From contig JAJPHM010000077.1 in the NCBI GenBank assembly GCA_021325295.1, forward strand, positions 62,001-126,000: a stretch of 64,000 nucleotides of DNA, written 5' to 3'. The notes beneath the pieces are model-generated. The model did not search any database. It was given only the letters and a program-made list of their open reading frames with translations, and had not been told where the DNA came from. This document shows positions 1 through 64,000 of this stretch, one piece after another. The stretch comes from Nitrososphaeraceae archaeon (lineage in GTDB: Archaea > Thermoproteota > Nitrososphaeria > Nitrososphaerales > Nitrososphaeraceae). A program made the translations under genes and the position numbers. Within the stretch, counting starts at the first letter, position 1. Each line of letters opens with the position of its first letter.

Positions 1-1434
1 TTAAAAGATGAGTACATACGCAAGCAGGAAGAACTCTACGAAAAGCTTCGAGAAACTGAAAGGCTAAAGGATGAATTCATAAATATTGCTGCTCACGAGC
101 TGCGGACTCCACTTATGCCTATTATGGGCGGAGTCGAAATACTCGAATCAAAGCTAAACGGCAAATCCAAGATAAATGAAAATGAGATTCGCGACGAGCT
201 AGCAGTAATTAACCGCAATGCAGAGAGACTGCTGAAACTTGCAGAGGACATACTCGAAGTCAGCAGAATGGAAAGTGGCATATTCAAGATGAAGGTAGAG
301 CAGGTAAATCTCTATTCTCTGATATCTGATATAATTTCCGATATTGAAAAGAAATACTCTACATTGCACGATCCGGGTAAAGCAGGACGGATAGATAAGA
401 CCACTGAAGGACAAGACCTTCGTTCACTGATTTTGTATGTAGTAGGAGAGAAGAACAATCCTGCAAATAACAAATTCAAGATACACTTTCAGCGAGAAAA
501 TGATAGCGAGAGTTCAGGAAGTGGTGCAGGCGGTATTGACAAGATATTTGTCGAATGCGACAGAGGAAAAATCGGGCAGGTACTTTTCAATCTCTTGGAT
601 AACGCAATGAAGTTCATAGAGGGCAGAGGTAAGATAGAAGTATCTGCCAAGGTCTCTGGACAGACAGTTACGGTGAAGGTTAGCGATACGGGCAAAGGAA
701 TAGACCCTTCAATAAAAGACACGTTATTTGACAAGTTTGTATCAAAATCAGACAAAGGTTCTGGCCTGGGACTTTACATCTCTAAAAAGATAATTGAAGC
801 TCACGGAGGAAAGATATGGGCAGAAAATACCCCCCAAGGAGGAGCAGTATTCACATTCAGCCTTCCACTTCAGTTCACTGGCAGGGTTCAGCCTGAACGT
901 CAGCACGTACCTACAGTTACAGACATGTATCGCTCATCACTTGAAAAGACATGGGGAGAATCTCTCGAGAAATTAGAGGCCATGAAGAGAAATCTCTTGG
1001 CTGCAAGGGACGAGGCACTGCGTAAGAGAAACGAGGGCCTGTTGCAATACCAGAAGAAGGTAGAAGAGTCAAGAAAACTCATTATGGCAAAACAGGAGTT
1101 CATAAACCAGCAGATTAATTACAAGAAAATGCGCCGCGAGATAGACAGCAGAATAGAAAAGGGGCTTGAAGGGCTCCAGCGGCTAATTGAAGGCCTCAGG
1201 GATAATATTCTGGGAGATGAAGCCGTTGAGAAAATAGTCCTGCACCCTACCGTCTCTGAGGCTATCAAGTATGAAGCAAATAAAGTAACCAAGACAGAAT
1301 TTTTCAAATCCATCCAACAGCAGCTGGGCATTCTCCAGAAAAATGAATCTTCTGGCAGGAAGAGCGAACAAGAGGATGAAAAGAAATTAAGAAGGGCAGG
1401 TCTGCACATAGAGTCGGGAAAGAACCAGAGGTGA
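1..1434 (+). CDS. Sensor histidine kinase with long C-terminal coiled coil (5' end outside window)
   Basis: The reading frame is open from base 1, so the N-terminus (any sensor domain) lies outside the window. Visible order: a charged helix, then the HisKA H-box with INIAAHELRTPL (phospho-acceptor His at bases 94-96), then a HATPase_c domain with N-box NLLDNAMKF (about 590-615), G1 DTGKGID (about 684-705), F-box LFDKFV and G2 GSGLGLYISKK (about 757-790). Unusually, after the ATPase core there is an extension of about 180 residues (bases 890-1434) rich in K, E, R and Q that looks like coiled coil. No receiver domain is attached. Its stop codon overlaps the start of the MinD-like ATPase gene, so the two are probably translated from one mRNA. 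The signal is unknown; involvement in gas vesicle control is an inference from position only. Confidence 0.9.
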   Translation, partial: LKDEYIRKQEELYEKLRETERLKDEFINIAAHELRTPLMPIMGGVEILESKLNGKSKINENEIRDELAVINRNAERLLKLAEDILEVSRMESGIFKMKVEQVNLYSLISDIISDIEKKYSTLHDPGKAGRIDKTTEGQDLRSLILYVVGEKNNPANNKFKIHFQRENDSESSGSGAGGIDKIFVECDRGKIGQVLFNLLDNAMKFIEGRGKIEVSAKVSGQTVTVKVSDTGKGIDPSIKDTLFDKFVSKSDKGSGLGLYISKKIIEAHGGKIWAENTPQGGAVFTFSLPLQFTGRVQPERQHVPTVTDMYRSSLEKTWGESLEKLEAMKRNLLAARDEALRKRNEGLLQYQKKVEESRKLIMAKQEFINQQINYKKMRREIDSRIEKGLEGLQRLIEGLRDNILGDEAVEKIVLHPTVSEAIKYEANKVTKTEFFKSIQQQLGILQKNESSGRKSEQEDEKKLRRAGLHIESGKNQR

Positions 1435-2237
1435 CAACCAGAATGACCACAAGTAACACTAAATCAACAGATGGCCCATTCAAGGTAGCAATCCATTCAT
1501 TTAAGGGTGGAACAGGCAAGAGCACAATTGCTGCAAACCTTGCAGTTTCACTTGCCTTGGAGGGCAGGAATGTGGGCGTTATGGATTTGGATCTGGCAGG
1601 ACCTGGATTGCATGTCCTTCTCGAACTCAAGCAAGAGGATATGAAGCTTACACTGAACGACTTTTTCTTGGACAAGTGCTCCGCAGTAGAACCTGTAATC
1701 GACCTGACAAGAAGACTCGGCTTAAAGAAGGGAAAACTTGTCTTTGTCCCTGCAAGCTTTAGGGCGGATGATATTGTACGTGTTCTCTCAAAGGGCTATG
1801 AGATACAGAATTTCAGAATTGCTATACAAGAGATATCAAGGTTACATAACCTCGATTGCATGATAATTGACACACACCCGGGAATAGACAAATCGACACT
1901 AGTAGCTATGGGCGTATGCGATATGATAGTCCTTATTTCAAGAATAGACAGTCAGGATATTCTGGGAACAGGGGTAATGATAGAAATCGCAAATACTCTG
2001 AAGAAACCCGGATTGCTCCTTGCAAACATGATACCTCCGGGTGTCGATAGAGAAAAGGTGAAGCAGCGTCTAGAAACACTTTTCAACTCACCTGTAACTG
2101 AGGTGATTCCATTTTATACCGAGGTGCTCCGCGCCTTGAGTACTGAGGTATTTATCCTAAAAAACCCGGATCACGACTTTGCCCGAAGATTGAAGAATGT
2201 AGTAGAGGTACTGCAGACAAGTGCAAGGGCCACCTAG
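1431..2237 (+). CDS. MinD/ParA-family deviant Walker A ATPase
   Basis: 268 residues if the overlapping GTG at 1431 is used; an ATG at 1443 is an alternative. The P-loop KGGTGKST (residues 25-32) is the deviant Walker A motif with the signature second lysine of the SIMIBI MinD/ParA/Mrp group. Walker A' is MDLDLAGPG (about residue 52-60) and Walker B-like MIIDTHPGID follows at about 141-150. Members dimerise on ATP and position or partition cargo such as division proteins, plasmids, flagella or carboxysomes. There is no C-terminal amphipathic helix obvious by eye. The gene overlaps the kinase gene by 4 bases and ends about 108 bases before the gas vesicle genes. ParA-like genes are known inside some bacterial gas vesicle clusters (Serratia), so a vesicle-positioning role is possible but inferred. 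Confidence 0.88.
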   Translation: MTTRMTTSNTKSTDGPFKVAIHSFKGGTGKSTIAANLAVSLALEGRNVGVMDLDLAGPGLHVLLELKQEDMKLTLNDFFLDKCSAVEPVIDLTRRLGLKKGKLVFVPASFRADDIVRVLSKGYEIQNFRIAIQEISRLHNLDCMIIDTHPGIDKSTLVAMGVCDMIVLISRIDSQDILGTGVMIEIANTLKKPGLLLANMIPPGVDREKVKQRLETLFNSPVTEVIPFYTEVLRALSTEVFILKNPDHDFARRLKNVVEVLQTSARAT

Positions 2238-2298
2238 ACGAATAGTCTAGAATAAAGTTCTACAAGCTTATACAGTAAGAATGATCTTCTTTTTGCAC

Positions 2299-2310
2299 AA
2301 TATTTATCTA
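2299..2310 (+). promoter_or_regulatory. Candidate TATA box for the gas vesicle genes
   Basis: AT-rich aatatttatcta lies about 38-45 bases before the TTG start of gvpA in the only spacer between the ATPase gene and the gvp genes. The spacing fits an archaeal TATA element with a short leader. Seen in sequence; promoter function is inferred. Confidence 0.4.
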
Positions 2311-2345
2311 CTGAAAGATTCTATAGGTAGCCAGTGAATCTTTGA

Positions 2346-2588
2346 TTGTCTCAGCAACAAGCATATAGGCCCATTCTCAGCATATTCGACCTTCTTGACC
2401 GCGTACTCGACAAGGGACTGGTTATCGATGCAAACATCTCTGTTTCGCTGGTGGGTATTGAAATTCTGGTTATCCGAGCAAGAATAGTTGTTGCAGGTGT
2501 GGATACATTCCTTCGCTACGCCGCCGCCCTAGGACTGGCCGGCCCGCCTTCCCTAATCTCGGCTCAGACAGAATCAGGAAGAAAGTAA
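2346..2588 (+). CDS. gvpA: Gas vesicle structural protein GvpA-like
   Basis: 80 residues from a TTG start. The core, about residues 9-62, follows the GvpA pattern closely: [17 protein letters not shown], then [19 protein letters not shown] and [13 protein letters not shown]. In GvpA this amphipathic helix-strand-strand-helix polymerises into the ribs of the gas vesicle shell, and the conserved SLVGIE.L.I.ARVV.A..ET.L.YA string is the hallmark of the major rib protein rather than of GvpJ or GvpM. One difference: the usual DAW at the end of the first helix is DAN here. The C-terminus is short and ends with an S/T/E/K tail. First gene of the gvp run; next gene starts 21 bases downstream. Confidence 0.88.
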
Positions 2589-2609
2589 TAACACTAGTGC
2601 TGATCCGCG

Positions 2610-2867
2610 TTGGCAGTCTGCATAGTATGTGGCAGGTTCGAGGAACAGGGACTTCGGGAGGCCATGAATCATGGCTGGGTCTTTACCCGCTGTCCAGAGT
2701 GTCAGAGGGGCACTCCATTTGATATAGTGGCAATTCATTTATCAAAGTCAGTCCCGGAGAATTACCTTGAAGGCTTTTGCTCAAAGCACTGGTTCAAGGA
2801 TAGTGGCATATGCTCTTATTGCAAGATAAAGCGAGGAACCATAGGCCTTGGTGAGGACCTTGCTTAG
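2610..2867 (+). CDS. Small Cys/His-rich (putative zinc-binding) protein inside the gvp cluster
   Basis: 85 residues from a TTG start. I do not recognise the family. It carries an opening CIVCGRF, a second CPEC at about residues 28-31, a single Cys-Lys-His segment (CSKHWF, about 67-72), and a final CSYCKIK near residue 77, giving four Cys pairs/sites arranged like two zinc knuckles (C-x2-C ... C-x2-C ... C-x2-H ... C-x2-C). No membrane segment. It sits between gvpA and the gvpJ-like gene and overlaps the latter's start by about 20 bases, so it is part of the operon. It could be an assembly or regulatory factor of the vesicle genes; this is inferred from position only. Confidence 0.65.
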   Translation: MAVCIVCGRFEEQGLREAMNHGWVFTRCPECQRGTPFDIVAIHLSKSVPENYLEGFCSKHWFKDSGICSYCKIKRGTIGLGEDLA

Positions 2868-3264
2868 GCAAGTGGATCACAGACAGCTAACTCTCATTGA
2901 CCTTCTTGACAGAATTCTGGACAAAGGCGTAGTGATAAACGGCGATGTCACTGTTACTCTCGCCGGAGTGGATCTGCTTTCACTAAAGATAAACCTTGTA
3001 ATAGCATCACTTGAAACTGCCAAAAGGTATGGAATCGAGCTTCCATGGGAAAAATGGGCCAGAGAGCGCGCCGAGCTTGAGGAATCCAAAGGAAAGCAAA
3101 AAGATGAGAAGAGAAAAGAAAATGGCAGCAGCGGTCGCAGAAGTAAGAGTCTGGTGGACAGCCCAACAGGATTATTTATGCGCAACCCTATGGCTGACCC
3201 AAGAATAGAAAGTGCCAACAAAACTAGCTCTGTCCCTGATAAACAGGGAGAAGAGAAAAAATAA
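2848..3264 (+). CDS. gvpJ: Gas vesicle protein of the GvpJ/GvpS type (GvpA superfamily)
   Basis: 138 residues using the TTG at 2848; a start at TTG 2860 or GTG 2872 is equally possible because the overlap with the upstream gene is wobbly. The GvpA-fold domain occupies about residues 14-65: LIDLLDRILDKGVVINGD, VTVTLAGVDLLSLKINLV and IASLETAKRYG. The GD after the first helix and the AGVDLL rather than VGIELL string match the minor GvpJ/GvpS/GvpM branch that nucleates or caps vesicles, not the rib protein. A charged, low-complexity tail of about 65 residues (E, K, R, S) follows, as in several GvpJ proteins. Ends 2 bases before the next gene. Confidence 0.8.
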   Translation: MVRTLLRQVDHRQLTLIDLLDRILDKGVVINGDVTVTLAGVDLLSLKINLVIASLETAKRYGIELPWEKWARERAELEESKGKQKDEKRKENGSSGRRSKSLVDSPTGLFMRNPMADPRIESANKTSSVPDKQGEEKK

Positions 3265-3266
3265 TT

Positions 3267-3890
3267 ATGGTTGCTAAGTCGGTCGACATGCCCCTATGCA
3301 TTGCAGAACAGAGTGGGCAACAAAAAGTATCTGAAAAAAGGTTCGATTTGGATGGTGCCGGCAAAGCCAGAGATGGCTTATCAAAGATGGTTATTTCTAT
3401 TGTGAAATTGCTAGTAGACGTACTTGAGAGGCAGGCTTTGAGAAGAGTCGAGTCAGGAACCGTAACCGATGAGGAAACAGAAAAACTGGGCTTGGCCTTT
3501 ATAAGTATAAGAGAGCAACTTCAACTGACTGCCATGAGCCTTGGAATTTCTCCCCAAGAGCTGGACAAAGAGCTATCCATTATGCTACATGGTTCCTCTG
3601 AAACTTCAATTGCCAGTCTGATTGATAATCTGATTGACAGGGGAACAGTAATTGCAGGAGATATCAAGATTGCAGTGGCCGGTGTTGATCTTGTTTCACT
3701 TAATCTTATTGCATCGCTGACTTCAGTAGCAAACAATCTGGCAGCCAAGCGCGTAGAAAATTCTGTTTCTGAAAAAAAACAAATAAAGGGAAAAATGCAT
3801 GCGGCATTTGAAGTAGGATTGCAAACCCAACGCCCGAAGAGGAAGAGCAAGCCGAGAGCAATTGTAATGGAAGTGCCAAATAATGACTGA
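3267..3890 (+). CDS. gvpK: GvpK fused to a GvpA-superfamily (GvpJ/S-like) domain
   Basis: 207 residues, ATG start. Residues about 39-104 are GvpK: VKLLVDVLERQALRRVESG, then TDEETEKLGLAF, then the LGISPQELDKEL helix. After a short linker (HGSSETS) residues about 113-160 form a second domain with LIDNLIDRGTVIAGD, IKIAVAGVDLVSLNLIASL, the minor GvpA-superfamily (GvpJ/S) pattern. A basic tail of about 45 residues follows. In the gvp clusters I know these two domains are separate genes, often adjacent, so this is a real-looking gene fusion with no stop or frame break between them. GvpK is an essential accessory protein of vesicle biogenesis. Overlaps the gvpF/L gene by 8 bases. Confidence 0.85.
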   Translation: MVAKSVDMPLCIAEQSGQQKVSEKRFDLDGAGKARDGLSKMVISIVKLLVDVLERQALRRVESGTVTDEETEKLGLAFISIREQLQLTAMSLGISPQELDKELSIMLHGSSETSIASLIDNLIDRGTVIAGDIKIAVAGVDLVSLNLIASLTSVANNLAAKRVENSVSEKKQIKGKMHAAFEVGLQTQRPKRKSKPRAIVMEVPNND

Positions 3891-4653
3891 TGGCAGGTAT
3901 ATTTATTGTGTCATGGACCAACCGTTGTCCTCAAAGACTAATTCTGTGAAGCAAGAAAAAGAGATGTACCGTTTTGGGAACATTGGCATCGGCAATAGGC
4001 CAGTATACACTGTAAATTACAAAGATATGGCCGCTGCAGTTAGCAGCGTGCCTTTCAAAGAGATTACTTCAACCCTCGACGATGTAATTGCACACCAGCG
4101 AGTGGTGGAGGCTGCCAGAGCCATGGCAACTGTTCTTCCCGTGAGATTTGGGGTAATAGTCAAGACTGACCAAGGAGTAAAGACGCTCCTTGCTGCATCA
4201 TATGCAGATTTTAGGTCAAAATTGACAAAGTTCGCAGGTATGGATGAAATGGGAGTTAAGGTTCTGCTTGACAAGTCCAAAGCTGAAAAAATGGTATCGC
4301 TTGCTGAAAGCGATTCAGATGAAATAAAGCAACTCCGAGAACAAATCTCTTCGTCCAGTGCTGGCGCTTCACATTTTCTCAAAATGAAGTTGCAGGATGC
4401 AATAAGGAATGAAACTATGCGAAAGATCGACCAAGTGGCAGGAAAGATAAATCAGGAGCTGGCACCGGCTGCGAGCGATTCTTGTATATTAAAAAACGAT
4501 ATTGAGCAGATTATCTTGAACGCGGCTTATCTTGTAGATAGGTCAAAGGTGTCAAATTTCAATTCAAAGCTCAGTAGACTCAGAGAAGAGTACGAGCCCA
4601 AAGGCTTTACGATACATGTAAGCGGACCTTGGGCGCCCTACTCATTTTGCTAG
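3883..4653 (+). CDS. gvpF: Gas vesicle protein GvpF/GvpL
   Basis: 256 residues. Family signatures are clear: the N-terminal GRYIYCVMD strand, the VVEAARAMATVLPVRFG segment at about residues 71-87 (canonical ..VLPVRFGT), and the C-terminal LVDRSKVSNFNSKL plus HVSGPWAPYSF ending. The central part about residues 125-180 is helical and charged. GvpF/L proteins have two domains and act early in vesicle assembly, binding GvpA and other accessory proteins. Most clusters have at least two members (F and L); only one is visible here. It starts inside the end of the gvpK fusion gene and is followed 18 bases later by the gvpG-like gene. Confidence 0.9.
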   Translation: MTDGRYIYCVMDQPLSSKTNSVKQEKEMYRFGNIGIGNRPVYTVNYKDMAAAVSSVPFKEITSTLDDVIAHQRVVEAARAMATVLPVRFGVIVKTDQGVKTLLAASYADFRSKLTKFAGMDEMGVKVLLDKSKAEKMVSLAESDSDEIKQLREQISSSSAGASHFLKMKLQDAIRNETMRKIDQVAGKINQELAPAASDSCILKNDIEQIILNAAYLVDRSKVSNFNSKLSRLREEYEPKGFTIHVSGPWAPYSFC

Positions 4654-4671
4654 AGGAAGTGAACAAATAGA

Positions 4672-4962
4672 TTGTTAATAGAATTCCTCGTCATGAAACT
4701 TACGCTGGATGCTGTTCTTCAGCACTGCAACGGTCTTGCATATGAGCAGCAGCTACGCCAGAATATCCAGCAGCTAAAATCCCGGCTTATGAACCTTGTA
4801 AACGAGTACCAGATAGGAAATATCGACAGCAAGACATATTCTGAAGGTGAAGCAGCGATACTCCAGGAGCTGAGCTTGCTTGCTCAGGAAATAAACAAGC
4901 ACAAAAGCAACAACGTTACTGCAAGCAGTGGTATGGGTCTGGGTTTGGGTCTTGGGCTATAA
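4672..4962 (+). CDS. gvpG: GvpG-like small coiled-coil protein with Gly-Leu tail
   Basis: 96 residues from TTG 4672 (an ATG at 4693 would give 89). Residues about 27-80 form an amphipathic helix pair with the GvpG-like pattern of a basic QQLKSRLMNLVNEYQIG stretch followed by SKTYSEGEAAILQEL. GvpG is a small helical assembly protein partnering GvpF/L, and the gene position directly after gvpF/L fits. The typical hydrophobic GvpG N-terminus is weak here. The C-terminus is odd: GMGLGLGLGL, encoded by a near-repeat of ggtctggg/ggtttggg units. Assignment is moderate; it could be another helical accessory protein. Confidence 0.55.
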   Translation: MLIEFLVMKLTLDAVLQHCNGLAYEQQLRQNIQQLKSRLMNLVNEYQIGNIDSKTYSEGEAAILQELSLLAQEINKHKSNNVTASSGMGLGLGLGL

Positions 4963-5210
4963 ATTAAATTTACACATTTCCGCCTATGCGAAAGACCGGC
5001 AACTATGACGAACAGGTTCCGATTAGATAGATAGCGAGAAAAGATTTAGCTGAAAACGAACATCGACTTTCTGTGAAGACGAAGGTGCTGTGTCCAAAAC
5101 CTATTCTATATGATTTCATTCAGAAAAAGATTTTACCATTTTGGCAGTACAGAAAATATTCCACCAGTTTGATATTAACGCAAAAAGATAATTTCTGCAA
5201 TGATGCCGGA

Positions 5211-6074
5211 TCAAAGATTAACTGATGCAATGCATTCAGACAGGATCTTTGCGGCCAGATGTGCAGTAATCCCGCCGATATCAAAATCAGGAGAGAGCTC
5301 GACTATATCAATTCCTGCAATCATGCCAGTGCTGATCACCTCCTTGACTAGGTATACTAGCTCGACGCTACCAAGGCCGCAGGCTGAGGGAACAGATACG
5401 CCCGGGGCAAATGAAGGATCAAGGCAATCTAGGTCTATAGAGATGTACTTTCTTATGCCACGCGTTCTTGACTTTATATGGCGTGAGACTTGCAGCACGC
5501 CCTTTTCTGCTATATCAACTGGTGTTACTACCTTCAATCCTGCTTTCCTTGCATTTTCCAGTTCTTCAGGCTCGGCGGCTCTAGTCCCTATTAGCAAACT
5601 CTTCTTGAAATCAAGCGAGTGCCTAGAATCAGAGAGTACAGAACCATAATAGTCCTTTGTCGAAGATACAAAATCAGGGTGTGCGTCAAAGTAAACTAGC
5701 CCAACTTTTCCAAATTCGCGCGAGGCCGCTCGTAAAGCCTCAGTTGTTACAGAGTGATCTCCACCTATAATTATGGGAAGCTTTTTGTTTGAGATTACTT
5801 TGGATACTAAATCGCAGAGATCTGCTCTGTCGACATTACCAAGGTCATGAATGCGTTTGCCATCAAAAGTGCCCCGCATTGGAAGAATGGGAATTCTATT
5901 GTCGGCTCTTTCGAAAAACTCTGACTCATGTGATGCCATTCTAAGAACATCTGGGCCGTTGCGAGTGCCCTTACGTTTGGCATGAGATTTGGATTCGTCC
6001 GGCACACCTATAATTACAATATCTGCCTCAGACATTGCTGAGGTATTAGAGCGTGCAAATAATACCATATCCAT
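5211..6074 (-). CDS. speB: Agmatinase/arginase-family ureohydrolase
   Basis: 287 residues, ATG start. Binuclear Mn motifs of the ureohydrolase family are present: GGDHSVT (about 100-106), FDAHPD (about 124-129) and SIDLDCLDPSFAPG (about 206-219), plus the later DIVELSPDFD (about 254-263). These hydrolyse a guanidino group to urea; agmatine to putrescine is the expected reaction in archaea that make polyamines from arginine. The usual His-Gly-Thr substrate loop after the second motif is not obvious (SDSRHS occupies the region), so substrate is uncertain; formiminoglutamase-like or other guanidino substrates are alternatives. Convergent with the gvp cluster, divergent from the enoyl-CoA hydratase gene. 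Confidence 0.85.
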   Translation of the reverse strand: MDMVLFARSNTSAMSEADIVIIGVPDESKSHAKRKGTRNGPDVLRMASHESEFFERADNRIPILPMRGTFDGKRIHDLGNVDRADLCDLVSKVISNKKLPIIIGGDHSVTTEALRAASREFGKVGLVYFDAHPDFVSSTKDYYGSVLSDSRHSLDFKKSLLIGTRAAEPEELENARKAGLKVVTPVDIAEKGVLQVSRHIKSRTRGIRKYISIDLDCLDPSFAPGVSVPSACGLGSVELVYLVKEVISTGMIAGIDIVELSPDFDIGGITAHLAAKILSECIASVNL

Positions 6075-6283
6075 AGAAACAAAGGATGGCTAATTTAACT
6101 ATGGCATAAAAGGTGTATTAATTGGCCACTTTTCGCATGTCCCTGCACATAAATAATATAATAGAATACAAAATCTTGACATTTGATCTTTAATTGAGCA
6201 AACAAACTTTTGCGATTTTTATTGGAACTTGGCAGACAAGAATAGGTTTAATTGAAAGGAGCAGGCTACCATGACCTACTACG

Positions 6284-7144
6284 ATGTCTAGCATGAAGTA
6301 TATTCAACTGGAACCACAAGGAGAGATTGCAATCATAAGAATCAACAGACCTGAAGCACTCAATGCCATGAACGTCGATGTTATTTCAGAACTCTCGCAC
6401 ATAGTTGACCTTGTAGGAAATGACGATGCCATCAAGGTCGTAATTATCACCGGCGCAGGAGAGCGCTCCTTCTGCGCAGGAGCAGATATTGCGTATATGG
6501 TCAACATTGACCCTATACAGGCCGAAAGGTATGCATCTTCCGCTCAATCAGTTCTCAACAAGATAGAAAAACTCGAAAAGCCGGTAATTGCAGCAATCAA
6601 CGGCTTTGCACTCGGTGGAGGATGTGAACTGGCAATGGTTTGCGATATAAGGATTGCTTCCAGCAACGCAAAGATAGGTCAGCCCGAGGTAACAATCGGA
6701 ATTCCTCCCGGCTGGGGCGGAACTCAGAGGCTTGTTAGGATTGTCGGGCCTGCAAAAGCAAAGGAGCTTATCTTCACTGGAAAAATGATAACTGCAGAAG
6801 AAGCAGCTGCGATAGGGCTTGTCAACAAGGTGGTCAGCACTGGAACCGATGATAACCTTCCACCTGAAGCGCCAAAAGGAGATACAGCAAAAGAGAAAGA
6901 AAGAGCCGCAGAAATAGCAAAAATACTGAATAGAAAGCTGATGGACGAATGCATATCCCTTGCAAAGGAAATTGCAAAGAACAGCTTTGGAGCAGTCAGG
7001 ACAAGCAAGATGTTGATAAATAGAGGAATTGAAACTGATATAGAAACAGGGCTAAGACTGGAAATCTATGGATGGGCACTTTGCTTTGCCAACGAAGATA
7101 GAAAGAGAATGATGTCTGCATTTCTAAACAAAGGCAAAAAGTAA
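6284..7144 (+). CDS. Enoyl-CoA hydratase family; likely crotonyl-CoA hydratase/3-hydroxypropionyl-CoA dehydratase
   Basis: 286 residues. Crotonase fold with the oxyanion-hole segment AGERSFCAGADIAYM (about 64-78) and second segment GFALGGGCELAMVCDIR; both catalytic glutamates are present, in GGGCELA (about residue 116) and GQPEVTIGIPPGWGG (about residue 136). The residues match a true hydratase rather than an isomerase. In ammonia-oxidising archaea one such enzyme does double duty in the 3-hydroxypropionate/4-hydroxybutyrate carbon fixation cycle, dehydrating 3-hydroxypropionyl-CoA and hydrating crotonyl-CoA; this gene is a good candidate but the substrate cannot be read from sequence. An insertion of about 20 charged residues (DNLPPEAPKGDTAKEKER) lies before the C-terminal helices. 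Start chosen at ATG 6284; a second ATG is 4 codons in. Confidence 0.88.
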   Translation: MSSMKYIQLEPQGEIAIIRINRPEALNAMNVDVISELSHIVDLVGNDDAIKVVIITGAGERSFCAGADIAYMVNIDPIQAERYASSAQSVLNKIEKLEKPVIAAINGFALGGGCELAMVCDIRIASSNAKIGQPEVTIGIPPGWGGTQRLVRIVGPAKAKELIFTGKMITAEEAAAIGLVNKVVSTGTDDNLPPEAPKGDTAKEKERAAEIAKILNRKLMDECISLAKEIAKNSFGAVRTSKMLINRGIETDIETGLRLEIYGWALCFANEDRKRMMSAFLNKGKK

Positions 7145-7227
7145 ACAAGATAGATGTACATCTCCTAGCTGGCGGGTAAACAAACATAGGAGAAAATTAC
7201 AATCATATCAAAATGCATTGTCTTTTA

Positions 7228-8226
7228 TTAAACGATCTTGGCGCCAAGACTTGGTCTGCAGACAAATGTCCTGCTCTTGAGACCTGCTTCATTAAACCCT
7301 GCTGCCATCGCACTGGCTACAGATTTGCCGCATGCTTCCCCGTCAAGTATAGATATCATCGATGGCCCAGCACCGCTGATCGTTGTCGCAAGTGCTCCGG
7401 CCTCTTGAGCCTTTCTTTTGACTGCTTCATAGCCGGGGATAAGATGCTTTCTTGCCGGCTCGACTATTGCATCATGTATACCATATGCAATCAATTCAAC
7501 GTTTTTGAGGCCGAAGCCAGCTACGATAATGCTTGCATTTGAAACATTCTGAAATGCGCTTTCAATCGGAACTGCTTTTGGCAAGACGCTTCTTGCTACG
7601 CCAGTTTTTTTCTCAGGAACTTCCATACTGGGAACGGCCACTACCAGCACTAGATTAGTCGGAGCTTCTAGGCTCGTAAATACCAGGTTCTGGTCGCGAT
7701 TGGAGCCAACTATGACAAATCCGCCAAGCACAGAAGCTGCAACGTTATCGTAATGTCTTGTACCTGCGCTAGCAAGCTCACCTTCGGCAGCATATTCAAC
7801 GAGTTTTGATTTTTCGACCTTCAGGCCAAAGAGTTCATTGAATGCCAACGCGGCTGCCGCAGCTGATGCTGCACTGCTGCCCATTCCAAAACCAGCAGGA
7901 ACTCCCTTATTGACACTGACATTGATACTTCCGCGGATATCAAAATCTGCTGCCATTTTTTTTACAACGATTCCAGCCGAATTGTTTTCCGGTACTGTAG
8001 GGATAATTTTGGAGCCTTCGCCACCAACCTCGATAGATATTGTCAATTTGTCTTTTCTAGACAGTGAAGCCGAATTGTTTTGGCGCCCCGGGTCCGCTGA
8101 TTCAGCTTTTATGGTCACAGTATCTTGAAGCGCATCTAGGGCAAGGCCAAAAATGTCAAATCCGGGCCCAAAATTTGCGGTTGAGCATGGTGCGACTGCT
8201 GTGCAAGAAGAATCACTATCTTTCAT
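7228..8226 (-). CDS. thrB: Homoserine kinase (GHMP family)
   Basis: 332 residues. Phosphorylates homoserine for threonine synthesis. GHMP motif 1 STANFGPGFDIFGLAL (about 15-30) is the ThrB form, motif 2 is the ATP loop GVPAGFGMGSSAASAAAAA (about 109-127), and motif 3 is TTISGAGPSMISI (about 285-297). An internal low-complexity insertion at about residues 42-60 (Q/N/S) lengthens the N-terminal domain slightly relative to bacterial ThrB (about 310). Stop of this gene is 83 bases from the convergent hydratase gene. It is 17 bases downstream of the GPN-loop GTPase gene, so probably co-transcribed with it. Confidence 0.9.
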   Translation of the reverse strand: MKDSDSSCTAVAPCSTANFGPGFDIFGLALDALQDTVTIKAESADPGRQNNSASLSRKDKLTISIEVGGEGSKIIPTVPENNSAGIVVKKMAADFDIRGSINVSVNKGVPAGFGMGSSAASAAAAALAFNELFGLKVEKSKLVEYAAEGELASAGTRHYDNVAASVLGGFVIVGSNRDQNLVFTSLEAPTNLVLVVAVPSMEVPEKKTGVARSVLPKAVPIESAFQNVSNASIIVAGFGLKNVELIAYGIHDAIVEPARKHLIPGYEAVKRKAQEAGALATTISGAGPSMISILDGEACGKSVASAMAAGFNEAGLKSRTFVCRPSLGAKIV

Positions 8227-8243
8227 TTCCGATATTCTGCCCC

Positions 8244-9002
8244 CTAACCTGTGACTTCTTCTCCTTGATTAAGGATTCTGGCAAGCGCGGCTGACAAGTT
8301 GACCAATCCGCTCATGGTCAAGCCGGATACACCAATCAGAGTGTGAGCAAATCCGCCTCGAACAATGGCCCTGGCAAGGTCTTTGCTCAAAAGTGAATAC
8401 TCCCCATTTTTTTCCTGGTCTAGCGCAGATTCAAGAGAAGCTATCGATGACGACCAGCCAAGAATTTCACGCAATTTCTCTGGAACGAGATCCGTCTTGG
8501 TCAGAACATTTATCTGTGCTGTCTTTAGCCTGAGTCTGACTGAAGCCGCAAGAAGCGATATTGATACAAAGTTGATTGGATTTGACACAACTGCAGCATC
8601 AAATGCAAATATGGCAGCTTTGCCTTCTGCCTGTAGATTCGAGACAAAATATGGCCCGCTTGCTCTGAAGGCAAAGAGCTCAATCTGACCAGGTGTGTCG
8701 ATTATCAAATAATCAGGGTTGAGTACATCAATTTCATTCTGAAGCTCAGCAAGCCGCGCCGCGATCATGTCACTTGCTACCACCAGTGAGCCGTTTGGTC
8801 CAAGGTGATGGTTTGCCATGAGATCATTGATATCTATATAATCACGCACATCTAGATCCGGCTCGTAGGGCAGGCTAACGACTCCAGGATCAAGGTTAAG
8901 GCAAGCTGGGTACGCACCCAGATCATTATACCATTGCATTAATTTCGAGGTCAGTAGGGACTTGCCGGAGCCGGCTGTTCCAGTTACAAAGACTGCAAAC
9001 AT
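8244..9002 (-). CDS. GPN-loop GTPase
   Basis: 252 residues from ATG at 9002 (an in-frame TTG at 9014 would add four). P-loop GTAGSGKS (about 8-15), the family-defining GPN motif in HHLGPNGSL (about 69-77), Walker B IIDTPGQIELF (about 100-110) with catalytic Gln, NVLTKTDLV (NKxD-equivalent TKxD, about 167-175). GPN GTPases are dimeric and in eukaryotes assist RNA polymerase assembly and nuclear import; the archaeal role is thought to be informational but is not settled. Located just upstream of thrB on the same strand. Confidence 0.9.
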   Translation of the reverse strand: MFAVFVTGTAGSGKSLLTSKLMQWYNDLGAYPACLNLDPGVVSLPYEPDLDVRDYIDINDLMANHHLGPNGSLVVASDMIAARLAELQNEIDVLNPDYLIIDTPGQIELFAFRASGPYFVSNLQAEGKAAIFAFDAAVVSNPINFVSISLLAASVRLRLKTAQINVLTKTDLVPEKLREILGWSSSIASLESALDQEKNGEYSLLSKDLARAIVRGGFAHTLIGVSGLTMSGLVNLSAALARILNQGEEVTG

Positions 9003-9197
9003 ATCCAATATCAACCTGTAAATTTATTCAATGCAAGATGGATTACATCAAATTCCATCAGGTTTAGAATAGACAGTATCATTCGAGTAACGGCATGCTG
9101 GATGAACATTATACTTTTGCAGCTGACATATGTCTTCGAACGGTGAATGCGTCTATGCGTTATTATATGGCAGTATCTTTCAGCTAAGCGATAATTC
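9003..9197. other. Divergent promoter region between GPN GTPase and UPF0104 genes
   Basis: About 190 bases; no gene of its own. A longer minus-strand frame across 9011-9421 is a shadow of the UPF0104 gene. AT-rich patches (aatttattca near 9018) may be promoter elements. Confidence 0.35.
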
Positions 9198-10304
9198 TTG
9201 AACTGGCGACTCATCGCCATACCAGCAAGCATTGTACCCTTTATCATACTATTCGTTACGACCAAAGTCTCTCCGCAGGATGTCTTTGCTGTTGGGTTGG
9301 TACCTTTTATCATATCCTCTTGCGCTGCTCTAACTAGGATAATGCTACAGGCACTGAGGTTCAGGTACTTTATCAGAATGTTCATAGGACGACATGTCAG
9401 TACTACTGCAAAGACCATCACTGCACGATTGGCTGGCGAATTTGTAACATCTACGACCCCGTCCTATGTAGGTGGAGAATTCATAAGGATAGCTTGGCTT
9501 GCAAAGCAGGGTGTCCCTACGGGAAAAGCCGCCTGGATAACTACAATGGAAATAATAGCAGATGTGTTTGTTGGATCGATGCTTGCCTTTATTGCAGGGG
9601 CATTTGCCATATACAGGGGAGGAACGGTTATCGGGATAACCGTAATACTTGTTACCATACCGACCTTTTCAATCTGGCTTGCTTTCGTTCTGCTTTCCGC
9701 CCGACGGACTTTACAGCTTCCTGCGTTTGTTTTGAACATCATGCTGAAATTGCTGGCAAAAGAAAAGGCAGAAAGGCTCTTCAATTCAGCGAATGTTGCA
9801 ATAGCTGATTTGTGCAAGATGAGCAGAGAGAATTTCAATTCCTCACGAGCAGTCAAAGCTTTTGCAGTAGGCCTCGCGATAACCTTCATGGCCTTCCTGT
9901 TTCAGGGTGTGTCATTTATGGTGCTTGCAAATGCCGTTCCCTCAGGCTCAAGGGTGGGGCTTTTTGACTCTCTTATGGCTACTTCTGCGTCAAGTGCCGT
10001 TGCCAGCCTTCCTATTACAATAGGTGGATCGGGGCTTGCCGAACTAGGAATATGGGCATATATCTCAAACCTCAATGGCGTTTTCGATATAAGTAAAGTT
10101 ATCAAAAGTGCCCAATTGAGTGTAATAATAGCATGGAGAATAGCTACTTACCATGTTCCTCTTGTCGTTTCTTGGCTTGCGCTCATGAGACTCACAGCTG
10201 GAAAGGCATCTGTTGGCGGAAACGGGTTGTCTGGGAAAGAGCAGGGACATGGCAAGTCCGAGCCAGCAACCAAAAATTCGCCGGATGGAAACAAAGGTGT
10301 CTGA
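9198..10304 (+). CDS. UPF0104/YbhN-type flippase-like integral membrane protein
   Basis: 368 residues from TTG 9198; about 7-8 hydrophobic helices. The family pattern is visible: a first pair of helices, the RFRYFIRMFIG linker, the ARLAGEFVTSTTPSYVGGEFIRIAWL segment split over about residues 74-99, and the later LPITIGGSGLAELGIWAY motif (about 272-289). This is the lysylphosphatidylglycerol-synthase transmembrane region family that includes archaeal AglD-neighbour proteins and likely moves lipids or lipid-linked sugars across the membrane. C-terminal 35 residues are hydrophilic, G/S/K-rich and presumably cytoplasmic. Substrate unknown. Divergent from the GPN GTPase gene. Confidence 0.82.
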   Translation: MNWRLIAIPASIVPFIILFVTTKVSPQDVFAVGLVPFIISSCAALTRIMLQALRFRYFIRMFIGRHVSTTAKTITARLAGEFVTSTTPSYVGGEFIRIAWLAKQGVPTGKAAWITTMEIIADVFVGSMLAFIAGAFAIYRGGTVIGITVILVTIPTFSIWLAFVLLSARRTLQLPAFVLNIMLKLLAKEKAERLFNSANVAIADLCKMSRENFNSSRAVKAFAVGLAITFMAFLFQGVSFMVLANAVPSGSRVGLFDSLMATSASSAVASLPITIGGSGLAELGIWAYISNLNGVFDISKVIKSAQLSVIIAWRIATYHVPLVVSWLALMRLTAGKASVGGNGLSGKEQGHGKSEPATKNSPDGNKGV

Positions 10305-10435
10305 CCAGAGAAATAATGGGCGGAAATCTAGTTGCAATTCCGATAATGACATGCCCGGCCCGGCCCCGCTACTTGTCAGCCAGTTGATGACCCAAAGTAA
10401 ACCAGTCAGGATACAAATTCTAATTCTGAATATGG

Positions 10436-10882
10436 CTATTCCTCTTCCTCTTCGTCTCCAGCAGATCCAGATGCAGGAATATCTGACTCGACATCCATCA
10501 TTTGCAGTTCCTGCAACTCAAACCTGTAGATGGCATCCATCTGAAGGCCAAATTTTGTTTTCAACAACTCGACAAGTTTTGGACTCAGCGGACCCCTGAA
10601 CATCTTGATCTTGAACTCATATACAAAACCTTTCATAAATTCAGTTATCTTCATACTTTTTGGAACATCCAATCCTTCAATGATTGTCCTTCCGTCAGGA
10701 AGAGCTTCGTATACTTGGATGTCTGTCTTGTAATCTTTCTCGTAAATATCCAGTATGTATCCTGTTCTTGTGAGAATCTCAGGCTGTTCAAACTGTACCG
10801 ATTTGATCTCATCCTCAGCCCATTTTGGGAGACCTTCTTCTTGCGAGCCGCTTGCTGTGCTTTTTTTGCCTGCTTTTACCAT
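10436..10882 (-). CDS. Conserved archaeal protein of unknown function with acidic tail
   Basis: 148 residues. I do not recognise a named family. A basic Lys/Ser N-terminus is followed by a compact alternating strand region about residues 27-110 (segments VQFEQPEILTRTGYILDIYE, TDIQVYEALPDGRTIIEG, MKITEFMKGFVYEFKIKMF), then a helix LSPKLVELLKTKFG and a strongly acidic C-terminus ending DEEEEE. The acidic tail and basic start suggest a nucleic-acid or chromatin-associated soluble protein, which is inference. It lies on the same strand as and downstream of the cdvB-type gene, separated by about 180 bases. Coding quality (no shadow frame on the opposite strand of similar coherence) supports it as real. 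Confidence 0.7.
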   Translation of the reverse strand: MVKAGKKSTASGSQEEGLPKWAEDEIKSVQFEQPEILTRTGYILDIYEKDYKTDIQVYEALPDGRTIIEGLDVPKSMKITEFMKGFVYEFKIKMFRGPLSPKLVELLKTKFGLQMDAIYRFELQELQMMDVESDIPASGSAGDEEEEE

Positions 10883-11060
10883 TAGTGCATTACCCTGTGT
10901 TCTTGCCGGTGTACAAACTGGATTTAATATGTTTCCAATAGTGACTCAAAACAACATCGGGGCATAACAGAAGAAAAAGAAAATTAAAAGGAAAAAAGGA
11001 GAGAGCAGGGAAGCTATTGCTTCAAACCGGCTGCCCTTCTATTCCGTATCTTCAGCTCTT

Positions 11061-11705
11061 TTACGAATGCTCGCCAACTGATCTTGCGGTGGCGGATCCC
11101 ACAGGAACCTCTGGGAAGCTTTCGCTCATTCTCTGTTCTGCGACTGCACCTGCTTCCGACATTATGCGCTCTACTTCTTCTCCGCTTGCATCAACAGCAA
11201 ATGTTGTGCCGCCCATACTTCCTGCACTCATCATGATGTCGCTGAAGACGCTGTTTATCTCTCCAAGCTCTCTGTCGACTTCAGGCATCACACCTGCAAG
11301 CCCGGACCTCACAGATGTCAGTGCACCCATTGCTGGTCCAATTGCTACCATGACATCACCAAGGTCAACTACTGTTTCTAGTCTCAGCTGCACCTGTTCC
11401 AGCGCCATCTTTACTTGCGATATCATTTTTGTAGTCTTTCTTATCTGAGCGATTTCATTTGACAGCATCTTGCCGTGCTGCATATCATGTTTCTGCAGGG
11501 CAGATACGACTTGGTTGAATAGTGATTTTTCTTTACCCCTTAATTTTTCTAGAATAGAATCAAGTTTCTGATTTTGAGCTTGAATCTTGTTCTTTGCGTA
11601 TTCGATCCTTGGCTTCAAGGGCTGTTGTGGTCCTACATTCTGTCTTATTCTCTCTGATACTGATGGTCTATTGTCCTTTACCCAGTTGTTGCTAAAGTTC
11701 GTCAT
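11061..11705 (-). CDS. cdvB: CdvB/ESCRT-III (Snf7-family) cell division protein
   Basis: 214 residues. Long basic N-terminal helices about 29-115 (RIEYAKNKIQAQNQKLDSIL, FNQVVSALQKHDMQ, ISQVKMALEQVQLRLETV) give the ESCRT-III core, followed by the regulatory acidic region MPEVDRELGEINSVFSDIM (about 139-157) and a C-terminal helix EEVERIMSEAGAVAEQRM. Snf7-type proteins polymerise at membranes to drive scission; in thaumarchaea the Cdv system performs division. No broken-winged-helix domain is present, so it is the CdvB-paralogue type rather than full CdvB with wH. CdvA and CdvC (Vps4) are not in the window, as is usual for thaumarchaea where the genes are dispersed. Confidence 0.88.
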   Translation of the reverse strand: MTNFSNNWVKDNRPSVSERIRQNVGPQQPLKPRIEYAKNKIQAQNQKLDSILEKLRGKEKSLFNQVVSALQKHDMQHGKMLSNEIAQIRKTTKMISQVKMALEQVQLRLETVVDLGDVMVAIGPAMGALTSVRSGLAGVMPEVDRELGEINSVFSDIMMSAGSMGGTTFAVDASGEEVERIMSEAGAVAEQRMSESFPEVPVGSATARSVGEHS

Positions 11706-11935
11706 GGCTACTAGCCGGAGGAATTGTCGTTAAATTGGAATGTCATAATTGAATAACTATCTGCTAATATTTTATAGACACAGATTCAATCGCACGAGGT
11801 TGCTAGCGGTTCTAAAGATGGTACCTCTTGCAGGTGAGCTAAATGAATGCGATATGCTGTAGCTCTATTGGATGCAGCCAGTAATAGATACATAGTCGAA
11901 AAAACCAGATTGCAGCTAGGTGGACAGGTACAAGC

Positions 11936-12313
11936 ATGGGCAGAGCATCTAGTACATCTCGGCAGGAAAAGGCAATCATTATTATCTCTACTTTTCCAAA
12001 TGAGGAGTCAGTTTTCAGGCTTACCAAACACGTAATCAATAACAGTCTCTGCGCCTGCGTCAATTTTACGCAGGTAAGGTCACTATATACCTGGAAGGGC
12101 AAGGTTGAAGACCAACACGAGTGGGTGGCTTTATTCAAGACCACATCATCAGTAGCAGCGCAGCTGAAATCTGAAATAGCCAAACTTCATCCTTATGAAG
12201 TGCCTGAAATAATCGAAATACAGACAAAAGACGTAAACGGACCTTACATGTCTTGGCTTGCGGGGTCAGTGCATAGCATATCGAAGAACGGCCACTATGC
12301 CTCCAAGAGATGA
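11936..12313 (+). CDS. cutA: CutA1-type divalent cation tolerance protein
   Basis: 125 residues, ATG start. CutA1 fold signatures: TFPNEESVFRLTKHVINNSLCACVNF (in parts; about 19-44), SLYTWKGKVED (about 49-59), a LFKTTS strand, and the diagnostic LHPYEVPEIIEI (about 84-95) with YMSWL after it. CutA1 is a very stable small trimer linked to copper/divalent ion tolerance; its biochemical role is unresolved. A 20-residue N-terminal extension (S/R/T) precedes the first strand. The last 48 bases overlap the 3' end of the pelota gene on the other strand. Confidence 0.88.
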   Translation: MGRASSTSRQEKAIIIISTFPNEESVFRLTKHVINNSLCACVNFTQVRSLYTWKGKVEDQHEWVALFKTTSSVAAQLKSEIAKLHPYEVPEIIEIQTKDVNGPYMSWLAGSVHSISKNGHYASKR

Positions 12314-13324
12314 CACCTGCAGACCAATATCAGTTGACGAATCTACGGCAAAAGTTCTTGCTCCCTGTGCCTCTATAGTATTCAAAAGATTGACAACGTC
12401 ATTTTCATTTGCCGTTCTGAAGATAGAGTCTGAAAATACAACTGATTCTATAGCCCTCAATGACGCTGCCTTGGAAACTTCCTGCATGCCCATTGCATAC
12501 TTTGGCTCAGTACGCTGTGCCATTATCATCACCTGTTCAAGAATCTGCGAAACAGCTGCCATCTTGCTTGTGCTCATTACTTGCTTGATAGCGGGGGAAC
12601 GAAGAAAGACAAATATTCCATCCTCGCCTGCTACGTCAACTCCATCTGCGACGACCACCTTACCGTCGGCTACTTCTGACAATAGGTTGTAGAACCTTCT
12701 TTTTGTTTCTCCCGGACCAAATATTACAATCACATCGCCTTCTGCTTTTGCCGACATGATAGTTTTAGCAATATCGGAAAAAAACGATTGGATATTGGAG
12801 TTATTTTTTGTCTGGTACCGTTTGCCACTCTGGCCGGAATATATATTTGGAATTATCTTGACATGGGTGCCTGTCAATTTGGCCACAGCAGCTTCCTGAG
12901 TATCAATAGCAACCAAGATGAAACCTTCGCCTCCCGAGGACTTTGTCAGGACACGTAGCTCCCCTTCATGCCATTTTCTGTCTTTTTCTATAACAATTGC
13001 ATCGCCAACTCGGACTGTCAGAGAATGGCTCGAACCTTTAGGTACAAGTTCATTATCAGTTGCAGTTATCGTGCCGGTTATCCTGAGCCTATCAACTACA
13101 TCATCCAGCCCAAGTGTGCTTACTCTGATAGAGATCCTGACCTTTACTCTCTCGCCTTTGTCCGGCCGCGCATATTCCTTTGTCTGCTTGATTACCCTTG
13201 TTGTGTCTGCAATGACGCTATCTCCTTGCTGTATAACGCGCCTGAGTGAAAAAAGGTCATCAGCATCTTCGGGAATTACTAGAAAAGTATTGGAATGGGA
13301 TCCTTTTGTCTCTTTTACTATCAT
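12266..13324 (-). CDS. pelA: aPelota, mRNA surveillance/ribosome rescue factor
   Basis: 352 residues. Three-domain eRF1-like architecture: N-terminal Sm-like domain about 1-130 with the segments LFSLRRVIQQGDSVIADT and VGDAIVIEKDRKW, central domain from about 133 with LVAIDTQEAAVAKL, and C-terminal domain from about 255 with VMIMAQRTEPKYAMGMQEVSKA split across 255-276 and DSSTDIGLQVSSLGGIVAVLRY ending. No GGQ motif, which distinguishes Pelota from aRF1. It frees ribosomes stalled on mRNA with aEF1a and ABCE1. Start ATG at 13324 overlaps by 4 bases the stop of the upstream gene, so the two are one transcript. Convergently overlaps cutA. Confidence 0.93.
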   Translation of the reverse strand: MIVKETKGSHSNTFLVIPEDADDLFSLRRVIQQGDSVIADTTRVIKQTKEYARPDKGERVKVRISIRVSTLGLDDVVDRLRITGTITATDNELVPKGSSHSLTVRVGDAIVIEKDRKWHEGELRVLTKSSGGEGFILVAIDTQEAAVAKLTGTHVKIIPNIYSGQSGKRYQTKNNSNIQSFFSDIAKTIMSAKAEGDVIVIFGPGETKRRFYNLLSEVADGKVVVADGVDVAGEDGIFVFLRSPAIKQVMSTSKMAAVSQILEQVMIMAQRTEPKYAMGMQEVSKAASLRAIESVVFSDSIFRTANENDVVNLLNTIEAQGARTFAVDSSTDIGLQVSSLGGIVAVLRYAMH

Positions 13325-13758
13325 GCTGCTTTTTCGCTGGGTATAGAGTTGCCAACCTGCGTAGACTTTAGGTACTCATCTACCCATTCCTGAGTCAGGA
13401 CGCCAGATTCTACAAGGTTTACCAGTGCATTGGCAGAAGCAAATCCTTGTACCTTGCCCATTCTTTTTCTGGTCTGCCTCCATTTTAACTGCGTATTCCC
13501 ACTCTTTGAAGAATAAATAATACCAAGGATCTCTTTTGCATTGACAAAAGTCATCTCCCTGATTTTTTTGAGAGTTACCTTGTCAACTGCTTCTATGTAT
13601 ATGGCACCAGGCCCATCCTCACGCTCGGGGAAGACTTCAAAGTCCCTGAGGTAACTCTCTGGAATAAAAGACCTGCATGTGCTTACAATGATAAATTTCC
13701 TGAAACTTTCAAGTGATGCGGTAGTTTCTATTTGCACCATCTTAAATAAACGAGTCAT
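13321..13758 (-). CDS. Conserved protein of unknown function, co-transcribed with pelota
   Basis: 145 residues from ATG 13758 (an upstream in-frame TTG at 13782 is possible; a later ATG at 13740 also). I do not recognise the family. It is a mixed alpha/beta domain: FRKFIIVSTCRSFIPESYLRD, then a strand DGPGAIYIEAVDKVTLKKI, another KEILGIIYS, and a basic-helical end with WRQTRKRMGKVQGFASANAL and a C-terminal QEWVDEYLKS. The stop overlaps the pelota start by 4 bases, so a link to translation quality control or RNA metabolism is plausible but only inferred. An RNA-binding role would fit the Arg/Lys segment about 100-112. Confidence 0.7.
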   Translation of the reverse strand: MTRLFKMVQIETTASLESFRKFIIVSTCRSFIPESYLRDFEVFPEREDGPGAIYIEAVDKVTLKKIREMTFVNAKEILGIIYSSKSGNTQLKWRQTRKRMGKVQGFASANALVNLVESGVLTQEWVDEYLKSTQVGNSIPSEKAA

Positions 13759-14067
13759 ATAGCCACTTATCAAGTTTGTCAAATTAGCCGACTCTCAGAG
13801 AACAAATGTCACCCAATCGGCCGAGTCTAAAGAATCAGCAGGCTAGTAGAAATCAGGGTGAAATGTGGACAGGCTCCTTACTCAAGATCTACTTCATTGA
13901 TTCAGTAGGGCTAGTCTAGTCATCGTCTGTCCACTTGAATATTATTTTCACCGTTACATAAAAATCAAGAATAAGGCGGAAAGAAGGAACAGACAATTAA
14001 TCAAATAGTGGGAAACGCGCAAAATCATGCAGAGTATGATGACAGTCAATGTCTGTCACATCGGAAT

Positions 14068-14532
14068 TTAGGAACAACATCTGCCTTTTGGAATCGAATG
14101 TCCGTGTGGACATTTTCTGGGGTGCTTTAATAATGTACATAACGCATCGGTAAAGATATTCTTCATATGATGTTCTATACCGCAGACCATCTCTTCGTCG
14201 ATTTCAATCTTCAGGGCATCTTTCATCAGCACTTCAAGCAATCTTGTGTTTCTTATCATCTGTTTTCCAATTCTACTGCCTTCTTCTGTCATCTCTACGC
14301 CTCCTTTCCTGTAGCTTACTAGGTTGGCGTTGTCAAGCTTGCGAAGCATCTGAACAACTGAAGGCTGGGTTACATTAAGTACTTTGGCAATAGAGCTAAC
14401 CTTTACCTCTTGTTCCTTTTCGTTGATACACCATATCGCCTTGAGATACATCTCTACATGTTCAGATTCTGCAGTACCAACGAAGAGGAGCTCGTCGCTG
14501 TCCTGTGAACTCTTTGCCGCTAAAGATTTCAC
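14068..14532 (-). CDS. DtxR/MntR-family metal-dependent repressor
   Basis: 154 residues from GTG 14532. N-terminal winged helix about 24-75 with SSIAKVLNVTQPSVVQMLRKLDNANLV (in parts) as the recognition helix region, then a dimerisation/metal domain with MVCGIEHHMKN (about 113-123) and the C-terminal CPHGHSIPKGRCC ending typical of the family (Cys/His/Glu ligands). It represses iron or manganese uptake genes when metal is bound. No SH3 domain follows, so it is a short MntR/IdeR-lite form. A TATA-like aataatattt about 25 bases upstream on the minus strand implies a leaderless transcript. The 500-base region in front holds no other gene, so it may be autoregulated. Confidence 0.88.
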   Translation of the reverse strand: MKSLAAKSSQDSDELLFVGTAESEHVEMYLKAIWCINEKEQEVKVSSIAKVLNVTQPSVVQMLRKLDNANLVSYRKGGVEMTEEGSRIGKQMIRNTRLLEVLMKDALKIEIDEEMVCGIEHHMKNIFTDALCTLLKHPRKCPHGHSIPKGRCCS

Positions 14533-15041
14533 TAAAATACTAGTTCTGTCTAAATATTATTAAACTATCGGTAACATGTGATATTAACAAAATTCCTTGC
14601 AAAAATACAAAAAATCATGATAGCTATGACGAAACACCAGTCAAAGTTTTTGAATATCATATTATTTTCTCATCTGTTGCTTCTCGCATAAAGTATTTTG
14701 TGTTGTTAGCCCTCTATCTTTATCTGGTGCTTTCAAGATTATTAACTGCCTTTTAGTGCCACCTTCGTTTTCTCCATCGTTTGTCGCAATCTATGCTATG
14801 CTCGAGTAAGCTTTGCTGGTGCAACTGGTAGCCCCTAAAGGTATGGAATGAAGTATTGCAGCAGATCCGCTGTTTTCTTGGCAACCAAAGATTTTCATTG
14901 TTTATGCCGTGGAATGAAACTGCGATCCCTTTAGGCCGCGTGTCCAAGGAGAAGCTGAGAAATGTTAAGCAAGAAAGTAGCTGCAGACGTACCATATGTA
15001 TGGCATTACATAAAATGACAACAACTAATCCAGTTTAAATA
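14533..15041. other. Non-coding/unclear stretch between regulator and phosphoribosyltransferase genes
   Basis: 509 bases with no convincing gene. The first 120 are very AT-rich and include a minus-strand TATA-like element for the regulator. Short open frames on both strands (for example around 14753-14995 minus and 14856-15038 plus) have no recognisable composition. A plus-strand mini-frame at about 14962-15020 begins MLSKKVAADVPYVWHY and looks protein-like but is only 18 codons; possibly a gene remnant. Confidence 0.4.
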
Positions 15042-15542
15042 TTGAAGTTATCATACCGCATAATAATACAAACTATGTCACCGGCGACAGACACTTCCGG
15101 AATAAAAGGTCAAGAATCATGCAGCTGGTTTGAAATCCATCATCTAATCAACAAGATAGCCCAGCAAGTCAAAGCAAAACAAAGGGCATATGACTGCATT
15201 TTAGGAGTCGCAAATGGCGGCATTATACCAGCAAAGTTATTGGCTGAAGAGCTCAACATGGATGCTATCCAATTAATCCCCATTCGCAAGAAGCAAATTG
15301 TAATGGATGATATGCCAAAATTGGACAAGAAGAAAAGTTACCTAGTAGTTGATGATATTTACGACACAGGTGATACTTTTAAGATATTATCTCAGATTCT
15401 AAAGGAATACAAGTGCGATTATGCATTCTGCATGTCACGGTATAGACACAATATAGGGATATCCGGGATGATTTTGAATCACAATAGATGGATTATCTTT
15501 CCTTGGGAAAGTGATTCATACAAACAGGTCACGAAATTCTGA
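15042..15542 (+). CDS. Purine phosphoribosyltransferase, xanthine-guanine (Gpt)-like
   Basis: 155-166 residues; ATG 15075 is the likelier start, TTG 15042 gives the longer form. Type I PRTase signature with the PRPP loop LVVDDIYDTGDTFK (about 103-116 in the long form), the preceding CILGVANGGIIPAKLLAEEL strand-loop-helix and a C-terminal NRWIIFPWESD ending that matches Gpt/xanthine-guanine PRTase rather than HGPRT or APRT. It salvages guanine/xanthine/hypoxanthine to nucleotide. Substrate choice among purines is not certain. Stands alone; gap on both sides. Confidence 0.85.
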   Translation: MKLSYRIIIQTMSPATDTSGIKGQESCSWFEIHHLINKIAQQVKAKQRAYDCILGVANGGIIPAKLLAEELNMDAIQLIPIRKKQIVMDDMPKLDKKKSYLVVDDIYDTGDTFKILSQILKEYKCDYAFCMSRYRHNIGISGMILNHNRWIIFPWESDSYKQVTKF

Positions 15543-15806
15543 AGTAGGAACCGTTACGGTTCTGTCTACTTTTCGTGTGTTTAAAACCAATGTTTGTGCC
15601 CTTTCGACCTTTTTCGTTACAAGATTCATCCGAATTGCCGATTCGTCAGTATACTTTGAGATCATTCTAGTGAGTCAACCCTGCCAACTGTCCATTAGCC
15701 AATGAGCCTGTTGAGCCCCCTAGATCAGAGCAACTTTTGTCAATCTATCCATTTCCTCCCACAATTCTATAGCTTTATTCTGTCGTTTTGGGGCTTGCCT
15801 TACCTA

Positions 15807-16640
15807 TCATTTTGATGATCTGCTGCCAATGCCGTCCTTGCTTTTGACCTTATTGTGCTTGCTGCCTGCCATATCAGTTTCTACGGCGTCGGCCCAGAGG
15901 TATTGGAAATAATGCTTCGCAAAGCCTGCAAGACCAGTATGTTCAGCCCAAATAGCTATCGGCTCAAAGCTTCCGTCTTCTCCTCTTCCTTCTCCTAGCA
16001 GTATCATTACCTGCCTGCCGTCTCCAATCACACCTCCGCCAAACATATTGTTCTTGAGTCTCACTTCGGCTACTCTGGAAAGTGCCCGTATAATATCATG
16101 GCTTGTTTGCTCCGAGGCAAGAACGCTTATCTTGACCCCTTTCTCGTACATTGTTCTCAGAAGTGGCTGGACCGGTCTTGCTACGCCTTCGGCAACGTGG
16201 GGAAGAGCAACCAAAAGCTCGTGCTGGCAGGTCTGCACTATTTCTCCGGCCTTTGCAGCTATATTGTAAATCCCCCTGACAACCCATATTTCGGGCCTCT
16301 CCCTGATCCCGCTCTTTTCGTATATGGGCATCAGTTCATTGACTATCATGCTCTGGCTCTCCTTTATGTTGTTCTCGATTCGCATCCTCATTGCCTCAAG
16401 GGCTGTAGATGGTGATTTTGGGAAAAACTTTTGAGGTCTTGAGCTATCAGATTCAAGCCATCCCTTCTCCTCAAGTCCGTTTAAAACCTCATAAATTTTC
16501 GAGTATGGCACGCCTGATTTTTTGCTGATATCAAAGGCAGTCATTGGTCCGGTTTCGAGAAGAGAAATGTATACCTTTATCTCATAGCCTGTCAAGCCAA
16601 GGTTTTCCATGGCCTTCCTTGACTTGTCGCTGACGCTCAA
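15807..16640 (-). CDS. TrmB-family transcriptional regulator
   Basis: 277 residues from TTG 16640. N-terminal winged helix about 10-80: NLGLTGYEIKVYISLLETGP, FDISKKSGVPYSKIYEVLNGLEEKGWL and the QKFFPKSPSTALEAM wing, the standard TrmB arrangement. A coiled-coil linker (about 82-100) precedes the C-terminal sugar/effector-binding domain with a PLLRTMYEKGVKISVLA strand-helix. A possible TATA sits about 28 bases upstream, suggesting a leaderless transcript. It diverges from the GDGT-synthase-like radical SAM gene, so control of that gene is possible, as inference. Effector is unknown; thaumarchaea carry several TrmB paralogues. Confidence 0.88.
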   Translation of the reverse strand: MSVSDKSRKAMENLGLTGYEIKVYISLLETGPMTAFDISKKSGVPYSKIYEVLNGLEEKGWLESDSSRPQKFFPKSPSTALEAMRMRIENNIKESQSMIVNELMPIYEKSGIRERPEIWVVRGIYNIAAKAGEIVQTCQHELLVALPHVAEGVARPVQPLLRTMYEKGVKISVLASEQTSHDIIRALSRVAEVRLKNNMFGGGVIGDGRQVMILLGEGRGEDGSFEPIAIWAEHTGLAGFAKHYFQYLWADAVETDMAGSKHNKVKSKDGIGSRSSK

Positions 16641-16663
16641 TCCGTAGCTGGATTAATACTGCA

Positions 16664-16673
16664 ATATATTTAT
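16664..16673 (-). promoter_or_regulatory. Candidate TATA box for the TrmB-like gene
   Basis: Minus-strand ataaatatat, about 28 bases before the TTG start, the spacing of a leaderless archaeal transcript. Function inferred from position. Confidence 0.4.
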
Positions 16674-16815
16674 GTTTGAGCTTTTAATATGGTAACGATA
16701 ACATATCGCTAGAGACTTTGCTTTTCCTTAAATATAGCCGACCAAATAGACAGTCTGGTAAGGCTGGCCGTTCCTCACAATTAACAACCTATTCACCGTT
16801 GGATTTGGTATGTTA

Positions 16816-16826
16816 AACTTATATAG
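16816..16826 (+). promoter_or_regulatory. Candidate TATA box for the Tes-like gene
   Basis: aacttatatag about 45 bases before the ATG at 16868, leaving a leader of roughly 20 bases. A short palindrome AGACaGTCT at about 16748-16756, upstream of this TATA, might be an operator. Function inferred. Confidence 0.4.
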
Positions 16827-16867
16827 ATAAAGTGTAGATTCTCCCCAGTAACAGAAGGTAAAATAGC

Positions 16868-18565
16868 ATGGATCTAATTCAGATTTCAAATGTAGCCAAG
16901 AGGACGGTTGGTGACAGAAAGACAATCAGGTTCACTCAGAGCATCTGCCCTGACTGCAACATGATTCTTGATGCAGAGGTTTTTGAAAGAGATGGCAAGG
17001 TCTTTATGACAAAAACCTGCCCAACCCACGGAGAGTGTGAAGAGCTTTATTTTGGCTCATCTGAAATGTACAAAAAGTTCAGCACTTACTGGATGGACGG
17101 CAAGGGTGCGCAGGCACCTAATGTGATGATGGACAAGTGCTCGTGTCCGAACAACTGTGGCCTATGCACAAACCACCTTTCTCATTCTGGCCTTGCAAAC
17201 ATGATCATCACAAACAGGTGCGACCTGACATGCTGGTACTGCTTCTTTTATGTCAAGAAGGGCCTTGAGGGTGCTTACCTGTATGAACCAAATATGGAGC
17301 AGGTAAGGGGAATGATGAAGACCCTGAAGGCAGAAAAGCCGATTGCTGGCAACTCTATTCAGATTACCGGCGGCGAGCCCATGCTCAGGGATGATATCAC
17401 TGAAATCATCAAGATAATGAAGGAAGAGGGAGTTGATCATGTTCAGCTGAATACAAACGGCATCAAACTTGCCCTCTCTCCAGAGACCATGAGACAAGTG
17501 AGGATGGCGGGCGTAAACAACCTGTATCTGTCATTTGACGGCGTCACCCCAAGAACCAATCCAAAGAACCACTGGGAGGTTCCATATACTCTAGAATCTG
17601 CAAGAAAGTGTGGAATGACTGTTGTCTTTGTACCTACTGTGATAAAATCTATCAATGACCACGAGTTGGGTGGAATTATCAGATTTGCCCAAAAGAACTT
17701 GGATGTTGTTCACGCAGTCAACTTCCAGCCAGTATCGCTGACAGGCAGAATGACAAAGAAGGAGAGAGAAAAGTATAGAATAACCATACCAGACTGCATT
17801 GAGCGCATAGAAGAGCAGACAGGGGGCGAAATCTCTAAAGATTCTTGGTTCCCAGTGCCGTCATGTATGCCCATGACCAATGTCATTGAAGCATTCAGCA
17901 AAAAGCCAAAGTACGAGCTCTCAATCCACTTTGCCTGTGGTGCAGGCACATATGTGTTTGAAGACACGCAGACAAAGAAGCTTATCCCGCTGACCTCATT
18001 TGTAGATATCAAGGGTGTGCTTGAATACTTTGAGGAAAAGACTGACGAGATAAGGTCAGGTGCAAACAGATACTGGACAATGCTTGAGGTAGTACGAAAG
18101 CTAAAGCAATTCGTTGACAAGGAAAAGCAGCCACATGGCCTTGATCTGGCCAAGATGTTCTCGAGCATACTCCTCAAGCGCAACTTTGACTCGGTAGGAT
18201 CTTGGCACGTAAGGTCACTCTTTCTGGGTATGATGCACTTCCAGGACAAGTACAACGAAGACCTTGAACGACTTCAGAGATGCGATATTCACTACCTGAC
18301 TCCAGACCTAAGAATTATCCCCTTCTGTGCCTTTAACGTTATTCCAGAATGGTACAGAGACAGAATACAAAAGAAATACAGCATCCCGGTAGAGGAATGG
18401 GAAAAAGCCCACGGTCAAACACTGGAAGCCGGCCTGTATAGAGGCCTTATGAGAAGAGGCAAGCCAGAATCCCAGATGGGCTGTGCGCTATCAGAGATGC
18501 ACAAAGCTTCGGCATCTGAAGATCACAAAGCAATAGACCTTCGCAACGGCATGGCCGGTGCCTAG
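16868..18565 (+). CDS. tes: Radical SAM protein related to tetraether (GDGT) lipid synthase Tes
   Basis: 565 residues, ATG start. Order of Cys clusters: CPDC (27-30) with CPTHGEC (51-57), then CSCPNNCGLC (91-100), then the radical SAM CxxxCxxC motif CDLTCWYC (118-125). The extra N-terminal clusters and total length match Tes, which joins the tails of two archaeols to make the tetraether core. After the core barrel, a glycine-rich ITGGEPMLRDD (about 165-175) is the usual GGE motif. A conserved-looking C-terminus ends with CAFNVIP and WYRDRI. Membership in the family is firm; whether it is the main GDGT synthase or a paralogue cannot be told from one copy. Divergent from a TrmB regulator. Confidence 0.85.
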   Translation: MDLIQISNVAKRTVGDRKTIRFTQSICPDCNMILDAEVFERDGKVFMTKTCPTHGECEELYFGSSEMYKKFSTYWMDGKGAQAPNVMMDKCSCPNNCGLCTNHLSHSGLANMIITNRCDLTCWYCFFYVKKGLEGAYLYEPNMEQVRGMMKTLKAEKPIAGNSIQITGGEPMLRDDITEIIKIMKEEGVDHVQLNTNGIKLALSPETMRQVRMAGVNNLYLSFDGVTPRTNPKNHWEVPYTLESARKCGMTVVFVPTVIKSINDHELGGIIRFAQKNLDVVHAVNFQPVSLTGRMTKKEREKYRITIPDCIERIEEQTGGEISKDSWFPVPSCMPMTNVIEAFSKKPKYELSIHFACGAGTYVFEDTQTKKLIPLTSFVDIKGVLEYFEEKTDEIRSGANRYWTMLEVVRKLKQFVDKEKQPHGLDLAKMFSSILLKRNFDSVGSWHVRSLFLGMMHFQDKYNEDLERLQRCDIHYLTPDLRIIPFCAFNVIPEWYRDRIQKKYSIPVEEWEKAHGQTLEAGLYRGLMRRGKPESQMGCALSEMHKASASEDHKAIDLRNGMAGA

Positions 18566-18871
18566 GCTCCCAACCTTTGTATTTTTCCTCCTTTTCTCGT
18601 ACTTTCTCTCTGCTCTGTTCTGCTCTGCGAGATGCCAGTGCCAAAACGCCTTGCGTCAGACTACGGCTCAGATTGACCCAGACCTAGTCTGGCAATTCTC
18701 TACGCAATAGTTTTTCCGCACGGTTTTTGGACAGATGATTGATTTTTATAAACAACATCCATGGCCACGAAGAAGCTGCTGGCATCACACACAAGACTGC
18801 AGCCAAGCTCGAAGAGATTACAGAAAAGGATGTTGAAATTACTTTGCATTTCAACTAAATTAAATTAAAAT
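18566..18871 (+). other. Intergenic region with a short protein-like ORF remnant
   Basis: Mostly uninformative, but a plus-strand frame (18739-18858, TTG start) encodes 39 residues ending VEITLHFN with a HGHEEAAGITHKTAAKLEE middle. The amphipathic, charged composition is protein-like but there is no ATG. Either a tiny gene or the tail of a decayed one. Confidence 0.35.
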
Positions 18872-20461
18872 TTGGAGAGCTGCCCCTCAAAGTCGATGAA
18901 TCTAAAGCAGTGGTGTGATATTGATGAAATGATATGCATTGCAGAGTCAGACGAGCGTTACAAGCAATATGCTGGCTTTGACTATAGCGAAAAAATAATC
19001 AAACAGCTGGCTGAAATGAAGCGGCTTAACTCCATTGCCTTTCTTGATTCTTTTTCCGAACCCACAATACTCTTTTTGGCAGCACTAGAAAACCTATCCG
19101 ATTCTATGACAAAAAATCTTGAACTGAAGCTGTATGCTGCGCGGAACAGAAAAATAATATCATCAAAGCAGATGTTTAATGGCCGGCCAGTCAACTGGAG
19201 CACTTGGAGACAGTACAATAGTGCTCAGGAGGACCCGGCGAAAAGAAAACAACTGTTTGATGAATTTATTCAAAAGACAGAGTTCATTTCCCCTATCATC
19301 ATGGAACGTTTTAACAGGATAAAAGAGGTCTACTCAAGATATGGCGGAGGCCATGTTATGGAAACAGGCACAAAAGCGCACATGAATGAAGACAAAGACA
19401 ATGTTAAAGGTCGGCCCGGTACGAATCTTCGTGGGCAGATCAAGTCTGTCAGATCTTCTTTGCCTGTCATCATTAACCCTCTTGATGGTTACTTGGCAGA
19501 AGAAAATATTTCATATTCTCGGCTTGTCAGCTTTGTTCGCTCGATAGGAGAGCGGGCAAAAAAACCATTCAAGGATGCACTTCAGGAAATGTCCAAAAAG
19601 ATTCTTGGCAGACCAGTGCAATATTATGATGATTTTTATTTTTTCCGCAACAGAGTATATGCTGGCATCGAAGCACCTTTTGCAGCCGTCAGGCCAATAG
19701 AGGAAGTGGAAAAGACTCTAAAGAAAATGCAGTTTGATATGTCAAGAATAACAATAGATACGGAGAATCGGAAGAACAAGTATCCTTCTCCCATCTGTTT
19801 CTTTGTTCAAGTTCCAAATGACATAAGGGTTCTTTACAAAAACGAAAGTCCGTATTTTGACCTGCAAGGCTGCTTCCATGAAGTTGGGCATGCCATACAT
19901 GCTAGTTCAATAAAAGAATCGCTACCTTACTGGGACAGGTACAGATTCCCAATGGGTGTAGCTGAAATATTTTCAATATTTCTGGAGAGGCTGACCAAGA
20001 AGAAAGCCTATCTGAAAGGTATGGGCATAACTGACGAAAAAATACTTCGGGAACTAAAAGCCAGAAACAGCTTTATGGAGCTATTCTTTGTCACGTTTTA
20101 TACAGCCAATTCTCTGATGAAGGCAGAGTTCTGGCGCAAAAACCTTACCGCAGAGCAGGCAGGTGACCTTTATTCAAAACTCATAAAAGAATATACCGGA
20201 ATCGAAGACATGCCTGGAAGCTACTGGATGCTTCACCACATACTACCGGACGCCATAATGTATGTTCCAAGTTACCTGTTAGCTGCTGTGCGTGCTGCAG
20301 AACTCGACAGCCACTTAAAAGACAGATTTGGAGAGACTTGGTGGACAGAGCCCAATACTGGAAGATACATCAGGGAAATTATGGAGCCAGGTGCTGGAAT
20401 TGATTTGAGCAGATTCTCCAGCTTAGATACAGGCATTTTCTTAAGGGAGATAACAGAATAG
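18872..20461 (+). CDS. M3-like zinc metallopeptidase (oligopeptidase family)
   Basis: 529 residues from TTG 18872, or 521 from ATG 18896. The zinc site HEVGHAIH is at residues 336-343 (catalytic Glu 337), with a third ligand candidate Glu in the downstream GVAEIFSIFLERL helix (about 367-375), the glu-zincin arrangement. The C-terminal region with YWMLHHILPDAIMY and a DLSRFSSLDTGIFL ending resembles the M3/M32 helical ovoid peptidases. Likely a cytoplasmic oligopeptide-degrading enzyme. The N-terminal 330 residues are helical and not otherwise identified. Whether it belongs to M3 proper or an archaeal offshoot is unsure. Confidence 0.75.
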   Translation: MESCPSKSMNLKQWCDIDEMICIAESDERYKQYAGFDYSEKIIKQLAEMKRLNSIAFLDSFSEPTILFLAALENLSDSMTKNLELKLYAARNRKIISSKQMFNGRPVNWSTWRQYNSAQEDPAKRKQLFDEFIQKTEFISPIIMERFNRIKEVYSRYGGGHVMETGTKAHMNEDKDNVKGRPGTNLRGQIKSVRSSLPVIINPLDGYLAEENISYSRLVSFVRSIGERAKKPFKDALQEMSKKILGRPVQYYDDFYFFRNRVYAGIEAPFAAVRPIEEVEKTLKKMQFDMSRITIDTENRKNKYPSPICFFVQVPNDIRVLYKNESPYFDLQGCFHEVGHAIHASSIKESLPYWDRYRFPMGVAEIFSIFLERLTKKKAYLKGMGITDEKILRELKARNSFMELFFVTFYTANSLMKAEFWRKNLTAEQAGDLYSKLIKEYTGIEDMPGSYWMLHHILPDAIMYVPSYLLAAVRAAELDSHLKDRFGETWWTEPNTGRYIREIMEPGAGIDLSRFSSLDTGIFLREITE

Positions 20462-20497
20462 GTCGGCTGTAATAGCTGACTAGCTGAGCTGAGGTCT

Positions 20498-20767
20498 TTA
20501 CGGATTCTGCTCCTGATTTCGGTTTTCCGAATCTTTCTCTCGAAACTCAATTTCCTTCTCCTTGCCGACTGACCTGAATGCCAGTCCGCCAAATATCAGC
20601 GCAACAGCAAGTAGCGCAGAAACTAGTAGCCGGGCTACCGAAAGATGGAATACAAGACCCACGATGACAGAGATTGCAGCCCCAGCAAGGCTATAGGGAA
20701 TCCATCTGGCGGCCGCAAGCCTGACCCTGCTCATAGTTAATACCATATATAGTAGCCAAACAGACAA
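20498..20767 (-). CDS. Small membrane protein, two predicted helices
   Basis: 89 residues in the longest form; ATG at about 20734 gives 78. Residues about 22-60 are hydrophobic in two stretches separated by a short polar hinge (LAGAAISVIVGLVFHL and LLVSALLAVALIFGGL). The last 25 residues are charged (K/E/R/Q), presumably cytoplasmic. No recognised domain. Between the peptidase and an unknown protein gene. Confidence 0.5.
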   Translation of the reverse strand: MSVWLLYMVLTMSRVRLAAARWIPYSLAGAAISVIVGLVFHLSVARLLVSALLAVALIFGGLAFRSVGKEKEIEFREKDSENRNQEQNP

Positions 20768-20822
20768 TTAAATTCTGCGCTCCGCCTGTTACGTCGATAA
20801 TAATGAATGAATGCGATGGCCA

Positions 20823-21224
20823 TTAGATGAAATATTCTTTGTTGTCTAGTATGGCAGGCCAGACTTTTTTTGAAATAATTGAGTCAGCCTCTGCATCAAT
20901 ATCAAACGACAAGAGAAGCAAAAACTTTGTCTTTTTTGCAACTTTTATTGGAATTGTTGCCCTGACAAGCCTCGCATACCTGCTAACAGAGTATTGAAGC
21001 TCGCCTATCTTTGCCTCAAATGTCTCACGGGTGGCAGCTCTGATTGCAGCCTGTATGGCATATCTCTCAGTCTCTTCACGAGTCATCAGCGGTACCAGAC
21101 CCTCTCGGTATGATGTGCTGACCAGCTGACCGAGATGATTGGATATCCCACTAAATCTAATAGCCCCGTCAAGCAATATAACCTTCTTGCAGAATTCATC
21201 GAAAAAGCTATCATATGAAGACAT
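20823..21224 (-). CDS. Conserved archaeal protein of unknown function
   Basis: 133 residues, ATG start. I do not recognise the family with confidence. It has an FFDEFCKKVILLDGAIRFSG opening (about 7-26), a helical middle with IQAAIRAATRETFEAKIG and then a paired-strand portion KTKFLLLLSFDID followed by a short helical end. The overall layout of helix, helix, beta pair resembles small sensor-like or dimeric scaffold domains of thaumarchaea. No close gene partner. Confidence 0.6.
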   Translation of the reverse strand: MSSYDSFFDEFCKKVILLDGAIRFSGISNHLGQLVSTSYREGLVPLMTREETERYAIQAAIRAATRETFEAKIGELQYSVSRYARLVRATIPIKVAKKTKFLLLLSFDIDAEADSIISKKVWPAILDNKEYFI

Positions 21225-21250
21225 GCTTGGCCATCACCATATCGATCCTA

Positions 21251-21346
21251 TCAGTGCGTAATCCTTGCATTTAAGTAGAGCTGATCCTCTCCCTTGACAA
21301 CCTCAACGCCTCGCACAATAGATCGCTTCTTCTTGTTCACAATCAA
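21251..21346 (-). CDS. Very small ORF, possibly a gene remnant
   Basis: 31 codons from a TTG; the open frame continues upstream to about 21393 without an ATG. Residues read YLIVNKKKRSIVRGVEV and GEDQLYLNARITH, which look like genuine protein sequence (basic hairpin then strand). Directly upstream of the previous gene on the same strand. Either a tiny leader ORF or the 3' end of a decayed gene. Confidence 0.35.
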   Translation of the reverse strand: MIVNKKKRSIVRGVEVVKGEDQLYLNARITH

Positions 21347-21397
21347 GTACTTGTCGACAGATGAGCAAAGAAAAGATGGGAAACAAATAAACCACTA

Positions 21398-21643
21398 TTG
21401 ACAGAAAGGACAAGGAATAAAGGTCAGCATAGGTGCACCTTGTTCGTGGATAATAATGACCCAATCCCAGGCGACCTTTCTGTAGCAGCTGACCATCACT
21501 TGGCGATTGAAGGCTGGAAGGCGCGCAAAAAACAGCTGTACAAACAGCAGAAATCTGTGGCCAATGTTATTGAAGAAACTGAGAGAATAAATCTAGTTTC
21601 CAAAGCGCAGCAAAGTGATCGAGCTGTTCAGCCAAGTAGCTGA
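21398..21643 (+). CDS. Small hypothetical protein, weak
   Basis: 81 residues from TTG 21398; a second TTG at 21440 gives 67. Composition is protein-like, with LFVDNNDPIPGDLSVAADHH then a basic coiled-coil like helix WKARKKQLYKQQKSV. No homology recognised. Could be chance; kept because the opposite strand has nothing better. Confidence 0.35.
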   Translation: MTERTRNKGQHRCTLFVDNNDPIPGDLSVAADHHLAIEGWKARKKQLYKQQKSVANVIEETERINLVSKAQQSDRAVQPSS

Positions 21644-21756
21644 CTACCCGACTTTATCGCCTCGCACTTTCCAATAAAGGCACTGTCTGGTCTTGTACCT
21701 TGCAGTAAAAATCTGTTTGATGTATTTATGTACCCGTTCTTGGCTGTACAGGGCTG

Positions 21757-22440
21757 ATGATCCCCCGCTGTCCTAGTATTGATAAAAGGATTTTCGAAGT
21801 GCTGACCAGACTTGAAGAACAGTCGCGCAAAGAAAAGTCTGGAGAGGTCAAGGTAAAACACAAAGATGCAATGCTTGCCATCTCTTTTGATACAGGTATA
21901 TTCTTTAACATTCTTCTAAAGGCATCAAAAGCGAAGAGGATCTTGGAGGTTGGAACTTCGACTGGTTATTCTACCCTCTGGTTTGCAGATGCAGTGATGT
22001 CAATGGGGCAAAGACAAAATTCACAACGGCTGCAGGATAGAAAGTTCATCACAACTATAGAATCAAACCGCTCAAAAGTTCGGAGAGCAGAAAAGAACTT
22101 CTCTGACGCCGGTGTGGACAGCATTGTACAGATAATTCAAGGCCAAGCTAGGTCTGTCCTGCATAGCATTTCAAAGGACCCGGAGGCAGGCAAGCCTGGA
22201 GATTTGTTTGATTTTGTCTTCCTAGATGCTGACAAAGAGAATCTGCCAACATACTTCAATATTGTTCTGTCCTTGGTCAAGCCCGGCGGCATCATTTCTA
22301 CTGATAACATGCTCTATCCTGAGGAACTAAGACCACAAATGCAAAGATTTGCAAAGTACATCAGAAAACTTCCTAATGTCCAGTCAGTCACAGTGCCGAT
22401 TGGAAATGGGGAAGAGATTTCGATGAAGCTGGTTGAATAG
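21757..22440 (+). CDS. SAM-dependent O-methyltransferase (catechol/caffeoyl-CoA type)
   Basis: 227 residues. Class I Rossmann methyltransferase: motif I RILEVGTSTGYSTLWFA (about 61-77), then TTIESN (motif II), the metal-binding-like motif FVFLDADKENL (about 150-160) and IISTDNML (about 179-186), matching the PF01596 O-methyltransferase group, in which Asp/Asn coordinate a divalent metal. Acceptor unknown. A start at TTG or ATG near 21757 is plausible; the N-terminal DKRIFEVLTRLEEQSR helix is typical. No gene partner. Confidence 0.85.
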   Translation: MIPRCPSIDKRIFEVLTRLEEQSRKEKSGEVKVKHKDAMLAISFDTGIFFNILLKASKAKRILEVGTSTGYSTLWFADAVMSMGQRQNSQRLQDRKFITTIESNRSKVRRAEKNFSDAGVDSIVQIIQGQARSVLHSISKDPEAGKPGDLFDFVFLDADKENLPTYFNIVLSLVKPGGIISTDNMLYPEELRPQMQRFAKYIRKLPNVQSVTVPIGNGEEISMKLVE

Positions 22441-22529
22441 GCTGGATGTCGCTATTCTCTGCGACTGACTGCAAGCTATTCGACCACTGATGAAGTTAGC
22501 ATTGCACCAGAGCTTGGTTTGGGCAGCCA

Positions 22530-22745
22530 TCACGAATAGTCCGCAAATATGCTGTCAATCTGGGCCACAAGCTCATCCCTTAGCTGTATTACTCTCGAAC
22601 GTTTTTCTCCATCAAGGTTTGTCTGCAGTAGCGAGTTCAGTCCCTCCACCAAGTATTGTATATTTGAAAGTGTGAGCAGAACTTTACCTTCTTCCCTCTG
22701 ACCCTGGCCTCGGATGCTCATATCAATATAATTAACAGAACACAT
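22530..22745 (-). CDS. Small helical protein of unknown function
   Basis: 71 residues from ATG 22745, or 63 from ATG 22721. Helical, with TLSNIQYLVEGLNSLLQTNL and a C-terminal RSRVIQLRDELVAQIDSIF helix, interrupted by a turn (DGEK). A TATA-like cataaatc lies about 30 bases upstream. Convergent with the methyltransferase gene. Likely real, no function assigned. Confidence 0.55.
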   Translation of the reverse strand: MCSVNYIDMSIRGQGQREEGKVLLTLSNIQYLVEGLNSLLQTNLDGEKRSRVIQLRDELVAQIDSIFADYS

Positions 22746-22916
22746 TATTATTCTCGTCGGATCAATGAAACGATTTATGTGAAAATAAAAGCCATATTGG
22801 TCAGCTTTTTGCTTAACCTACGCCAACATGAAGAATAACTTGCGTTGGAGAAGGCGAGTATCTTTCTTACATAATAAACTATGCCAATCAAATATAGGTG
22901 GGTTATCCAATAGAAA

Positions 22917-23045
22917 ATGCAAATGCATCTGACCTCAATTAAGCATTTTTTACACAAAAAGGCAACAAGATTCAAGTGTCCGGTATGTGATTCAGGCTTT
23001 GCCGAAAGAATAGAGCTGGCAATTCACATCGAAAGCAGGCATTGA
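22917..23045 (+). CDS. Single C2H2 zinc-finger mini-protein
   Basis: 42 residues, ATG start, a TATA-like aaatatag about 24 bases upstream. A basic N-terminus (KHFLHKKATR) is followed by one classical C2H2 finger FKCPVCDSGFAERIELAIHIESRH (cited in two parts: CPVC with Cys at 21 and 24, HIESRH with His at 37 and 42), C-x2-C-x12-H-x4-H. The conserved hydrophobics (F, L) of the finger are present. Tiny C2H2 proteins are common in thaumarchaea and are thought to be DNA-binding or regulatory, though roles are unknown. Too short for standard gene callers. Confidence 0.7.
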   Translation: MQMHLTSIKHFLHKKATRFKCPVCDSGFAERIELAIHIESRH

Positions 23046-23104
23046 ATACCACTAGGTTCAAAGACCAAGTTCCACAGCGTCACATTTTCCTGCAGACCAA
23101 GGGT

Positions 23105-23236
23105 ATGTCAGGGGTTATTGTTCAGTGTATCAACTGCAAGCAGTTCAATATTTCTTTCGAGGCAGCCAAAAGTCAACGGCAATACTTGCCATGCCCATAT
23201 CCAGAAGAAGCAATGTGTAGAACATCTTTGTCATGA
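23105..23236 (+). CDS. Candidate small zinc-ribbon-like protein
   Basis: 43 residues from ATG 23105. The Cys pairs CINC (near residue 8) and CPYPEEAMC (near residue 30) bracket an FNISFEAAKSQRQYLP segment, which resembles a zinc ribbon-type small protein. Lies just after the C2H2 mini-gene and in the same direction. Moderate to low certainty. Confidence 0.4.
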   Translation: MSGVIVQCINCKQFNISFEAAKSQRQYLPCPYPEEAMCRTSLS

Positions 23237-23516
23237 GAAGTCTGGCGCTGGGCAAACAACTTTGACTGGATCTGGCACTTTAAATACAGTACGCCGAGAA
23301 AATCTTATAAAGTTGCTACTTTTAGTTAATTTTGACTTTGAACAGCGTAAGAAGGCGAATGATAATTTATTCGACACGCCGGCGAAAAGCTTGAAACAGC
23401 TCAAATTTCATGATTGATTTGAACAGACATCTACAGTCCACCTATCTGCAAAAAGGCAGTCAAAATTGCCAGTGATTATCCAGCCTGAAATCTGATTCAT
23501 TTTATTTGCATGTACG

Positions 23517-24365
23517 TCATCGTGTGCCAACTACACAGATGGCCTGATTTTTCATAATGATGCTTCCAGTAGAGCTTTCATACTGCTTTGCTGCTTTTTC
23601 GACGGCGTTCCATGCCTGTTCCTGAACATCAGCAGGTTTGGTGCTCAGCATCGGGCGAGCGAGTGCACTGACAGATTGCGAGTAATTTGCGTAGTCTCTA
23701 GCTGACTTGAACTGAAATGTTACTTCAAATCTCTCGCTTTTTACGTCTCTGTATCCTGCCTTGTTGAAAACCTGCTCAAGGGCTAAAGAATCAGAAAGAG
23801 CAAAAGGCCCTGGCATTCCGGATGTGTGGAGCGATTGATTAAGAACGGATGCAACAGCGTTTGTCGTAACTGTAATAACTGGAACTTTGGCAGGTTCTGA
23901 CCAGACTGCAGCTGCAAATCGTGCTCCAGGAATCATTGTTTTTTGCACTTTGACCAGAAAATCGTGTACATTGACAAGAAACATCAACGACCATCGAGCA
24001 ATAACCGCATTAAAATGAGAACTGGGCAGTATGATATTCTCAATGTCTCCTTCTCTAAAACCAATATTTTGCAGCTGAACAGCCTTTGCTCTTTCCCTAG
24101 CTACTGCAAGCATTTCCCGAGATAGGTCTACTCCAAGTACCCTGCCATTTGGTCCTACTTTTCGCGCCGCAGTAATTGCAGGCTCACCAATTCCAGTCCC
24201 TATATCGAGCACATGATCTCCTTCCTTGACTTGGGCAAGCTCTACTAGTCTGTTTGAAAGACCTTGCGCCGCAACTTCTAACGTTTCAGCCCATAATCTC
24301 CATCCAACGGCTGCGCCGTTCCACCCTTCGCGCAACTGAGCTTTGAAGTGGCTAGAATCCGACAT
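23517..24365 (-). CDS. Class I SAM-dependent methyltransferase (UbiE-like)
   Basis: 282 residues, ATG start. The SAM core is VLDIGTGIGEPAITAA (about 53-68), VLGVDLSREML (about 77-87), IGFREGDIENI (about 100-110) and a later LVKVQKTMIPGARFAAAVW. The C-terminal half has the FNKAGYRDVKSERFEVTF strand typical of UbiE/COQ5-like enzymes. Substrate unknown; quinone or small-molecule methylation is possible. Stands alone. Confidence 0.85.
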   Translation of the reverse strand: MSDSSHFKAQLREGWNGAAVGWRLWAETLEVAAQGLSNRLVELAQVKEGDHVLDIGTGIGEPAITAARKVGPNGRVLGVDLSREMLAVARERAKAVQLQNIGFREGDIENIILPSSHFNAVIARWSLMFLVNVHDFLVKVQKTMIPGARFAAAVWSEPAKVPVITVTTNAVASVLNQSLHTSGMPGPFALSDSLALEQVFNKAGYRDVKSERFEVTFQFKSARDYANYSQSVSALARPMLSTKPADVQEQAWNAVEKAAKQYESSTGSIIMKNQAICVVGTR

Positions 24366-24794
24366 ATGGCCTGTCGTGTGTCAAATGTCAATCGTTGAAT
24401 ATAAAAGAAACGCAGCTGAGGCATCCTGAAGTCAGTAACTTAGTTGTACTGGGTTAATTTGCAAATCTGGCAATAGGCATTTACAAACCTGCTGGTTCTG
24501 CCAAAGGAGCATACAATGCAGGCAGACTCTTAGGCACCACTATAGGACATTCTGGCTTCAGGCTGTGGAGCAGGTGAGAGCCAAACTTGTGTCGTTTGAC
24601 AGTCTGTTTATAATTCAATAATGGTTATGAAGATCTTTACAAGCCAACCATATTATTACTTGACATAAACCACTACGATAATATTCTATATTAGTTCGTA
24701 TGCAACCTTCATAGTGTGTGATACAATGAGAAATCCCCATATGGAGATAAATCAGGTTCGAGCAAGCGTTTTAGGTTCTGAGCTGATAGATAGG
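24366..24794. other. Intergenic region upstream of tRNA-Arg
   Basis: About 430 bases without a convincing gene. A 39-codon plus-strand frame at 24458-24577 reads like a protein segment (PAGSAKGAYNAGRLLG) but lacks a start codon; it may be a remnant. AT-rich stretches near 24600-24720 may hold promoter elements. Confidence 0.35.
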
Positions 24795-24869
24795 CGGGCC
24801 CAGAGGGACTCGAACCCTCGACCAACTGCTCCGCAGGCAGCCATTCTATCCAAGCTGAACTATGGGCCC
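24795..24869 (-). tRNA. tRNA-Arg (anticodon GCG)
   Basis: On the minus strand the acceptor stem GGGCCCA pairs with TGGGCCC, the D stem is GTTC/GAAT, the anticodon stem GCTGC/GCAGT encloses the loop CTGCGGA with U33 and anticodon GCG (reads CGC/CGT), a 5-base variable loop TGGTC follows, and the T stem-loop is GAGGG/TTCGAGT/CCCTC. 75 bases, discriminator G; CCA is not encoded. No intron. Confidence 0.93.
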
Positions 24870-24968
24870 AGAATGTGACAAGCAATATACGCCATATTTA
24901 AAACATAAATATATTCAGAATTTCGAGGTTCTTCTTGCGATCAGTGATATTGGTTTTCATTTCCGAAT

Positions 24969-25448
24969 TTAGCTTTGTGCTTCCCTTATTGCTGAATCTG
25001 CTTGTATGCTATAGGCAAAGGAATCAGTCAAAAGTTGATTTGATGTTTCATACTCGCTCTGATTGCCTGTGGCTAAATAGTTGCCAAAATGTTCATTGCT
25101 CTGCATCTCCGATCTGAGTGATTTTATCAAAAAGTCCTTTGCATTTTGATATTTTTGTGGAGCATCGAGAGATTGTGCCCTATCAATCAAGGCCTGATAT
25201 TTTGGAAGATAGTTGTTTATTATTTCAATCATTGTGCTGTTTGAGTATTGCTTGGCTTTCCACTTTGCAACTTCGCTCTGATAGCTTTGCGTCAGGTTAT
25301 TCGTATCGTATGCGATAGATTCGTACGATCCTGCAAATGCAGTTATTTTTGCATTCTCCAATTGCAGAGATACCATAAAGGCTACAACGACTGCAATCGC
25401 TCCAAGTCCTGCAAAGGTTGCGATTCTCTGCACCTGTCTTTTCCGCAT
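24969..25448 (-). CDS. Membrane-anchored extracellular helical protein, unknown function
   Basis: 159 residues from ATG 25448; a longer frame reaches 25499. A short basic N-terminus (MRKRQVQR) precedes one hydrophobic segment about 10-30 (ATFAGLGAIAVVVAFMVSL), then an all-helical, Q/S/N/Y-rich domain that would face outside. No cysteines in the outer part. No recognised family. A TATA-like element about 30 bases before the ATG supports this start. Confidence 0.6.
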   Translation of the reverse strand: MRKRQVQRIATFAGLGAIAVVVAFMVSLQLENAKITAFAGSYESIAYDTNNLTQSYQSEVAKWKAKQYSNSTMIEIINNYLPKYQALIDRAQSLDAPQKYQNAKDFLIKSLRSEMQSNEHFGNYLATGNQSEYETSNQLLTDSFAYSIQADSAIREAQS

Positions 25449-25597
25449 TTTATAGTGCTCTAGAATTGCAGAACAAAATAAATGTTGCAAAAGTTGCAAC
25501 TGTAAGTATTATAATCGTGATTTGTTCAATCAATCAAAATAACGCCGAGACCAAGTATTCTTGGTCCAAAAGATATTAAATACTCAACTGGCTAGTT

Positions 25598-26326
25598 TTG
25601 CTGTTGTCGGAGCCTAATAATGCGCCATCAGACGTCCAATCTACAGGCGATGACACCAGTGTAAAGAAAACTATATCTCAGCCTCCGATCAATCTGCTTT
25701 TCAACCCTTCGAGCCTTGCCAGAAAAGATGTTTGGAGTATTGATCTTGCCTCTCTTTTGACTTTATTCTTGCAGATTCTCAATTCCAGTGGAAACAAAGA
25801 TCTGCGAATATGTGGAATTGCAGCCCTGACCTCTTCAATGATATACCGCCTAAAGGTTGAAAGCATATTTGCCCTGGAAAAAATCGCAATGCAAAGACAG
25901 GCACTTGCAGATCAACAGTCAACCTCTTTTCCAGAACTGAAAGCGATAGAGGTTCCCTTTAGGCTTGAACCTACCTACCCGGTGTCAGTCGAGGAATTGC
26001 TGGTGGTCCTTGAGAACATGATCTCTGAACTCGCAAATCCGCGGCCAAGGAAAAAACAGATCGATCTGGAGCCTGTACAAACTTTTGACTTTGGTCAGTA
26101 CCTTGTCAAGTTCGAGCAGATAATAAAGAGATATGAGGACATGATCTCTGACATTATCCATGCAGACGGACCAACAATGTTCAAGGCCTTGATCGCAAAT
26201 ATGGAGCCTGTTGAAGTGGCAAGATACTTTATTGCGATGCTCTACCTTGCGATGAAAGGCAAAGTTATCATTGAGCAGAACGAAGGGTCAGATGACATAA
26301 GAATTCTGCCAGCTCAGTCCTGCTGA
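25598..26326 (+). CDS. scpA: Segregation and condensation protein ScpA
   Basis: 242 residues from TTG 25598. The ScpA kleisin N-domain LLFNPSSLARKDVWSIDLASLLTLFLQIL is visible in parts over about residues 29-57, then the RICGIAALTSSMIYRLKVESIFALEK helix run (about 68-93), and the C-terminal winged-helix-like end with FKALIANMEPVEVARYFIAMLYLAMKGKV. ScpA bridges the heads of SMC in chromosome organisation. scpB follows 102 bases downstream in the usual scpA-scpB order. The smc gene is not in the window. Confidence 0.9.
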   Translation: MLLSEPNNAPSDVQSTGDDTSVKKTISQPPINLLFNPSSLARKDVWSIDLASLLTLFLQILNSSGNKDLRICGIAALTSSMIYRLKVESIFALEKIAMQRQALADQQSTSFPELKAIEVPFRLEPTYPVSVEELLVVLENMISELANPRPRKKQIDLEPVQTFDFGQYLVKFEQIIKRYEDMISDIIHADGPTMFKALIANMEPVEVARYFIAMLYLAMKGKVIIEQNEGSDDIRILPAQSC

Positions 26327-26428
26327 TTCTTGAAAAAAGTAAAGCAGGGAAACTAAAAAAGGGAAATGTCGTTACAACTGGCACAAGCAATAAATCAATC
26401 TCTGATTGATTGATTCTACGAAGGCAAA

Positions 26429-27004
26429 TTGCCAAGCCTGCCGGAGGATGAAGTGACAGCCAGATTGGAGGCTGCTCTGTACTCCTCAGGCCGGCCGCTC
26501 TCAGTTGATGAACTTGTAAGAGCATCCGGAACAAATTCCAAGGAAAGGACAGTACGGACTATTGAGGAGATTGCAAGAAAGGTAAAATCAGCATTCAAGG
26601 CAATTGAGATCGCAAAATTAGAAGATGGCAGCTACGTATTTCAGCTCAAGCCTGATTATACGCCTTTGATCCGGCGGTTTGCACAGAGACCAATAATTTC
26701 TTCTGCAGCCCTCAAGACCCTTTCCTACATTGCATATGAGCAGCCTGTAACTTCAAAACGTCTGGTACAGATCAGGGGAAGTCAGGTTTACCCACATCTC
26801 AAATACCTAGAGCAGCTTATGTTCATAGAGCACGAAAGTCTTGGAAGATTAAAAGTATACAAGACAACCAAAAAGTTTCAGGAATATTTTGGGATCACCG
26901 ACATAAATTCAGTAAAGAGCAAACTGGTTATTGCAAGTAGTAATAGTCCGGCTAAAAAATCAGGATCAGAACTTCAATCCGGCTCTTTGCCAGAAAAGTC
27001 TTAA
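26429..27004 (+). CDS. scpB: Segregation and condensation protein ScpB
   Basis: 191 residues from TTG 26429. Two winged helices: first about 10-75 with TARLEAALYSSGRPLSVDEL and a DGSYVFQLKPDYTP wing, second about 85-150 with LKTLSYIAYEQPVTSKRLVQIRG and FIEHESLGRLKVYKTTKKF. The tail is S/K-rich. It binds ScpA and SMC. The 102 base spacing and same strand as scpA imply co-transcription. rps8e begins 29 bases later, so a chromosome-plus-ribosome operon. Confidence 0.92.
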   Translation: MPSLPEDEVTARLEAALYSSGRPLSVDELVRASGTNSKERTVRTIEEIARKVKSAFKAIEIAKLEDGSYVFQLKPDYTPLIRRFAQRPIISSAALKTLSYIAYEQPVTSKRLVQIRGSQVYPHLKYLEQLMFIEHESLGRLKVYKTTKKFQEYFGITDINSVKSKLVIASSNSPAKKSGSELQSGSLPEKS

Positions 27005-27032
27005 TTAGAGTGTTATTAAATGACAGCAATTA

Positions 27033-27419
27033 ATGAGAAAATCAATAGAGAATCTTGCTGGTCGCAAATACACCGGTGGACGTAAAGTCCCAATGAGAGG
27101 GAGAAGAAAATTTGAGATTGACCGCTACCCAAATGAGGCCATTGTAGGTTCAACCCAGATAGTGACAAGAAGAGTTCGTGGTAGCAATACAAAGGCAGCA
27201 TTCAAGACGGCCGACTTTGCCAATATCATAGATAAAGAATCAAACAAGGTAACAAAATCAAAGATTCTCAGGGTAACAAAAAACCCGGCAAACAAAGACT
27301 ATGAAAGGCGAGGAGTAATAAGCAAAGGTGCGTTGATAGAAACTGAGCTTGGAGTGGCCAAGGTGGTTTCAAGGCCGGGCCAGCATGCCACCATCAATGC
27401 AATCCTTGTAAAGCAATGA
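27033..27419 (+). CDS. rps8e: 30S ribosomal protein S8e
   Basis: 128 residues, ATG start, typical length for archaeal S8e. N-terminal basic NLAGRKYTGGRKVPMRGRRKFE (cited in parts; about 7-28), the conserved RVRGSNTKAAFKTADFANI segment (about 47-66) and the end LGVAKVVSRPGQHATINAILV. Part of the small subunit, RNA-binding. Located immediately after scpB. Confidence 0.95.
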   Translation: MRKSIENLAGRKYTGGRKVPMRGRRKFEIDRYPNEAIVGSTQIVTRRVRGSNTKAAFKTADFANIIDKESNKVTKSKILRVTKNPANKDYERRGVISKGALIETELGVAKVVSRPGQHATINAILVKQ

Positions 27420-28133
27420 TACTAGCCACCTAGCATTATCCTACCCGCAATGAGATGCGTACTTTCGCATAATCATAATTCTCTTTCTCTACCTTGATCG
27501 ATGAACCCAGTGGCACTCTTTGTCATACTGTTTAAGAACAAAATTGCCGGTTGCTGCCTGTGGATAGCCAGACACATAATAAGAACACCTCAGCCAATAA
27601 TGACTCTCTATCTTTCCCAGTCCGGTTTGTGATAAGAGATAGCTTCGGAGCTCAATTCATTTTAGGCCGTCCACAGGGAGTTGTCACCGACACCACGTAC
27701 TAATCTGCATGTGGATATTAGGTCAATTACTGCAGTATTGTTCAATAATTGAAAAAGGAAACTTTAAAGTCGCAGGCAATGACTTGTTGAAAGCACATGT
27801 TTACCTGCAGAACTTTTTATGTCCGACGACATGGCGAGGCGAGATTAGCATTCTAGCAAGCTGGATTGAGGGTAGAATCAGGACATACGAGATAACAGGC
27901 TCGATCATTTACAATGAACAGCATCAGCTTTTTGCTATGGAAATACTATGTCACTCTTCCAATAGAGATTTCAAGAGAAGGCTATGCGCGGCGGATGTTT
28001 TTCGCTGGAGCACTCAAGACTGAGACAGCAAAAGAGCGCGATGACTTATGTGCCTTGGCCCAGTTGTACATTTTTTCATAGACCTGCTCTATAATTTATA
28101 AGCCCTAGGATAGTATGGCAACAAGTATATCTA
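27420..28133. other. Intergenic region with two doubtful small ORFs
   Basis: About 700 bases between rps8e and srp19. A plus frame 27709-28023 (ATG, 104 codons) and an overlapping ATG frame 27914-28081 (55 codons, MNSISFLLWKYYVTLP start) both read as protein-like but neither shows a family pattern. A TATA-like ataatttataa at about 28089-28099 sits ahead of srp19. Confidence 0.4.
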
Positions 28134-28454
28134 TTGAAAGACTATGATCATGTCATACTTTGGCTTGACTACTTTAACAAAAATCTATCAATACGCAAAG
28201 GTCGCAAGGTTAAGAAGGATAGAGCAGTATTCGATCCCACGGTTGCAGAGCTTGCAGAGGCTGCAAGGTCTGCAGGATTTGAGATTTCTGAAGAAGTAAC
28301 AAATGACCAAGCAAAATATCCGCGGCGACCTTATGTCAAGTCAGGATACATCATGCTTCTCAAGGGAGAAGAAAAGAAATCTCATATCATAGACAAGATA
28401 GCAGAAAAAATGCTGCAAAAGAGATCCAGACAGCAAAAGAGCGGTCAAAAGTAG
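28134..28454 (+). CDS. srp19: Signal recognition particle protein SRP19
   Basis: 106 residues from TTG 28134. The SRP19 pattern is clear: LWLDYFNKNLSIRKGRKV near residues 9-26, ELAEAARSAGFEISEE (about 42-57), YPRRPYVKSGYIMLLK (about 62-77), with a basic C-terminus. It binds the SRP RNA tip so that SRP54 can join, in protein targeting to the membrane. Start chosen at the TTG, which leaves about 10-15 bases of leader after the predicted promoter. Confidence 0.93.
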   Translation: MKDYDHVILWLDYFNKNLSIRKGRKVKKDRAVFDPTVAELAEAARSAGFEISEEVTNDQAKYPRRPYVKSGYIMLLKGEEKKSHIIDKIAEKMLQKRSRQQKSGQK

Positions 28455-28617
28455 GCACGGTTTTGATTTACAATAAATAATATCTGGCCTCAGGTGGCAA
28501 GTCAAAATGACTTTGTCATATTCCGTATCTGCAAATAACAGAGCTACCATCCTGATTGGTAGGACTATTGGTACTGCTATTTGTATTAGCAGAATCAACC
28601 ATAAGACTAAATTTTAA

Positions 28618-28983
28618 TTGACAGAAGCGATTGAAAGCAAGCTGATATCAATGGTGACTACCGGGTTGGGGGAAATGGGGGAGGTTGTTCATTTGGCAAA
28701 AAGCGGAAGGCTAATAGTCAAACTATACGGCAAGGGCGAAAACGTTAGAAGCGGAGAGATGTTAATTGATTCGAGCGGCAAGAAGGTCGGCAGGATAGTC
28801 GAACTGATTGGGCCTGTTTCGTCGCCTTATGCTTCAGTAACTCCTGCAACAGATAGGACAAGTAGATTAATTGGAGCCAAGGTATTTGGCGCAGGGTTAT
28901 CTCAAAAAATTAAGAAGACACCAGATCGAAAGGAGACCAAGAGAGTGAAATCTTTTCGCTTTCGTGCATCAAGGCAGAGGTAG
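28618..28983 (+). CDS. gar1: Gar1-type H/ACA RNP protein
   Basis: 121 residues from TTG 28618. The Gar1 beta-barrel core includes GEVVHLAKSGRLIVKLYG, then VRSGEMLIDSSGKKVGRIVELIGPVSSPYASV in parts over about residues 22-80. The tail is basic (K/R), as in archaeal Gar1. It is part of the box H/ACA complex for pseudouridylation. Directly followed by the tfb gene 8 bases later, the conserved gar1-tfb order of archaea. Confidence 0.92.
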   Translation: MTEAIESKLISMVTTGLGEMGEVVHLAKSGRLIVKLYGKGENVRSGEMLIDSSGKKVGRIVELIGPVSSPYASVTPATDRTSRLIGAKVFGAGLSQKIKKTPDRKETKRVKSFRFRASRQR

Positions 28984-28991
28984 GCTAGCAT

Positions 28992-30050
28992 ATGACTACT
29001 GCAGAATATTACTGTACGCAATGCCCTGAGTGCAATTCAGGCCTCGTCCAAGATTACAGCAAGGGAGAATATATTTGCAATAAATGCGGCTATGTTGTGG
29101 TAGACCAGGTTGACGATTACGGCAGAGAGTCAAACTCGACAGATTTTGAGGAAAAATCAAAGAATGTGAGAGCCAGTGGCACTACAAGTTTGGCACTGCA
29201 TGATTATGGCTTGAGAACAGAAATAGCCTATGGCTCAAAGGATTATGCTGGTAAGCAGATAAACTACCAAGTAGCCGAACAAATGAACAGCATTCGCAAA
29301 TGGCATGCTAGAAGCAGGATAATATCGCCAAAGGAACGACGGCTCTCAAATGTACTTACAAAGATAAATGAGACCTGTGCCTGCATGGGTCTGCCTAAGA
29401 CTATGGCCGAAACTGCTGCAATGTTTTATAGAAACTTTGAGAACAAGTGTAAAGCAAAAGGCAAATCCATTTCCTGCATAGCTGCAGCTGCCATTTACTT
29501 GGCATGCAAAAAATGCTCAATAGTCCGCTCACTTGATGAAATAGTCAAGGCCACGGGAATAACAGAGCAGGATAGGTCCAATATAAAACTGGCATCAAAG
29601 TATTACAGGACGATGGTGATGGAGATGGGCGCTTTTTCAGACCCCAGGACAAATAAGGAAACAGCGACGGTCTCTACCTTTGTTCCAGTCACTGCCAACA
29701 CCACAGCTGTCCCCCAAGCCAGTACCGCGACGGTTACTCTTGCAATAGATCAATATATCTCAAAGTTGTCAAATACGGCCAAAATTGATATCAAGGTGGA
29801 AAGACTGGCAATAGACATTGCACATAAAACTGACCATCACATGTTAGCAGACGGAAAGGCACCCAATGGTCTTGCCGCTGCATATATCTATATTGCATCC
29901 ATCCTTCTTGGCGTAAACGTTCTTCAGAGAGATGTATCAAGCCTATCAGGCGTAACCGAAGTGACCATTCGCAACAGATGCAAAGATATACTTACTAACT
30001 TTAAACTTACACTACTGGTAAAACCTCTGGCCAAGAATACAACAACATAA
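28992..30050 (+). CDS. tfb: Transcription initiation factor B (TFB)
   Basis: 352 residues, ATG start. N-terminal zinc ribbon with CPECNSGL and CNKCGYV (about 11-37), the B-finger/linker region (SRIISPKERR about 108-117), then two cyclin-fold repeats: first about 118-210, second about 250-345 with IDQYISKLSNTAKI, LAAAYIYIASILLGV and ISSLSGVTEVTIRNR-like helices. Between the repeats is a Thr/Val/Ala-rich linker of about 30 residues (PVTANTTAVPQASTATV) that is longer than usual. TFB bridges TBP and RNA polymerase. Several TFB paralogues occur in thaumarchaea. Confidence 0.93.
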   Translation: MTTAEYYCTQCPECNSGLVQDYSKGEYICNKCGYVVVDQVDDYGRESNSTDFEEKSKNVRASGTTSLALHDYGLRTEIAYGSKDYAGKQINYQVAEQMNSIRKWHARSRIISPKERRLSNVLTKINETCACMGLPKTMAETAAMFYRNFENKCKAKGKSISCIAAAAIYLACKKCSIVRSLDEIVKATGITEQDRSNIKLASKYYRTMVMEMGAFSDPRTNKETATVSTFVPVTANTTAVPQASTATVTLAIDQYISKLSNTAKIDIKVERLAIDIAHKTDHHMLADGKAPNGLAAAYIYIASILLGVNVLQRDVSSLSGVTEVTIRNRCKDILTNFKLTLLVKPLAKNTTT

Positions 30051-30139
30051 GTTAGCTACTAGGAAAAAATCCCAGATTCAGCTGCTGCGCCCCATCTAGT
30101 AAGGGCTGGCGTTGCAATTTATGGCAGCCAGCCGCAAGG

Positions 30140-30310
30140 TTAAATCTTTTGTTCATCATTCCTTGTCCTTCTTCGTCTGAGATAGATTGCTACACCTATG
30201 AAGATAAAAAGAAGGATTACAAGTGCAAAGAATGCTGTTTCATTTCTGACACTTCCTGCAGGCAGAATACTAAGAACATTATACAAGCCGATTAGGAATA
30301 GTTGGTACAA
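30140..30310 (-). CDS. Small single-pass membrane protein or remnant
   Basis: 56 residues from a TTG. A hydrophobic stretch FFALVILLFIFIGVAIYL is followed by RRRRTRN, with an upstream ILPAGSVRNE segment. The layout (extracellular stub, TM, basic cytoplasmic tail) resembles the C-terminal membrane anchor of archaeal surface proteins, so it may be the end of a broken surface protein or a free small membrane protein. No ATG start. Confidence 0.4.
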   Translation of the reverse strand: MYQLFLIGLYNVLSILPAGSVRNETAFFALVILLFIFIGVAIYLRRRRTRNDEQKI

Positions 30311-30408
30311 GGCGCTAGTATTACAAAAAGGGGTTGTTTATGTGATTTGGTATATCCGTCTTAGTCTTTTATTGTAATTATTTTAGGATAATGGAGCCAG
30401 CGAAGGAT

Positions 30409-31701
30409 CTACCTTTTGCCTACCATCCTCAGTACTGTCGGAACCACATCAGCGCCCATTATCAGACCTATACTTCCGCTCCTTGCAGAAGATTCCGTGA
30501 ATCTTGCGCTTCCGTCGCGTTTTATCATGTTTCCGGATACCAGCAGAGGAACAGGATCGTCGCTGTGACCTTTTTTTATACAAGGAGTAGAATGATCCCC
30601 GGATACCACAATCACAGAATCGTGTTTCAACCTACTCAAGAGAGTTCCGAAGAACCGCGAGTCAATTTCTTCAATGTTTTTCTTTTTTCCTCTTGCGTCA
30701 CCATCGTGTCCAAATTCGTCAGGTCCTTTAATGTGCACGTATACAAAATCTACTTGCTTTAGGCTCCTGGCTGCAACTTGGGCTTTTTGCTCATAGTCAG
30801 TCGTTCCGCCAGCCGCAAAAGGAGCCATTTTGAGAACTTTTGCAATACCTACTTCGACGGGCATATCTACTATACAGCCGGCTTTGATTCCATGCATCTT
30901 GTTTATTGGCTCAAGGCTCGGGTAACGATTGCCTGAATCCCTTGCAAGTATGCAGTTTATTGGTTTTTTGCCAGCTGCGACTCTTGCTTTGTTGACTGGA
31001 TGGTTACGTAATAGAGCAATGGTCTGCTGGGTAAACTCGTTTAGCATTTCTGCTGCAATTCTAGCTCCAGGATTATCCTCTTCTGGTCTTGATGTCTCTA
31101 CAGCTTCGTTTCCTGCAGTAGGTTTTGCTATTCCCATGCCATCGACCTTGTCATAAGCAGGATCTGTATTGGTAATCCTGTCGGATAGTTTTACCTTGTT
31201 ATGTCTGAATCTAATTACCACCCTATGAGCCACTGTAGGTTCTATAGCAAAGGATGCATCCGGGTCGCTGAACTTTATGTCACTTCTTAATGTGGCGCAG
31301 ACAGATTCGGCTTCTTGTTTACTTATTATACGACCAGCCCGTCTATCTATTATTTTGAGGTTATCGTCTATTGTAGCAAAATTGCCCCTCATTGCAAGGT
31401 CTCCATCTCGAAAATCCAAATTACTGCCGATGGATTCAATCACACCCCTTCCTACATAGCTTCCATCTCGAAAACTATAGCCAAGCATATTAAATACAGC
31501 GATATCAGATTGAGGAGCAATATGCTTTCCGACACTTATTACTCTGCCCATAGCTCCATTCCTAGCTAGGGCATCAAGATTAGGTGTGAACGCCGCCTCA
31601 AGTGGCGTCATGTCGTTCAATGACGGGTGCGGCAAATCCCCTATTCCATCCAAGAGGACATAGACAATTTTTGGCATGTTGCTGATCTGAGGGCTCCTCA
31701 T
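30409..31701 (-). CDS. apgM: 2,3-bisphosphoglycerate-independent phosphoglycerate mutase, archaeal type
   Basis: 430 residues from ATG 31701, chosen because a TATA-like ataaatttatt lies about 28 bases upstream (leaderless); ATG 31677 is the alternative. Alkaline-phosphatase superfamily: VLLDGIGDLPHP (start), the catalytic Ser region PQSDIAVFNMLGY, a middle LARDSGNRYPSL and the metal motifs FGHDGDARGKK and VVSGDHSTPC. Interconverts 3- and 2-phosphoglycerate in gluconeogenesis/glycolysis. Divergent from the GalT-like gene. Confidence 0.93.
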   Translation of the reverse strand: MRSPQISNMPKIVYVLLDGIGDLPHPSLNDMTPLEAAFTPNLDALARNGAMGRVISVGKHIAPQSDIAVFNMLGYSFRDGSYVGRGVIESIGSNLDFRDGDLAMRGNFATIDDNLKIIDRRAGRIISKQEAESVCATLRSDIKFSDPDASFAIEPTVAHRVVIRFRHNKVKLSDRITNTDPAYDKVDGMGIAKPTAGNEAVETSRPEEDNPGARIAAEMLNEFTQQTIALLRNHPVNKARVAAGKKPINCILARDSGNRYPSLEPINKMHGIKAGCIVDMPVEVGIAKVLKMAPFAAGGTTDYEQKAQVAARSLKQVDFVYVHIKGPDEFGHDGDARGKKKNIEEIDSRFFGTLLSRLKHDSVIVVSGDHSTPCIKKGHSDDPVPLLVSGNMIKRDGSARFTESSARSGSIGLIMGADVVPTVLRMVGKR

Positions 31702-31888
31702 CGCAGCCGGCTCTTCATAGGCACATAAATTTATTTTTTCTTGGGCTAACAAATGTATTGAGGCGGAAATATGAGTCTGGAAAGACATGCCGAGTCAATT
31801 TAGTTCATCTTCTCTTACAAAGTAAATACAGAACCTTTAATTAAAAGAGCTTGGACGATGTTGTATAAACTAGGGGAGAAAGGAAGGC

Positions 31889-32953
31889 TTGAGGGATTTA
31901 CGTAAAGACTATGTGCTCGACAAATTTGTGGTGGTTCCTCCGATGAGCGATCAGGTTTCAGAGGAAAAATCCAAGGAAAGAGAAGTAAAACTACGAGACA
32001 ATAGCCAAAAGTGCAGGTATTGTCCTGGAAATGAATCGATGACAGAACCAGCTTTGCTTGCACTGGTGGTGAAGGATGGCATGATGCAGCGCCTGACTGA
32101 TAGCGAAGATAACGTCGTTGAAGAATGGTCAGTAAGGGTCTTTGAGAGCGATAACCCAATTGTCACCACCAGTTCGCTCCCAGCAACAACGCTATATACA
32201 GACAGACCGCTATACAGTGAACCGGCATATGGATACCATCAGATTGTCGTTGCCGCTCCGGGGCATAATGACAAATTCTCTCAGCTTTCGGTAGAACAGT
32301 GGACAAACGTACTGGTAGTGCTACAAGACAGGATCAGATGGCTTTACACACAAAAAAGTGTAACATATGTCTCAATCTACATAAACAGCGGCCTTGATCA
32401 AGATGTCTCCTCTGCACATCCACACCTCAATATACTGACATTTTCAACCATACCGCCAACTATCGATCTGGAAGCCGAAGGATTTCATAAATTTATGAAT
32501 GAAAATGGAAACTGTCCAGCATGTAGCATAATGTCAGTAGAGTCAAGTGGACCCAGGCAGGTGCTGGCTACAGATAGCTTTCTTGCATTCTGTCCATGGG
32601 CCCCTACGTATCCGTACGAATTCTGGATATTCCCAAAAAGGCACATTACTGTCTTTTCAAAGATTACACAGAAGGAGATAAATGACTTGGCACTCATGCT
32701 CAGGGCCACGCTCGGAGGAATGTCCAAGGCTTTAAAAGATGCGCCATTTAACTTGGTGTTTCACCTATCACCTGAGAAGAAGAACAGCAAGCAGATCCAT
32801 TGGCACATTGAGGTGTACCCTCAGGTGAATGGCTGGTCTGGTCTTGAACGTGGTTTTGGAGTCTACGTCAATAATATAAAACCAGAAAAATCCGCAGAAA
32901 TTTTGGGCTCGGCTTGTCGCAAAGAGCTAGCTAGCCTAGTAGGCATAACGTAG
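31889..32953 (+). CDS. Galactose-1-phosphate uridylyltransferase-like HIT protein
   Basis: 354 residues from TTG 31889. Two HIT-like halves: CRYCPGNE (about residue 36-43) and CPACSIM supply C-x2-C zinc pairs, and the nucleophile region is SAHPHLNIL. In GalT the third triad position is HPHGQ; here HPHLN puts Asn in place of Gln and Leu in place of Gly. A second histidine cluster IHWHIEVYP occurs near the C-terminus. Nucleotide-sugar phosphate transfer is likely, but the changed active site makes galactose metabolism uncertain; a diadenosine or ADP-sugar phosphorylase activity is an alternative. Starts about 190 bases from the divergent apgM start. Confidence 0.8.
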   Translation: MRDLRKDYVLDKFVVVPPMSDQVSEEKSKEREVKLRDNSQKCRYCPGNESMTEPALLALVVKDGMMQRLTDSEDNVVEEWSVRVFESDNPIVTTSSLPATTLYTDRPLYSEPAYGYHQIVVAAPGHNDKFSQLSVEQWTNVLVVLQDRIRWLYTQKSVTYVSIYINSGLDQDVSSAHPHLNILTFSTIPPTIDLEAEGFHKFMNENGNCPACSIMSVESSGPRQVLATDSFLAFCPWAPTYPYEFWIFPKRHITVFSKITQKEINDLALMLRATLGGMSKALKDAPFNLVFHLSPEKKNSKQIHWHIEVYPQVNGWSGLERGFGVYVNNIKPEKSAEILGSACRKELASLVGIT

Positions 32954-33052
32954 TTAGATATTGAGCCCAATAAGATAAAGCTCAGATGTTTCGTCAGATA
33001 GCGCAGATGATAATATAGTTTATTTATTGACATAATTGTATAGCTCTTCTGA

Positions 33053-33496
33053 ATGAAGCTTGAAACGTGGGTAAGCATTGCATCTCTGGCACTATCTGCC
33101 ATGTTTGTAGCTTTGATGATTTCTCTTTACAACTTTTTGATTGGTCCTGGAGGGTCAGGCCCCCAGCAGGTAGTTGACCCACAAGGTTTACTGGGCGAAC
33201 TGGTGTCAATATCGGGAGCGCCGGCAGTGATCTTGGCGGGAATAGCATTTGCAATGTCAAGGGCTTTTGGCACAAAGTCAGGGGGACTGCTACTAATAGC
33301 AGCCGGTATTGTGATGATTGCTGGAATGGCAGTAACTGCTACAATGGTGCCAAGAATAGGTCCACAATTTTTTGTTCCGGGCATAGATTCCATACCATAT
33401 GTGTTTGTGGCGGCAGGTGCAGGGATTATTGCCACTGGAGTAATTCTACTAATCAAGACAAGCAGACGTACGCAAAGCTTGGATGATCTGCGCTGA
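33053..33496 (+). CDS. Small integral membrane protein, four helices
   Basis: 147 residues, ATG start with a TATA-like tttattta about 30 bases upstream. Four hydrophobic stretches are visible (about 5-27, 52-70, 76-98, 115-135) separated by Gly/Pro-rich loops; the last ends TSRRTQSLDDLR. No recognised family and no conserved charged site. Possibly conserved in thaumarchaea only; role unknown. Confidence 0.65.
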   Translation: MKLETWVSIASLALSAMFVALMISLYNFLIGPGGSGPQQVVDPQGLLGELVSISGAPAVILAGIAFAMSRAFGTKSGGLLLIAAGIVMIAGMAVTATMVPRIGPQFFVPGIDSIPYVFVAAGAGIIATGVILLIKTSRRTQSLDDLR

Positions 33497-33791
33497 AGAC
33501 AACAAAGATAAAACAAAGGGTTCTTCAAACAAGAGGCCCACTCTCACTAGCATGGATAATCTTGTGCTTTGTTTGTATATTGCAAGAGTAGATGCATGAG
33601 AGGACAAGAAAGAAAAAGTGAAAAGATTTCAACACACAGATTTTACCTGTGGTCCATTACCGTGAGCCAACAGGAAAAAATTCCTCTATTTATCACAATG
33701 ACAAAACTTGTTAGTTTTATTCACGTATATCTATCTATAACGAAAAAATAAAAGTAGCAGGACAGAATATCTGTCCAATGGTAGGCAATTA
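33497..33791. other. Intergenic region, no supported gene
   Basis: About 295 bases. A 60-codon plus-strand frame (33569-33751) has no protein-like pattern. AT-rich near the end, as expected before the acetyltransferase gene. Confidence 0.35.
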
Positions 33792-34244
33792 TTGAAAAAT
33801 CAGATAACCTATACAGTCAGAATGATAACCGAAGATGATCTGGAAAGAGGAGTGTTTGAATGCCTTTCAAATTTGACGACGGTAGGAAATATAGCGCAGG
33901 ATATCCCACGAGCAAAGAAAATTCTGCACCAGATGCTCTCCAATGAAGTGTACAATATCATCGTTGCAGCTAAAAACGATGGTGAAATAATCGGAATGAC
34001 AACACTACTAATTGAGCAAAAACTCATCCATGATGGTGGCAAAGTGGGCCATATTGAGGATGTGGTTACTAGAAAGGGATTCGAAGGTATGGGTATAGCA
34101 AGTGCAGTTATCAACAAAGCACTAGCTATTGCCAAAGAGACAGGATGCTATAAGGTAATACTGGATTGCTCTGAGAAAAATATACCATTTTACGAAAAAC
34201 TTGATTTCAAAAAACACGAATACTCTATGAGACACAATCTGTGA
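33792..34244 (+). CDS. GNAT-family N-acetyltransferase, glucosamine-6-phosphate-type
   Basis: 150 residues from TTG 33792. GNAT fold: acetyl-CoA site GHIEDVVTRKGFEGMGIASAVI (in parts; the R/Q-x-x-G-x-G/A element is RKGFEGMGIA) and the C-terminal CYKVILDCSEKNIPFYEKLDF. The KVILDC..KNIPFYEK.GF end matches glucosamine-6-phosphate N-acetyltransferase rather than amino-acid or ribosomal acetyltransferases. It would feed UDP-GlcNAc for surface glycans. Next to an NDP-sugar pyrophosphorylase gene on the other strand. Confidence 0.82.
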   Translation: MKNQITYTVRMITEDDLERGVFECLSNLTTVGNIAQDIPRAKKILHQMLSNEVYNIIVAAKNDGEIIGMTTLLIEQKLIHDGGKVGHIEDVVTRKGFEGMGIASAVINKALAIAKETGCYKVILDCSEKNIPFYEKLDFKKHEYSMRHNL

Positions 34245-34336
34245 TCCACTCAAACATAATCACCACGCTTTCTTGCTGCAAAACTAATCATTGATTCTCA
34301 TATGAAAGCACTTGGCAAAAGTAGTATGAGGCTGAT

Positions 34337-35038
34337 TCAGATTTTGCCTAATCTCTCGGCATACTTCTTGTAGGCATCAAGGTACGATTTCTTGTCTCCG
34401 ATATCGATGAAGCCCGATTCTATATTAAATGCCCTAACCGTTTTTTTCATTGACAGTGCCTTTTTAACAGCATCATCCATTCCAAATGAGCTGGACTTTG
34501 GCACAAGTTTTAAAAATTCCGGCTCCATGACGTAACAGCCTATATTTATCAATCCGCTTATTTCAGGCTTCTCACGCCAAGCAGTTACTTTCCCTGAACT
34601 GTTTACGTCGATAAAGCCATACTTCAATTTCGTTGTATATGACAATAAAGCCATAGACACAAATGCCCGGGCGGAAAAGTGTTCCTTTATCATCCTTTGC
34701 AAGTTGAATTCATATACGGAATCGCCGTAAACGCAAACAAAAGTATCGTTCAAAAGTTTTTCTGCTGTCTTTAGCTGGCCTGCTGTAGCCAGGGGTCGTT
34801 CTGACCGTGCATACTCTATTCCGATTCCGAATCTTGCGCCATCTTCAAAGTAGTCCTCTATTGTCCGGTGAAGATAACTTACGCAAAGAACAACTTCATC
34901 TATACCGCCGGATTTGAGCCACTCGATAATGTGCTCTAAAAGTGGTTTATTGCCGAGCGGAAGCATTGGTTTAGGGATGAAGAAAGTATAGGGCTGGAGT
35001 CTGGTGCCAAGACCACCTGCCAGTATCACGGCCTTCAT
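34337..35038 (-). CDS. NDP-sugar pyrophosphorylase (nucleotidyltransferase)
   Basis: 233 residues. The start GGLGTRLQPYTFFIPKPMLPLGNKPL (cited in parts) contains the G-x-G-T-R-L substrate loop and the PKPMLP signature of sugar-phosphate nucleotidyltransferases. A later CVYGDSVYEFN (about 108-118) is the metal-binding strand. No left-handed beta-helix is attached, so it is the core type that makes NDP-glucose or NDP-mannose. Exact nucleotide cannot be read. Ends before the ThiD-ThiN gene. Confidence 0.88.
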   Translation of the reverse strand: MKAVILAGGLGTRLQPYTFFIPKPMLPLGNKPLLEHIIEWLKSGGIDEVVLCVSYLHRTIEDYFEDGARFGIGIEYARSERPLATAGQLKTAEKLLNDTFVCVYGDSVYEFNLQRMIKEHFSARAFVSMALLSYTTKLKYGFIDVNSSGKVTAWREKPEISGLINIGCYVMEPEFLKLVPKSSSFGMDDAVKKALSMKKTVRAFNIESGFIDIGDKKSYLDAYKKYAERLGKI

Positions 35039-35084
35039 TGTCCAGTGTGCCTCCAGTCATAATTTCTTGATATTACAGACACTT

Positions 35085-36476
35085 TCAATACATACCTTTT
35101 GAGTTTTGCTGCCTTTGAATTGGTTTAAGGTAAAAAACATTTCCATCCTTCTTCAGAATCTTCTTGACCTTGACAAGTACTTCAGATGGCTCCCTACCAA
35201 AGATCATTATCATAGGTTCCTTGCCAATATCCCCGGTATGGTATATTATATCTGCCCGAGGGTCTTTCTTGAGAGCAGACTTGATGCCCCAGTATACGCT
35301 TGCGCCTTCTTTCTTTTTAACAATAGGCGGTTCTGCCCTTCTATCGTAGCTTGAAACTCTGAACAATAGTCGACACAGCTTTACAAGTTTCTGGTCAAAC
35401 TTTATGTTTATTGCGGACCTTGTCTGACTATCACTTTCCATGTAAGCAAGGATTGCCGAAGCTACGTGTCTGGATGCACCAAATTCAACACATGAAGCAG
35501 GCTTGGCATTTGAACCAATCTTGACTATTCTGCCTACTACTCCTGCAACATCATTTATACCTGATGCCCCTGGTATGGCGAAAACAAGGTTTGATTGCGT
35601 TTCAGGAATCAGGGCTCCGAAATTTTCTATTCCTTCAATTTCTCTAATAGCCTGCATCATTTTCGTCATCACCTGATATCTATTGGCATCCAAGTACAGC
35701 CCATGGAGTGGATTGGTCGACGCGAGTCCCTTTCCAACATTAATGGTAGTTTTTAATGCAGCATGGACATATTCATTTGCAGCTTTGCATGCTTGGATCA
35801 AAGACATACCCTTGGCTATGAATGCAGTCAATGCCGATGAAAAATTGCAACCGGAGCCATGAGTCTTTCCAATTGCGATTCTCGAATTTGAAATTCTAAT
35901 CACTGAAGAGTTGCTATCCAATACGATGTCAGTAACAATTTTTTGCTTTGAATGCCCACCCTTGACTACTACGCTTTCTGCTCCAAATCCCTTGATCGTC
36001 CTCGCAGCCTCAATAATACCTTTTTCTGAGCTTGTATCTATACCTGTCAGCCTTGCTGCTTCCATTATGTTAGGTGTTACGATTGTTGAAATTGGAATTA
36101 ATTTGGAAATGAAATACTCGATTGCATCATCCCGCATCAGCTTTACTCCTGTTTCTGCAGATAAGATAGGATCAAGTACTATAGGAGACCTATTTTTGTG
36201 CAGAGTGTGCGCAACGCATTCTATTATGGATTTACTATAGACCATGCCGATCTTGATTGCATTTGGTTTTATGTCCGTCAATACAGAACGTATTTGATCT
36301 CTTAACACATCCTGACCAACTTCAAAGATACTGGATACCTTGACAGTATTCTGGGCTGTGATAGCAGTTATGGCAGTGCAGCCGTGGACGCCTAGGGCCG
36401 AGAAGGTCTTCAAATCTGCTTGAATTCCTGCTACTCCGCCAGAATCGCTCCCGGCTATGGTTAGAGCCGATACCAT
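35085..36476 (-). CDS. thiDN: Bifunctional HMP(-P) kinase/thiamine phosphate synthase (ThiD-ThiN)
   Basis: 463 residues, ATG start. Residues about 1-265 are ThiD: TIAGSDSGGVAGIQADLKTF, the ribokinase-like motif KGGHSKQK and the anion hole GKTHGSGCNFSSAL. Residues about 280-455 form a ThiN domain (NLVFAIPGASGINDVAGVVGRIV, VEFGASRHVASAIL, DIIYHTGDIGKEPMIMIFG). The fused form is the archaeal route for joining pyrimidine to thiazole phosphate when ThiE is absent. Same strand as the pyrophosphorylase, upstream of it by about 45 bases. Confidence 0.93.
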   Translation of the reverse strand: MVSALTIAGSDSGGVAGIQADLKTFSALGVHGCTAITAITAQNTVKVSSIFEVGQDVLRDQIRSVLTDIKPNAIKIGMVYSKSIIECVAHTLHKNRSPIVLDPILSAETGVKLMRDDAIEYFISKLIPISTIVTPNIMEAARLTGIDTSSEKGIIEAARTIKGFGAESVVVKGGHSKQKIVTDIVLDSNSSVIRISNSRIAIGKTHGSGCNFSSALTAFIAKGMSLIQACKAANEYVHAALKTTINVGKGLASTNPLHGLYLDANRYQVMTKMMQAIREIEGIENFGALIPETQSNLVFAIPGASGINDVAGVVGRIVKIGSNAKPASCVEFGASRHVASAILAYMESDSQTRSAINIKFDQKLVKLCRLLFRVSSYDRRAEPPIVKKKEGASVYWGIKSALKKDPRADIIYHTGDIGKEPMIMIFGREPSEVLVKVKKILKKDGNVFYLKPIQRQQNSKGMY

Positions 36477-36951
36477 TTGATAATTGGAAAAGAAGACACT
36501 TATTCAGTCTATCGGAATCAAAAATAAAAGCAAAAAATACTGATTAATTTTGGCTTGGCAGGTTATTCATTGAAGTATATAATCACACAGGCAATTTTGT
36601 TTTCTGCAACATGGACACTTTTGAGTTCGATCAGAAAATTGACATAGTTTACTGTGCGTTTCACAAAAGATTGGCCGATTTGTATTTTCCAAGTCTTGAT
36701 CTTTAGCAAGCATATCGATGGTAGAGGGTTATGGGAGGTTAATATGAAGAGCAAGCTAATTTAGATGGATAGCTCAAAATTGTGCAACTTGTCTGGCCTT
36801 TTCCCTAGGATATTTTGCAACATGTCATTTGTACTCCTCATTGTAGACAGGAGCTGGCAAGTTTCTGCAAACGCAAGTTGCAAAAAGTATGATCAAATAT
36901 ATATTCTTCAAAACTCACATAGTAATTGTGTTATTTCTGGTAACAGATCGT
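36477..36951. other. Intergenic region, mostly AT-rich
   Basis: No strong gene. A minus frame 36563-36754 (ATG, 63 codons) ends with VHVAENKIACVIIYFNE and might be a small gene, but no support beyond reading frame. A plus frame at 36765-37019 is judged a shadow. Confidence 0.35.
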
Positions 36952-37275
36952 GTGAATATAGAATTTGTATCCCCGGATCTTGCTGTAGCACAGATAAAAA
37001 TGCTTCAACAGACTTTTGAAATGTATGAGGGATTAAAAGATGAGGGCAAGCTCAAGTTTGCTTATGCATTTGCAGACTCTCCGGGTGGGATAACTCTCTG
37101 GGACGTAGAGTCCAACGATGAGCTACAGAAAATTCTTTTTCTGCTACCGTCTATGCCGCTTGTGACAAGAACAGTTACCCCACTTACCGAGATGAAGGCA
37201 GTTTCACAGGTGATAGAAGAGCTCAGATCAATAGTAAATTCAATGCCAAAAAAACCAAGCCAACAGAACAGTTGA
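36952..37275 (+). CDS. Small ferredoxin-like alpha/beta-barrel protein, unknown function
   Basis: 107 residues from GTG 36952; a longer ATG frame begins at 36889 but its extra N-terminus is hydrophobic and probably not translated. A beta-alpha-beta repeat with VNIEFVSPDLAVAQIKMLQQTF, KFAYAFADSPGGITLWDVESNDELQKIL (in parts) and a RTVTPLTEMKAVSQVIEEL end. The layout resembles the muconolactone isomerase/YCII/DUF3303 dimeric barrel group; no catalytic role assigned. Confidence 0.6.
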   Translation: MNIEFVSPDLAVAQIKMLQQTFEMYEGLKDEGKLKFAYAFADSPGGITLWDVESNDELQKILFLLPSMPLVTRTVTPLTEMKAVSQVIEELRSIVNSMPKKPSQQNS

Positions 37276-37443
37276 GTACTGGCTAACTTCCAGATATCTA
37301 ATCGTATATAGATTTTATGTTATTGTTTTAGTTTAAGATGCCTCGTGGTATCAGCCTTAAGGTAGGATTGTCTGTCGAATGAATATTATGATATTATTAT
37401 ATTACTCCGTGGCGGAATCATAATAATCGACCTAGTTTTCATT

Positions 37444-38343
37444 TCAGCATTGCTTTTCGATAAGCTCGTACATCTTTCTATACGACAGATGGATATCTTG
37501 ATGCTTTTCTACCTTAGATCTTAACTCCAATAGTTTCTTCTTAAGCGAGACAGTATCTTTCGACTTTATCACAGAAAGCATAAATGACGATCTTTTGATA
37601 TAGGTTTGAATAAATTGCCGAGCATATGGGTTTTCTGTTATTAGAGCAGTTACAAGTTCTGGCTCGTCTGTGAGTACACTTTCGCTCAAAAGCGACTGCA
37701 CTCTAAACGTGGTACCTGAGATTTCCTTGAGCAGAGAAATATTTTCGTCTGATATGACTTCGGTAAATATGATATTTATGAAGTAATTTAGACCCAAAAT
37801 AAGTCCCATGTACCTGTCGTGTTCCCTAAATGAGATAGACCTTACGCTAATGTCTTCAAAAATCCAACTCGCAGCCTTGGCCTCAAGATCCCTATTCCTT
37901 ACAGGTACAAGGAGCACCTTCATGTTTGCTTTTCTTGTTGCTCCTGGTCCGAACATCGGATGAATACAAAGTGGCTTGATATTTTTAGGAACATTTCTTA
38001 ATGCTTTGAAACTATCCTTCTTTATAGAAGATATCTCGGCTATTGTTGAGCCAGGCTTCATGCTTGCCGCACAGGACCTTATCACTTTAGCTGTAGCTTG
38101 CACAGGCACACAGATCACAACAAGATCAGCCGTCCTAACGCACTCTTTGATATTCTTGCAAACGTAAATGTCCTTAGGGTAATTCTCTTTACTCATTGAC
38201 TCCTTTAATGATTCAATATCGATATCATAAGCCAAGACATCTTCTATATCCGATCTTGATGCAAAATAACGCAGAAACCATAATCCCATTTTGCCTCCTG
38301 CACCAATAATTGAAATCTTACTAAACAATCCTTTTCTCGCCAA
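37444..38343 (-). CDS. tyrA: Prephenate dehydrogenase (TyrA)
   Basis: 299 residues. NAD(P)-binding fold with IIGAGGKMG (about 12-20), VVICVPVQAT (about 74-83), the prephenate dehydrogenase signature CIHPMFGPGA (about 127-136) and a helical C-terminal dimer domain beginning SFREHDRYMGLILGLNYF. No ACT domain, as usual for the short form. Oxidatively decarboxylates prephenate to 4-hydroxyphenylpyruvate in tyrosine synthesis. Its start directly abuts the end of the upstream chorismate mutase-aminotransferase gene; last of the aromatic operon. Confidence 0.9.
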   Translation of the reverse strand: MARKGLFSKISIIGAGGKMGLWFLRYFASRSDIEDVLAYDIDIESLKESMSKENYPKDIYVCKNIKECVRTADLVVICVPVQATAKVIRSCAASMKPGSTIAEISSIKKDSFKALRNVPKNIKPLCIHPMFGPGATRKANMKVLLVPVRNRDLEAKAASWIFEDISVRSISFREHDRYMGLILGLNYFINIIFTEVISDENISLLKEISGTTFRVQSLLSESVLTDEPELVTALITENPYARQFIQTYIKRSSFMLSVIKSKDTVSLKKKLLELRSKVEKHQDIHLSYRKMYELIEKQC

Positions 38344-39780
38344 TTATTCTACAGAAATAACTGATCCGATAATATCAAGGCCCTTCTCCAATATACTCTG
38401 CGGCTGGCAGGCAGAAATTCTTATAAAATTATCATATGAATCGCCAAAGCCGCCACCCGGCGCCACTGCAACACCCATTTCCAGAAGCTTTTCCACAGTA
38501 TCGTCTGCCAAGGACTGTTGTCGCAGTCTCGGGAAAACATACATTGCACCATCCGGGCTTACAAAGTCTACAGGCATCTTGTTTAACCTGCTTGTAATAA
38601 AATCAAGCCGCTTCTTCATCACCTTTACGTTATCTGAGGGATCAGAAGAACAGGCAGCAAGGGCAGCATATTGCATTGGTTCTGCCACACTTGTAAGGGC
38701 CGTCGCTTGCACTTTAACTATCTTTGACAGTATTGCTCTGTTTGCAACGGCATATCCTACCCTGAATCCTGTCATTGCGTAACTTTTTGAAAAAGAAGAG
38801 ATCATTATGCTCTTGTCATAGTCATAGTCAAGAATGCTGTCAAATTCCCCAAACACGTAATCGGAATATACTTCATCACTCAGAATGTAGAGCGAGTTAT
38901 CTTTAGCTATCGAAACCAGTTTTTGCATCATTCTTTTTTCGAGGACCTTTCCAGTGGGATTATTTGGATAATTTATAACGATCATCTTTGTGTTGGGAGT
39001 TATCATCTCTTCAAGTCTATCCAGATCTGGAACCCATGCATCTTCGATACTGGTTCTTAAGACGCAAGTTTTTGCTCCAATGAAATCTGCGCAGTCCCTA
39101 TATGCGGGCCATGCTGGTTCTATTGAAATTATCTCCTCTCCCCTCTTTACAAGAGAAACTATTGTCGCAAATACCGCAAACCTTCCTCCTACAGTCACTG
39201 TAACCATATCTTCTGTTATTCCCCTCTTCAGCTTGTTTGCTATGGCCTGTCGCAGTTTCATTACTCCTGCTGGCTCAGTATAGTGGTAGCGTCCGGTGTT
39301 GAATGAATCAACTAAGGTTTCTTTTATGTTACCAGGCGCTGCAAAATCAGGCTCTCCTACTTCCATGTGAATAATTTTCTTACCTGATAGTTCCAGTTGT
39401 TTTGCTTTCAGAAAGATGGAGAGATGGGTTTGTTTTTTTTGCTCAGAATTTGCAGGTAAATCGTGTGTTTCTGAATTATGTCTTTGCTGCAACTTTTTAG
39501 ATTCTGTGAGGAGAATATCGATTAACTGGGTTGCAAACTCTTTGCTCATGCCGATCTCATCAGACAATTCTAAAACCATGCTTTTGATTTCCTGCTCTAC
39601 GCGCTCATCTTTAACATCCATCTTGAGATTGGTCTTTATTTCGCCTATTTTCTTTGAAAGCTCCATACGCCTATGTACCTGACGCACGATATTTGCGGTT
39701 AGATCTCGCATTTCAAATCGCAGTCGTTCCAGCTCTTCGTTTTCAGGTTTTCTTGTATCTTTATTGACAACTTTATCCAT
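38344..39780 (-). CDS. Chorismate mutase fused to a class I aminotransferase
   Basis: 478 residues, ATG start. Residues about 15-95 are an AroQ-type chorismate mutase: LRFEMRDLTANIVRQVHRRMELSKKIGE with the key Arg/Lys run and the later DVKDERVEQEI segment. Residues about 115-475 are an aspartate-aminotransferase-fold enzyme: INYPNNPTGK (about 275-284), the PLP lysine in SSFSKSYAMTGFRVGYA (about 335-351) and RISACQ near the end. The fusion channels chorismate to prephenate and transaminates an aromatic keto acid or prephenate. Lies between chorismate synthase and TyrA with 0-5 base spacing. Confidence 0.92.
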   Translation of the reverse strand: MDKVVNKDTRKPENEELERLRFEMRDLTANIVRQVHRRMELSKKIGEIKTNLKMDVKDERVEQEIKSMVLELSDEIGMSKEFATQLIDILLTESKKLQQRHNSETHDLPANSEQKKQTHLSIFLKAKQLELSGKKIIHMEVGEPDFAAPGNIKETLVDSFNTGRYHYTEPAGVMKLRQAIANKLKRGITEDMVTVTVGGRFAVFATIVSLVKRGEEIISIEPAWPAYRDCADFIGAKTCVLRTSIEDAWVPDLDRLEEMITPNTKMIVINYPNNPTGKVLEKRMMQKLVSIAKDNSLYILSDEVYSDYVFGEFDSILDYDYDKSIMISSFSKSYAMTGFRVGYAVANRAILSKIVKVQATALTSVAEPMQYAALAACSSDPSDNVKVMKKRLDFITSRLNKMPVDFVSPDGAMYVFPRLRQQSLADDTVEKLLEMGVAVAPGGGFGDSYDNFIRISACQPQSILEKGLDIIGSVISVE

Positions 39781-39785
39781 AGAAA

Positions 39786-40883
39786 TTACCTCAATACAGG
39801 CGGGATCATAGCCGACCTGATGGCGTGGTCAGCCAAGACAAGGGATACTGCACATTCAACTACAGGTGGGGCCCTTGGCACAACACATGGGTCATGGCGA
39901 CCTGGAACCACAAGATTTGTCTGTTCTTTATTTAAAATGTCGAGTGTCGTTTGTTCCTTGGCTATGGACGATGCAGGTTTGAAAGCGACCCTTGACACGA
40001 TTGGCATACCATTTGACAACCCTCCTAGGATACCTCCAGAATTATTGGTTCTTGTTGTAACTTTATTGTCTTGCATGAAATAAAGGTCATTGTTCTCTGA
40101 GCCTTTTTTCTTTGAACCCTCAAATCCTGACCCAAATTCAACACCTTTTACCGCAGGAATACTAAAGAGAGCTTTGCTCAGGTCAGATTCAAGCGATCCG
40201 AATATAGGCTCACCAAGTCCTACAGGAATACCCAAAGTTGTGCATTCAATTACCCCGCCAAGGGAATCACCGTTTCTTTTTGCTTCCAGAATGGCCATCT
40301 TCATTTTTTCAGCTGCAGCTTGGTCTGGACACCGTACTTCATTGCTGTATCTATCTTTTCTTGCTGCATCAACTGAAACTTGGCTGGCACGTATTCCACC
40401 TATCTCCAGGGTATATGCCATAGTTTCTATGCCCAAGGTATGCTTTAGAAGCTTTTGGGCTATTGCCCCTGCCATTACAATGGTGGCAGTAAGACGTCCT
40501 GAAAATCTACCACTTCCTCGGTAATCTGCAAAGCCACCATATTTTACCATCGCAGGATAGTCTGCGTGGCCCGGGCGAGGAATATTTTTGATAAACTCAT
40601 AAGCTTTTGAGTCGGAGTCTTTGTTCCATATCAGCATGCAAATAGGAGCTCCGGTGGTGTATCCTCTGAAAACTCCAGAGAGAATCTCAACTCTATCCTC
40701 TTCCTTTCTCTGGGTTGTTATGATAGACTGACCGGGCTTTCTGAGGTCGAGCTGATGTTGGATATCAGATTCGTCAAGGGCAAGTCCTGCTGGACAGCCA
40801 TCTACTACCACACCTACACACTTGCCGTGGCTCTCGCCAAAGCTCAGAGCAGTAAAGCGCTCTCCCAGTAGATTTCCGCCCAT
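39786..40883 (-). CDS. aroC: Chorismate synthase (AroC)
   Basis: 365 residues. AroC motifs: FGESHGKCVGVVVDG near the start (about 15-29), RPGHADYPAMVKYGG (about 103-117), RGSGRFSGRLTATIVMAG (about 122-139), FKPASSI (about 307-313) and the final R-H-D-P-C-V region. FMN-dependent removal of phosphate from EPSP. Separated from EPSP synthase by 120 bases that probably hold a promoter, so it may head the sub-operon aroC, chorismate mutase-aminotransferase and tyrA. Confidence 0.95.
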   Translation of the reverse strand: MGGNLLGERFTALSFGESHGKCVGVVVDGCPAGLALDESDIQHQLDLRKPGQSIITTQRKEEDRVEILSGVFRGYTTGAPICMLIWNKDSDSKAYEFIKNIPRPGHADYPAMVKYGGFADYRGSGRFSGRLTATIVMAGAIAQKLLKHTLGIETMAYTLEIGGIRASQVSVDAARKDRYSNEVRCPDQAAAEKMKMAILEAKRNGDSLGGVIECTTLGIPVGLGEPIFGSLESDLSKALFSIPAVKGVEFGSGFEGSKKKGSENNDLYFMQDNKVTTRTNNSGGILGGLSNGMPIVSRVAFKPASSIAKEQTTLDILNKEQTNLVVPGRHDPCVVPRAPPVVECAVSLVLADHAIRSAMIPPVLR

Positions 40884-41003
40884 TGGATTCAGAGGAAATG
40901 TCTGTACGGCTCCGTATATATTGTCTTTTTTACACTAGAATAGGCTGCAACTGCTAGATACAGGATTTGATTTCTAATTGTTCCCACTCTATCGGTACAC
41001 CAG

Positions 41004-42305
41004 CTATTCCCTATCCGGCATATTTTCAAGAAGTGCACCTAATTTTTTCATATCGTCAACAAAGTTAGGATATGAAACGTCTACAGACTCTGCTCCTGCG
41101 ACAACCGACCTTGGAGTCAACATCGCAGCAATTGTGAATGCCATAAAGAGCCTATGATCATTGAATGCTTCGACAGATGCTCCTTTACAAGACTTTGGAG
41201 CTTTGATCAAAAGTCCATCTTTGAATTCTTTAACAGTGGCACCAAACTTAGATAATTCTGATGCAATATTTGCAATTCGATCAGTCTCTTTTAGTCGGGC
41301 ATGAGCAACACCGGAGATTCTAACGGCCGAGCGCGCTTTTAGTGCCAATATGGAGACCACAGGCAAAAGGTCTGGCGCATCATTTAGGCAAAAATCGCCA
41401 CCATCTAGTCTATCTGTCCCCTGTACTGTTACCTCCCCTCTCTGGCGGTCAACTCTGATCCATCCGCCCATATCCTTTATAATTTCTATAACCCTAGAGT
41501 CTGCTTGCGGCAGCTTGAAGTCAAGCCCTCTAACTGTTAGCTTGCCGCCCGCAATAATCCCTGCAGCCAGTACTAGAGCTGCGGTAGAAAAATCACTCGG
41601 CACTTCAAATTTTGTTCCATAGTATCTTGAATTGTTGATGTGGTACTGTAGGAGGTTCTTTTCATATTCAATTGATACTCCAAATCTTTTCATCGAAGCA
41701 ATGGTGGATTCTATATAGGGCTTTGAAACAAGCTCGCCCTTGATCTTTAGAGTTATTGGTGAATTTGCGTAAATTCCAGAAATTAAAATACCTGAAATGA
41801 ACTGGCTTGATACCGTTCCGTCTATGACAGATACGCCACCTTTAATGCCTCCGCCTCTTACCACAAGCGGCGCCATGCCATTCATCCGGGTAGAAAAGCA
41901 CCTTACGCCAAGCTGAGACAGAGCATCTATGATGGGTTGCATCGGTCTTTTACGAAGGCTCTCGTCTCCTGTCAGTACCGTAAAGCCTTCCTTTACAAGG
42001 CTGCACATTACAGTCATGATGCGTATTGTCGTGCCAGAGTTTTCGGCATTCAGAATATTATCTGGAGCATCAAAACTTGCTCTTCCGCTGATGTAAAGGC
42101 GCTCACCCTCATGGCTTATTTCAGCTCCAAGAGCCTTGCACAATGATATCGTAGCCAACGTATCTCTAGCTAGGAGAGCATTGCTGATAACAGAAGTACC
42201 CTCTGCAAGTGAGGCAATAGCCACTGCTCGGTGGGAATAGCTCTTGCTGGAGGGGCAGCGAATGGAACCGTTAATTGTTGAATTTTTTACTTGTATGCTA
42301 ACCAT
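41004..42305 (-). CDS. aroA: EPSP synthase (5-enolpyruvylshikimate-3-phosphate synthase)
   Basis: 433 residues, usual length. Motifs: SKSYSHRAVAIASLA (about 19-33), the substrate-loop ENSGTTIRIM (about 85-94), ESLRKRPMQPIIDAL, DGTVSSQFISGIL, KETDRIANIASELSKFG (about 342-358) and DHRLFMAFTIAAMLTP near the end. PEP adds to shikimate-3-phosphate. Overlaps the shikimate kinase gene by 8 bases, indicating translational coupling. Confidence 0.95.
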   Translation of the reverse strand: MVSIQVKNSTINGSIRCPSSKSYSHRAVAIASLAEGTSVISNALLARDTLATISLCKALGAEISHEGERLYISGRASFDAPDNILNAENSGTTIRIMTVMCSLVKEGFTVLTGDESLRKRPMQPIIDALSQLGVRCFSTRMNGMAPLVVRGGGIKGGVSVIDGTVSSQFISGILISGIYANSPITLKIKGELVSKPYIESTIASMKRFGVSIEYEKNLLQYHINNSRYYGTKFEVPSDFSTAALVLAAGIIAGGKLTVRGLDFKLPQADSRVIEIIKDMGGWIRVDRQRGEVTVQGTDRLDGGDFCLNDAPDLLPVVSILALKARSAVRISGVAHARLKETDRIANIASELSKFGATVKEFKDGLLIKAPKSCKGASVEAFNDHRLFMAFTIAAMLTPRSVVAGAESVDVSYPNFVDDMKKLGALLENMPDRE

Positions 42306-43152
42306 CTATTAGACTGACGCTCGCTTTTTCATTACTCAATTGGCAAACGATTACCCTGCCTGAAAACTTTGCCATCGCTGATTTAACTTCTTGAATTTTC
42401 TCATGGCGCGATACAGCTGCTACGGAAGGCCCATTGCCCGAGAGGCTGGCAGATATTGCCCCATTAGTCAGGGCTGCTAGCGCTGGCTTGTAGTCAGCTG
42501 AAAGGGCCGCCGAAGCTGCAATGCCGTTTAGCTTCATTGCCTTCCAGTAGTCGCCGCTTTTAGCAAGGGCAAATGCATCTGTGAAAAACTCCACCATCTC
42601 TTTGAGCCGGTTTAGGTCTCCTCTCTGTCTGTTTTTCGGCAAAAAAATTGCAGCATAGAGGTTCATAGGTGCCTCCTCCCTGCGAAGTAACTTTCGGCCA
42701 TAGTTATCAGTGACAACAAAGCCACCAAAATAGCAAGCGCTAGCGTCATCATATGCGCCTGTTATAGATACTTTTGCGTCAAGAGATGCACGCACAGCAG
42801 CATCCAATACCGCATAATCGTCTATATTTTCTTGGACGAGTCTGTGACAGGCAAGAGATATTGCATTTGACACTGCACTTGAGCTTTTTAATCCAAACCT
42901 AGCTGGGATTTCAGACTTTATCTGTACATTGACCAGATTGTTTTCAAGAATATTTTTTGGAATGACATTTTTGACAATGTTGCTTACCAGTCTATCAGGT
43001 CTGCCTCCATGAAAGCGGATTCCATAGCCATCTGATATTGCTACCTCAGACACGACCTCAAGACATACACCAAGCGCTGACCCGTAGCCTGTCGCAATTG
43101 CATTCACTATTGAAATTGCACCATGCATGGTTGCCCTTGCTTTCGCTTTCAT
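42298..43152 (-). CDS. aroK: Archaeal shikimate kinase (GHMP family)
   Basis: 284 residues. The GHMP loop IPARFGLKSSSAVSNAISL (about 86-104) and GNGPSVAAVS (about 246-255) define this as the archaeal type, unrelated to the P-loop AroK/AroL of bacteria. MHGAISIVNAIATGYGSALG at the start is also typical. Phosphorylates shikimate at the 3-hydroxyl. Overlaps aroA by 8 and aroE by 4 bases, part of the tight aromatic operon. Confidence 0.92.
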   Translation of the reverse strand: MKAKARATMHGAISIVNAIATGYGSALGVCLEVVSEVAISDGYGIRFHGGRPDRLVSNIVKNVIPKNILENNLVNVQIKSEIPARFGLKSSSAVSNAISLACHRLVQENIDDYAVLDAAVRASLDAKVSITGAYDDASACYFGGFVVTDNYGRKLLRREEAPMNLYAAIFLPKNRQRGDLNRLKEMVEFFTDAFALAKSGDYWKAMKLNGIAASAALSADYKPALAALTNGAISASLSGNGPSVAAVSRHEKIQEVKSAMAKFSGRVIVCQLSNEKASVSLIDG

Positions 43153-44051
43153 GTGGGCTCACCAAAGATGCCGATCAAGTTTCTCTTCATAACTTCTCTG
43201 GGGGCCTCAAGCCCGGTCCATATTTCAAATGCCTTTGCGCCCTGCTCCAAAAGCATTTCGTATCCATACACAACAGTTGCACCAGCGTATTTTGCATTCT
43301 CTATTAGATTTGTATTTACAGGCTTGTAAACAATGTCATAAACGATGGCCCCCTTTGTAATATGTTCATAGTCAATTACACTCTCTTCATCGTTCATGCC
43401 GATAGAAGTGGCATTAACAATCAGACCGCAGTTGGCAGATATCTGGCGTACATTGTCCAATGGAAGTGCTTTACACTTGAGCCCAAGTCTCTCTCCCCGT
43501 TTAGCAAGCTCTTCAGCCCTTTGCAGGCCGCGATTAGCGATAATCACATCGACCACGTTCTCCTTCGATAATGCTGCAAGAACGGCCCGGGCTGCGCCAC
43601 CGGCTCCAAGCAAAAGAACAGATACATGAAGATTCAATTTGCGCCGATGCAATGGTTGGATGAAACCATAGACATCTGTGTTGTAACCTTTCAGAACTCC
43701 ATTAGCATTATGAACGGTATTTACGGCCCCTGCTTCTTCTGCAGTGAAATCCAGCTCGTCAAGGTATTTTATTATCTCTACCTTGTGTGGAACCGTAACA
43801 TTAAATCCTGCTACATTTGTAGCACGAAGAGACTCTACCGATTCTTTTAGCTCATCCTTGGGCACCCTGAAAGATATGTAAGTACAATTCAGACCGAGCG
43901 AATTGAAGGCCGCATTTTGCATCCCGGGTGAAAGTGAATGATAGACAGGATCACCTATGATGCAATATGTTTTAAACTGGCCTTGCATTTGCCACTCTAT
44001 CAAGTGGATCGCTTTATAATATCTATCTGGATAGAAGCCGGAATATCTCAT
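43149..44051 (-). CDS. aroE: Shikimate dehydrogenase (AroE)
   Basis: 300 residues in the long form; a start near MQGQFKTYCIIGDPV (residue 23) would give the usual 278. Substrate side: SLSPGMQNAAFNSLG and FNVTVPHKVEI with the catalytic Lys (about 87-92). NADP-binding GAGGAARAVLAALS (about 149-162) and VNATSIGM (about 211-218). Reduces 3-dehydroshikimate. Overlaps the nuclease-like gene stop and the kinase start by 4 bases each. Confidence 0.94.
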   Translation of the reverse strand: MRYSGFYPDRYYKAIHLIEWQMQGQFKTYCIIGDPVYHSLSPGMQNAAFNSLGLNCTYISFRVPKDELKESVESLRATNVAGFNVTVPHKVEIIKYLDELDFTAEEAGAVNTVHNANGVLKGYNTDVYGFIQPLHRRKLNLHVSVLLLGAGGAARAVLAALSKENVVDVIIANRGLQRAEELAKRGERLGLKCKALPLDNVRQISANCGLIVNATSIGMNDEESVIDYEHITKGAIVYDIVYKPVNTNLIENAKYAGATVVYGYEMLLEQGAKAFEIWTGLEAPREVMKRNLIGIFGEPT

Positions 44052-44722
44052 GAGATAGATTCGGTCGTATGACAGGTTGATTCAATTTTATGCTTCGTAA
44101 TTGGACAATCGCCTTCGCAATTCCGTCCACATACAACTATCTCCTTGATTATCTCCCTTAATGGATCTGCATCTACTGTATTTTTAACATGTTCTGCCAG
44201 CCTCCACTTGCGATTCAATCCTCGTCTATAACCTTCCGGCAGTGCTTGCTGTGTTATTCTTGTCAAGCATTTCTTTTCCAGCCATGCAACAGAAGCAATG
44301 GCAGGAGCTTTTCTGATCCATTCTGCTTTCTTTATCAGATCAACTTGACACCTCTCCACGTCAACGCCCAGAATTCCGGCAAAAGAGGGCAAATCCATTT
44401 TCTGAGTAGGTGAGCGCAGCATCTGCATCTCGGTAGCCACATATGCATAATCTACATAATCCTGAACCCTTTCGATCTGTTTTCTTGCCTTGGAGATTGA
44501 ATCCCTTTTTGATTTAACTTCTACCAGAGTGAGCAATTTTCTATCCATTACAATCAGAAGGTCCAGATCTGACAAAATACTGCCCCATGCAACATTGAAT
44601 CTCGCATGTGGAATGACTTCATACCCTTGATGTGAAAAATACTGCCCAAGTATGTCAATTATTGGTTGTTCATATTTTCCAATGGTTTTGCTTGACTTCA
44701 GTACATTTTTTGGTATTATCAA
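44048..44722 (-). CDS. PD-(D/E)XK nuclease-like protein with C-terminal cysteine cluster
   Basis: 224 residues. Residues about 30-75 read NVAWGSILSDLDLLIVMDRKLLTLVEVKSKRDS (quoted in parts: LSDLDLLIV then LTLVEVKSK), giving the D...E-x-K catalytic arrangement of the PD-(D/E)XK restriction-nuclease fold. The C-terminus carries CGRNCEGDC (C-x3-C-x3-C) and a final Cys 11 residues on, suggesting a metal or Fe-S cluster as in Cas4/AddB nucleases. It overlaps aroE by 4 bases, odd for a nuclease in an amino-acid operon. Substrate unknown. Confidence 0.7.
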   Translation of the reverse strand: MIIPKNVLKSSKTIGKYEQPIIDILGQYFSHQGYEVIPHARFNVAWGSILSDLDLLIVMDRKLLTLVEVKSKRDSISKARKQIERVQDYVDYAYVATEMQMLRSPTQKMDLPSFAGILGVDVERCQVDLIKKAEWIRKAPAIASVAWLEKKCLTRITQQALPEGYRRGLNRKWRLAEHVKNTVDADPLREIIKEIVVCGRNCEGDCPITKHKIESTCHTTESIS

Positions 44723-44813
44723 ATATATCTACATGCAGCAACTATCAGAATCATAAATAGATACGAGCTAAAAAAAATTTAATGACCAATGTAGGAGATC
44801 TTGATGACAACAT

Positions 44814-45524
44814 TCAGCTGTTGGAATTGCTCAGCCTGTTGTCTATCTTATCGTATATTCGTCTCATATCCCTTACAGATATCTGTCCGGGTGCAACTGG
44901 CTTATCTAATGTCGCATATGTAAAGGGTGCATTCCCAACGAGCGTGCACAGTATCCTAGATAGGGTGCCTGCTTGACCCATTGCAAACGCCACCAAATTC
45001 AATCCATCTGCGTTTTCGTAAAGGCCGAGAATTCGTAGTGCGTCTTGGACCGTAATTGCAGTACTTACGACCTTTACATAGTTACTGTATGATCTCATTT
45101 CAGAAAGAATGTCTGCCAGCTTATCAGAGGCAGGTGTCTGTTTGAAATCGTGCCATGATACAATTGCTGGATTTCTCTGACTTTCAACATGGTCTGCTAG
45201 ACTATCATCATTTTTGAGAGCATCAAGTTCAATGTCTATGAGCATTGGATCATGCTCTGATAACATCTTTAACAGTGCTATCCTCTCACTTTCGCTTCCT
45301 TCAAATTGTCCACCCTGATTTTTGGACCTTAGAGTAAAGATTGCTTTCCTTTCACTGCCCATACCTTTTATGATTTTCAGCGCATCACCAAATACGTGAG
45401 GTTCCAGAAAATCAAAGCGAATTTCTATAAAATCAGAGCCCAAGGAAAATGCTGTCTTGATCTGGCCTTCAAGTTCCTTTAGGTTTTTAGCCGCCAAAGT
45501 AGTGCAGATTCTTCCTAGGACCAC
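44814..45524 (-). CDS. aroD: 3-dehydroquinate dehydratase type I (AroD)
   Basis: 236 residues. Class I aldolase-like barrel: SDFIEIRFDFLE (about 28-39) for the substrate Glu/Arg, the catalytic His in IVSWHDFKQTP (about 120-130), the Schiff-base Lys in NYVKVVSTAI (about 147-156), and SGQ-equivalent MGQAGTLSRI (about 184-193). Dehydrates dehydroquinate. Stands apart from the operon with its own upstream region; stop is about 90 bases from the nuclease-like gene. Confidence 0.92.
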   Translation of the reverse strand: MVLGRICTTLAAKNLKELEGQIKTAFSLGSDFIEIRFDFLEPHVFGDALKIIKGMGSERKAIFTLRSKNQGGQFEGSESERIALLKMLSEHDPMLIDIELDALKNDDSLADHVESQRNPAIVSWHDFKQTPASDKLADILSEMRSYSNYVKVVSTAITVQDALRILGLYENADGLNLVAFAMGQAGTLSRILCTLVGNAPFTYATLDKPVAPGQISVRDMRRIYDKIDNRLSNSNS

Positions 45525-45717
45525 TTTTTGTACAGGCTTTTCTTAAAAGCGACAGATAGATAAACCAATCAGCAAGCAGGCAGAATGAGAATACTAGTTG
45601 GAACTAAACAATGCTTCAGGCTGCTCTGTACATCCACCAGATACTTGACCGTGTATGCATTGTCTACTTGTCTATGAATTTTCGCTCAAACCGTTATGTC
45701 TACAGAGCTGCATCTTT

Positions 45718-45864
45718 CTATCCCACGCCGGCAGGTGGCGAACTTGTGTTGCTATGGTCCATTTTCTGATGTGCGTTCAGTGCTTCTACGCTATCAAACA
45801 ATCTTCCACACAAGTTGCAGCGCTGCTGCTTCGGATATTTTGAGTTGGAAGTAGTGGCAGCCAT
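45718..45864 (-). CDS. Single C2H2 zinc-finger mini-protein
   Basis: 48 residues, ATG 45864, TATA-like aatatttatc about 30 bases upstream on the minus strand. One C2H2 finger: CNLC (Cys 16 and 19), a 12-residue loop GRLFDSVEALNA and HQKMDH (His 32 and 37), C-x2-C-x12-H-x4-H with the hydrophobic F and L in place. Short polar N- and C-termini. Similar in layout to the mini-protein at 22917; presumably regulatory. Too short for typical gene calling. Confidence 0.75.
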   Translation of the reverse strand: MAATTSNSKYPKQQRCNLCGRLFDSVEALNAHQKMDHSNTSSPPAGVG

Positions 45865-45938
45865 TGATAATCTAATAACATTGTTGTTTAGATAAATATT
45901 TTAGTCCGACTTACGTCCTTGCAAGTATCCAAATACAG

Positions 45939-46829
45939 CTATACCTCTACGTAGTGTGATGGAATCTTTTTCCAGTTTGCGATTAGTGCCTGATTTCTTA
46001 TATGGACCGGCTCTGTTGCGATACGGGATTGGGCAAGAAGGGCATATTCTTTGACAACGTCTATTCCGATGTAATGTCTACCAAAGTTATGTGCAACTTT
46101 TGTCGTCTGTCCGCTGCCATTGAATGGATCCAGAACAGTATCACCCTTGCAAGAATAAAGTGTCATTAGCCTATAGGGGATTTCCTCAGGAAATGGACAT
46201 GGGTGGTTGATGTATCCGGGAGGTACAGGGGCAACATGCCACACAGAGTTTGCGATCTCCTTTGTCCACTCCTCATGTGTAGCAGGAAGCGCCTCCATTG
46301 TCCTCATTCTGCCACTGTTGACATCTCCTTTTCTTAATATGAGGATAAACTCATGCATTATATTCGCTCTATAATATTTCGGGTATGGGTTTATCACAAA
46401 CGAACCGTATCTATTTGTGCCGCCTGTGACCTTGTGCCAGATTATCTCTTCATGAAGATTCCAATTGCCAAAAGGCTTGACAAGCTTGGAAAGCAACATA
46501 TGAGGAAGTGGCAATATTGTTCCGTTTACAACTTCATTTGCAATTACAATACAACAATAGCCACCTTCCTTTGTAACCCGGTAGACATGTTCATTAAAGA
46601 CCTCAACCATGTCTGCAAGATATTCGGCAGTGTCTAGTTTGAGCTTGCCTCTATAATACGCTCCTTTGCCAGAGACATGGGCATCGTAATCTATGGCATT
46701 TCTATATGGTGGCGAAGTTACTGTAAGTTGGATCGAATCTGGATCGAGTTTTGGCAGTACCTGTTTGCAATTACCTATGATTATTTGGTCTCTGACTTGT
46801 TGCTGAGCTAGCATAAAGTAGTGCTGCAT
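45939..46829 (-). CDS. Orphan DNA methyltransferase, SPPY (N4-cytosine/beta-class) type
   Basis: 296 residues. Motif IV is TSPPY (about 38-42), near the N-terminus, and motif I DPFNGSGQTTKVA (about 231-243), near the C-terminus, so the order is that of the beta class; SPPY rather than DPPY indicates N4-methylcytosine. The FGRHYIGIDV strand (about 249-258) follows. No adjacent restriction endonuclease gene was seen, so it appears orphan or part of epigenetic control. It lies between aroD and DHQ synthase II, out of functional context. Confidence 0.88.
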   Translation of the reverse strand: MQHYFMLAQQQVRDQIIIGNCKQVLPKLDPDSIQLTVTSPPYRNAIDYDAHVSGKGAYYRGKLKLDTAEYLADMVEVFNEHVYRVTKEGGYCCIVIANEVVNGTILPLPHMLLSKLVKPFGNWNLHEEIIWHKVTGGTNRYGSFVINPYPKYYRANIMHEFILILRKGDVNSGRMRTMEALPATHEEWTKEIANSVWHVAPVPPGYINHPCPFPEEIPYRLMTLYSCKGDTVLDPFNGSGQTTKVAHNFGRHYIGIDVVKEYALLAQSRIATEPVHIRNQALIANWKKIPSHYVEV

Positions 46830-46907
46830 GTAACGGTTTGTCCATATCCGGCATACTCTAAAGTAATGTACAAGCTGATCAAGAAAATTTCTTCTGTTTT
46901 GAGGTTA

Positions 46908-47996
46908 CTACTTCTCGACTATATACTCGTCAACTTCCATTCCAAAATGCCTTCCAGAAGCTGGCTTTGAATAGCCAAGCACTTCATCGCCTGGTTTGAT
47001 TTCTGTAACTGACACAAGGCTGCCATCTTTTTTCACAAGTCGTATTGTCTCTGCATTTTGGAGTATGACAGTTCCGCTCTCGCCATTGATTTCCGCTCTA
47101 ATAAGTCTCAGCGGCCTTGTTTCTATCTTTGACCTGCCAACTACAACACTCCTGGCATTTCCATTCCTGTCAACTATCAGCACTTCGCTTCCAGATTCAA
47201 TTTCAGAAAGGTATCGGGTCTTGCCATCAGGCGAGATGGTGTAGCAATATACCGCGCCTGCGTTTACCCTGAAAGGGCGAGGAGAGGTAAAAGAGGATCC
47301 TACGGATTCGTTATGTACAAGCAGCATAAAGTTTGATCTGCTCCCAATAAGCATCCCTTCGCCAGATGACAGCATTGATGCGGTATCGACGCAAACCCGT
47401 TCTCCGGTGCCTACATCCTTTACTTCAACCACCTTGGCAGGCAGTATTCTAAAGTCATGCTGTCCTAAATTGCGAATAACTTGATTTACCTCTTCAATTT
47501 TGCCCGTTGAAAAAATGACACCGTCGACGCCCATCTCAAGAACTGAAAGCATGGTATTTACTTCACTTACGCTTTCTGCGGTTGTATAGATTTTTGTCCT
47601 CGACTTGTGAAGCTTTGCAATAATATTCTCAAGTGGTATAATCTTCCAGTCAGCAGCATCTACAATTACAAATTCTGCTCCTTCTAGGGCTGCCTTTTCT
47701 ATTTCGTCGACATCACTGTTGCTGAGGACTTTTTTAAAATACCCCATCTGCTTTGTTGCAGATAGAGATTTGAATTTTTTAAGCATCTCAAATGTTCTGC
47801 ATATCACCATATCTGCTTCTTCAGATTCGAAGATAGTTTTAAACTCCTTTTCCTTTGCAGTATGTTTGAGAAGTTTTGGATCTATATTGATTATAGATAC
47901 ACCGGTCAGTTTGGCCAGAAAATCCTGAAGGTTTGATTCCGGGACAGCAGGATTTATGATTATTTCCTTGCCAGTAATACGTTCATGTCTAGCCAT
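46908..47996 (-). CDS. 3-dehydroquinate synthase II (archaeal AroB')
   Basis: 362 residues, the length of archaeal DHQ synthase II. Signature features: VIVDAADWKIIPLENIIAKL (about 110-129), VDGVIFSTGKIEEV, the DVGTGERVCVDTASMLSSGEGMLIGSRSNF region (in parts; about 198-227) and SPRPFRVNAGAVYCY. It converts ADH to dehydroquinate by NAD-dependent deamination and cyclisation, replacing AroB. Follows the ADH synthase gene by 5 bases, so a two-gene entry operon. Confidence 0.92.
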   Translation of the reverse strand: MARHERITGKEIIINPAVPESNLQDFLAKLTGVSIINIDPKLLKHTAKEKEFKTIFESEEADMVICRTFEMLKKFKSLSATKQMGYFKKVLSNSDVDEIEKAALEGAEFVIVDAADWKIIPLENIIAKLHKSRTKIYTTAESVSEVNTMLSVLEMGVDGVIFSTGKIEEVNQVIRNLGQHDFRILPAKVVEVKDVGTGERVCVDTASMLSSGEGMLIGSRSNFMLLVHNESVGSSFTSPRPFRVNAGAVYCYTISPDGKTRYLSEIESGSEVLIVDRNGNARSVVVGRSKIETRPLRLIRAEINGESGTVILQNAETIRLVKKDGSLVSVTEIKPGDEVLGYSKPASGRHFGMEVDEYIVEK

Positions 47997-48001
47997 AGTC
48001 C

Positions 48002-48790
48002 TCAGCCTCTTCCAAGTTCCCTTGCGGCTTCCTTTGCAGTCCTGCCCTCAAAGATTATCTTGTGAAGGGCACGAATTATTGCCGGCGGATTTTGATGTTG
48101 AAAAATATTTCGGCCAAAGGTGACGCCCTTTGCGCCTGCCTCCATTGCACCATGGCACATCTCCAATATCTCCTTGTCTGTTTCGGCCTTGGGTCCGCCG
48201 GCGATAACGATCGGCACAGGGCAACCCTTTACTACTCTTTTGAATGATTCTGCATCTCCAGTATATACTGCCTTTACAATATCTGCGCCAGCTTCTGCAC
48301 CGATGCGTGCTGCATGTGCTACGACCTCAGGGTCGTGAGGATTTTTTATATTCTCGCCACGTGGATACATCATTGCAACGAGAGGAACATTCCACTCGTC
48401 GCATTTGTCCGATATCATGCCCAGCTTTTGCAGCATCTCCGGTTCTTCCTTTGCGCCTATATTGATATGAAGAGATACTGCATCCGCGCCAAGCCTGAGC
48501 GCTTCTTCGACACTTCCCATAAGAACCTTTTTGTTCGGAGCTGGGCCAAGCGACGTGCTTCCGGAAAAGTGCACTATGAGGCCTATGCCAGGTGGCTTTG
48601 GCATGCTTCTTATGATACCTTTGTTTACTAGGACACAAGTAAGGCCGGCATATTGGCACTGGTAAATCGTTCTATGAATATCTTCAAGCCCACGGATCGG
48701 CCCATTACTAATGCCATGATCCATCGGGATGCAGAGCATCTTGCCATCTTTTAGTATCCGTCCAAGCCTGATGTCTCTACCAAATACCAT
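48002..48790 (-). CDS. 2-amino-3,7-dideoxy-D-threo-hept-6-ulosonate (ADH) synthase
   Basis: 263 residues from ATG 48790 (a longer frame goes to 48868), chosen because a TATA-like tttaaata lies about 25 bases upstream. FBA/DeoC-like barrel with PMDHGISNG (about 25-33), LVNKGII, DAVSLHINIGAKEE, VAMMYPRGENI and the Schiff-base Lys in ADIVKAVYTGD (about 172-182); VIAGGPKAETD near the end is the phosphate site. Joins 6-deoxy-5-ketofructose phosphate and aspartate semialdehyde to start the archaeal shikimate route. Confidence 0.92.
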   Translation of the reverse strand: MVFGRDIRLGRILKDGKMLCIPMDHGISNGPIRGLEDIHRTIYQCQYAGLTCVLVNKGIIRSMPKPPGIGLIVHFSGSTSLGPAPNKKVLMGSVEEALRLGADAVSLHINIGAKEEPEMLQKLGMISDKCDEWNVPLVAMMYPRGENIKNPHDPEVVAHAARIGAEAGADIVKAVYTGDAESFKRVVKGCPVPIVIAGGPKAETDKEILEMCHGAMEAGAKGVTFGRNIFQHQNPPAIIRALHKIIFEGRTAKEAARELGRG

Positions 48791-48904
48791 ATTGACAAAT
48801 CTTTTAGACCTATTTAAAAGTGATATGTTTTGCTGCCAACGTCCATAAAGCATGGAAGAATTAAACAAGCAATTTAATTTAGAACAATTGTTAACATGAT
48901 TTCA

Positions 48905-49702
48905 TTAATCAATTCTACATACTGGAGGCATTTCACTTTTATGCTGATTCTTTCCGGCAAGGTAGAGCACACGTTCTACACTTGCCCTGTCAAGCCCAGA
49001 AAAATCTACTGACTTTTGTTTACCGGGACTTGCTTTATGTTGCTCTATTCTGTCCAAGATCTCATCTATAACATCATATGTTACTCCGATTTCACCTTCG
49101 GCAGTCTGGCCTCTATGCAGAGATGGGCTGCTTTTCTTTGCCAAAATTGGAGCCGGGATCTGTAAATATTGAGCAAGCTTCCTTACTTGTGTCTTGTAAA
49201 GGTCAGCTATTGGCAAGAGGTCGGCTGCGCCATCCCCATATTTTGTAAAGTAGCCAAGTTTTACCTCACTTTTGTCTGACGTTCCAAGTACAATACTTTT
49301 CCGCAAAGATGCATAGTAGTAAACCATACACATTCTAAGCCTTGCTACCAGATTTAACTGAGCCAGCCGGTTCCTTGGAAGGACGTGTAATGCCTCTTTT
49401 TTTAGCGGACCGATGTTAATAATTCTGTATTTTATCTTGAGGCATTTTGCAAGTAATTCTGCATCCTTTACATCCTGTTTAAAGATATTTCCGTCAGGAA
49501 GAATAAGACCGTAGACTCTACTACTATCCAGTGCTTGTACCGCAAGCTTTGCAACAACAGATGAATCAAGTCCACCACTGATACCCAATACAACTCCGTC
49601 TACTCCACGCTCTCTGACCTGCCTTGCAATGAAGCCTTGAATTTTGTTGGCAACCTGAGGAAAGTCCAGATCTCGATCCATCCGCGGTATCCTGTCGTTC
49701 AT
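48905..49702 (-). CDS. nadE: NH3-dependent NAD+ synthetase
   Basis: 265 residues. The PP-loop SGGLDSSV (about 43-50) is the ATP pyrophosphate motif; LVARLRMCMVYYYA, LGTSDKSEVKLGYFTKYGDGAADLLPIADLYKT (in parts; about 138-170) are NadE landmarks. No N-terminal nitrilase domain, so ammonia is the nitrogen source. Last step of NAD synthesis. Just upstream of the ADH synthase gene on the same strand but with about 110 bases between. Confidence 0.92.
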   Translation of the reverse strand: MNDRIPRMDRDLDFPQVANKIQGFIARQVRERGVDGVVLGISGGLDSSVVAKLAVQALDSSRVYGLILPDGNIFKQDVKDAELLAKCLKIKYRIINIGPLKKEALHVLPRNRLAQLNLVARLRMCMVYYYASLRKSIVLGTSDKSEVKLGYFTKYGDGAADLLPIADLYKTQVRKLAQYLQIPAPILAKKSSPSLHRGQTAEGEIGVTYDVIDEILDRIEQHKASPGKQKSVDFSGLDRASVERVLYLAGKNQHKSEMPPVCRID

Positions 49703-49872
49703 ATGCTAATGGATTTTCTATTTAATTGTAGACCTTGACATATGCGGGTACACAAGCTTGCCAGTCTCAAGCAGATGACTTTTTGATAGAAAGTTGGTAA
49801 GTGTTACAATGTCAAGATTGATTGCACCTGAGTATCTATTAACCTAATCTAATTTATTTTTCTTGTGCAGTA

Positions 49873-50751
49873 TTACCCTTTCATGTACCTATCTCCAGCC
49901 AGCAGATGCAAAACCACCCTCAGGTTATCACCATCGCCTCTCCGTGCATCTATGGGCGTTTCCATGATTAGTGGAACTTTAGATGTAGAGTAATTACTTA
50001 AAATCGCTGCAAATCCATTGATCCCGATCTCTCCAAGTCCAATGTGTTCATGCCTGTCTCTGTTGGATTTGAATGGATATTTAGAATCATTTAGGTGGAC
50101 TGCCTCTAATTTGTCCAGACCGATTTTGTTGTCAAACTCTTCAAGCATACTGTCGACACCATCTTTGCTGCGAATATCATGACCAGATGCAAAAGCATGG
50201 CATGTATCGAGGCAAATACCGAATCTACTACTGTTGAGCTTGTCTAAAATCAAACCTATCTCTTCGAATTTGCTGCCAACTGAATCTTTTCCGCCTGCGC
50301 TATTTTCTAGCAGTATCTGAACAGTGGTCGTTCCAGCGCCTGCCTCGTCAATTGCCATGCTGCAGGCGTTGGCTACCTGGGTAATACCATTCAAGATCCC
50401 TTCTCCTCTGTGGCTTCCAAGGTGAATAACAAGATATCTTATGCCTAAAAGCGAACACCTTTGCACCTCCTGGATAAGGGTCTCTGTCGACTTTTTGTAT
50501 AGCTCACCGTTAGGACCAGCTAGGTTAGGCAGATACGGCATATGCACAAGAACCGAATTGCTATTGATTCCACTTGCAGCAAGCTTGTCCCTGAAAGCAA
50601 TCGCGTCCTTTTCATCCAGAGGTTTTGCAGACCAGCCTCGAGGATTTCTGCTAAATATCTGGAATGCACTGCAACCTATCTTTTTTGCATTGTCAATTGA
50701 ATTTGCTATTGCACCAGCAATGGAAACGTGAAAGCCTACCCTAGCGTCCAT
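49873..50751 (-). CDS. nfo: Endonuclease IV (AP endonuclease)
   Basis: 292 residues from ATG 50751; the ATG at 50772 is too close to the promoter. TIM-barrel metal ligands spread through GFHVSIAGAI, VIHLGSHRGEG, ILLENSAGGKD, ICLDTCHAFASGHD (about 172-185), HLNDSKYPFKSNRDRHEHIGLGEIG (in parts; about 220-245) and IMETPID. It nicks DNA 5' of abasic sites in base excision repair. Standard length. No gene partner. Confidence 0.94.
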   Translation of the reverse strand: MDARVGFHVSIAGAIANSIDNAKKIGCSAFQIFSRNPRGWSAKPLDEKDAIAFRDKLAASGINSNSVLVHMPYLPNLAGPNGELYKKSTETLIQEVQRCSLLGIRYLVIHLGSHRGEGILNGITQVANACSMAIDEAGAGTTTVQILLENSAGGKDSVGSKFEEIGLILDKLNSSRFGICLDTCHAFASGHDIRSKDGVDSMLEEFDNKIGLDKLEAVHLNDSKYPFKSNRDRHEHIGLGEIGINGFAAILSNYSTSKVPLIMETPIDARRGDGDNLRVVLHLLAGDRYMKG

Positions 50752-51022
50752 TTTGAGCAGGTGGTACTGCATTATACTTGATATAAAAAGCCTTTACAGC
50801 CAATCTAGTATCTTGATCTCTTTCTGCCGCAAGTAAAAACGAATGGCAGGCAGATAATAGAATAATATAGAAGAGAATAGTATAGATTTATTGCCATACC
50901 GACCCGAACTGGCAGATTAGGACAGAATCTTTAGAAAAGCTTACACAATTGTCGCTTGGCGCATCATTACAGACCAAGCTGTGTTTTTATTGCAGTTTTG
51001 GACAGAAGGATACTGGCTGCCT

Positions 51023-52060
51023 ATGTCCATACGGCTGGGAACCTCAGATATCGCAAAGTATCCTTTTCTTCGCGAGGCTTCAGAGTACGTAAGGCAAACA
51101 GGATTTGGCTTTGAGGAGTTTGACCGACCAGAAATGCAATATATTGTAGACAGGGCAGCAAGGAGAATCGAACAAGAAATTGTGACTGGCCAGGTATTTG
51201 ATGAGTTTGATGAAAGGACAGAGATTCTGACATTTCTTATCAGCCTAATGATAGTAAAATCACTTGGGATGGAGCCAATACTCAGGAAATATTCGCTTTT
51301 TGAATCTATGCGGGCAGAGAAATTTCTTGTACGGGATCTTGAGCAGCTGAAAAGCAAGAATGAGAAAAGGCAACTCTTGCTGTTCAAAATATTTGAGGAA
51401 CTTTTCAAAGTCAAAGTCGATATAGACACAACAGACAGCAGGCTGTTTAAAGTCAGGGTAGTAGATTACTTGCTACGCGCTTCACACTTTCATGAGCAGG
51501 AATGGAAACTTGTCAACAGGTTGGTTCACGGCGGATACGTTTACCTTGATGCAGACGAGACAGTGAGGCTTATCAGAGTCGAGCTCAGCGCCCTGATTTA
51601 CGACAGAGTAAAAGAAATGTCTATACCGTCAGTTCCTGATGCCATAAAATCAAGAACTGAAAATCTCAAAGAAAAGCTTAGACCATACTTTGAGTACAGA
51701 ACTTACAAGGTTTCAGATTATCCGCCATGCGTGAAGCATGCTATCGAGGTAATGAACAGGGGGGAAAATTTGCCTCATTCTGCAAGGGTCATGCTTGCCA
51801 CATACATGCTTGCAATTGAGAAACCGGTAGACGAAATTATTGCCCTCTTTCAGAATGCTCCAGACTATAACGAAAGGATAACGCGGTACCAGGTGCAACA
51901 TCTGGCAGGAGAAAAGGGGAGCAGGACAAGATACTCAGTTCCATCCTGCGATAAGCTTCGCAACGAAAACCTCTGCTTTGCCACGGCGGAATGCTCAGGA
52001 ATAATAAACCCCGTGCAGTTTGGACGGAGAGCAAGAAATAATGACAATGCAGGCCGATAA
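51023..52060 (+). CDS. priL: DNA primase large subunit PriL
   Basis: 345 residues from ATG 51023; longer GTG/TTG starts upstream are possible. Helical N-terminal domain, then the Fe-S C-terminal domain. Cysteines of the cluster: YPPCVKHAIEVM (about 242-253) and CDKLRNENLCFATAEC (about 319-334), giving four Cys as in archaeal/eukaryotic PriL. Works with PriS to make RNA primers. Overlaps priS by about 20 bases on the same strand. Confidence 0.9.
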   Translation: MSIRLGTSDIAKYPFLREASEYVRQTGFGFEEFDRPEMQYIVDRAARRIEQEIVTGQVFDEFDERTEILTFLISLMIVKSLGMEPILRKYSLFESMRAEKFLVRDLEQLKSKNEKRQLLLFKIFEELFKVKVDIDTTDSRLFKVRVVDYLLRASHFHEQEWKLVNRLVHGGYVYLDADETVRLIRVELSALIYDRVKEMSIPSVPDAIKSRTENLKEKLRPYFEYRTYKVSDYPPCVKHAIEVMNRGENLPHSARVMLATYMLAIEKPVDEIIALFQNAPDYNERITRYQVQHLAGEKGSRTRYSVPSCDKLRNENLCFATAECSGIINPVQFGRRARNNDNAGR

Positions 52061-53282
52061 TAACACGCCAGCCGGCAGGACAAAGACACCAGGTACAACT
52101 GCCATTGCAGTGCAGAGTGTCTTTAGAAAGTATTACTTTACCCAAGCGGCAAGAATCGAAGTTCCAGACAGAATTGAAGAGCGGGAGTTTGGCTATATGC
52201 GCTTCGGAGATTCATTCCCTGCCGCTGGAGGGGCGATGGTCAGGCACTTGGCCTTCAGGAGCGTAGGGGAGCTTGTTGCCAGCCTCATCAGGGATCCGCC
52301 TGCCGATGTCTTTTGCTCCAATGCCTATTATCGCTTTCCTGCAAACGAAATGCGCGAAAAGGAGTGGAGGGGTGCGGATTTGATATTTGATATCGATGGC
52401 AAGGATTTTGACCTGCCCTGTGTACCGTCGCACTCATATCTTGTATGCCGAGAATGTGGATTTTCTGATCTGCAAGAAAACCTTCACGGGCCACAGGCCG
52501 GCTTGTCATTTGTCTGCCCCTCATGCAAAGCCAGCAGACCAAATATTACATCTTTACCATGTACAAAATGCATAGATGCATCCAAAAACGAGGCAATCCG
52601 TCTTGTCAGTCTCCTGTCAGGTGACTTTGGCATTGAACTGGATAGAATTAAGGTATATTTTTCAGGAAACAACGGCTTTCATTTGCATGTCTCAGATGAC
52701 TCTTTTAACCAGCTTGATTCTCAAGCGCGCTCAGATATTGTAGGCTACCTGACTGGAAATGGCCTGATGCCGGAAAGCATCGGTGTAAGGAAGGCTGGAG
52801 ACAGAGGATTTGCCATCAGGTTTCCAAGGGGTGGAATTTCATACGGCTGGAGGGCCAGAGTAGCAAAGAAACTGAAAATAGATGCTTCTTCTGAAAAGAA
52901 GCTTGAGCACATTGTGTCCCAAAAGGGAGGATATGCCGGCTTCAGGACTGAGCTGGAAAGAATTGCCAGAGAGGAGGGCCTTGTCATAGACCCCCAGGTC
53001 ACTACAGATACACACAGGGTTTTTAGGATGCCCGGAACGCTCAACAGCAAGAGCGGGCTTGCAAAGGTAAGATGCGGAAATATAGGTTCTTTTGATCCGT
53101 TTACGGAGGCCTGTCTTTTAGAAGATCAAGAGATCATAACCACAGCAAAGGCAGATGTCAAAGTCCGGCTCAGAGGCAAGACGTTCAGGTTGGAGGTAAA
53201 GGAACGTTCAATCTTGCTGCCTGCCTATGCTGCAGTTTACCTTGCATGCAAGGGACTTGCAGAGCTAGAGATTTCCAGCTGA
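52041..53282 (+). CDS. priS: DNA primase small catalytic subunit PriS
   Basis: 413 residues from ATG 52041 (TTG 52020 gives 420). AEP fold: FRKYYF near the start (about 28-33), the metal Asp pair in GADLIFDIDGKDFDLP (about 106-121), a zinc-knuckle-like cluster VCRECGFSD and CPSCKAS, FSGNNGFHLHV with the catalytic SGxxGxHxxV motif (about 204-214), and QVTTDTHRVFRMPGTLNSKSGL (about 320-341 in parts). Synthesises primers with PriL. Gene pair priL-priS in one unit. Confidence 0.93.
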   Translation: MTMQADNNTPAGRTKTPGTTAIAVQSVFRKYYFTQAARIEVPDRIEEREFGYMRFGDSFPAAGGAMVRHLAFRSVGELVASLIRDPPADVFCSNAYYRFPANEMREKEWRGADLIFDIDGKDFDLPCVPSHSYLVCRECGFSDLQENLHGPQAGLSFVCPSCKASRPNITSLPCTKCIDASKNEAIRLVSLLSGDFGIELDRIKVYFSGNNGFHLHVSDDSFNQLDSQARSDIVGYLTGNGLMPESIGVRKAGDRGFAIRFPRGGISYGWRARVAKKLKIDASSEKKLEHIVSQKGGYAGFRTELERIAREEGLVIDPQVTTDTHRVFRMPGTLNSKSGLAKVRCGNIGSFDPFTEACLLEDQEIITTAKADVKVRLRGKTFRLEVKERSILLPAYAAVYLACKGLAELEISS

Positions 53283-53436
53283 CGCATTGCAAAGCCCCGA
53301 AAATGCCCGTTTTAATTTTTCTTTCCTGAAGTGCAGACATGGCAGAAATTGAAAAGGCTTCCAAGAGCAGGAAAACGGCCGCATAAGTGCACATGAATGT
53401 ATCCCATCGTGAGATAAGTAAAGCACATTAAGTCTT

Positions 53437-56406
53437 TTGGATTCAGATATCGCAGAGGCAGAGCAGTTTTTGTGGGATAGATACAACGAGGATAGTGCGG
53501 CCAGGCCAAAGATAAACAGGTTCATACAACTTGGTCTTGTTGCAGCTATGGGCGCAGTAATCCTGTCAGTTGCGTCTAACCAATCTGTTAACATGATAAT
53601 GAATATCGAGGAATTTGGCATTCTATTTACAAAACCTCTTTATTTTTCGGCAATATCCGGCCTGGCGCTTGCATCAGTCGTCCTTGCTAGAGTCAATTAC
53701 AAGGCGAGGAACTCGATTATCTGGTATTGCGTCCACATCCTGACAAATTACCTGAAAAAAGACAGGGAATCTTTGTACTCAGCATCCCCCTCGCAGCGAA
53801 TGCGCTACAGCGAATTCAAGATGCGCCCCGTGCCCTTTGCCGTATGGCAGATAACCAAAGTGGTACTGTTCGCCCCACTATTTGGCAGTGCGCTGTTTGG
53901 CATGGTTCTGGAGTACATGGCACAGGGAGGCGACATTGGATTATCCTCTGCCGTCAATGTTTTTACAATCCCTTTTGCTGGCGCAAGGATGGACGGCAAT
54001 ATTGCAGAGCAATATGTATTTCCTGCAATACCTGCTCTGACTTTGTTTATTCCGCCGGTCCTGGCTGCAGTTGGATTAAGAATCTTTGTATATGTTGGAA
54101 TAAGTGGTGCCATTCGTATTCTTTCAGGCTATGCTGCAGACGCTTCGGAGAACAAGCCAAGGTTCTTGTCATATATCTCTATTTCAGAGATAATCACAGG
54201 AACTGTAGCCCTGTGGATAGGGTTTAACATGTTTTTTTCGTCGAATGTGGACTTTAATACGAAATACGCAATCGTAGCAAGCCTTGCCATCGGAGGAATG
54301 TTTATGGCTTTTGGATTACATGACCGCAAGATGTCTAGAGTGATAATTTATCCCGCTAAAAGAAGCATTTACTTTCGTGCATTGACTGTGACTGCTGTGG
54401 CAATTGCCGCTCTATCTGCAATGACAATAAACAATAGTATAGCAGATGCAAAGAAGGTCGACTGGATAGGTCCATACAAGGCGCAGGAAATCGCCTTGAA
54501 TAGATATCTGGCAGGGCTTGACCAGATACAAAATATTTCGCTTGGCGTGCCAGCATCTCCAAGCGTTACAACTGTCAAGTCAGCAGTCGCGCAAAACAGC
54601 GATATCCTCGGCGTTATAAGACTCTGGGACAGGACATCTGCTAAGGCAGTTCTCAAGGCTCAAGCAGATCAGGATAATGATTCCATTTCAAACATAAGCA
54701 TGTTGCGATTTGGAGGCAGGATGTACTGGACGGCCACCACTGTACCAAATCCCTCAGCCCAATCGTCCCAGAAGGGCGAATGGTATACACAGCACTTTAT
54801 GAACACCCATTCAAAAAGGTCCATAATTATGCTTGACGCCAGCAATGGAACAGTTATTGACGAAACCAGATTCTTTAAAAATACTCTGGTCTATTATGAC
54901 CAAGGCGCATCTGCTGGCGCATCAAGCGGCAACAATTACTGGTCTGGCTTTTCTTCTAGCACTGCATTATCGGGCAATGGAGATACTTACAATGGTACTG
55001 GCGGGCTTGAGGTTTTTCCGCCCATCAGTTGGATATTTGACCCAAATTTGATTGCCTCATACCCTGATGCACCCGTTCACATTATGAGGTTCAAGGACAT
55101 TCATGACAGGATGGGTCTGCTCTATCCGTTCTTTGCATACGACTTTGCATACAGCAGCTCACAGGTACCTGACCAAGCAAGCAGAGTTGAAGCAATCCCG
55201 GTAACCGACGGTACCAAGACTTACTGGCTGATGCCACTCATTGCTGCATTTGATACAAGCCGTGTGCCTTGGGGTCCTGATTTTACTCTTCAGCTTGTAG
55301 GTTATTCGCTCATAGATACATACAACGGCAATGTACAGGTGCTGGTGCTTGGCAACGATTACTTTTCCAATATGTTCTTCGAGGAATACAAAGATACAGG
55401 ATCGGTTACCAAAAATATTCCATCATGGCTGGACAATCAGATACAGTACCCCCGTGAAATGTTCCTCTGGAAGCTGGCCAAATTTGATAGATACCATGTG
55501 ACTGACCCGGGTTCATTTATTGCAGAAGATGGGTTTTATGACTCTGGCAGCGACTCGCCTGATTATATTTTTGCCAAACCTGCTGATTTTGGCAGCCCTT
55601 CATTTTTGGTCTTGCAGGCACCGGTTCTCAAAGGTTCAACGACTGGCAGTGAAAACCCTGTCGGATATCTTGCTATTCAGAATGACCTTCAGAATCTAGG
55701 CAAGTCAAGGTTTTATTCTGCCTCCGGAGATGCCCACCTTCCGGACCCGGCATCGGCAAAGCTTGCGATAGCTAAAGACAGAGGATACGCCAGCATCAAG
55801 ACATCGACAGCGTCAGAGCCCAAGATAGGTGACGGTATCCTTTACAGCATAGGGAACCACAGCATATACTTTATTCCGTTATATACGCCAGGAGGCGAGT
55901 TTAACAGCCCACAAAAGTTGGCCGGAGTCGCGGCGGTTGGAGTGACTTCCTCTGGCAGCTATTATGTCGGGCTGGGCAATTCTTCAAGCCAAGCGTTTCA
56001 GAATTACCTGCTCCAGCTCGCGACATCCCCCGAGCAGGGCCAGGCCATCAATAACAATAATACGGCGGGTGGAGAAGGCCGGCAGCAAAATGAGACAGCC
56101 GCGGCAAATAGAATAGCCAATCTTGAAAAGATATTTTCAAGTGCAGAGTTGGCGGTAGTCAAGCCTACCTTGATCTCTGTGCCGGTGGAATTTATGGAAA
56201 TGCAATCAGTGTATCTTTCAGATTCTGACTTTGCAGCAGTGCAAGCGGACGTTTCAAAATTCATAACAGATTTTGCATCGCAGGCTGACGGCAGAATATA
56301 CGAATGGCAGCAAGATACCAGTGTTGACTTTGGAGTGATAAAGATGCAGAATGGCGTTGCAGAGATGCATTACATTTCAATAGAGGTAGGTCAACAGGCT
56401 AATTGA
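53437..56406 (+). CDS. UPF0182 family large membrane protein
   Basis: 989 residues from TTG 53437. The N-terminal third (about residues 25-335) holds about seven hydrophobic helices; the rest is a large, mostly extracellular domain rich in S, T, G and aromatic residues, with YWTATTVP, HSKRSIIML, WIFDPNLIASYP, HIMRFKDIHDRMGLLYPFF and a final YLQLATSPEQGQAINN-like helix. This corresponds to the actinobacterial/cyanobacterial UPF0182 (COG1615) architecture. Function is unknown. It overlaps the downstream amidotransferase gene by 4 bases. Confidence 0.85.
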   Translation: MDSDIAEAEQFLWDRYNEDSAARPKINRFIQLGLVAAMGAVILSVASNQSVNMIMNIEEFGILFTKPLYFSAISGLALASVVLARVNYKARNSIIWYCVHILTNYLKKDRESLYSASPSQRMRYSEFKMRPVPFAVWQITKVVLFAPLFGSALFGMVLEYMAQGGDIGLSSAVNVFTIPFAGARMDGNIAEQYVFPAIPALTLFIPPVLAAVGLRIFVYVGISGAIRILSGYAADASENKPRFLSYISISEIITGTVALWIGFNMFFSSNVDFNTKYAIVASLAIGGMFMAFGLHDRKMSRVIIYPAKRSIYFRALTVTAVAIAALSAMTINNSIADAKKVDWIGPYKAQEIALNRYLAGLDQIQNISLGVPASPSVTTVKSAVAQNSDILGVIRLWDRTSAKAVLKAQADQDNDSISNISMLRFGGRMYWTATTVPNPSAQSSQKGEWYTQHFMNTHSKRSIIMLDASNGTVIDETRFFKNTLVYYDQGASAGASSGNNYWSGFSSSTALSGNGDTYNGTGGLEVFPPISWIFDPNLIASYPDAPVHIMRFKDIHDRMGLLYPFFAYDFAYSSSQVPDQASRVEAIPVTDGTKTYWLMPLIAAFDTSRVPWGPDFTLQLVGYSLIDTYNGNVQVLVLGNDYFSNMFFEEYKDTGSVTKNIPSWLDNQIQYPREMFLWKLAKFDRYHVTDPGSFIAEDGFYDSGSDSPDYIFAKPADFGSPSFLVLQAPVLKGSTTGSENPVGYLAIQNDLQNLGKSRFYSASGDAHLPDPASAKLAIAKDRGYASIKTSTASEPKIGDGILYSIGNHSIYFIPLYTPGGEFNSPQKLAGVAAVGVTSSGSYYVGLGNSSSQAFQNYLLQLATSPEQGQAINNNNTAGGEGRQQNETAAANRIANLEKIFSSAELAVVKPTLISVPVEFMEMQSVYLSDSDFAAVQADVSKFITDFASQADGRIYEWQQDTSVDFGVIKMQNGVAEMHYISIEVGQQAN

Positions 56407-56972
56407 CTGTACTTGTTGTAGATAACGGCTCACCATTTACCGCAGATATTCTTCAATGCTTGAAGAAAATTGGCATATCCTATGATCACAAAAAGTGCAT
56501 CGATCTTGATGGCTTTTTTAAAGACGGCGGCCTCAAGTATGACAGGGTCATTCTTTCAGGAAGGCAAAAAAATGACAGGCAGATAAACGTCATAAACTCT
56601 GGTATTGTCAGACACTGTTTTGATGCTGATAAGCCTATCCTGGGCATATGCTATGGTGCAGAAATAATTGCACTGGCGCTTGGAGGCTCCATCAGAAGAA
56701 TGCCGCAAGGGCATCTACAGGGAAGAACCAGCATCAAAGTATCAGCAAATCTGCCAATTTTGCCAAAGAAAAGCTCTCTGGACGTATATGAAAGCCACGG
56801 ATTCTGTGTTGCAAGGCTACCGGAGGACTTTGTATCTGCCGGAAGGTCTGAAAGCTGCCCGTACGAGATTTTTGCCCACAGAATAAAGAAAATTTATGGA
56901 ACGCAATTCCATCCCGAGAAAAGTTGGGAGGATGGAATGGCCATACTGGCTAACTTTGCAAGACTCGAATGA
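56403..56972 (+). CDS. guaAA: Class I glutamine amidotransferase, GMP synthase subunit A type
   Basis: 189 residues from TTG 56403. The nucleophile elbow is GICYGAEIIA (Cys about 81) and the His-Glu pair lies in YGTQFHPEKSWE (about 167-178). Length and sequence match the separate amidotransferase subunit of archaeal GMP synthase; an anthranilate or other amidotransferase role is less likely. The synthetase subunit GuaAB is not in the window. Coupled by overlap with the UPF0182 gene. Confidence 0.88.
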   Translation: MTVLVVDNGSPFTADILQCLKKIGISYDHKKCIDLDGFFKDGGLKYDRVILSGRQKNDRQINVINSGIVRHCFDADKPILGICYGAEIIALALGGSIRRMPQGHLQGRTSIKVSANLPILPKKSSLDVYESHGFCVARLPEDFVSAGRSESCPYEIFAHRIKKIYGTQFHPEKSWEDGMAILANFARLE

Positions 56973-57050
56973 TATGATAGGATAAGAAGCGGTTTCATAT
57001 CAATTGGTTGTTCTCCGGTTTTCCAGCAGAACAATGAAAAAGGATTTTAT

Positions 57051-58046
57051 TTGCATCGCCACCCGGGAGCAGTTGTATTGTCTTTTCAGCCCAAGCAGTC
57101 AGAGCACCTTATTCCACTTCCACTTGTAGACACAAGTGAAGAGAGAATATGCCTTCCTCTGGTGCTAAATGTACTCATCAGATACTGGGGCGAGAACGTG
57201 CCGCTAGACGAAGCTGCCGAGATATCAAAAAGGTATTCGGGGATAAAGGGCACAATAATGATTGAGGGAATAGAGCTTGCTGAAAGGCACGGGTTTGTAT
57301 CATATCTGTACAGAGGGTCCCTGAAGGATCTGAAGCGGCGGATTGACCAGGGCATCCCGCCGATAGCCATTCTACCTGGCATACATGACGTTGTACAGCA
57401 CGCCACTATAGTATCAGGCTATGATAGCGAAGAGCGCAGGATTCTGACCTATGTTCCCCAGCAGGATGCCTTGGGCGCCATCCCAGAGTCAAGGTTTGAG
57501 CAGGATTGGAGCCAGGATGACATGATTACTGTGTTACTTGTTCCCAAGGATATGCGTGACCTTGTGCATGCCGATGAGCTTGTATTCAGCCAGTCCAATA
57601 GGCTCTGTTTTGAAGCAGAAAAACTACGACTGCAAGGGTTGATAGACGAGGCAGCAGACAAGCTAAAAAAAGCCACCAGTATAGACTCGGAAAATTCCCA
57701 AGCATGGTGCCTTTTGGCTGGCATGTACAACGAACTTGGATTGGAGGAAGCGACCAAATGCTACGAGCAGGCCGTAAAAGTCAATCCAAAATGCTACCTT
57801 GCATACAGGGGGCTTGGCAACTATTACCTGAAGCGAAAGGACTACTCCATGGCAGAGGCATATTATACCAAGGCCATAGATCTCAATCCTCAAAGGTATG
57901 GCCCGATTTACAAGAACAGGGCAGTCGCCCGCCTCGAGATTGGTGACAGGTCCGGGGCAGTTGAAGATCTCACAAGGTACCTGGAACAGGTCCCGGCAGC
58001 GCCGGACAGAAAGAATGTTGAAGATGCAATAGCTGAATTAAAGTAA
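57051..58046 (+). CDS. C39-like peptidase domain fused to TPR repeats
   Basis: 331 residues from TTG 57051. N-terminal domain about 15-165 resembles a C39/papain-like peptidase: ERICLPLVLNVLIRYWGENVPL (cysteine at about residue 33) and a later VVQHATIVSGYD with His. Domain end QDWSQDDMITVLLVP. Residues about 190-325 hold about 3-4 TPRs (QAWCLLAGMYNELGLEEATKCYEQAV, AYRGLGNYYLKRKDYSMAEAYYTKAI, YKNRAVARLEIGDRSGAVEDL). Presumably a protein-processing or scaffold factor; no signal peptide seen. Catalytic activity is inferred from the Cys/His arrangement. Confidence 0.78.
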   Translation: MHRHPGAVVLSFQPKQSEHLIPLPLVDTSEERICLPLVLNVLIRYWGENVPLDEAAEISKRYSGIKGTIMIEGIELAERHGFVSYLYRGSLKDLKRRIDQGIPPIAILPGIHDVVQHATIVSGYDSEERRILTYVPQQDALGAIPESRFEQDWSQDDMITVLLVPKDMRDLVHADELVFSQSNRLCFEAEKLRLQGLIDEAADKLKKATSIDSENSQAWCLLAGMYNELGLEEATKCYEQAVKVNPKCYLAYRGLGNYYLKRKDYSMAEAYYTKAIDLNPQRYGPIYKNRAVARLEIGDRSGAVEDLTRYLEQVPAAPDRKNVEDAIAELK

Positions 58047-58055
58047 AAGTAGCAG

Positions 58056-58391
58056 TTAATCAATTACCTCCAGGTAGGTCTTTACCTCCACCGGTTTTAA
58101 GACCAGTCGTTCTATTTTCTCCGGCAGCGACCTGATGTATTGCTGCTGCAAGTGATCATGTAGAGATTTCATATCTGTCCAGATTTCGTCAAATACAAAT
58201 TCATCAGGATCCTCTGTCGACTGGTGGAGAACATAAGCAATGTTTCCCTGCTCGCGCCTAGTAGGCTCGACCAGACCGAGCAAAATATTCTTTAACATAA
58301 TACCGTTGCCTTTCTTTGCCTTAAAGAATGCAAGACATCTGACAGAATGTCGACTTTTATTTCTGAATTTCTCCAAGTCTGTAGTTTCCAA
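58056..58391 (-). CDS. Antibiotic biosynthesis monooxygenase (ABM)-domain protein
   Basis: 111 residues from TTG 58391. The ABM fold is a dimeric ferredoxin-like domain: CLAFFKAKKG, MLKNILLGLVEPTRREQGNIAYVLHQS (in parts), DEFVFDEIWTDMKSLHDHL and the end VLKPVEVKTYLE. Members include quinol monooxygenases and heme-degrading enzymes, but many have unknown substrates. Convergent with the C39-TPR gene (9 bases apart). Confidence 0.82.
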   Translation of the reverse strand: METTDLEKFRNKSRHSVRCLAFFKAKKGNGIMLKNILLGLVEPTRREQGNIAYVLHQSTEDPDEFVFDEIWTDMKSLHDHLQQQYIRSLPEKIERLVLKPVEVKTYLEVID

Positions 58392-58554
58392 CAGGCATGT
58401 TTGCAGGTCGCAATTTTTTATCCTTATCTATCTTTCTCTTCAGAGCTTTTCTTTACCTGTGTTTCATATGGTGAGGCATCGTCAGGGACGATGAATGAAA
58501 GGAATAGAAGGAGAAGGGAAGGAACTGACAGTAAGGACACATCAACAAGCAAGA

Positions 58555-59706
58555 TCAGGATAGAGGTCTGTCCATAAGTGATTTTATAGCATCATTGAAC
58601 TGGGATTGGTCTAACGGGTCGATATTGGATATCTCCAGGTTTTCCCTGACATGCTCCATCTTCTTCTGGCCCACAAGGGGTGCTATCACCGATGGGCTCG
58701 ACCGGACAATTTGAATCAATTTGGCTAGATTGCTCTGAGGGCCCGCAAAGTCAGGGATCTTTATTCCAAGCAGCCGACCCTGAAATAGCGGGACAGAAGT
58801 AAATACTCCAATCTTCAAGCGCGCTGCCGCTTCAAGTATAGTCAACCCTTTTTCTGAACCTACAGTCTGGTTTCTCAATAGGAGAGCTTCGCTGTATGCA
58901 ATGTTGTATGGAAGTTGAATGAACCTAAAGCCATGACCTTTGCCACCGACATTTTCCGCCAGTTTTACGACCTCTTCAAGGGATAGATATTCCCCGGCAT
59001 ACTGTTCTACCCTAAAGCAGGTCCATGTCGCCATGCCATAGTAGCGGATCTTGTTAGATGACCGGTATTTTTCGTATACTTCGAATACCTTTGCAAGCTT
59101 TTGCATAAACTCCTCTCTTCCAATGTCATGGCACCAGCTTTCGTATGCGTTGTGTATGTAGACAAGGTCTATGGTATCCAGGCGCATATTCAGAAGCGAT
59201 TTGTCTATGCACCGTGCAATATAGTCTGGGTGCATGACATGGTATCCGGAGCTAATATCATCTGCACTGATAAGCTGTGGTGCTATGTACATTCTGTGAA
59301 TGTACTCTGTAACGTCGACAGACGGAAAATCCCCATCATTTGTGATATAGCCATTCTTTGTAGAAATAAAGACCCGGTCCCTTGAAATTATGCCTTCATC
59401 TGTCAGCCTGCGCAGTGCTCGACCTATGCTTTTTTCTGATTTCATGGCTCTGTAGTTTATGGCAGTATCGATAACATTAACCGCTCCGGACTTGATTGAC
59501 TCGTAGACTGCGTTTTCAACTGCCATATCGTCTTGCCTTGTAATATCGCCCAGGTACGTTCCCATGCCAATGCTAGAAAGATAAAGACCGTCAAAGACCC
59601 GAAAGTGCTTTGCAGACCTGCCGCTACTGATTGCATCTGCTGCATATTTGGCCGTTCCGGCTGGTGTGGCGAATCCTTCAAGCGAGAAATATTTTTCGGC
59701 AGACAA
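58555..59706 (-). CDS. Aldo-keto reductase
   Basis: 383 residues from TTG 59706. TIM-barrel AKR with catalytic tetrad elements: NVIDTAINYRAMKSEKSIGRAL (Asp and Tyr, about 75-96), VFISTKNGY (Lys, about 113-121), DLVYIHNAYESW (His, about 180-191) and the later GSEKGLTILEAAARLKIGVFTSVPLFQG barrel strand. NADPH-dependent carbonyl reduction; substrate unknown. The reading frame runs without break. Confidence 0.88.
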   Translation of the reverse strand: MSAEKYFSLEGFATPAGTAKYAADAISSGRSAKHFRVFDGLYLSSIGMGTYLGDITRQDDMAVENAVYESIKSGAVNVIDTAINYRAMKSEKSIGRALRRLTDEGIISRDRVFISTKNGYITNDGDFPSVDVTEYIHRMYIAPQLISADDISSGYHVMHPDYIARCIDKSLLNMRLDTIDLVYIHNAYESWCHDIGREEFMQKLAKVFEVYEKYRSSNKIRYYGMATWTCFRVEQYAGEYLSLEEVVKLAENVGGKGHGFRFIQLPYNIAYSEALLLRNQTVGSEKGLTILEAAARLKIGVFTSVPLFQGRLLGIKIPDFAGPQSNLAKLIQIVRSSPSVIAPLVGQKKMEHVRENLEISNIDPLDQSQFNDAIKSLMDRPLS

Positions 59707-59781
59707 CTGGCAGAGGAATTCGGAGGCAATTGTGAATATAAGTCAATTGTTCTTCGACTATGCTGATTACTAACTAGCTAG

Positions 59782-60813
59782 CTAGAGCAGTGTGCTAATG
59801 GCAAGGAGAGAGCCTGTAATTCTTGAGTATGTCACCACTCCTGCCATACTCGGTATCATCTGCTGCACATCGACGGCAGCGTGGTTTTCTCTTAGCGACT
59901 TGATTGACCTTATGGCAAATGGAAGAGATGACAGGCATACAAGCGAATAGATTTTTGTGTAGCCTAAAAAAATCCCTGCAATTATAAGGACAAAAGTCGC
60001 TCCCACAAATAGCGGAAGGGCCGCAGCAGCCCTTTTCTTCCCCATAATGATTACAAGAGTGCGCCTTCCTCTTGAGCTATCTGCGGCATAGTCCGGAAAG
60101 GAATTTACAAAGAGTACAGATGCTGACAACAATCCGACGATGGTACCAACAAACAAGGCCGCAGGCTCCACTAGGCCTGTCTGGACATAGCAGGCGCCCA
60201 GTACAATCATTGCACCTTTGATGGCGACAAACAGCTCGCCAAGGCCGGCATTCACTATGCTGGTTGAATAAAAGTAAATTGCCACTACGGCAAAACCCAA
60301 GATCAAGGCTATCGCAAAGCCCCTGACCACAACAAAATATGTTCCAATCAAAGCACCCAGAACGAGAAAGATTACACCTGCGGCGTATACGCTCCGGGGC
60401 TTGAGGACCTTCTCCGGCAAAACACCTGTCCCGCCGCTGAACTTTGTCCTCACAGTATCCGTGTCTATGCCGCGCCTATAGTCCCAGTAATCGTTTAGCA
60501 GATCTACACTAACGTGAAGGCAGACTACCCCGGCATATGTCAGAATTGCATACGGCAGGTTAAACTGCCCGTGCTTCCAAAATGCAATGGCCAGCCCGTT
60601 GCTGACTGCTATTACCGATGCAAGCAGGAACCTTATCCTTACTGCCCGCAGCCAGGCTGTTATCACCAGGATGGTTGCAACCAAGCCATTTGTATCCTTT
60701 TTGACTGGCTGGTCTGGTTGACTGGGAGGCAGGCCGGTCTCTTCTGTGCTATTGCCAGTATGGTAGGTCCACCAATCAGTCCTTGCTTGTACATCTGTAG
60801 TAGATCTTGCCAT
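59782..60813 (-). CDS. menA: MenA-like UbiA prenyltransferase
   Basis: 343 residues, ATG start. First Asp motif NDYWDYRRGID (about 107-117) with the SGGTGVLPEKVL patch and second motif NSFPDYAADSSRGRRTL (about 230-246) match 1,4-dihydroxy-2-naphthoate prenyltransferase more than DGGGP synthase. About nine helices. Thaumarchaea contain menaquinones, so quinone synthesis is the natural role. An N-terminal polar stretch of 45 residues precedes the first helix; its start overlaps the wHTH gene by 38 bases, so the true start could be later. Confidence 0.85.
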   Translation of the reverse strand: MARSTTDVQARTDWWTYHTGNSTEETGLPPSQPDQPVKKDTNGLVATILVITAWLRAVRIRFLLASVIAVSNGLAIAFWKHGQFNLPYAILTYAGVVCLHVSVDLLNDYWDYRRGIDTDTVRTKFSGGTGVLPEKVLKPRSVYAAGVIFLVLGALIGTYFVVVRGFAIALILGFAVVAIYFYSTSIVNAGLGELFVAIKGAMIVLGACYVQTGLVEPAALFVGTIVGLLSASVLFVNSFPDYAADSSRGRRTLVIIMGKKRAAAALPLFVGATFVLIIAGIFLGYTKIYSLVCLSSLPFAIRSIKSLRENHAAVDVQQMIPSMAGVVTYSRITGSLLAISTLL

Positions 60814-61078
60814 TTATTGTGACATCTTCGATCCTTTCTCCGCCGGACCGAATAGCACCCTTTTTTCTTCGGACCAGCCCCCCTGTGAAATCGCCAACGA
60901 GGTCCGAAAGACCAAGTTTGAGCATGGCATGGTTCACATCCTCTTCACTTATACCTAGGGCATTTGCTATTTCCTTGGCTGAAAACCCCTTGTCCTTATT
61001 TCTGCATAGAAACTCAACTATCAGAGTCGACAGGTCCCTGTGGGCATCAAACTCGGCTGCATCGATGGGTGGGACCAT
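60776..61078 (-). CDS. Winged-helix DNA-binding protein
   Basis: 100 residues, ATG start. A single helix-turn-helix about residues 16-58: LIVEFLCRNKDKGFSAKEIANALGISEEDVNHAMLKLG, followed by a beta wing with GGLVRRKKG and a short ending YYRCTSKD. Looks like a small regulator. It overlaps the MenA-like gene by 38 bases, an unusual same-strand arrangement. Confidence 0.7.
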   Translation of the reverse strand: MVPPIDAAEFDAHRDLSTLIVEFLCRNKDKGFSAKEIANALGISEEDVNHAMLKLGLSDLVGDFTGGLVRRKKGAIRSGGERIEDVTINGKIYYRCTSKD

Positions 61079-61220
61079 GGTAATATCATCTACTACTGAC
61101 TGACCAAGACAAAAACTGTACGGTTTACTGATATTAGCGATGCACGAATATACTCTTTCATAATATACTCATTATTTATGCGTGCGCCCAAAGCATATTG
61201 TGTTGCAAGGTTTCTTGTAC

Positions 61221-61640
61221 CTACACCAGTTTTGCCAGATCGTCTTCAAATCCATCTGTTCCAAGAGGTTTGCGCCCGTTAAAGCCTTCGTCTTTGTGGT
61301 GCCAGAACTTTACTTCAGGCTCTCCTGCCTTCCAGCAGAGCCAAACTTCCTCGTTAAAACGCATAGCAGGAAAATCGAGCAGCCCTTCGTCGACACTTTT
61401 TATCATGACTCCCAGATCTTCAAGCTGCTGGATGTGCTTGTAGAGGTTTGCCACGGCCGCATTCAATTCTTGTTTTTTTGTCATGACAGTTTGGAACGGC
61501 GATCCAGACTCGACTGACATCTGCAGCTCCTCCTGAAGCCTAACAACATGGTTCCTCTCTGATGATATTTCATTGAATAGCCGTCTCACTTCTGGAAGAA
61601 TCTTGTTTGCAGTCTGCGGCGTGTACATCGCAAACATTTT
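61221..61640 (-). CDS. DUF2203 family protein
   Basis: 139 residues from ATG 61640, chosen because a TATA-like ataaattat lies about 29 bases upstream; the frame continues to 61838 but that part is not conserved-looking. The family pattern: YTPQTANKILPEVRRLFNEIS (about 4-24), a helical middle with LEDLGVMIKSVDEGLLDFPAMRF, then EEVWLCWKAGEPEVKFWHHKDEGFNGRKPL (in parts). Conserved Trp, His and Asp suggest a catalytic or metal site, but function is unknown. Confidence 0.88.
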   Translation of the reverse strand, partial: KMFAMYTPQTANKILPEVRRLFNEISSERNHVVRLQEELQMSVESGSPFQTVMTKKQELNAAVANLYKHIQQLEDLGVMIKSVDEGLLDFPAMRFNEEVWLCWKAGEPEVKFWHHKDEGFNGRKPLGTDGFEDDLAKLV

Positions 61641-61807
61641 GGCAAAAAGCTCTTTTAAGATTAGATAATTTATGCCTATACCCATACTGCGAAACAGCTG
61701 ATCAAGACCTTTCCGGGGAACTAGGTGCAGAGCATTCCCTGTCTGTCTTCTTACTCTATCGCACAAGCGCCAGCAAGAAATATTTGATCTCATGAAGTCC
61801 GGTATAT

Positions 61808-62851
61808 ATGGTACGGCAGAGCGCAGAAAACAGGACACAGATTTTCCTATCTCTGCTCAGGACGGAAAAATATGCCTCCGGCCAGGACTTGGCTAAAAAG
61901 CTCTGTCTATCACGCGCGGCCGTCTGGAAGCAGATAAGACAGCTACGACAGTATGGATACAAGGTAGACGCAAAGCGAGGAATTGGATACAGGTTGGCAG
62001 AGACTACTTCATTGCCGGTTCCGTGGGAGCTGCGGCAAAAGCTGCAAACACAATTTGTAGGAAGGCATATTGTCTATCGCCATATAGCTGATTCTACTCA
62101 GCAAGTTGCGCTAGAAATGGCCGAAAAGCAAGAGGCCTCAAATGGCACTGTAGTGATTGCAGAGCTTCAGAGAAATGGCAGGGGCAGAATTGGAAGGAAA
62201 TGGGTATCTCCATACGGGGGGCTATGGCTCTCTGTTATTCTGATGCCGCAGCTGGTTCCTTCACAGAGCACGCTGCTACCTATTGCTGCCGCTGTTGCTG
62301 TTTGCATTGCAATCAGACAAACTACGGGACTTGATGCCAAGCTCAAGTGGCCAAACGATGTTCTTTTGCATGGCAAAAAGGTAGCAGGGATTCTAGTGGA
62401 CTTGAGCGCAGAATCAGACAAGATCAACTATGCTGTGATAGGTATAGGGCTAAACGCAAATGTTGATCCTGCTGACATTACCAGGCACATGCAAGAGACA
62501 CCAGGCGGCGCAGAAGTAACTTCGCTAAAGACAGAGCTTGGCCGGGATGTCAACCTCTTGAATCTGACAGTGCGTCTTTTGGAGCAGATAGAGTCATGTT
62601 GCAACCTGCTCAGCAGAGAAGATGGGCCAGAACAAATTATTGGCATGTGGAGAAGAATGTCTGATACCATAGGCCGGGAAATTCTGGTTAATCAACAGCT
62701 TGGCAGAGTAAAGGTAAAAAAAGAAAAAGAAAATGAAAATGTGCATAAATGCACTGCCATAGATATTGCCAGTGATGGCTCACTTGTTGTAAGGCTACCC
62801 AATGGAAAACTCTGGCAAGTCACGTCGGGGGATGTAATTGCATTAAGATAA
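61808..62851 (+). CDS. birA: Biotin-protein ligase BirA with N-terminal HTH
   Basis: 347 residues, ATG 61808, TATA-like aaatattt about 28 bases upstream. N-terminal winged helix about 8-65 (LLRTEKYASGQDLAKKLCLSRAAVWKQIRQL), then the ligase with GRGRIGRKWVSPYGGLWLSVIL (about 118-139), LKWPNDVLLHGKKVAGILVDL (about 178-198) and GIGLNANVD. Attaches biotin to acyl-CoA carboxylase, relevant to thaumarchaeal carbon fixation. The HTH may also repress its own gene, as in E. coli. C-terminal SH3-like domain ends the protein. Confidence 0.93.
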   Translation: MVRQSAENRTQIFLSLLRTEKYASGQDLAKKLCLSRAAVWKQIRQLRQYGYKVDAKRGIGYRLAETTSLPVPWELRQKLQTQFVGRHIVYRHIADSTQQVALEMAEKQEASNGTVVIAELQRNGRGRIGRKWVSPYGGLWLSVILMPQLVPSQSTLLPIAAAVAVCIAIRQTTGLDAKLKWPNDVLLHGKKVAGILVDLSAESDKINYAVIGIGLNANVDPADITRHMQETPGGAEVTSLKTELGRDVNLLNLTVRLLEQIESCCNLLSREDGPEQIIGMWRRMSDTIGREILVNQQLGRVKVKKEKENENVHKCTAIDIASDGSLVVRLPNGKLWQVTSGDVIALR

Positions 62852-62970
62852 AACAAGACAGGCGGAGAAGAGCAGTAAAAATCCAAGTGGCAGAAGAGAA
62901 GAGAATAAAATAGAATTATGAAAAATAAATAAGCAGACCATCTGCCAGCCTTCAGAATTGACCTCCTTGA

Positions 62971-64000
62971 CTATGGTAGATAGCACAATACTGCAATGTC
63001 ATTGACGTTTGTCCCGGTCTGACCGGTAAAAATCAACGAATTAGCCCTGGCCAGAGCATTATAGCTATCATGCCGAGCAAGGAACTGTTTTACGTTTATG
63101 CCTTTCTCTGCGAAGAGCTGGATAGACCTAGGAGTCACGATGCCGCCGGCAGCATCAGAGTTACCGTCTACACCGTCAGTACCCATGCATGCGACGGTGA
63201 CATTGCCACGGGCTTTCATTCTGACTGCACACGATAGGATGGCTTCTTGGTTGCGGCCGCCTATTCCCACTTTCTTTGCTTTCCTGGAAGCTAGATTTAC
63301 AGTAGATTCGCCTCCCATGACGAGAGCAGAGGATACAGCAAGCCTGCTACAAGAAGCCACCGCATCGGCCAGCCTCTTGCCCAAAGTTGTTGCCCTGCAG
63401 TTAAATTCCGAACCCAGATACGTTGTCTTTACCCTATGTCTTTTGAAAAACTCGATCGCACCTTTGCAGGCAGTGTAATTGTTGCCTATCAGCATATTGC
63501 TGACAGTCTCAAATATGCTGTCTCCGGGCTTTGGCGTTTCTTTTGCGCCGCCGGTTGCTCCCAGATTTAGGTATCTTGAAGCCTGTGTCACCTTTGTCAC
63601 TTTGTATTTTTTCATGACTGCTATTGCATCCTTAAAGGTCGATGGATCAGGAACTGTAGGGCCTGACGCAATTGCTCCAAGGTCGTCCCCCACTACATCT
63701 GACAGGACAAGTGAAACAACCCTGCAGCCCTTTGCAACATAATTTAAAAGCCGACCCCCTTTCACAGCCGACAGGTGCTTCCTGACTGTGTTTATCTCGC
63801 CGATAGAGGCCCCTGCGGCTAGCAAGAGCTTTGTGACAGTACGTTTTGTGCTCAGCGACAGACCTTTGGCTGGCAGAGGTAGGAGTGCAGACCCTCCTCC
63901 AGACAGAAGAACAAAGACCAGATCATTTCTCTCCGTGCTTTTGAGTATCCTGATTATCTTTTGTGTACCTGCCACGCCGTTATGGTCAGGAAGAGGGTGA
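62971..64000 (-). CDS. gck: Glycerate 2-kinase (GckA/MOFRL type), 5' end beyond window
   Basis: The frame is open to the right edge (an HPLPDHNGVAG-like segment is encoded at 63976-64000 just before the apparent GTG), so the N-terminus is missing. Visible: FVLLSGGGSALLPLPAKGLSL, NTVRKHLSAVKGGRL, SLVLSDVVGDDLGAIASGPTVPD and the C-terminal MOFRL domain with GGESTVNL, GGRNQEAIL, GTDGVDGNSDAAGG and TGQTGTNVND. Phosphorylates glycerate to 2-phosphoglycerate. Convergent with birA. Confidence 0.92.
   Translation of the reverse strand, partial: HPLPDHNGVAGTQKIIRILKSTERNDLVFVLLSGGGSALLPLPAKGLSLSTKRTVTKLLLAAGASIGEINTVRKHLSAVKGGRLLNYVAKGCRVVSLVLSDVVGDDLGAIASGPTVPDPSTFKDAIAVMKKYKVTKVTQASRYLNLGATGGAKETPKPGDSIFETVSNMLIGNNYTACKGAIEFFKRHRVKTTYLGSEFNCRATTLGKRLADAVASCSRLAVSSALVMGGESTVNLASRKAKKVGIGGRNQEAILSCAVRMKARGNVTVACMGTDGVDGNSDAAGGIVTPRSIQLFAEKGINVKQFLARHDSYNALARANSLIFTGQTGTNVNDIAVLCYLP

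Follow-up and report, generated by a model that had tools for sequence, protein, structure and literature searches.

In Bacillus megaterium (Priestia megaterium), GvpS, GvpK and GvpJ of pNL29 act together before shell growth, deletion of any one of them abolishes the interaction between GvpA2 and GvpL, and they have been proposed to be seeding factors (PMC11445434). None of the four gas-vesicle systems studied can do without GvpK, yet little hints at its functional role; vesicle formation tolerates all of the GvpS fusions tested and most of the GvpK fusions (PMC11445434). In haloarchaea, J, K and M bind GvpL (PMC7688916). The pNL29 operon has the order A2 R N F G L S K J T U. Like the type of cluster described here, it has A, S, K, J, F, G and L; it departs from our fused clusters in encoding K, S and J separately, in carrying GvpN, R, T and U as well as F together with L, and in being without the small zinc-site protein. 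The haloarchaeal clusters (ACNO / FGHIJKLM) resemble the fused type in that J immediately precedes K and L comes next, but differ in that M, the S-like paralogue, is a separate gene after L and in usually having N, O, H and I.

A GvpK gene with a GvpA-type domain in the same frame

We analysed a window of 64,000 nucleotides (the whole stretch of DNA under study) from the genome of a Nitrososphaeraceae archaeon. An initial annotation had claimed that a single frame of 207 residues in this window carries both GvpK and a GvpA-superfamily domain, and this was borne out. The frame has no interruption, all of the motifs quoted in that annotation are present, and both Pfam families are found over their cut-offs by hmmscan: PF05121 (GvpK) with 60.5 bits against a cut-off of 25, covering profile positions 8-79 of 85, and PF00741 (GvpA superfamily) with 37.9 bits against a cut-off of 25, covering positions 1-38 of 39. 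The fusion gene is the sole GvpK of the genome, which is 99.7% complete. The features of the locus are listed in Table 1.

Table 1. Coordinates of the gas-vesicle cluster and its neighbours in the window
Feature	Position	Strand	Remarks
Histidine kinase	1..1434	+	cut by window start; 667 aa in genome
MinD/ParA-type ATPase	1431..2237	+	conserved beside gvp cluster in source family
gvpA, main shell protein type	2346..2588	+	PF00741 9.3e-15; A-type profile best
Small protein, two Cys/His (zinc-like) sites, conserved	2610..2867	+	no Pfam or NCBIfam family at cut-off
gvpJ-like gene, separate GvpA paralogue	2848..3264	+	best NCBIfam model haloarchaeal GvpJ, 2.8e-15
gvpK::gvpS(-like) fusion gene	3267..3890	+	ATG start, 207 aa
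GvpK domain, residues 33-104	3363..3578	+	PF05121 E 1.7e-16; AF2 pLDDT ~71-92 over most
Short linker, residues 105-113	3579..3605	+	
GvpA-superfamily domain, probably GvpS/M-type, residues 114-151	3606..3719	+	PF00741 E 2e-9; S profile
Basic C-terminal tail	3720..3887	+	species-specific
gvpF/gvpL, genome's only copy	3883..4653	+	PF06386 3.5e-64; start overlaps fusion stop
GvpG-like small coiled-coil protein	4672..4962	+	weak: PF05120 0.0047, below cut-off

The gvp ORFs of the window overlap or abut; the gvpJ-like ORF overlaps the preceding one, and its stop lies 2 nt before the ATG of the fusion. The usual order in the fused families is gvpA, the zinc-site protein, the gvpJ-like gene, gvpK::S, gvpF/L and the GvpG-like gene, often with a histidine kinase, and orthologues of the GvpG-like protein match PF05120 at 6e-6 to 5e-4. 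In most fused loci and most families (L117-L134), a histidine kinase lies next to the gvp cluster, and the kinase of the window has an extra C-terminal coiled-coil-like stretch. The zinc-site protein has invariant sites C4 C7 C28 C31 and C57 H60 C68 C71; its orthologues in L117-L136 are 58-82% identical across families, which makes it the most conserved accessory gene among those aligned from this operon type.

Absence of GvpN and GvpO and the probable class of the fused domain

We found that GvpN scored below the cut-off in every fused genome, including the source genome, and that GvpO gave no match over the cut-off in the 19 fused genomes tested and none in the source genome, while both are present in three unfused relatives. 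GvpF/L is single-copy in 17 of the 19. The initial annotation had also proposed that the fusion compensates for missing accessory genes. The fusion does correlate with the absence of GvpN and GvpO, but this is no demonstration of compensation: since the archaeal fusions seem to have a single origin, fusion and absence count as one evolutionary event, which cannot by itself show that one makes up for the other. The compact operon suggests that gas-vesicle clusters can dispense with GvpN and GvpO, and it bears on the design of small acoustic-reporter gene sets. A tentative proposal, which we regard as having a minor chance of being right in full, is that operons of the Nitrososphaeria type encode a reduced gas-vesicle-like shell that is independent of GvpN and GvpO, is seeded by a single K-S polypeptide, is connected with the zinc-site protein and a histidine kinase of its own, and possibly serves soil and marine ammonia oxidisers in some way other than by buoyancy.

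A different reading of the same absences is that the cluster has ceased to make gas vesicles and that a remnant lacking GvpN and GvpO has been repurposed, with the fusion serving a new role, for example in an assembly for sensing or storage that is coupled to the neighbouring histidine kinase. The lack of GvpN in all fused genomes and of GvpO in those tested, the mostly single GvpF/L, and the conservation of the histidine kinase and the zinc-site gene in the cluster would all fit such a remnant. However, the A-type shell protein is strongly conserved and scores like a true GvpA, the canonical core (A, J, S/M, K and F/L) is kept and stands complete in the window cluster, and the literature treats the gas-vesicle genes of ammonia-oxidising archaea as such (PMC3835317, PMC7554672). 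We consider this reading unlikely. The formation of gas vesicles and the expression of these proteins by archaea with fused clusters are predictions from the genes.

The initial annotation had placed the second domain in a joint GvpJ/S type; by profile score the S part of that assignment is favoured, as S/M, over the GvpJ part. Bacterial GvpA-type genes were labelled by position, upstream of K as S and downstream as J, and haloarchaeal labels were likewise taken from the position in the cluster, with J before K and M after L (in one record, the gene after K). With class profiles labelled in this way, the S profile was the best in 21 of 21 fused domains (mean 54.8 bits versus 35.4 for J), with the limit that S is the most diverse class and that diversity can flatter scores. 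The J profile was about 19 bits below S on average, and the fused domains were not assigned to the J subtype; for the domain in the window, the S profile gave 49.2 bits and the J profile 36.7. The same profiles assigned haloarchaeal M to S in 5 of 5 cases, and A and haloarchaeal J received lower S scores. A profile-profile comparison (hhalign) of the fused domain gave 1.7e-21 for S versus 1.7e-15 for J, and the best NCBIfam model was haloarchaeal GvpM, far below its cut-off. Based on these comparisons, the fused GvpA-type domain is probably of the GvpS/M type.

The fused domain could instead be GvpJ, if two bacterial neighbours, K and J, had lost the stop between them. The bacterial gene order is S-K-J, in which J and not S lies downstream of K, and in most bacterial clusters GvpJ follows K on the same strand at a distance of 60-140 nt. 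In addition, a tree of 50 columns of the GvpA domain allows the fused domains to group with J (p-AU 0.161) as well as with S and haloarchaeal M (p-AU 0.094), neither grouping being rejected. Against a GvpJ origin, S outscored J in each of the fused domains, and a J-like gene already lies upstream as it does in haloarchaea; the separate archaeal gene before K was haloarchaeal-J-like in 21 of 21 cases. This origin is a little less probable still than the repurposed remnant. Under the preferred S/M assignment, the A and J-like genes are separate and the S/M domain of the fusion completes the usual trio of A, J and S/M; the genes at 2346-2588 and 2848-3264 are the only two GvpA-family genes in the genome besides the fusion.

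Distribution and conservation of the fusion in archaea

GvpK was present in 34 of 400 sampled genomes of the same order, and in 31 of these 34 it is followed in the same frame by the GvpA-type domain. Both Pfam families lie in one frame in 22 of 22 aligned homologues from independent assemblies. A frame error near 3590-3620, by which assembly or sequencing would have joined two genes of this 79-contig draft, has a negligible probability and is excluded in practice, because the same fusion is conserved in independent assemblies, including the single-contig genomes G049, G087 and G165, and the linker is open in all of them. The K::S fusion is not peculiar to the source genome but typical of its archaeal clade. 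The expectation that K and GvpA-like proteins are separate genes holds for nearly all other clusters examined and does not hold for this clade.

The fusion spans four families (f1, f8, f9 and f10). The source genome encodes archaeal AmoA and is therefore that of an ammonia-oxidising archaeon; no AmoA was found in the genomes checked of two of the four families, which means that the trait is not confined to ammonia oxidisers. In G017 and G026, from two other families, K is separate, and a sample of 300 genomes of the phylum gave one further unfused case, G400. The G320 copy, in which K is incomplete and does not share a frame with S, was taken as damaged or misassembled. The two families, GvpK and the GvpA superfamily, are known, and their conserved K::S arrangement is new: no report of a K::S fusion was found in open-licence papers, and the papers found mention the gas-vesicle genes of ammonia-oxidising archaea only in passing.

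In close pairs, dN over the whole fusion gene was 0.03-0.15 versus a dS of 0.46-1.5 (0.026 versus 0.77 in one example pair), and dN was low in both halves; K::S is under strong purifying selection in both. In the K tree, the fused K sequences lie together on one side of a branch whose support is modest (68), which is consistent with a single fusion event behind the archaeal K::S. The linker between the domain cores is 24-60 nt long in the homologues, and several of these stop directly after the hairpin, without the C-terminal tail. A dual product made through an internal start was rejected, since no start codon between the domains is conserved in the 17 loci read.

Some loci depart from the usual form. 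One genome (G069) has two gvp clusters (L118 and L119), both fused, the second strongly diverged. The K::S of L135 (G050, 5165-9663) belongs to a gvp cluster of another make-up: there are two genes for GvpF/L, and the cluster also encodes KaiC-like ATPases, a Ras-like GTPase domain and a Roadblock protein. In L141 (G115, 805-1911), K::S is seemingly in frame with GvpF/L (368 aa), which may be a three-way fusion or a misassembly at this locus. An apparent fusion of the zinc-site protein to K in L121 was rejected as an assembly gap, since the join crosses masked X residues.

Predicted role in seeding and opposite-order fusions in bacteria

In the AlphaFold2 models, the K half is a long helical hairpin with a short helix (fair to good confidence). 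The S part is modelled, as expected, as a helix-strand-strand hairpin, but its confidence is low (pLDDT 34-56), and the models gave no informative interface. Sequence matches in the PDB were to the GvpA entries 8gbs and 7r1c only, weakly, and a fold search of the PDB gave no match at E<=0.001, the best being the gas vesicle 7r1c (E 0.84). The reading that we favour, with some reserve, is that of a natural fusion of GvpK with GvpS (GvpM-like), predicted to act at vesicle seeding and belonging to a reduced gas-vesicle operon that ammonia-oxidising archaea share with their relatives. K::S would then be a tethered, one-piece seeding factor, in which the soluble helical GvpK half may bind or recruit the GvpF/L scaffold, and the tethered S-type hairpin may enter the nascent shell at its tip, where it would serve as a template for adding GvpA. 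The tether would also keep the hydrophobic S module on a soluble carrier. An effect on assembly stoichiometry, as had been suggested at the outset, follows logically, since the tether would fix K and S at a forced 1:1.

The mirror arrangement occurs in bacteria. In five bacterial loci, four from Gemmatimonadota and one from an Elusimicrobia assembly, K follows a GvpA-type domain within a single frame, and all five are over both Pfam cut-offs. In a sample of the phylum Gemmatimonadota, 9 of the 30 K loci read have S::K and none of the 30 has K::S. Taken together, the S::K loci of Gemmatimonadota and the one Elusimicrobia assembly are L061, L070, L075, L077 and L090, and L165, L174, L175, L179, L182, L183 and L186-L188. 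These bacterial fusions join the same two families in one frame as the archaeal K::S, but in the opposite order and with a linker of ~65-75 aa; a J-type gene follows separately downstream, and these fusions are of independent origin. Because the same pair is fused in both orders, which we regard as strong genomic evidence for one unit, these gene arrangements suggest that GvpK and GvpS are direct partners also where they are unfused. The most valuable part of the finding is that fusions in both orders make the role of GvpK directly testable, and the natural fusions are ready-made 1:1 constructs for testing vesicle seeding. In the B. megaterium operon, the gvpS and gvpK ORFs overlap (PMC11445434), and in the unfused bacterial clusters the end of S is often a few tens of bases from the K core.
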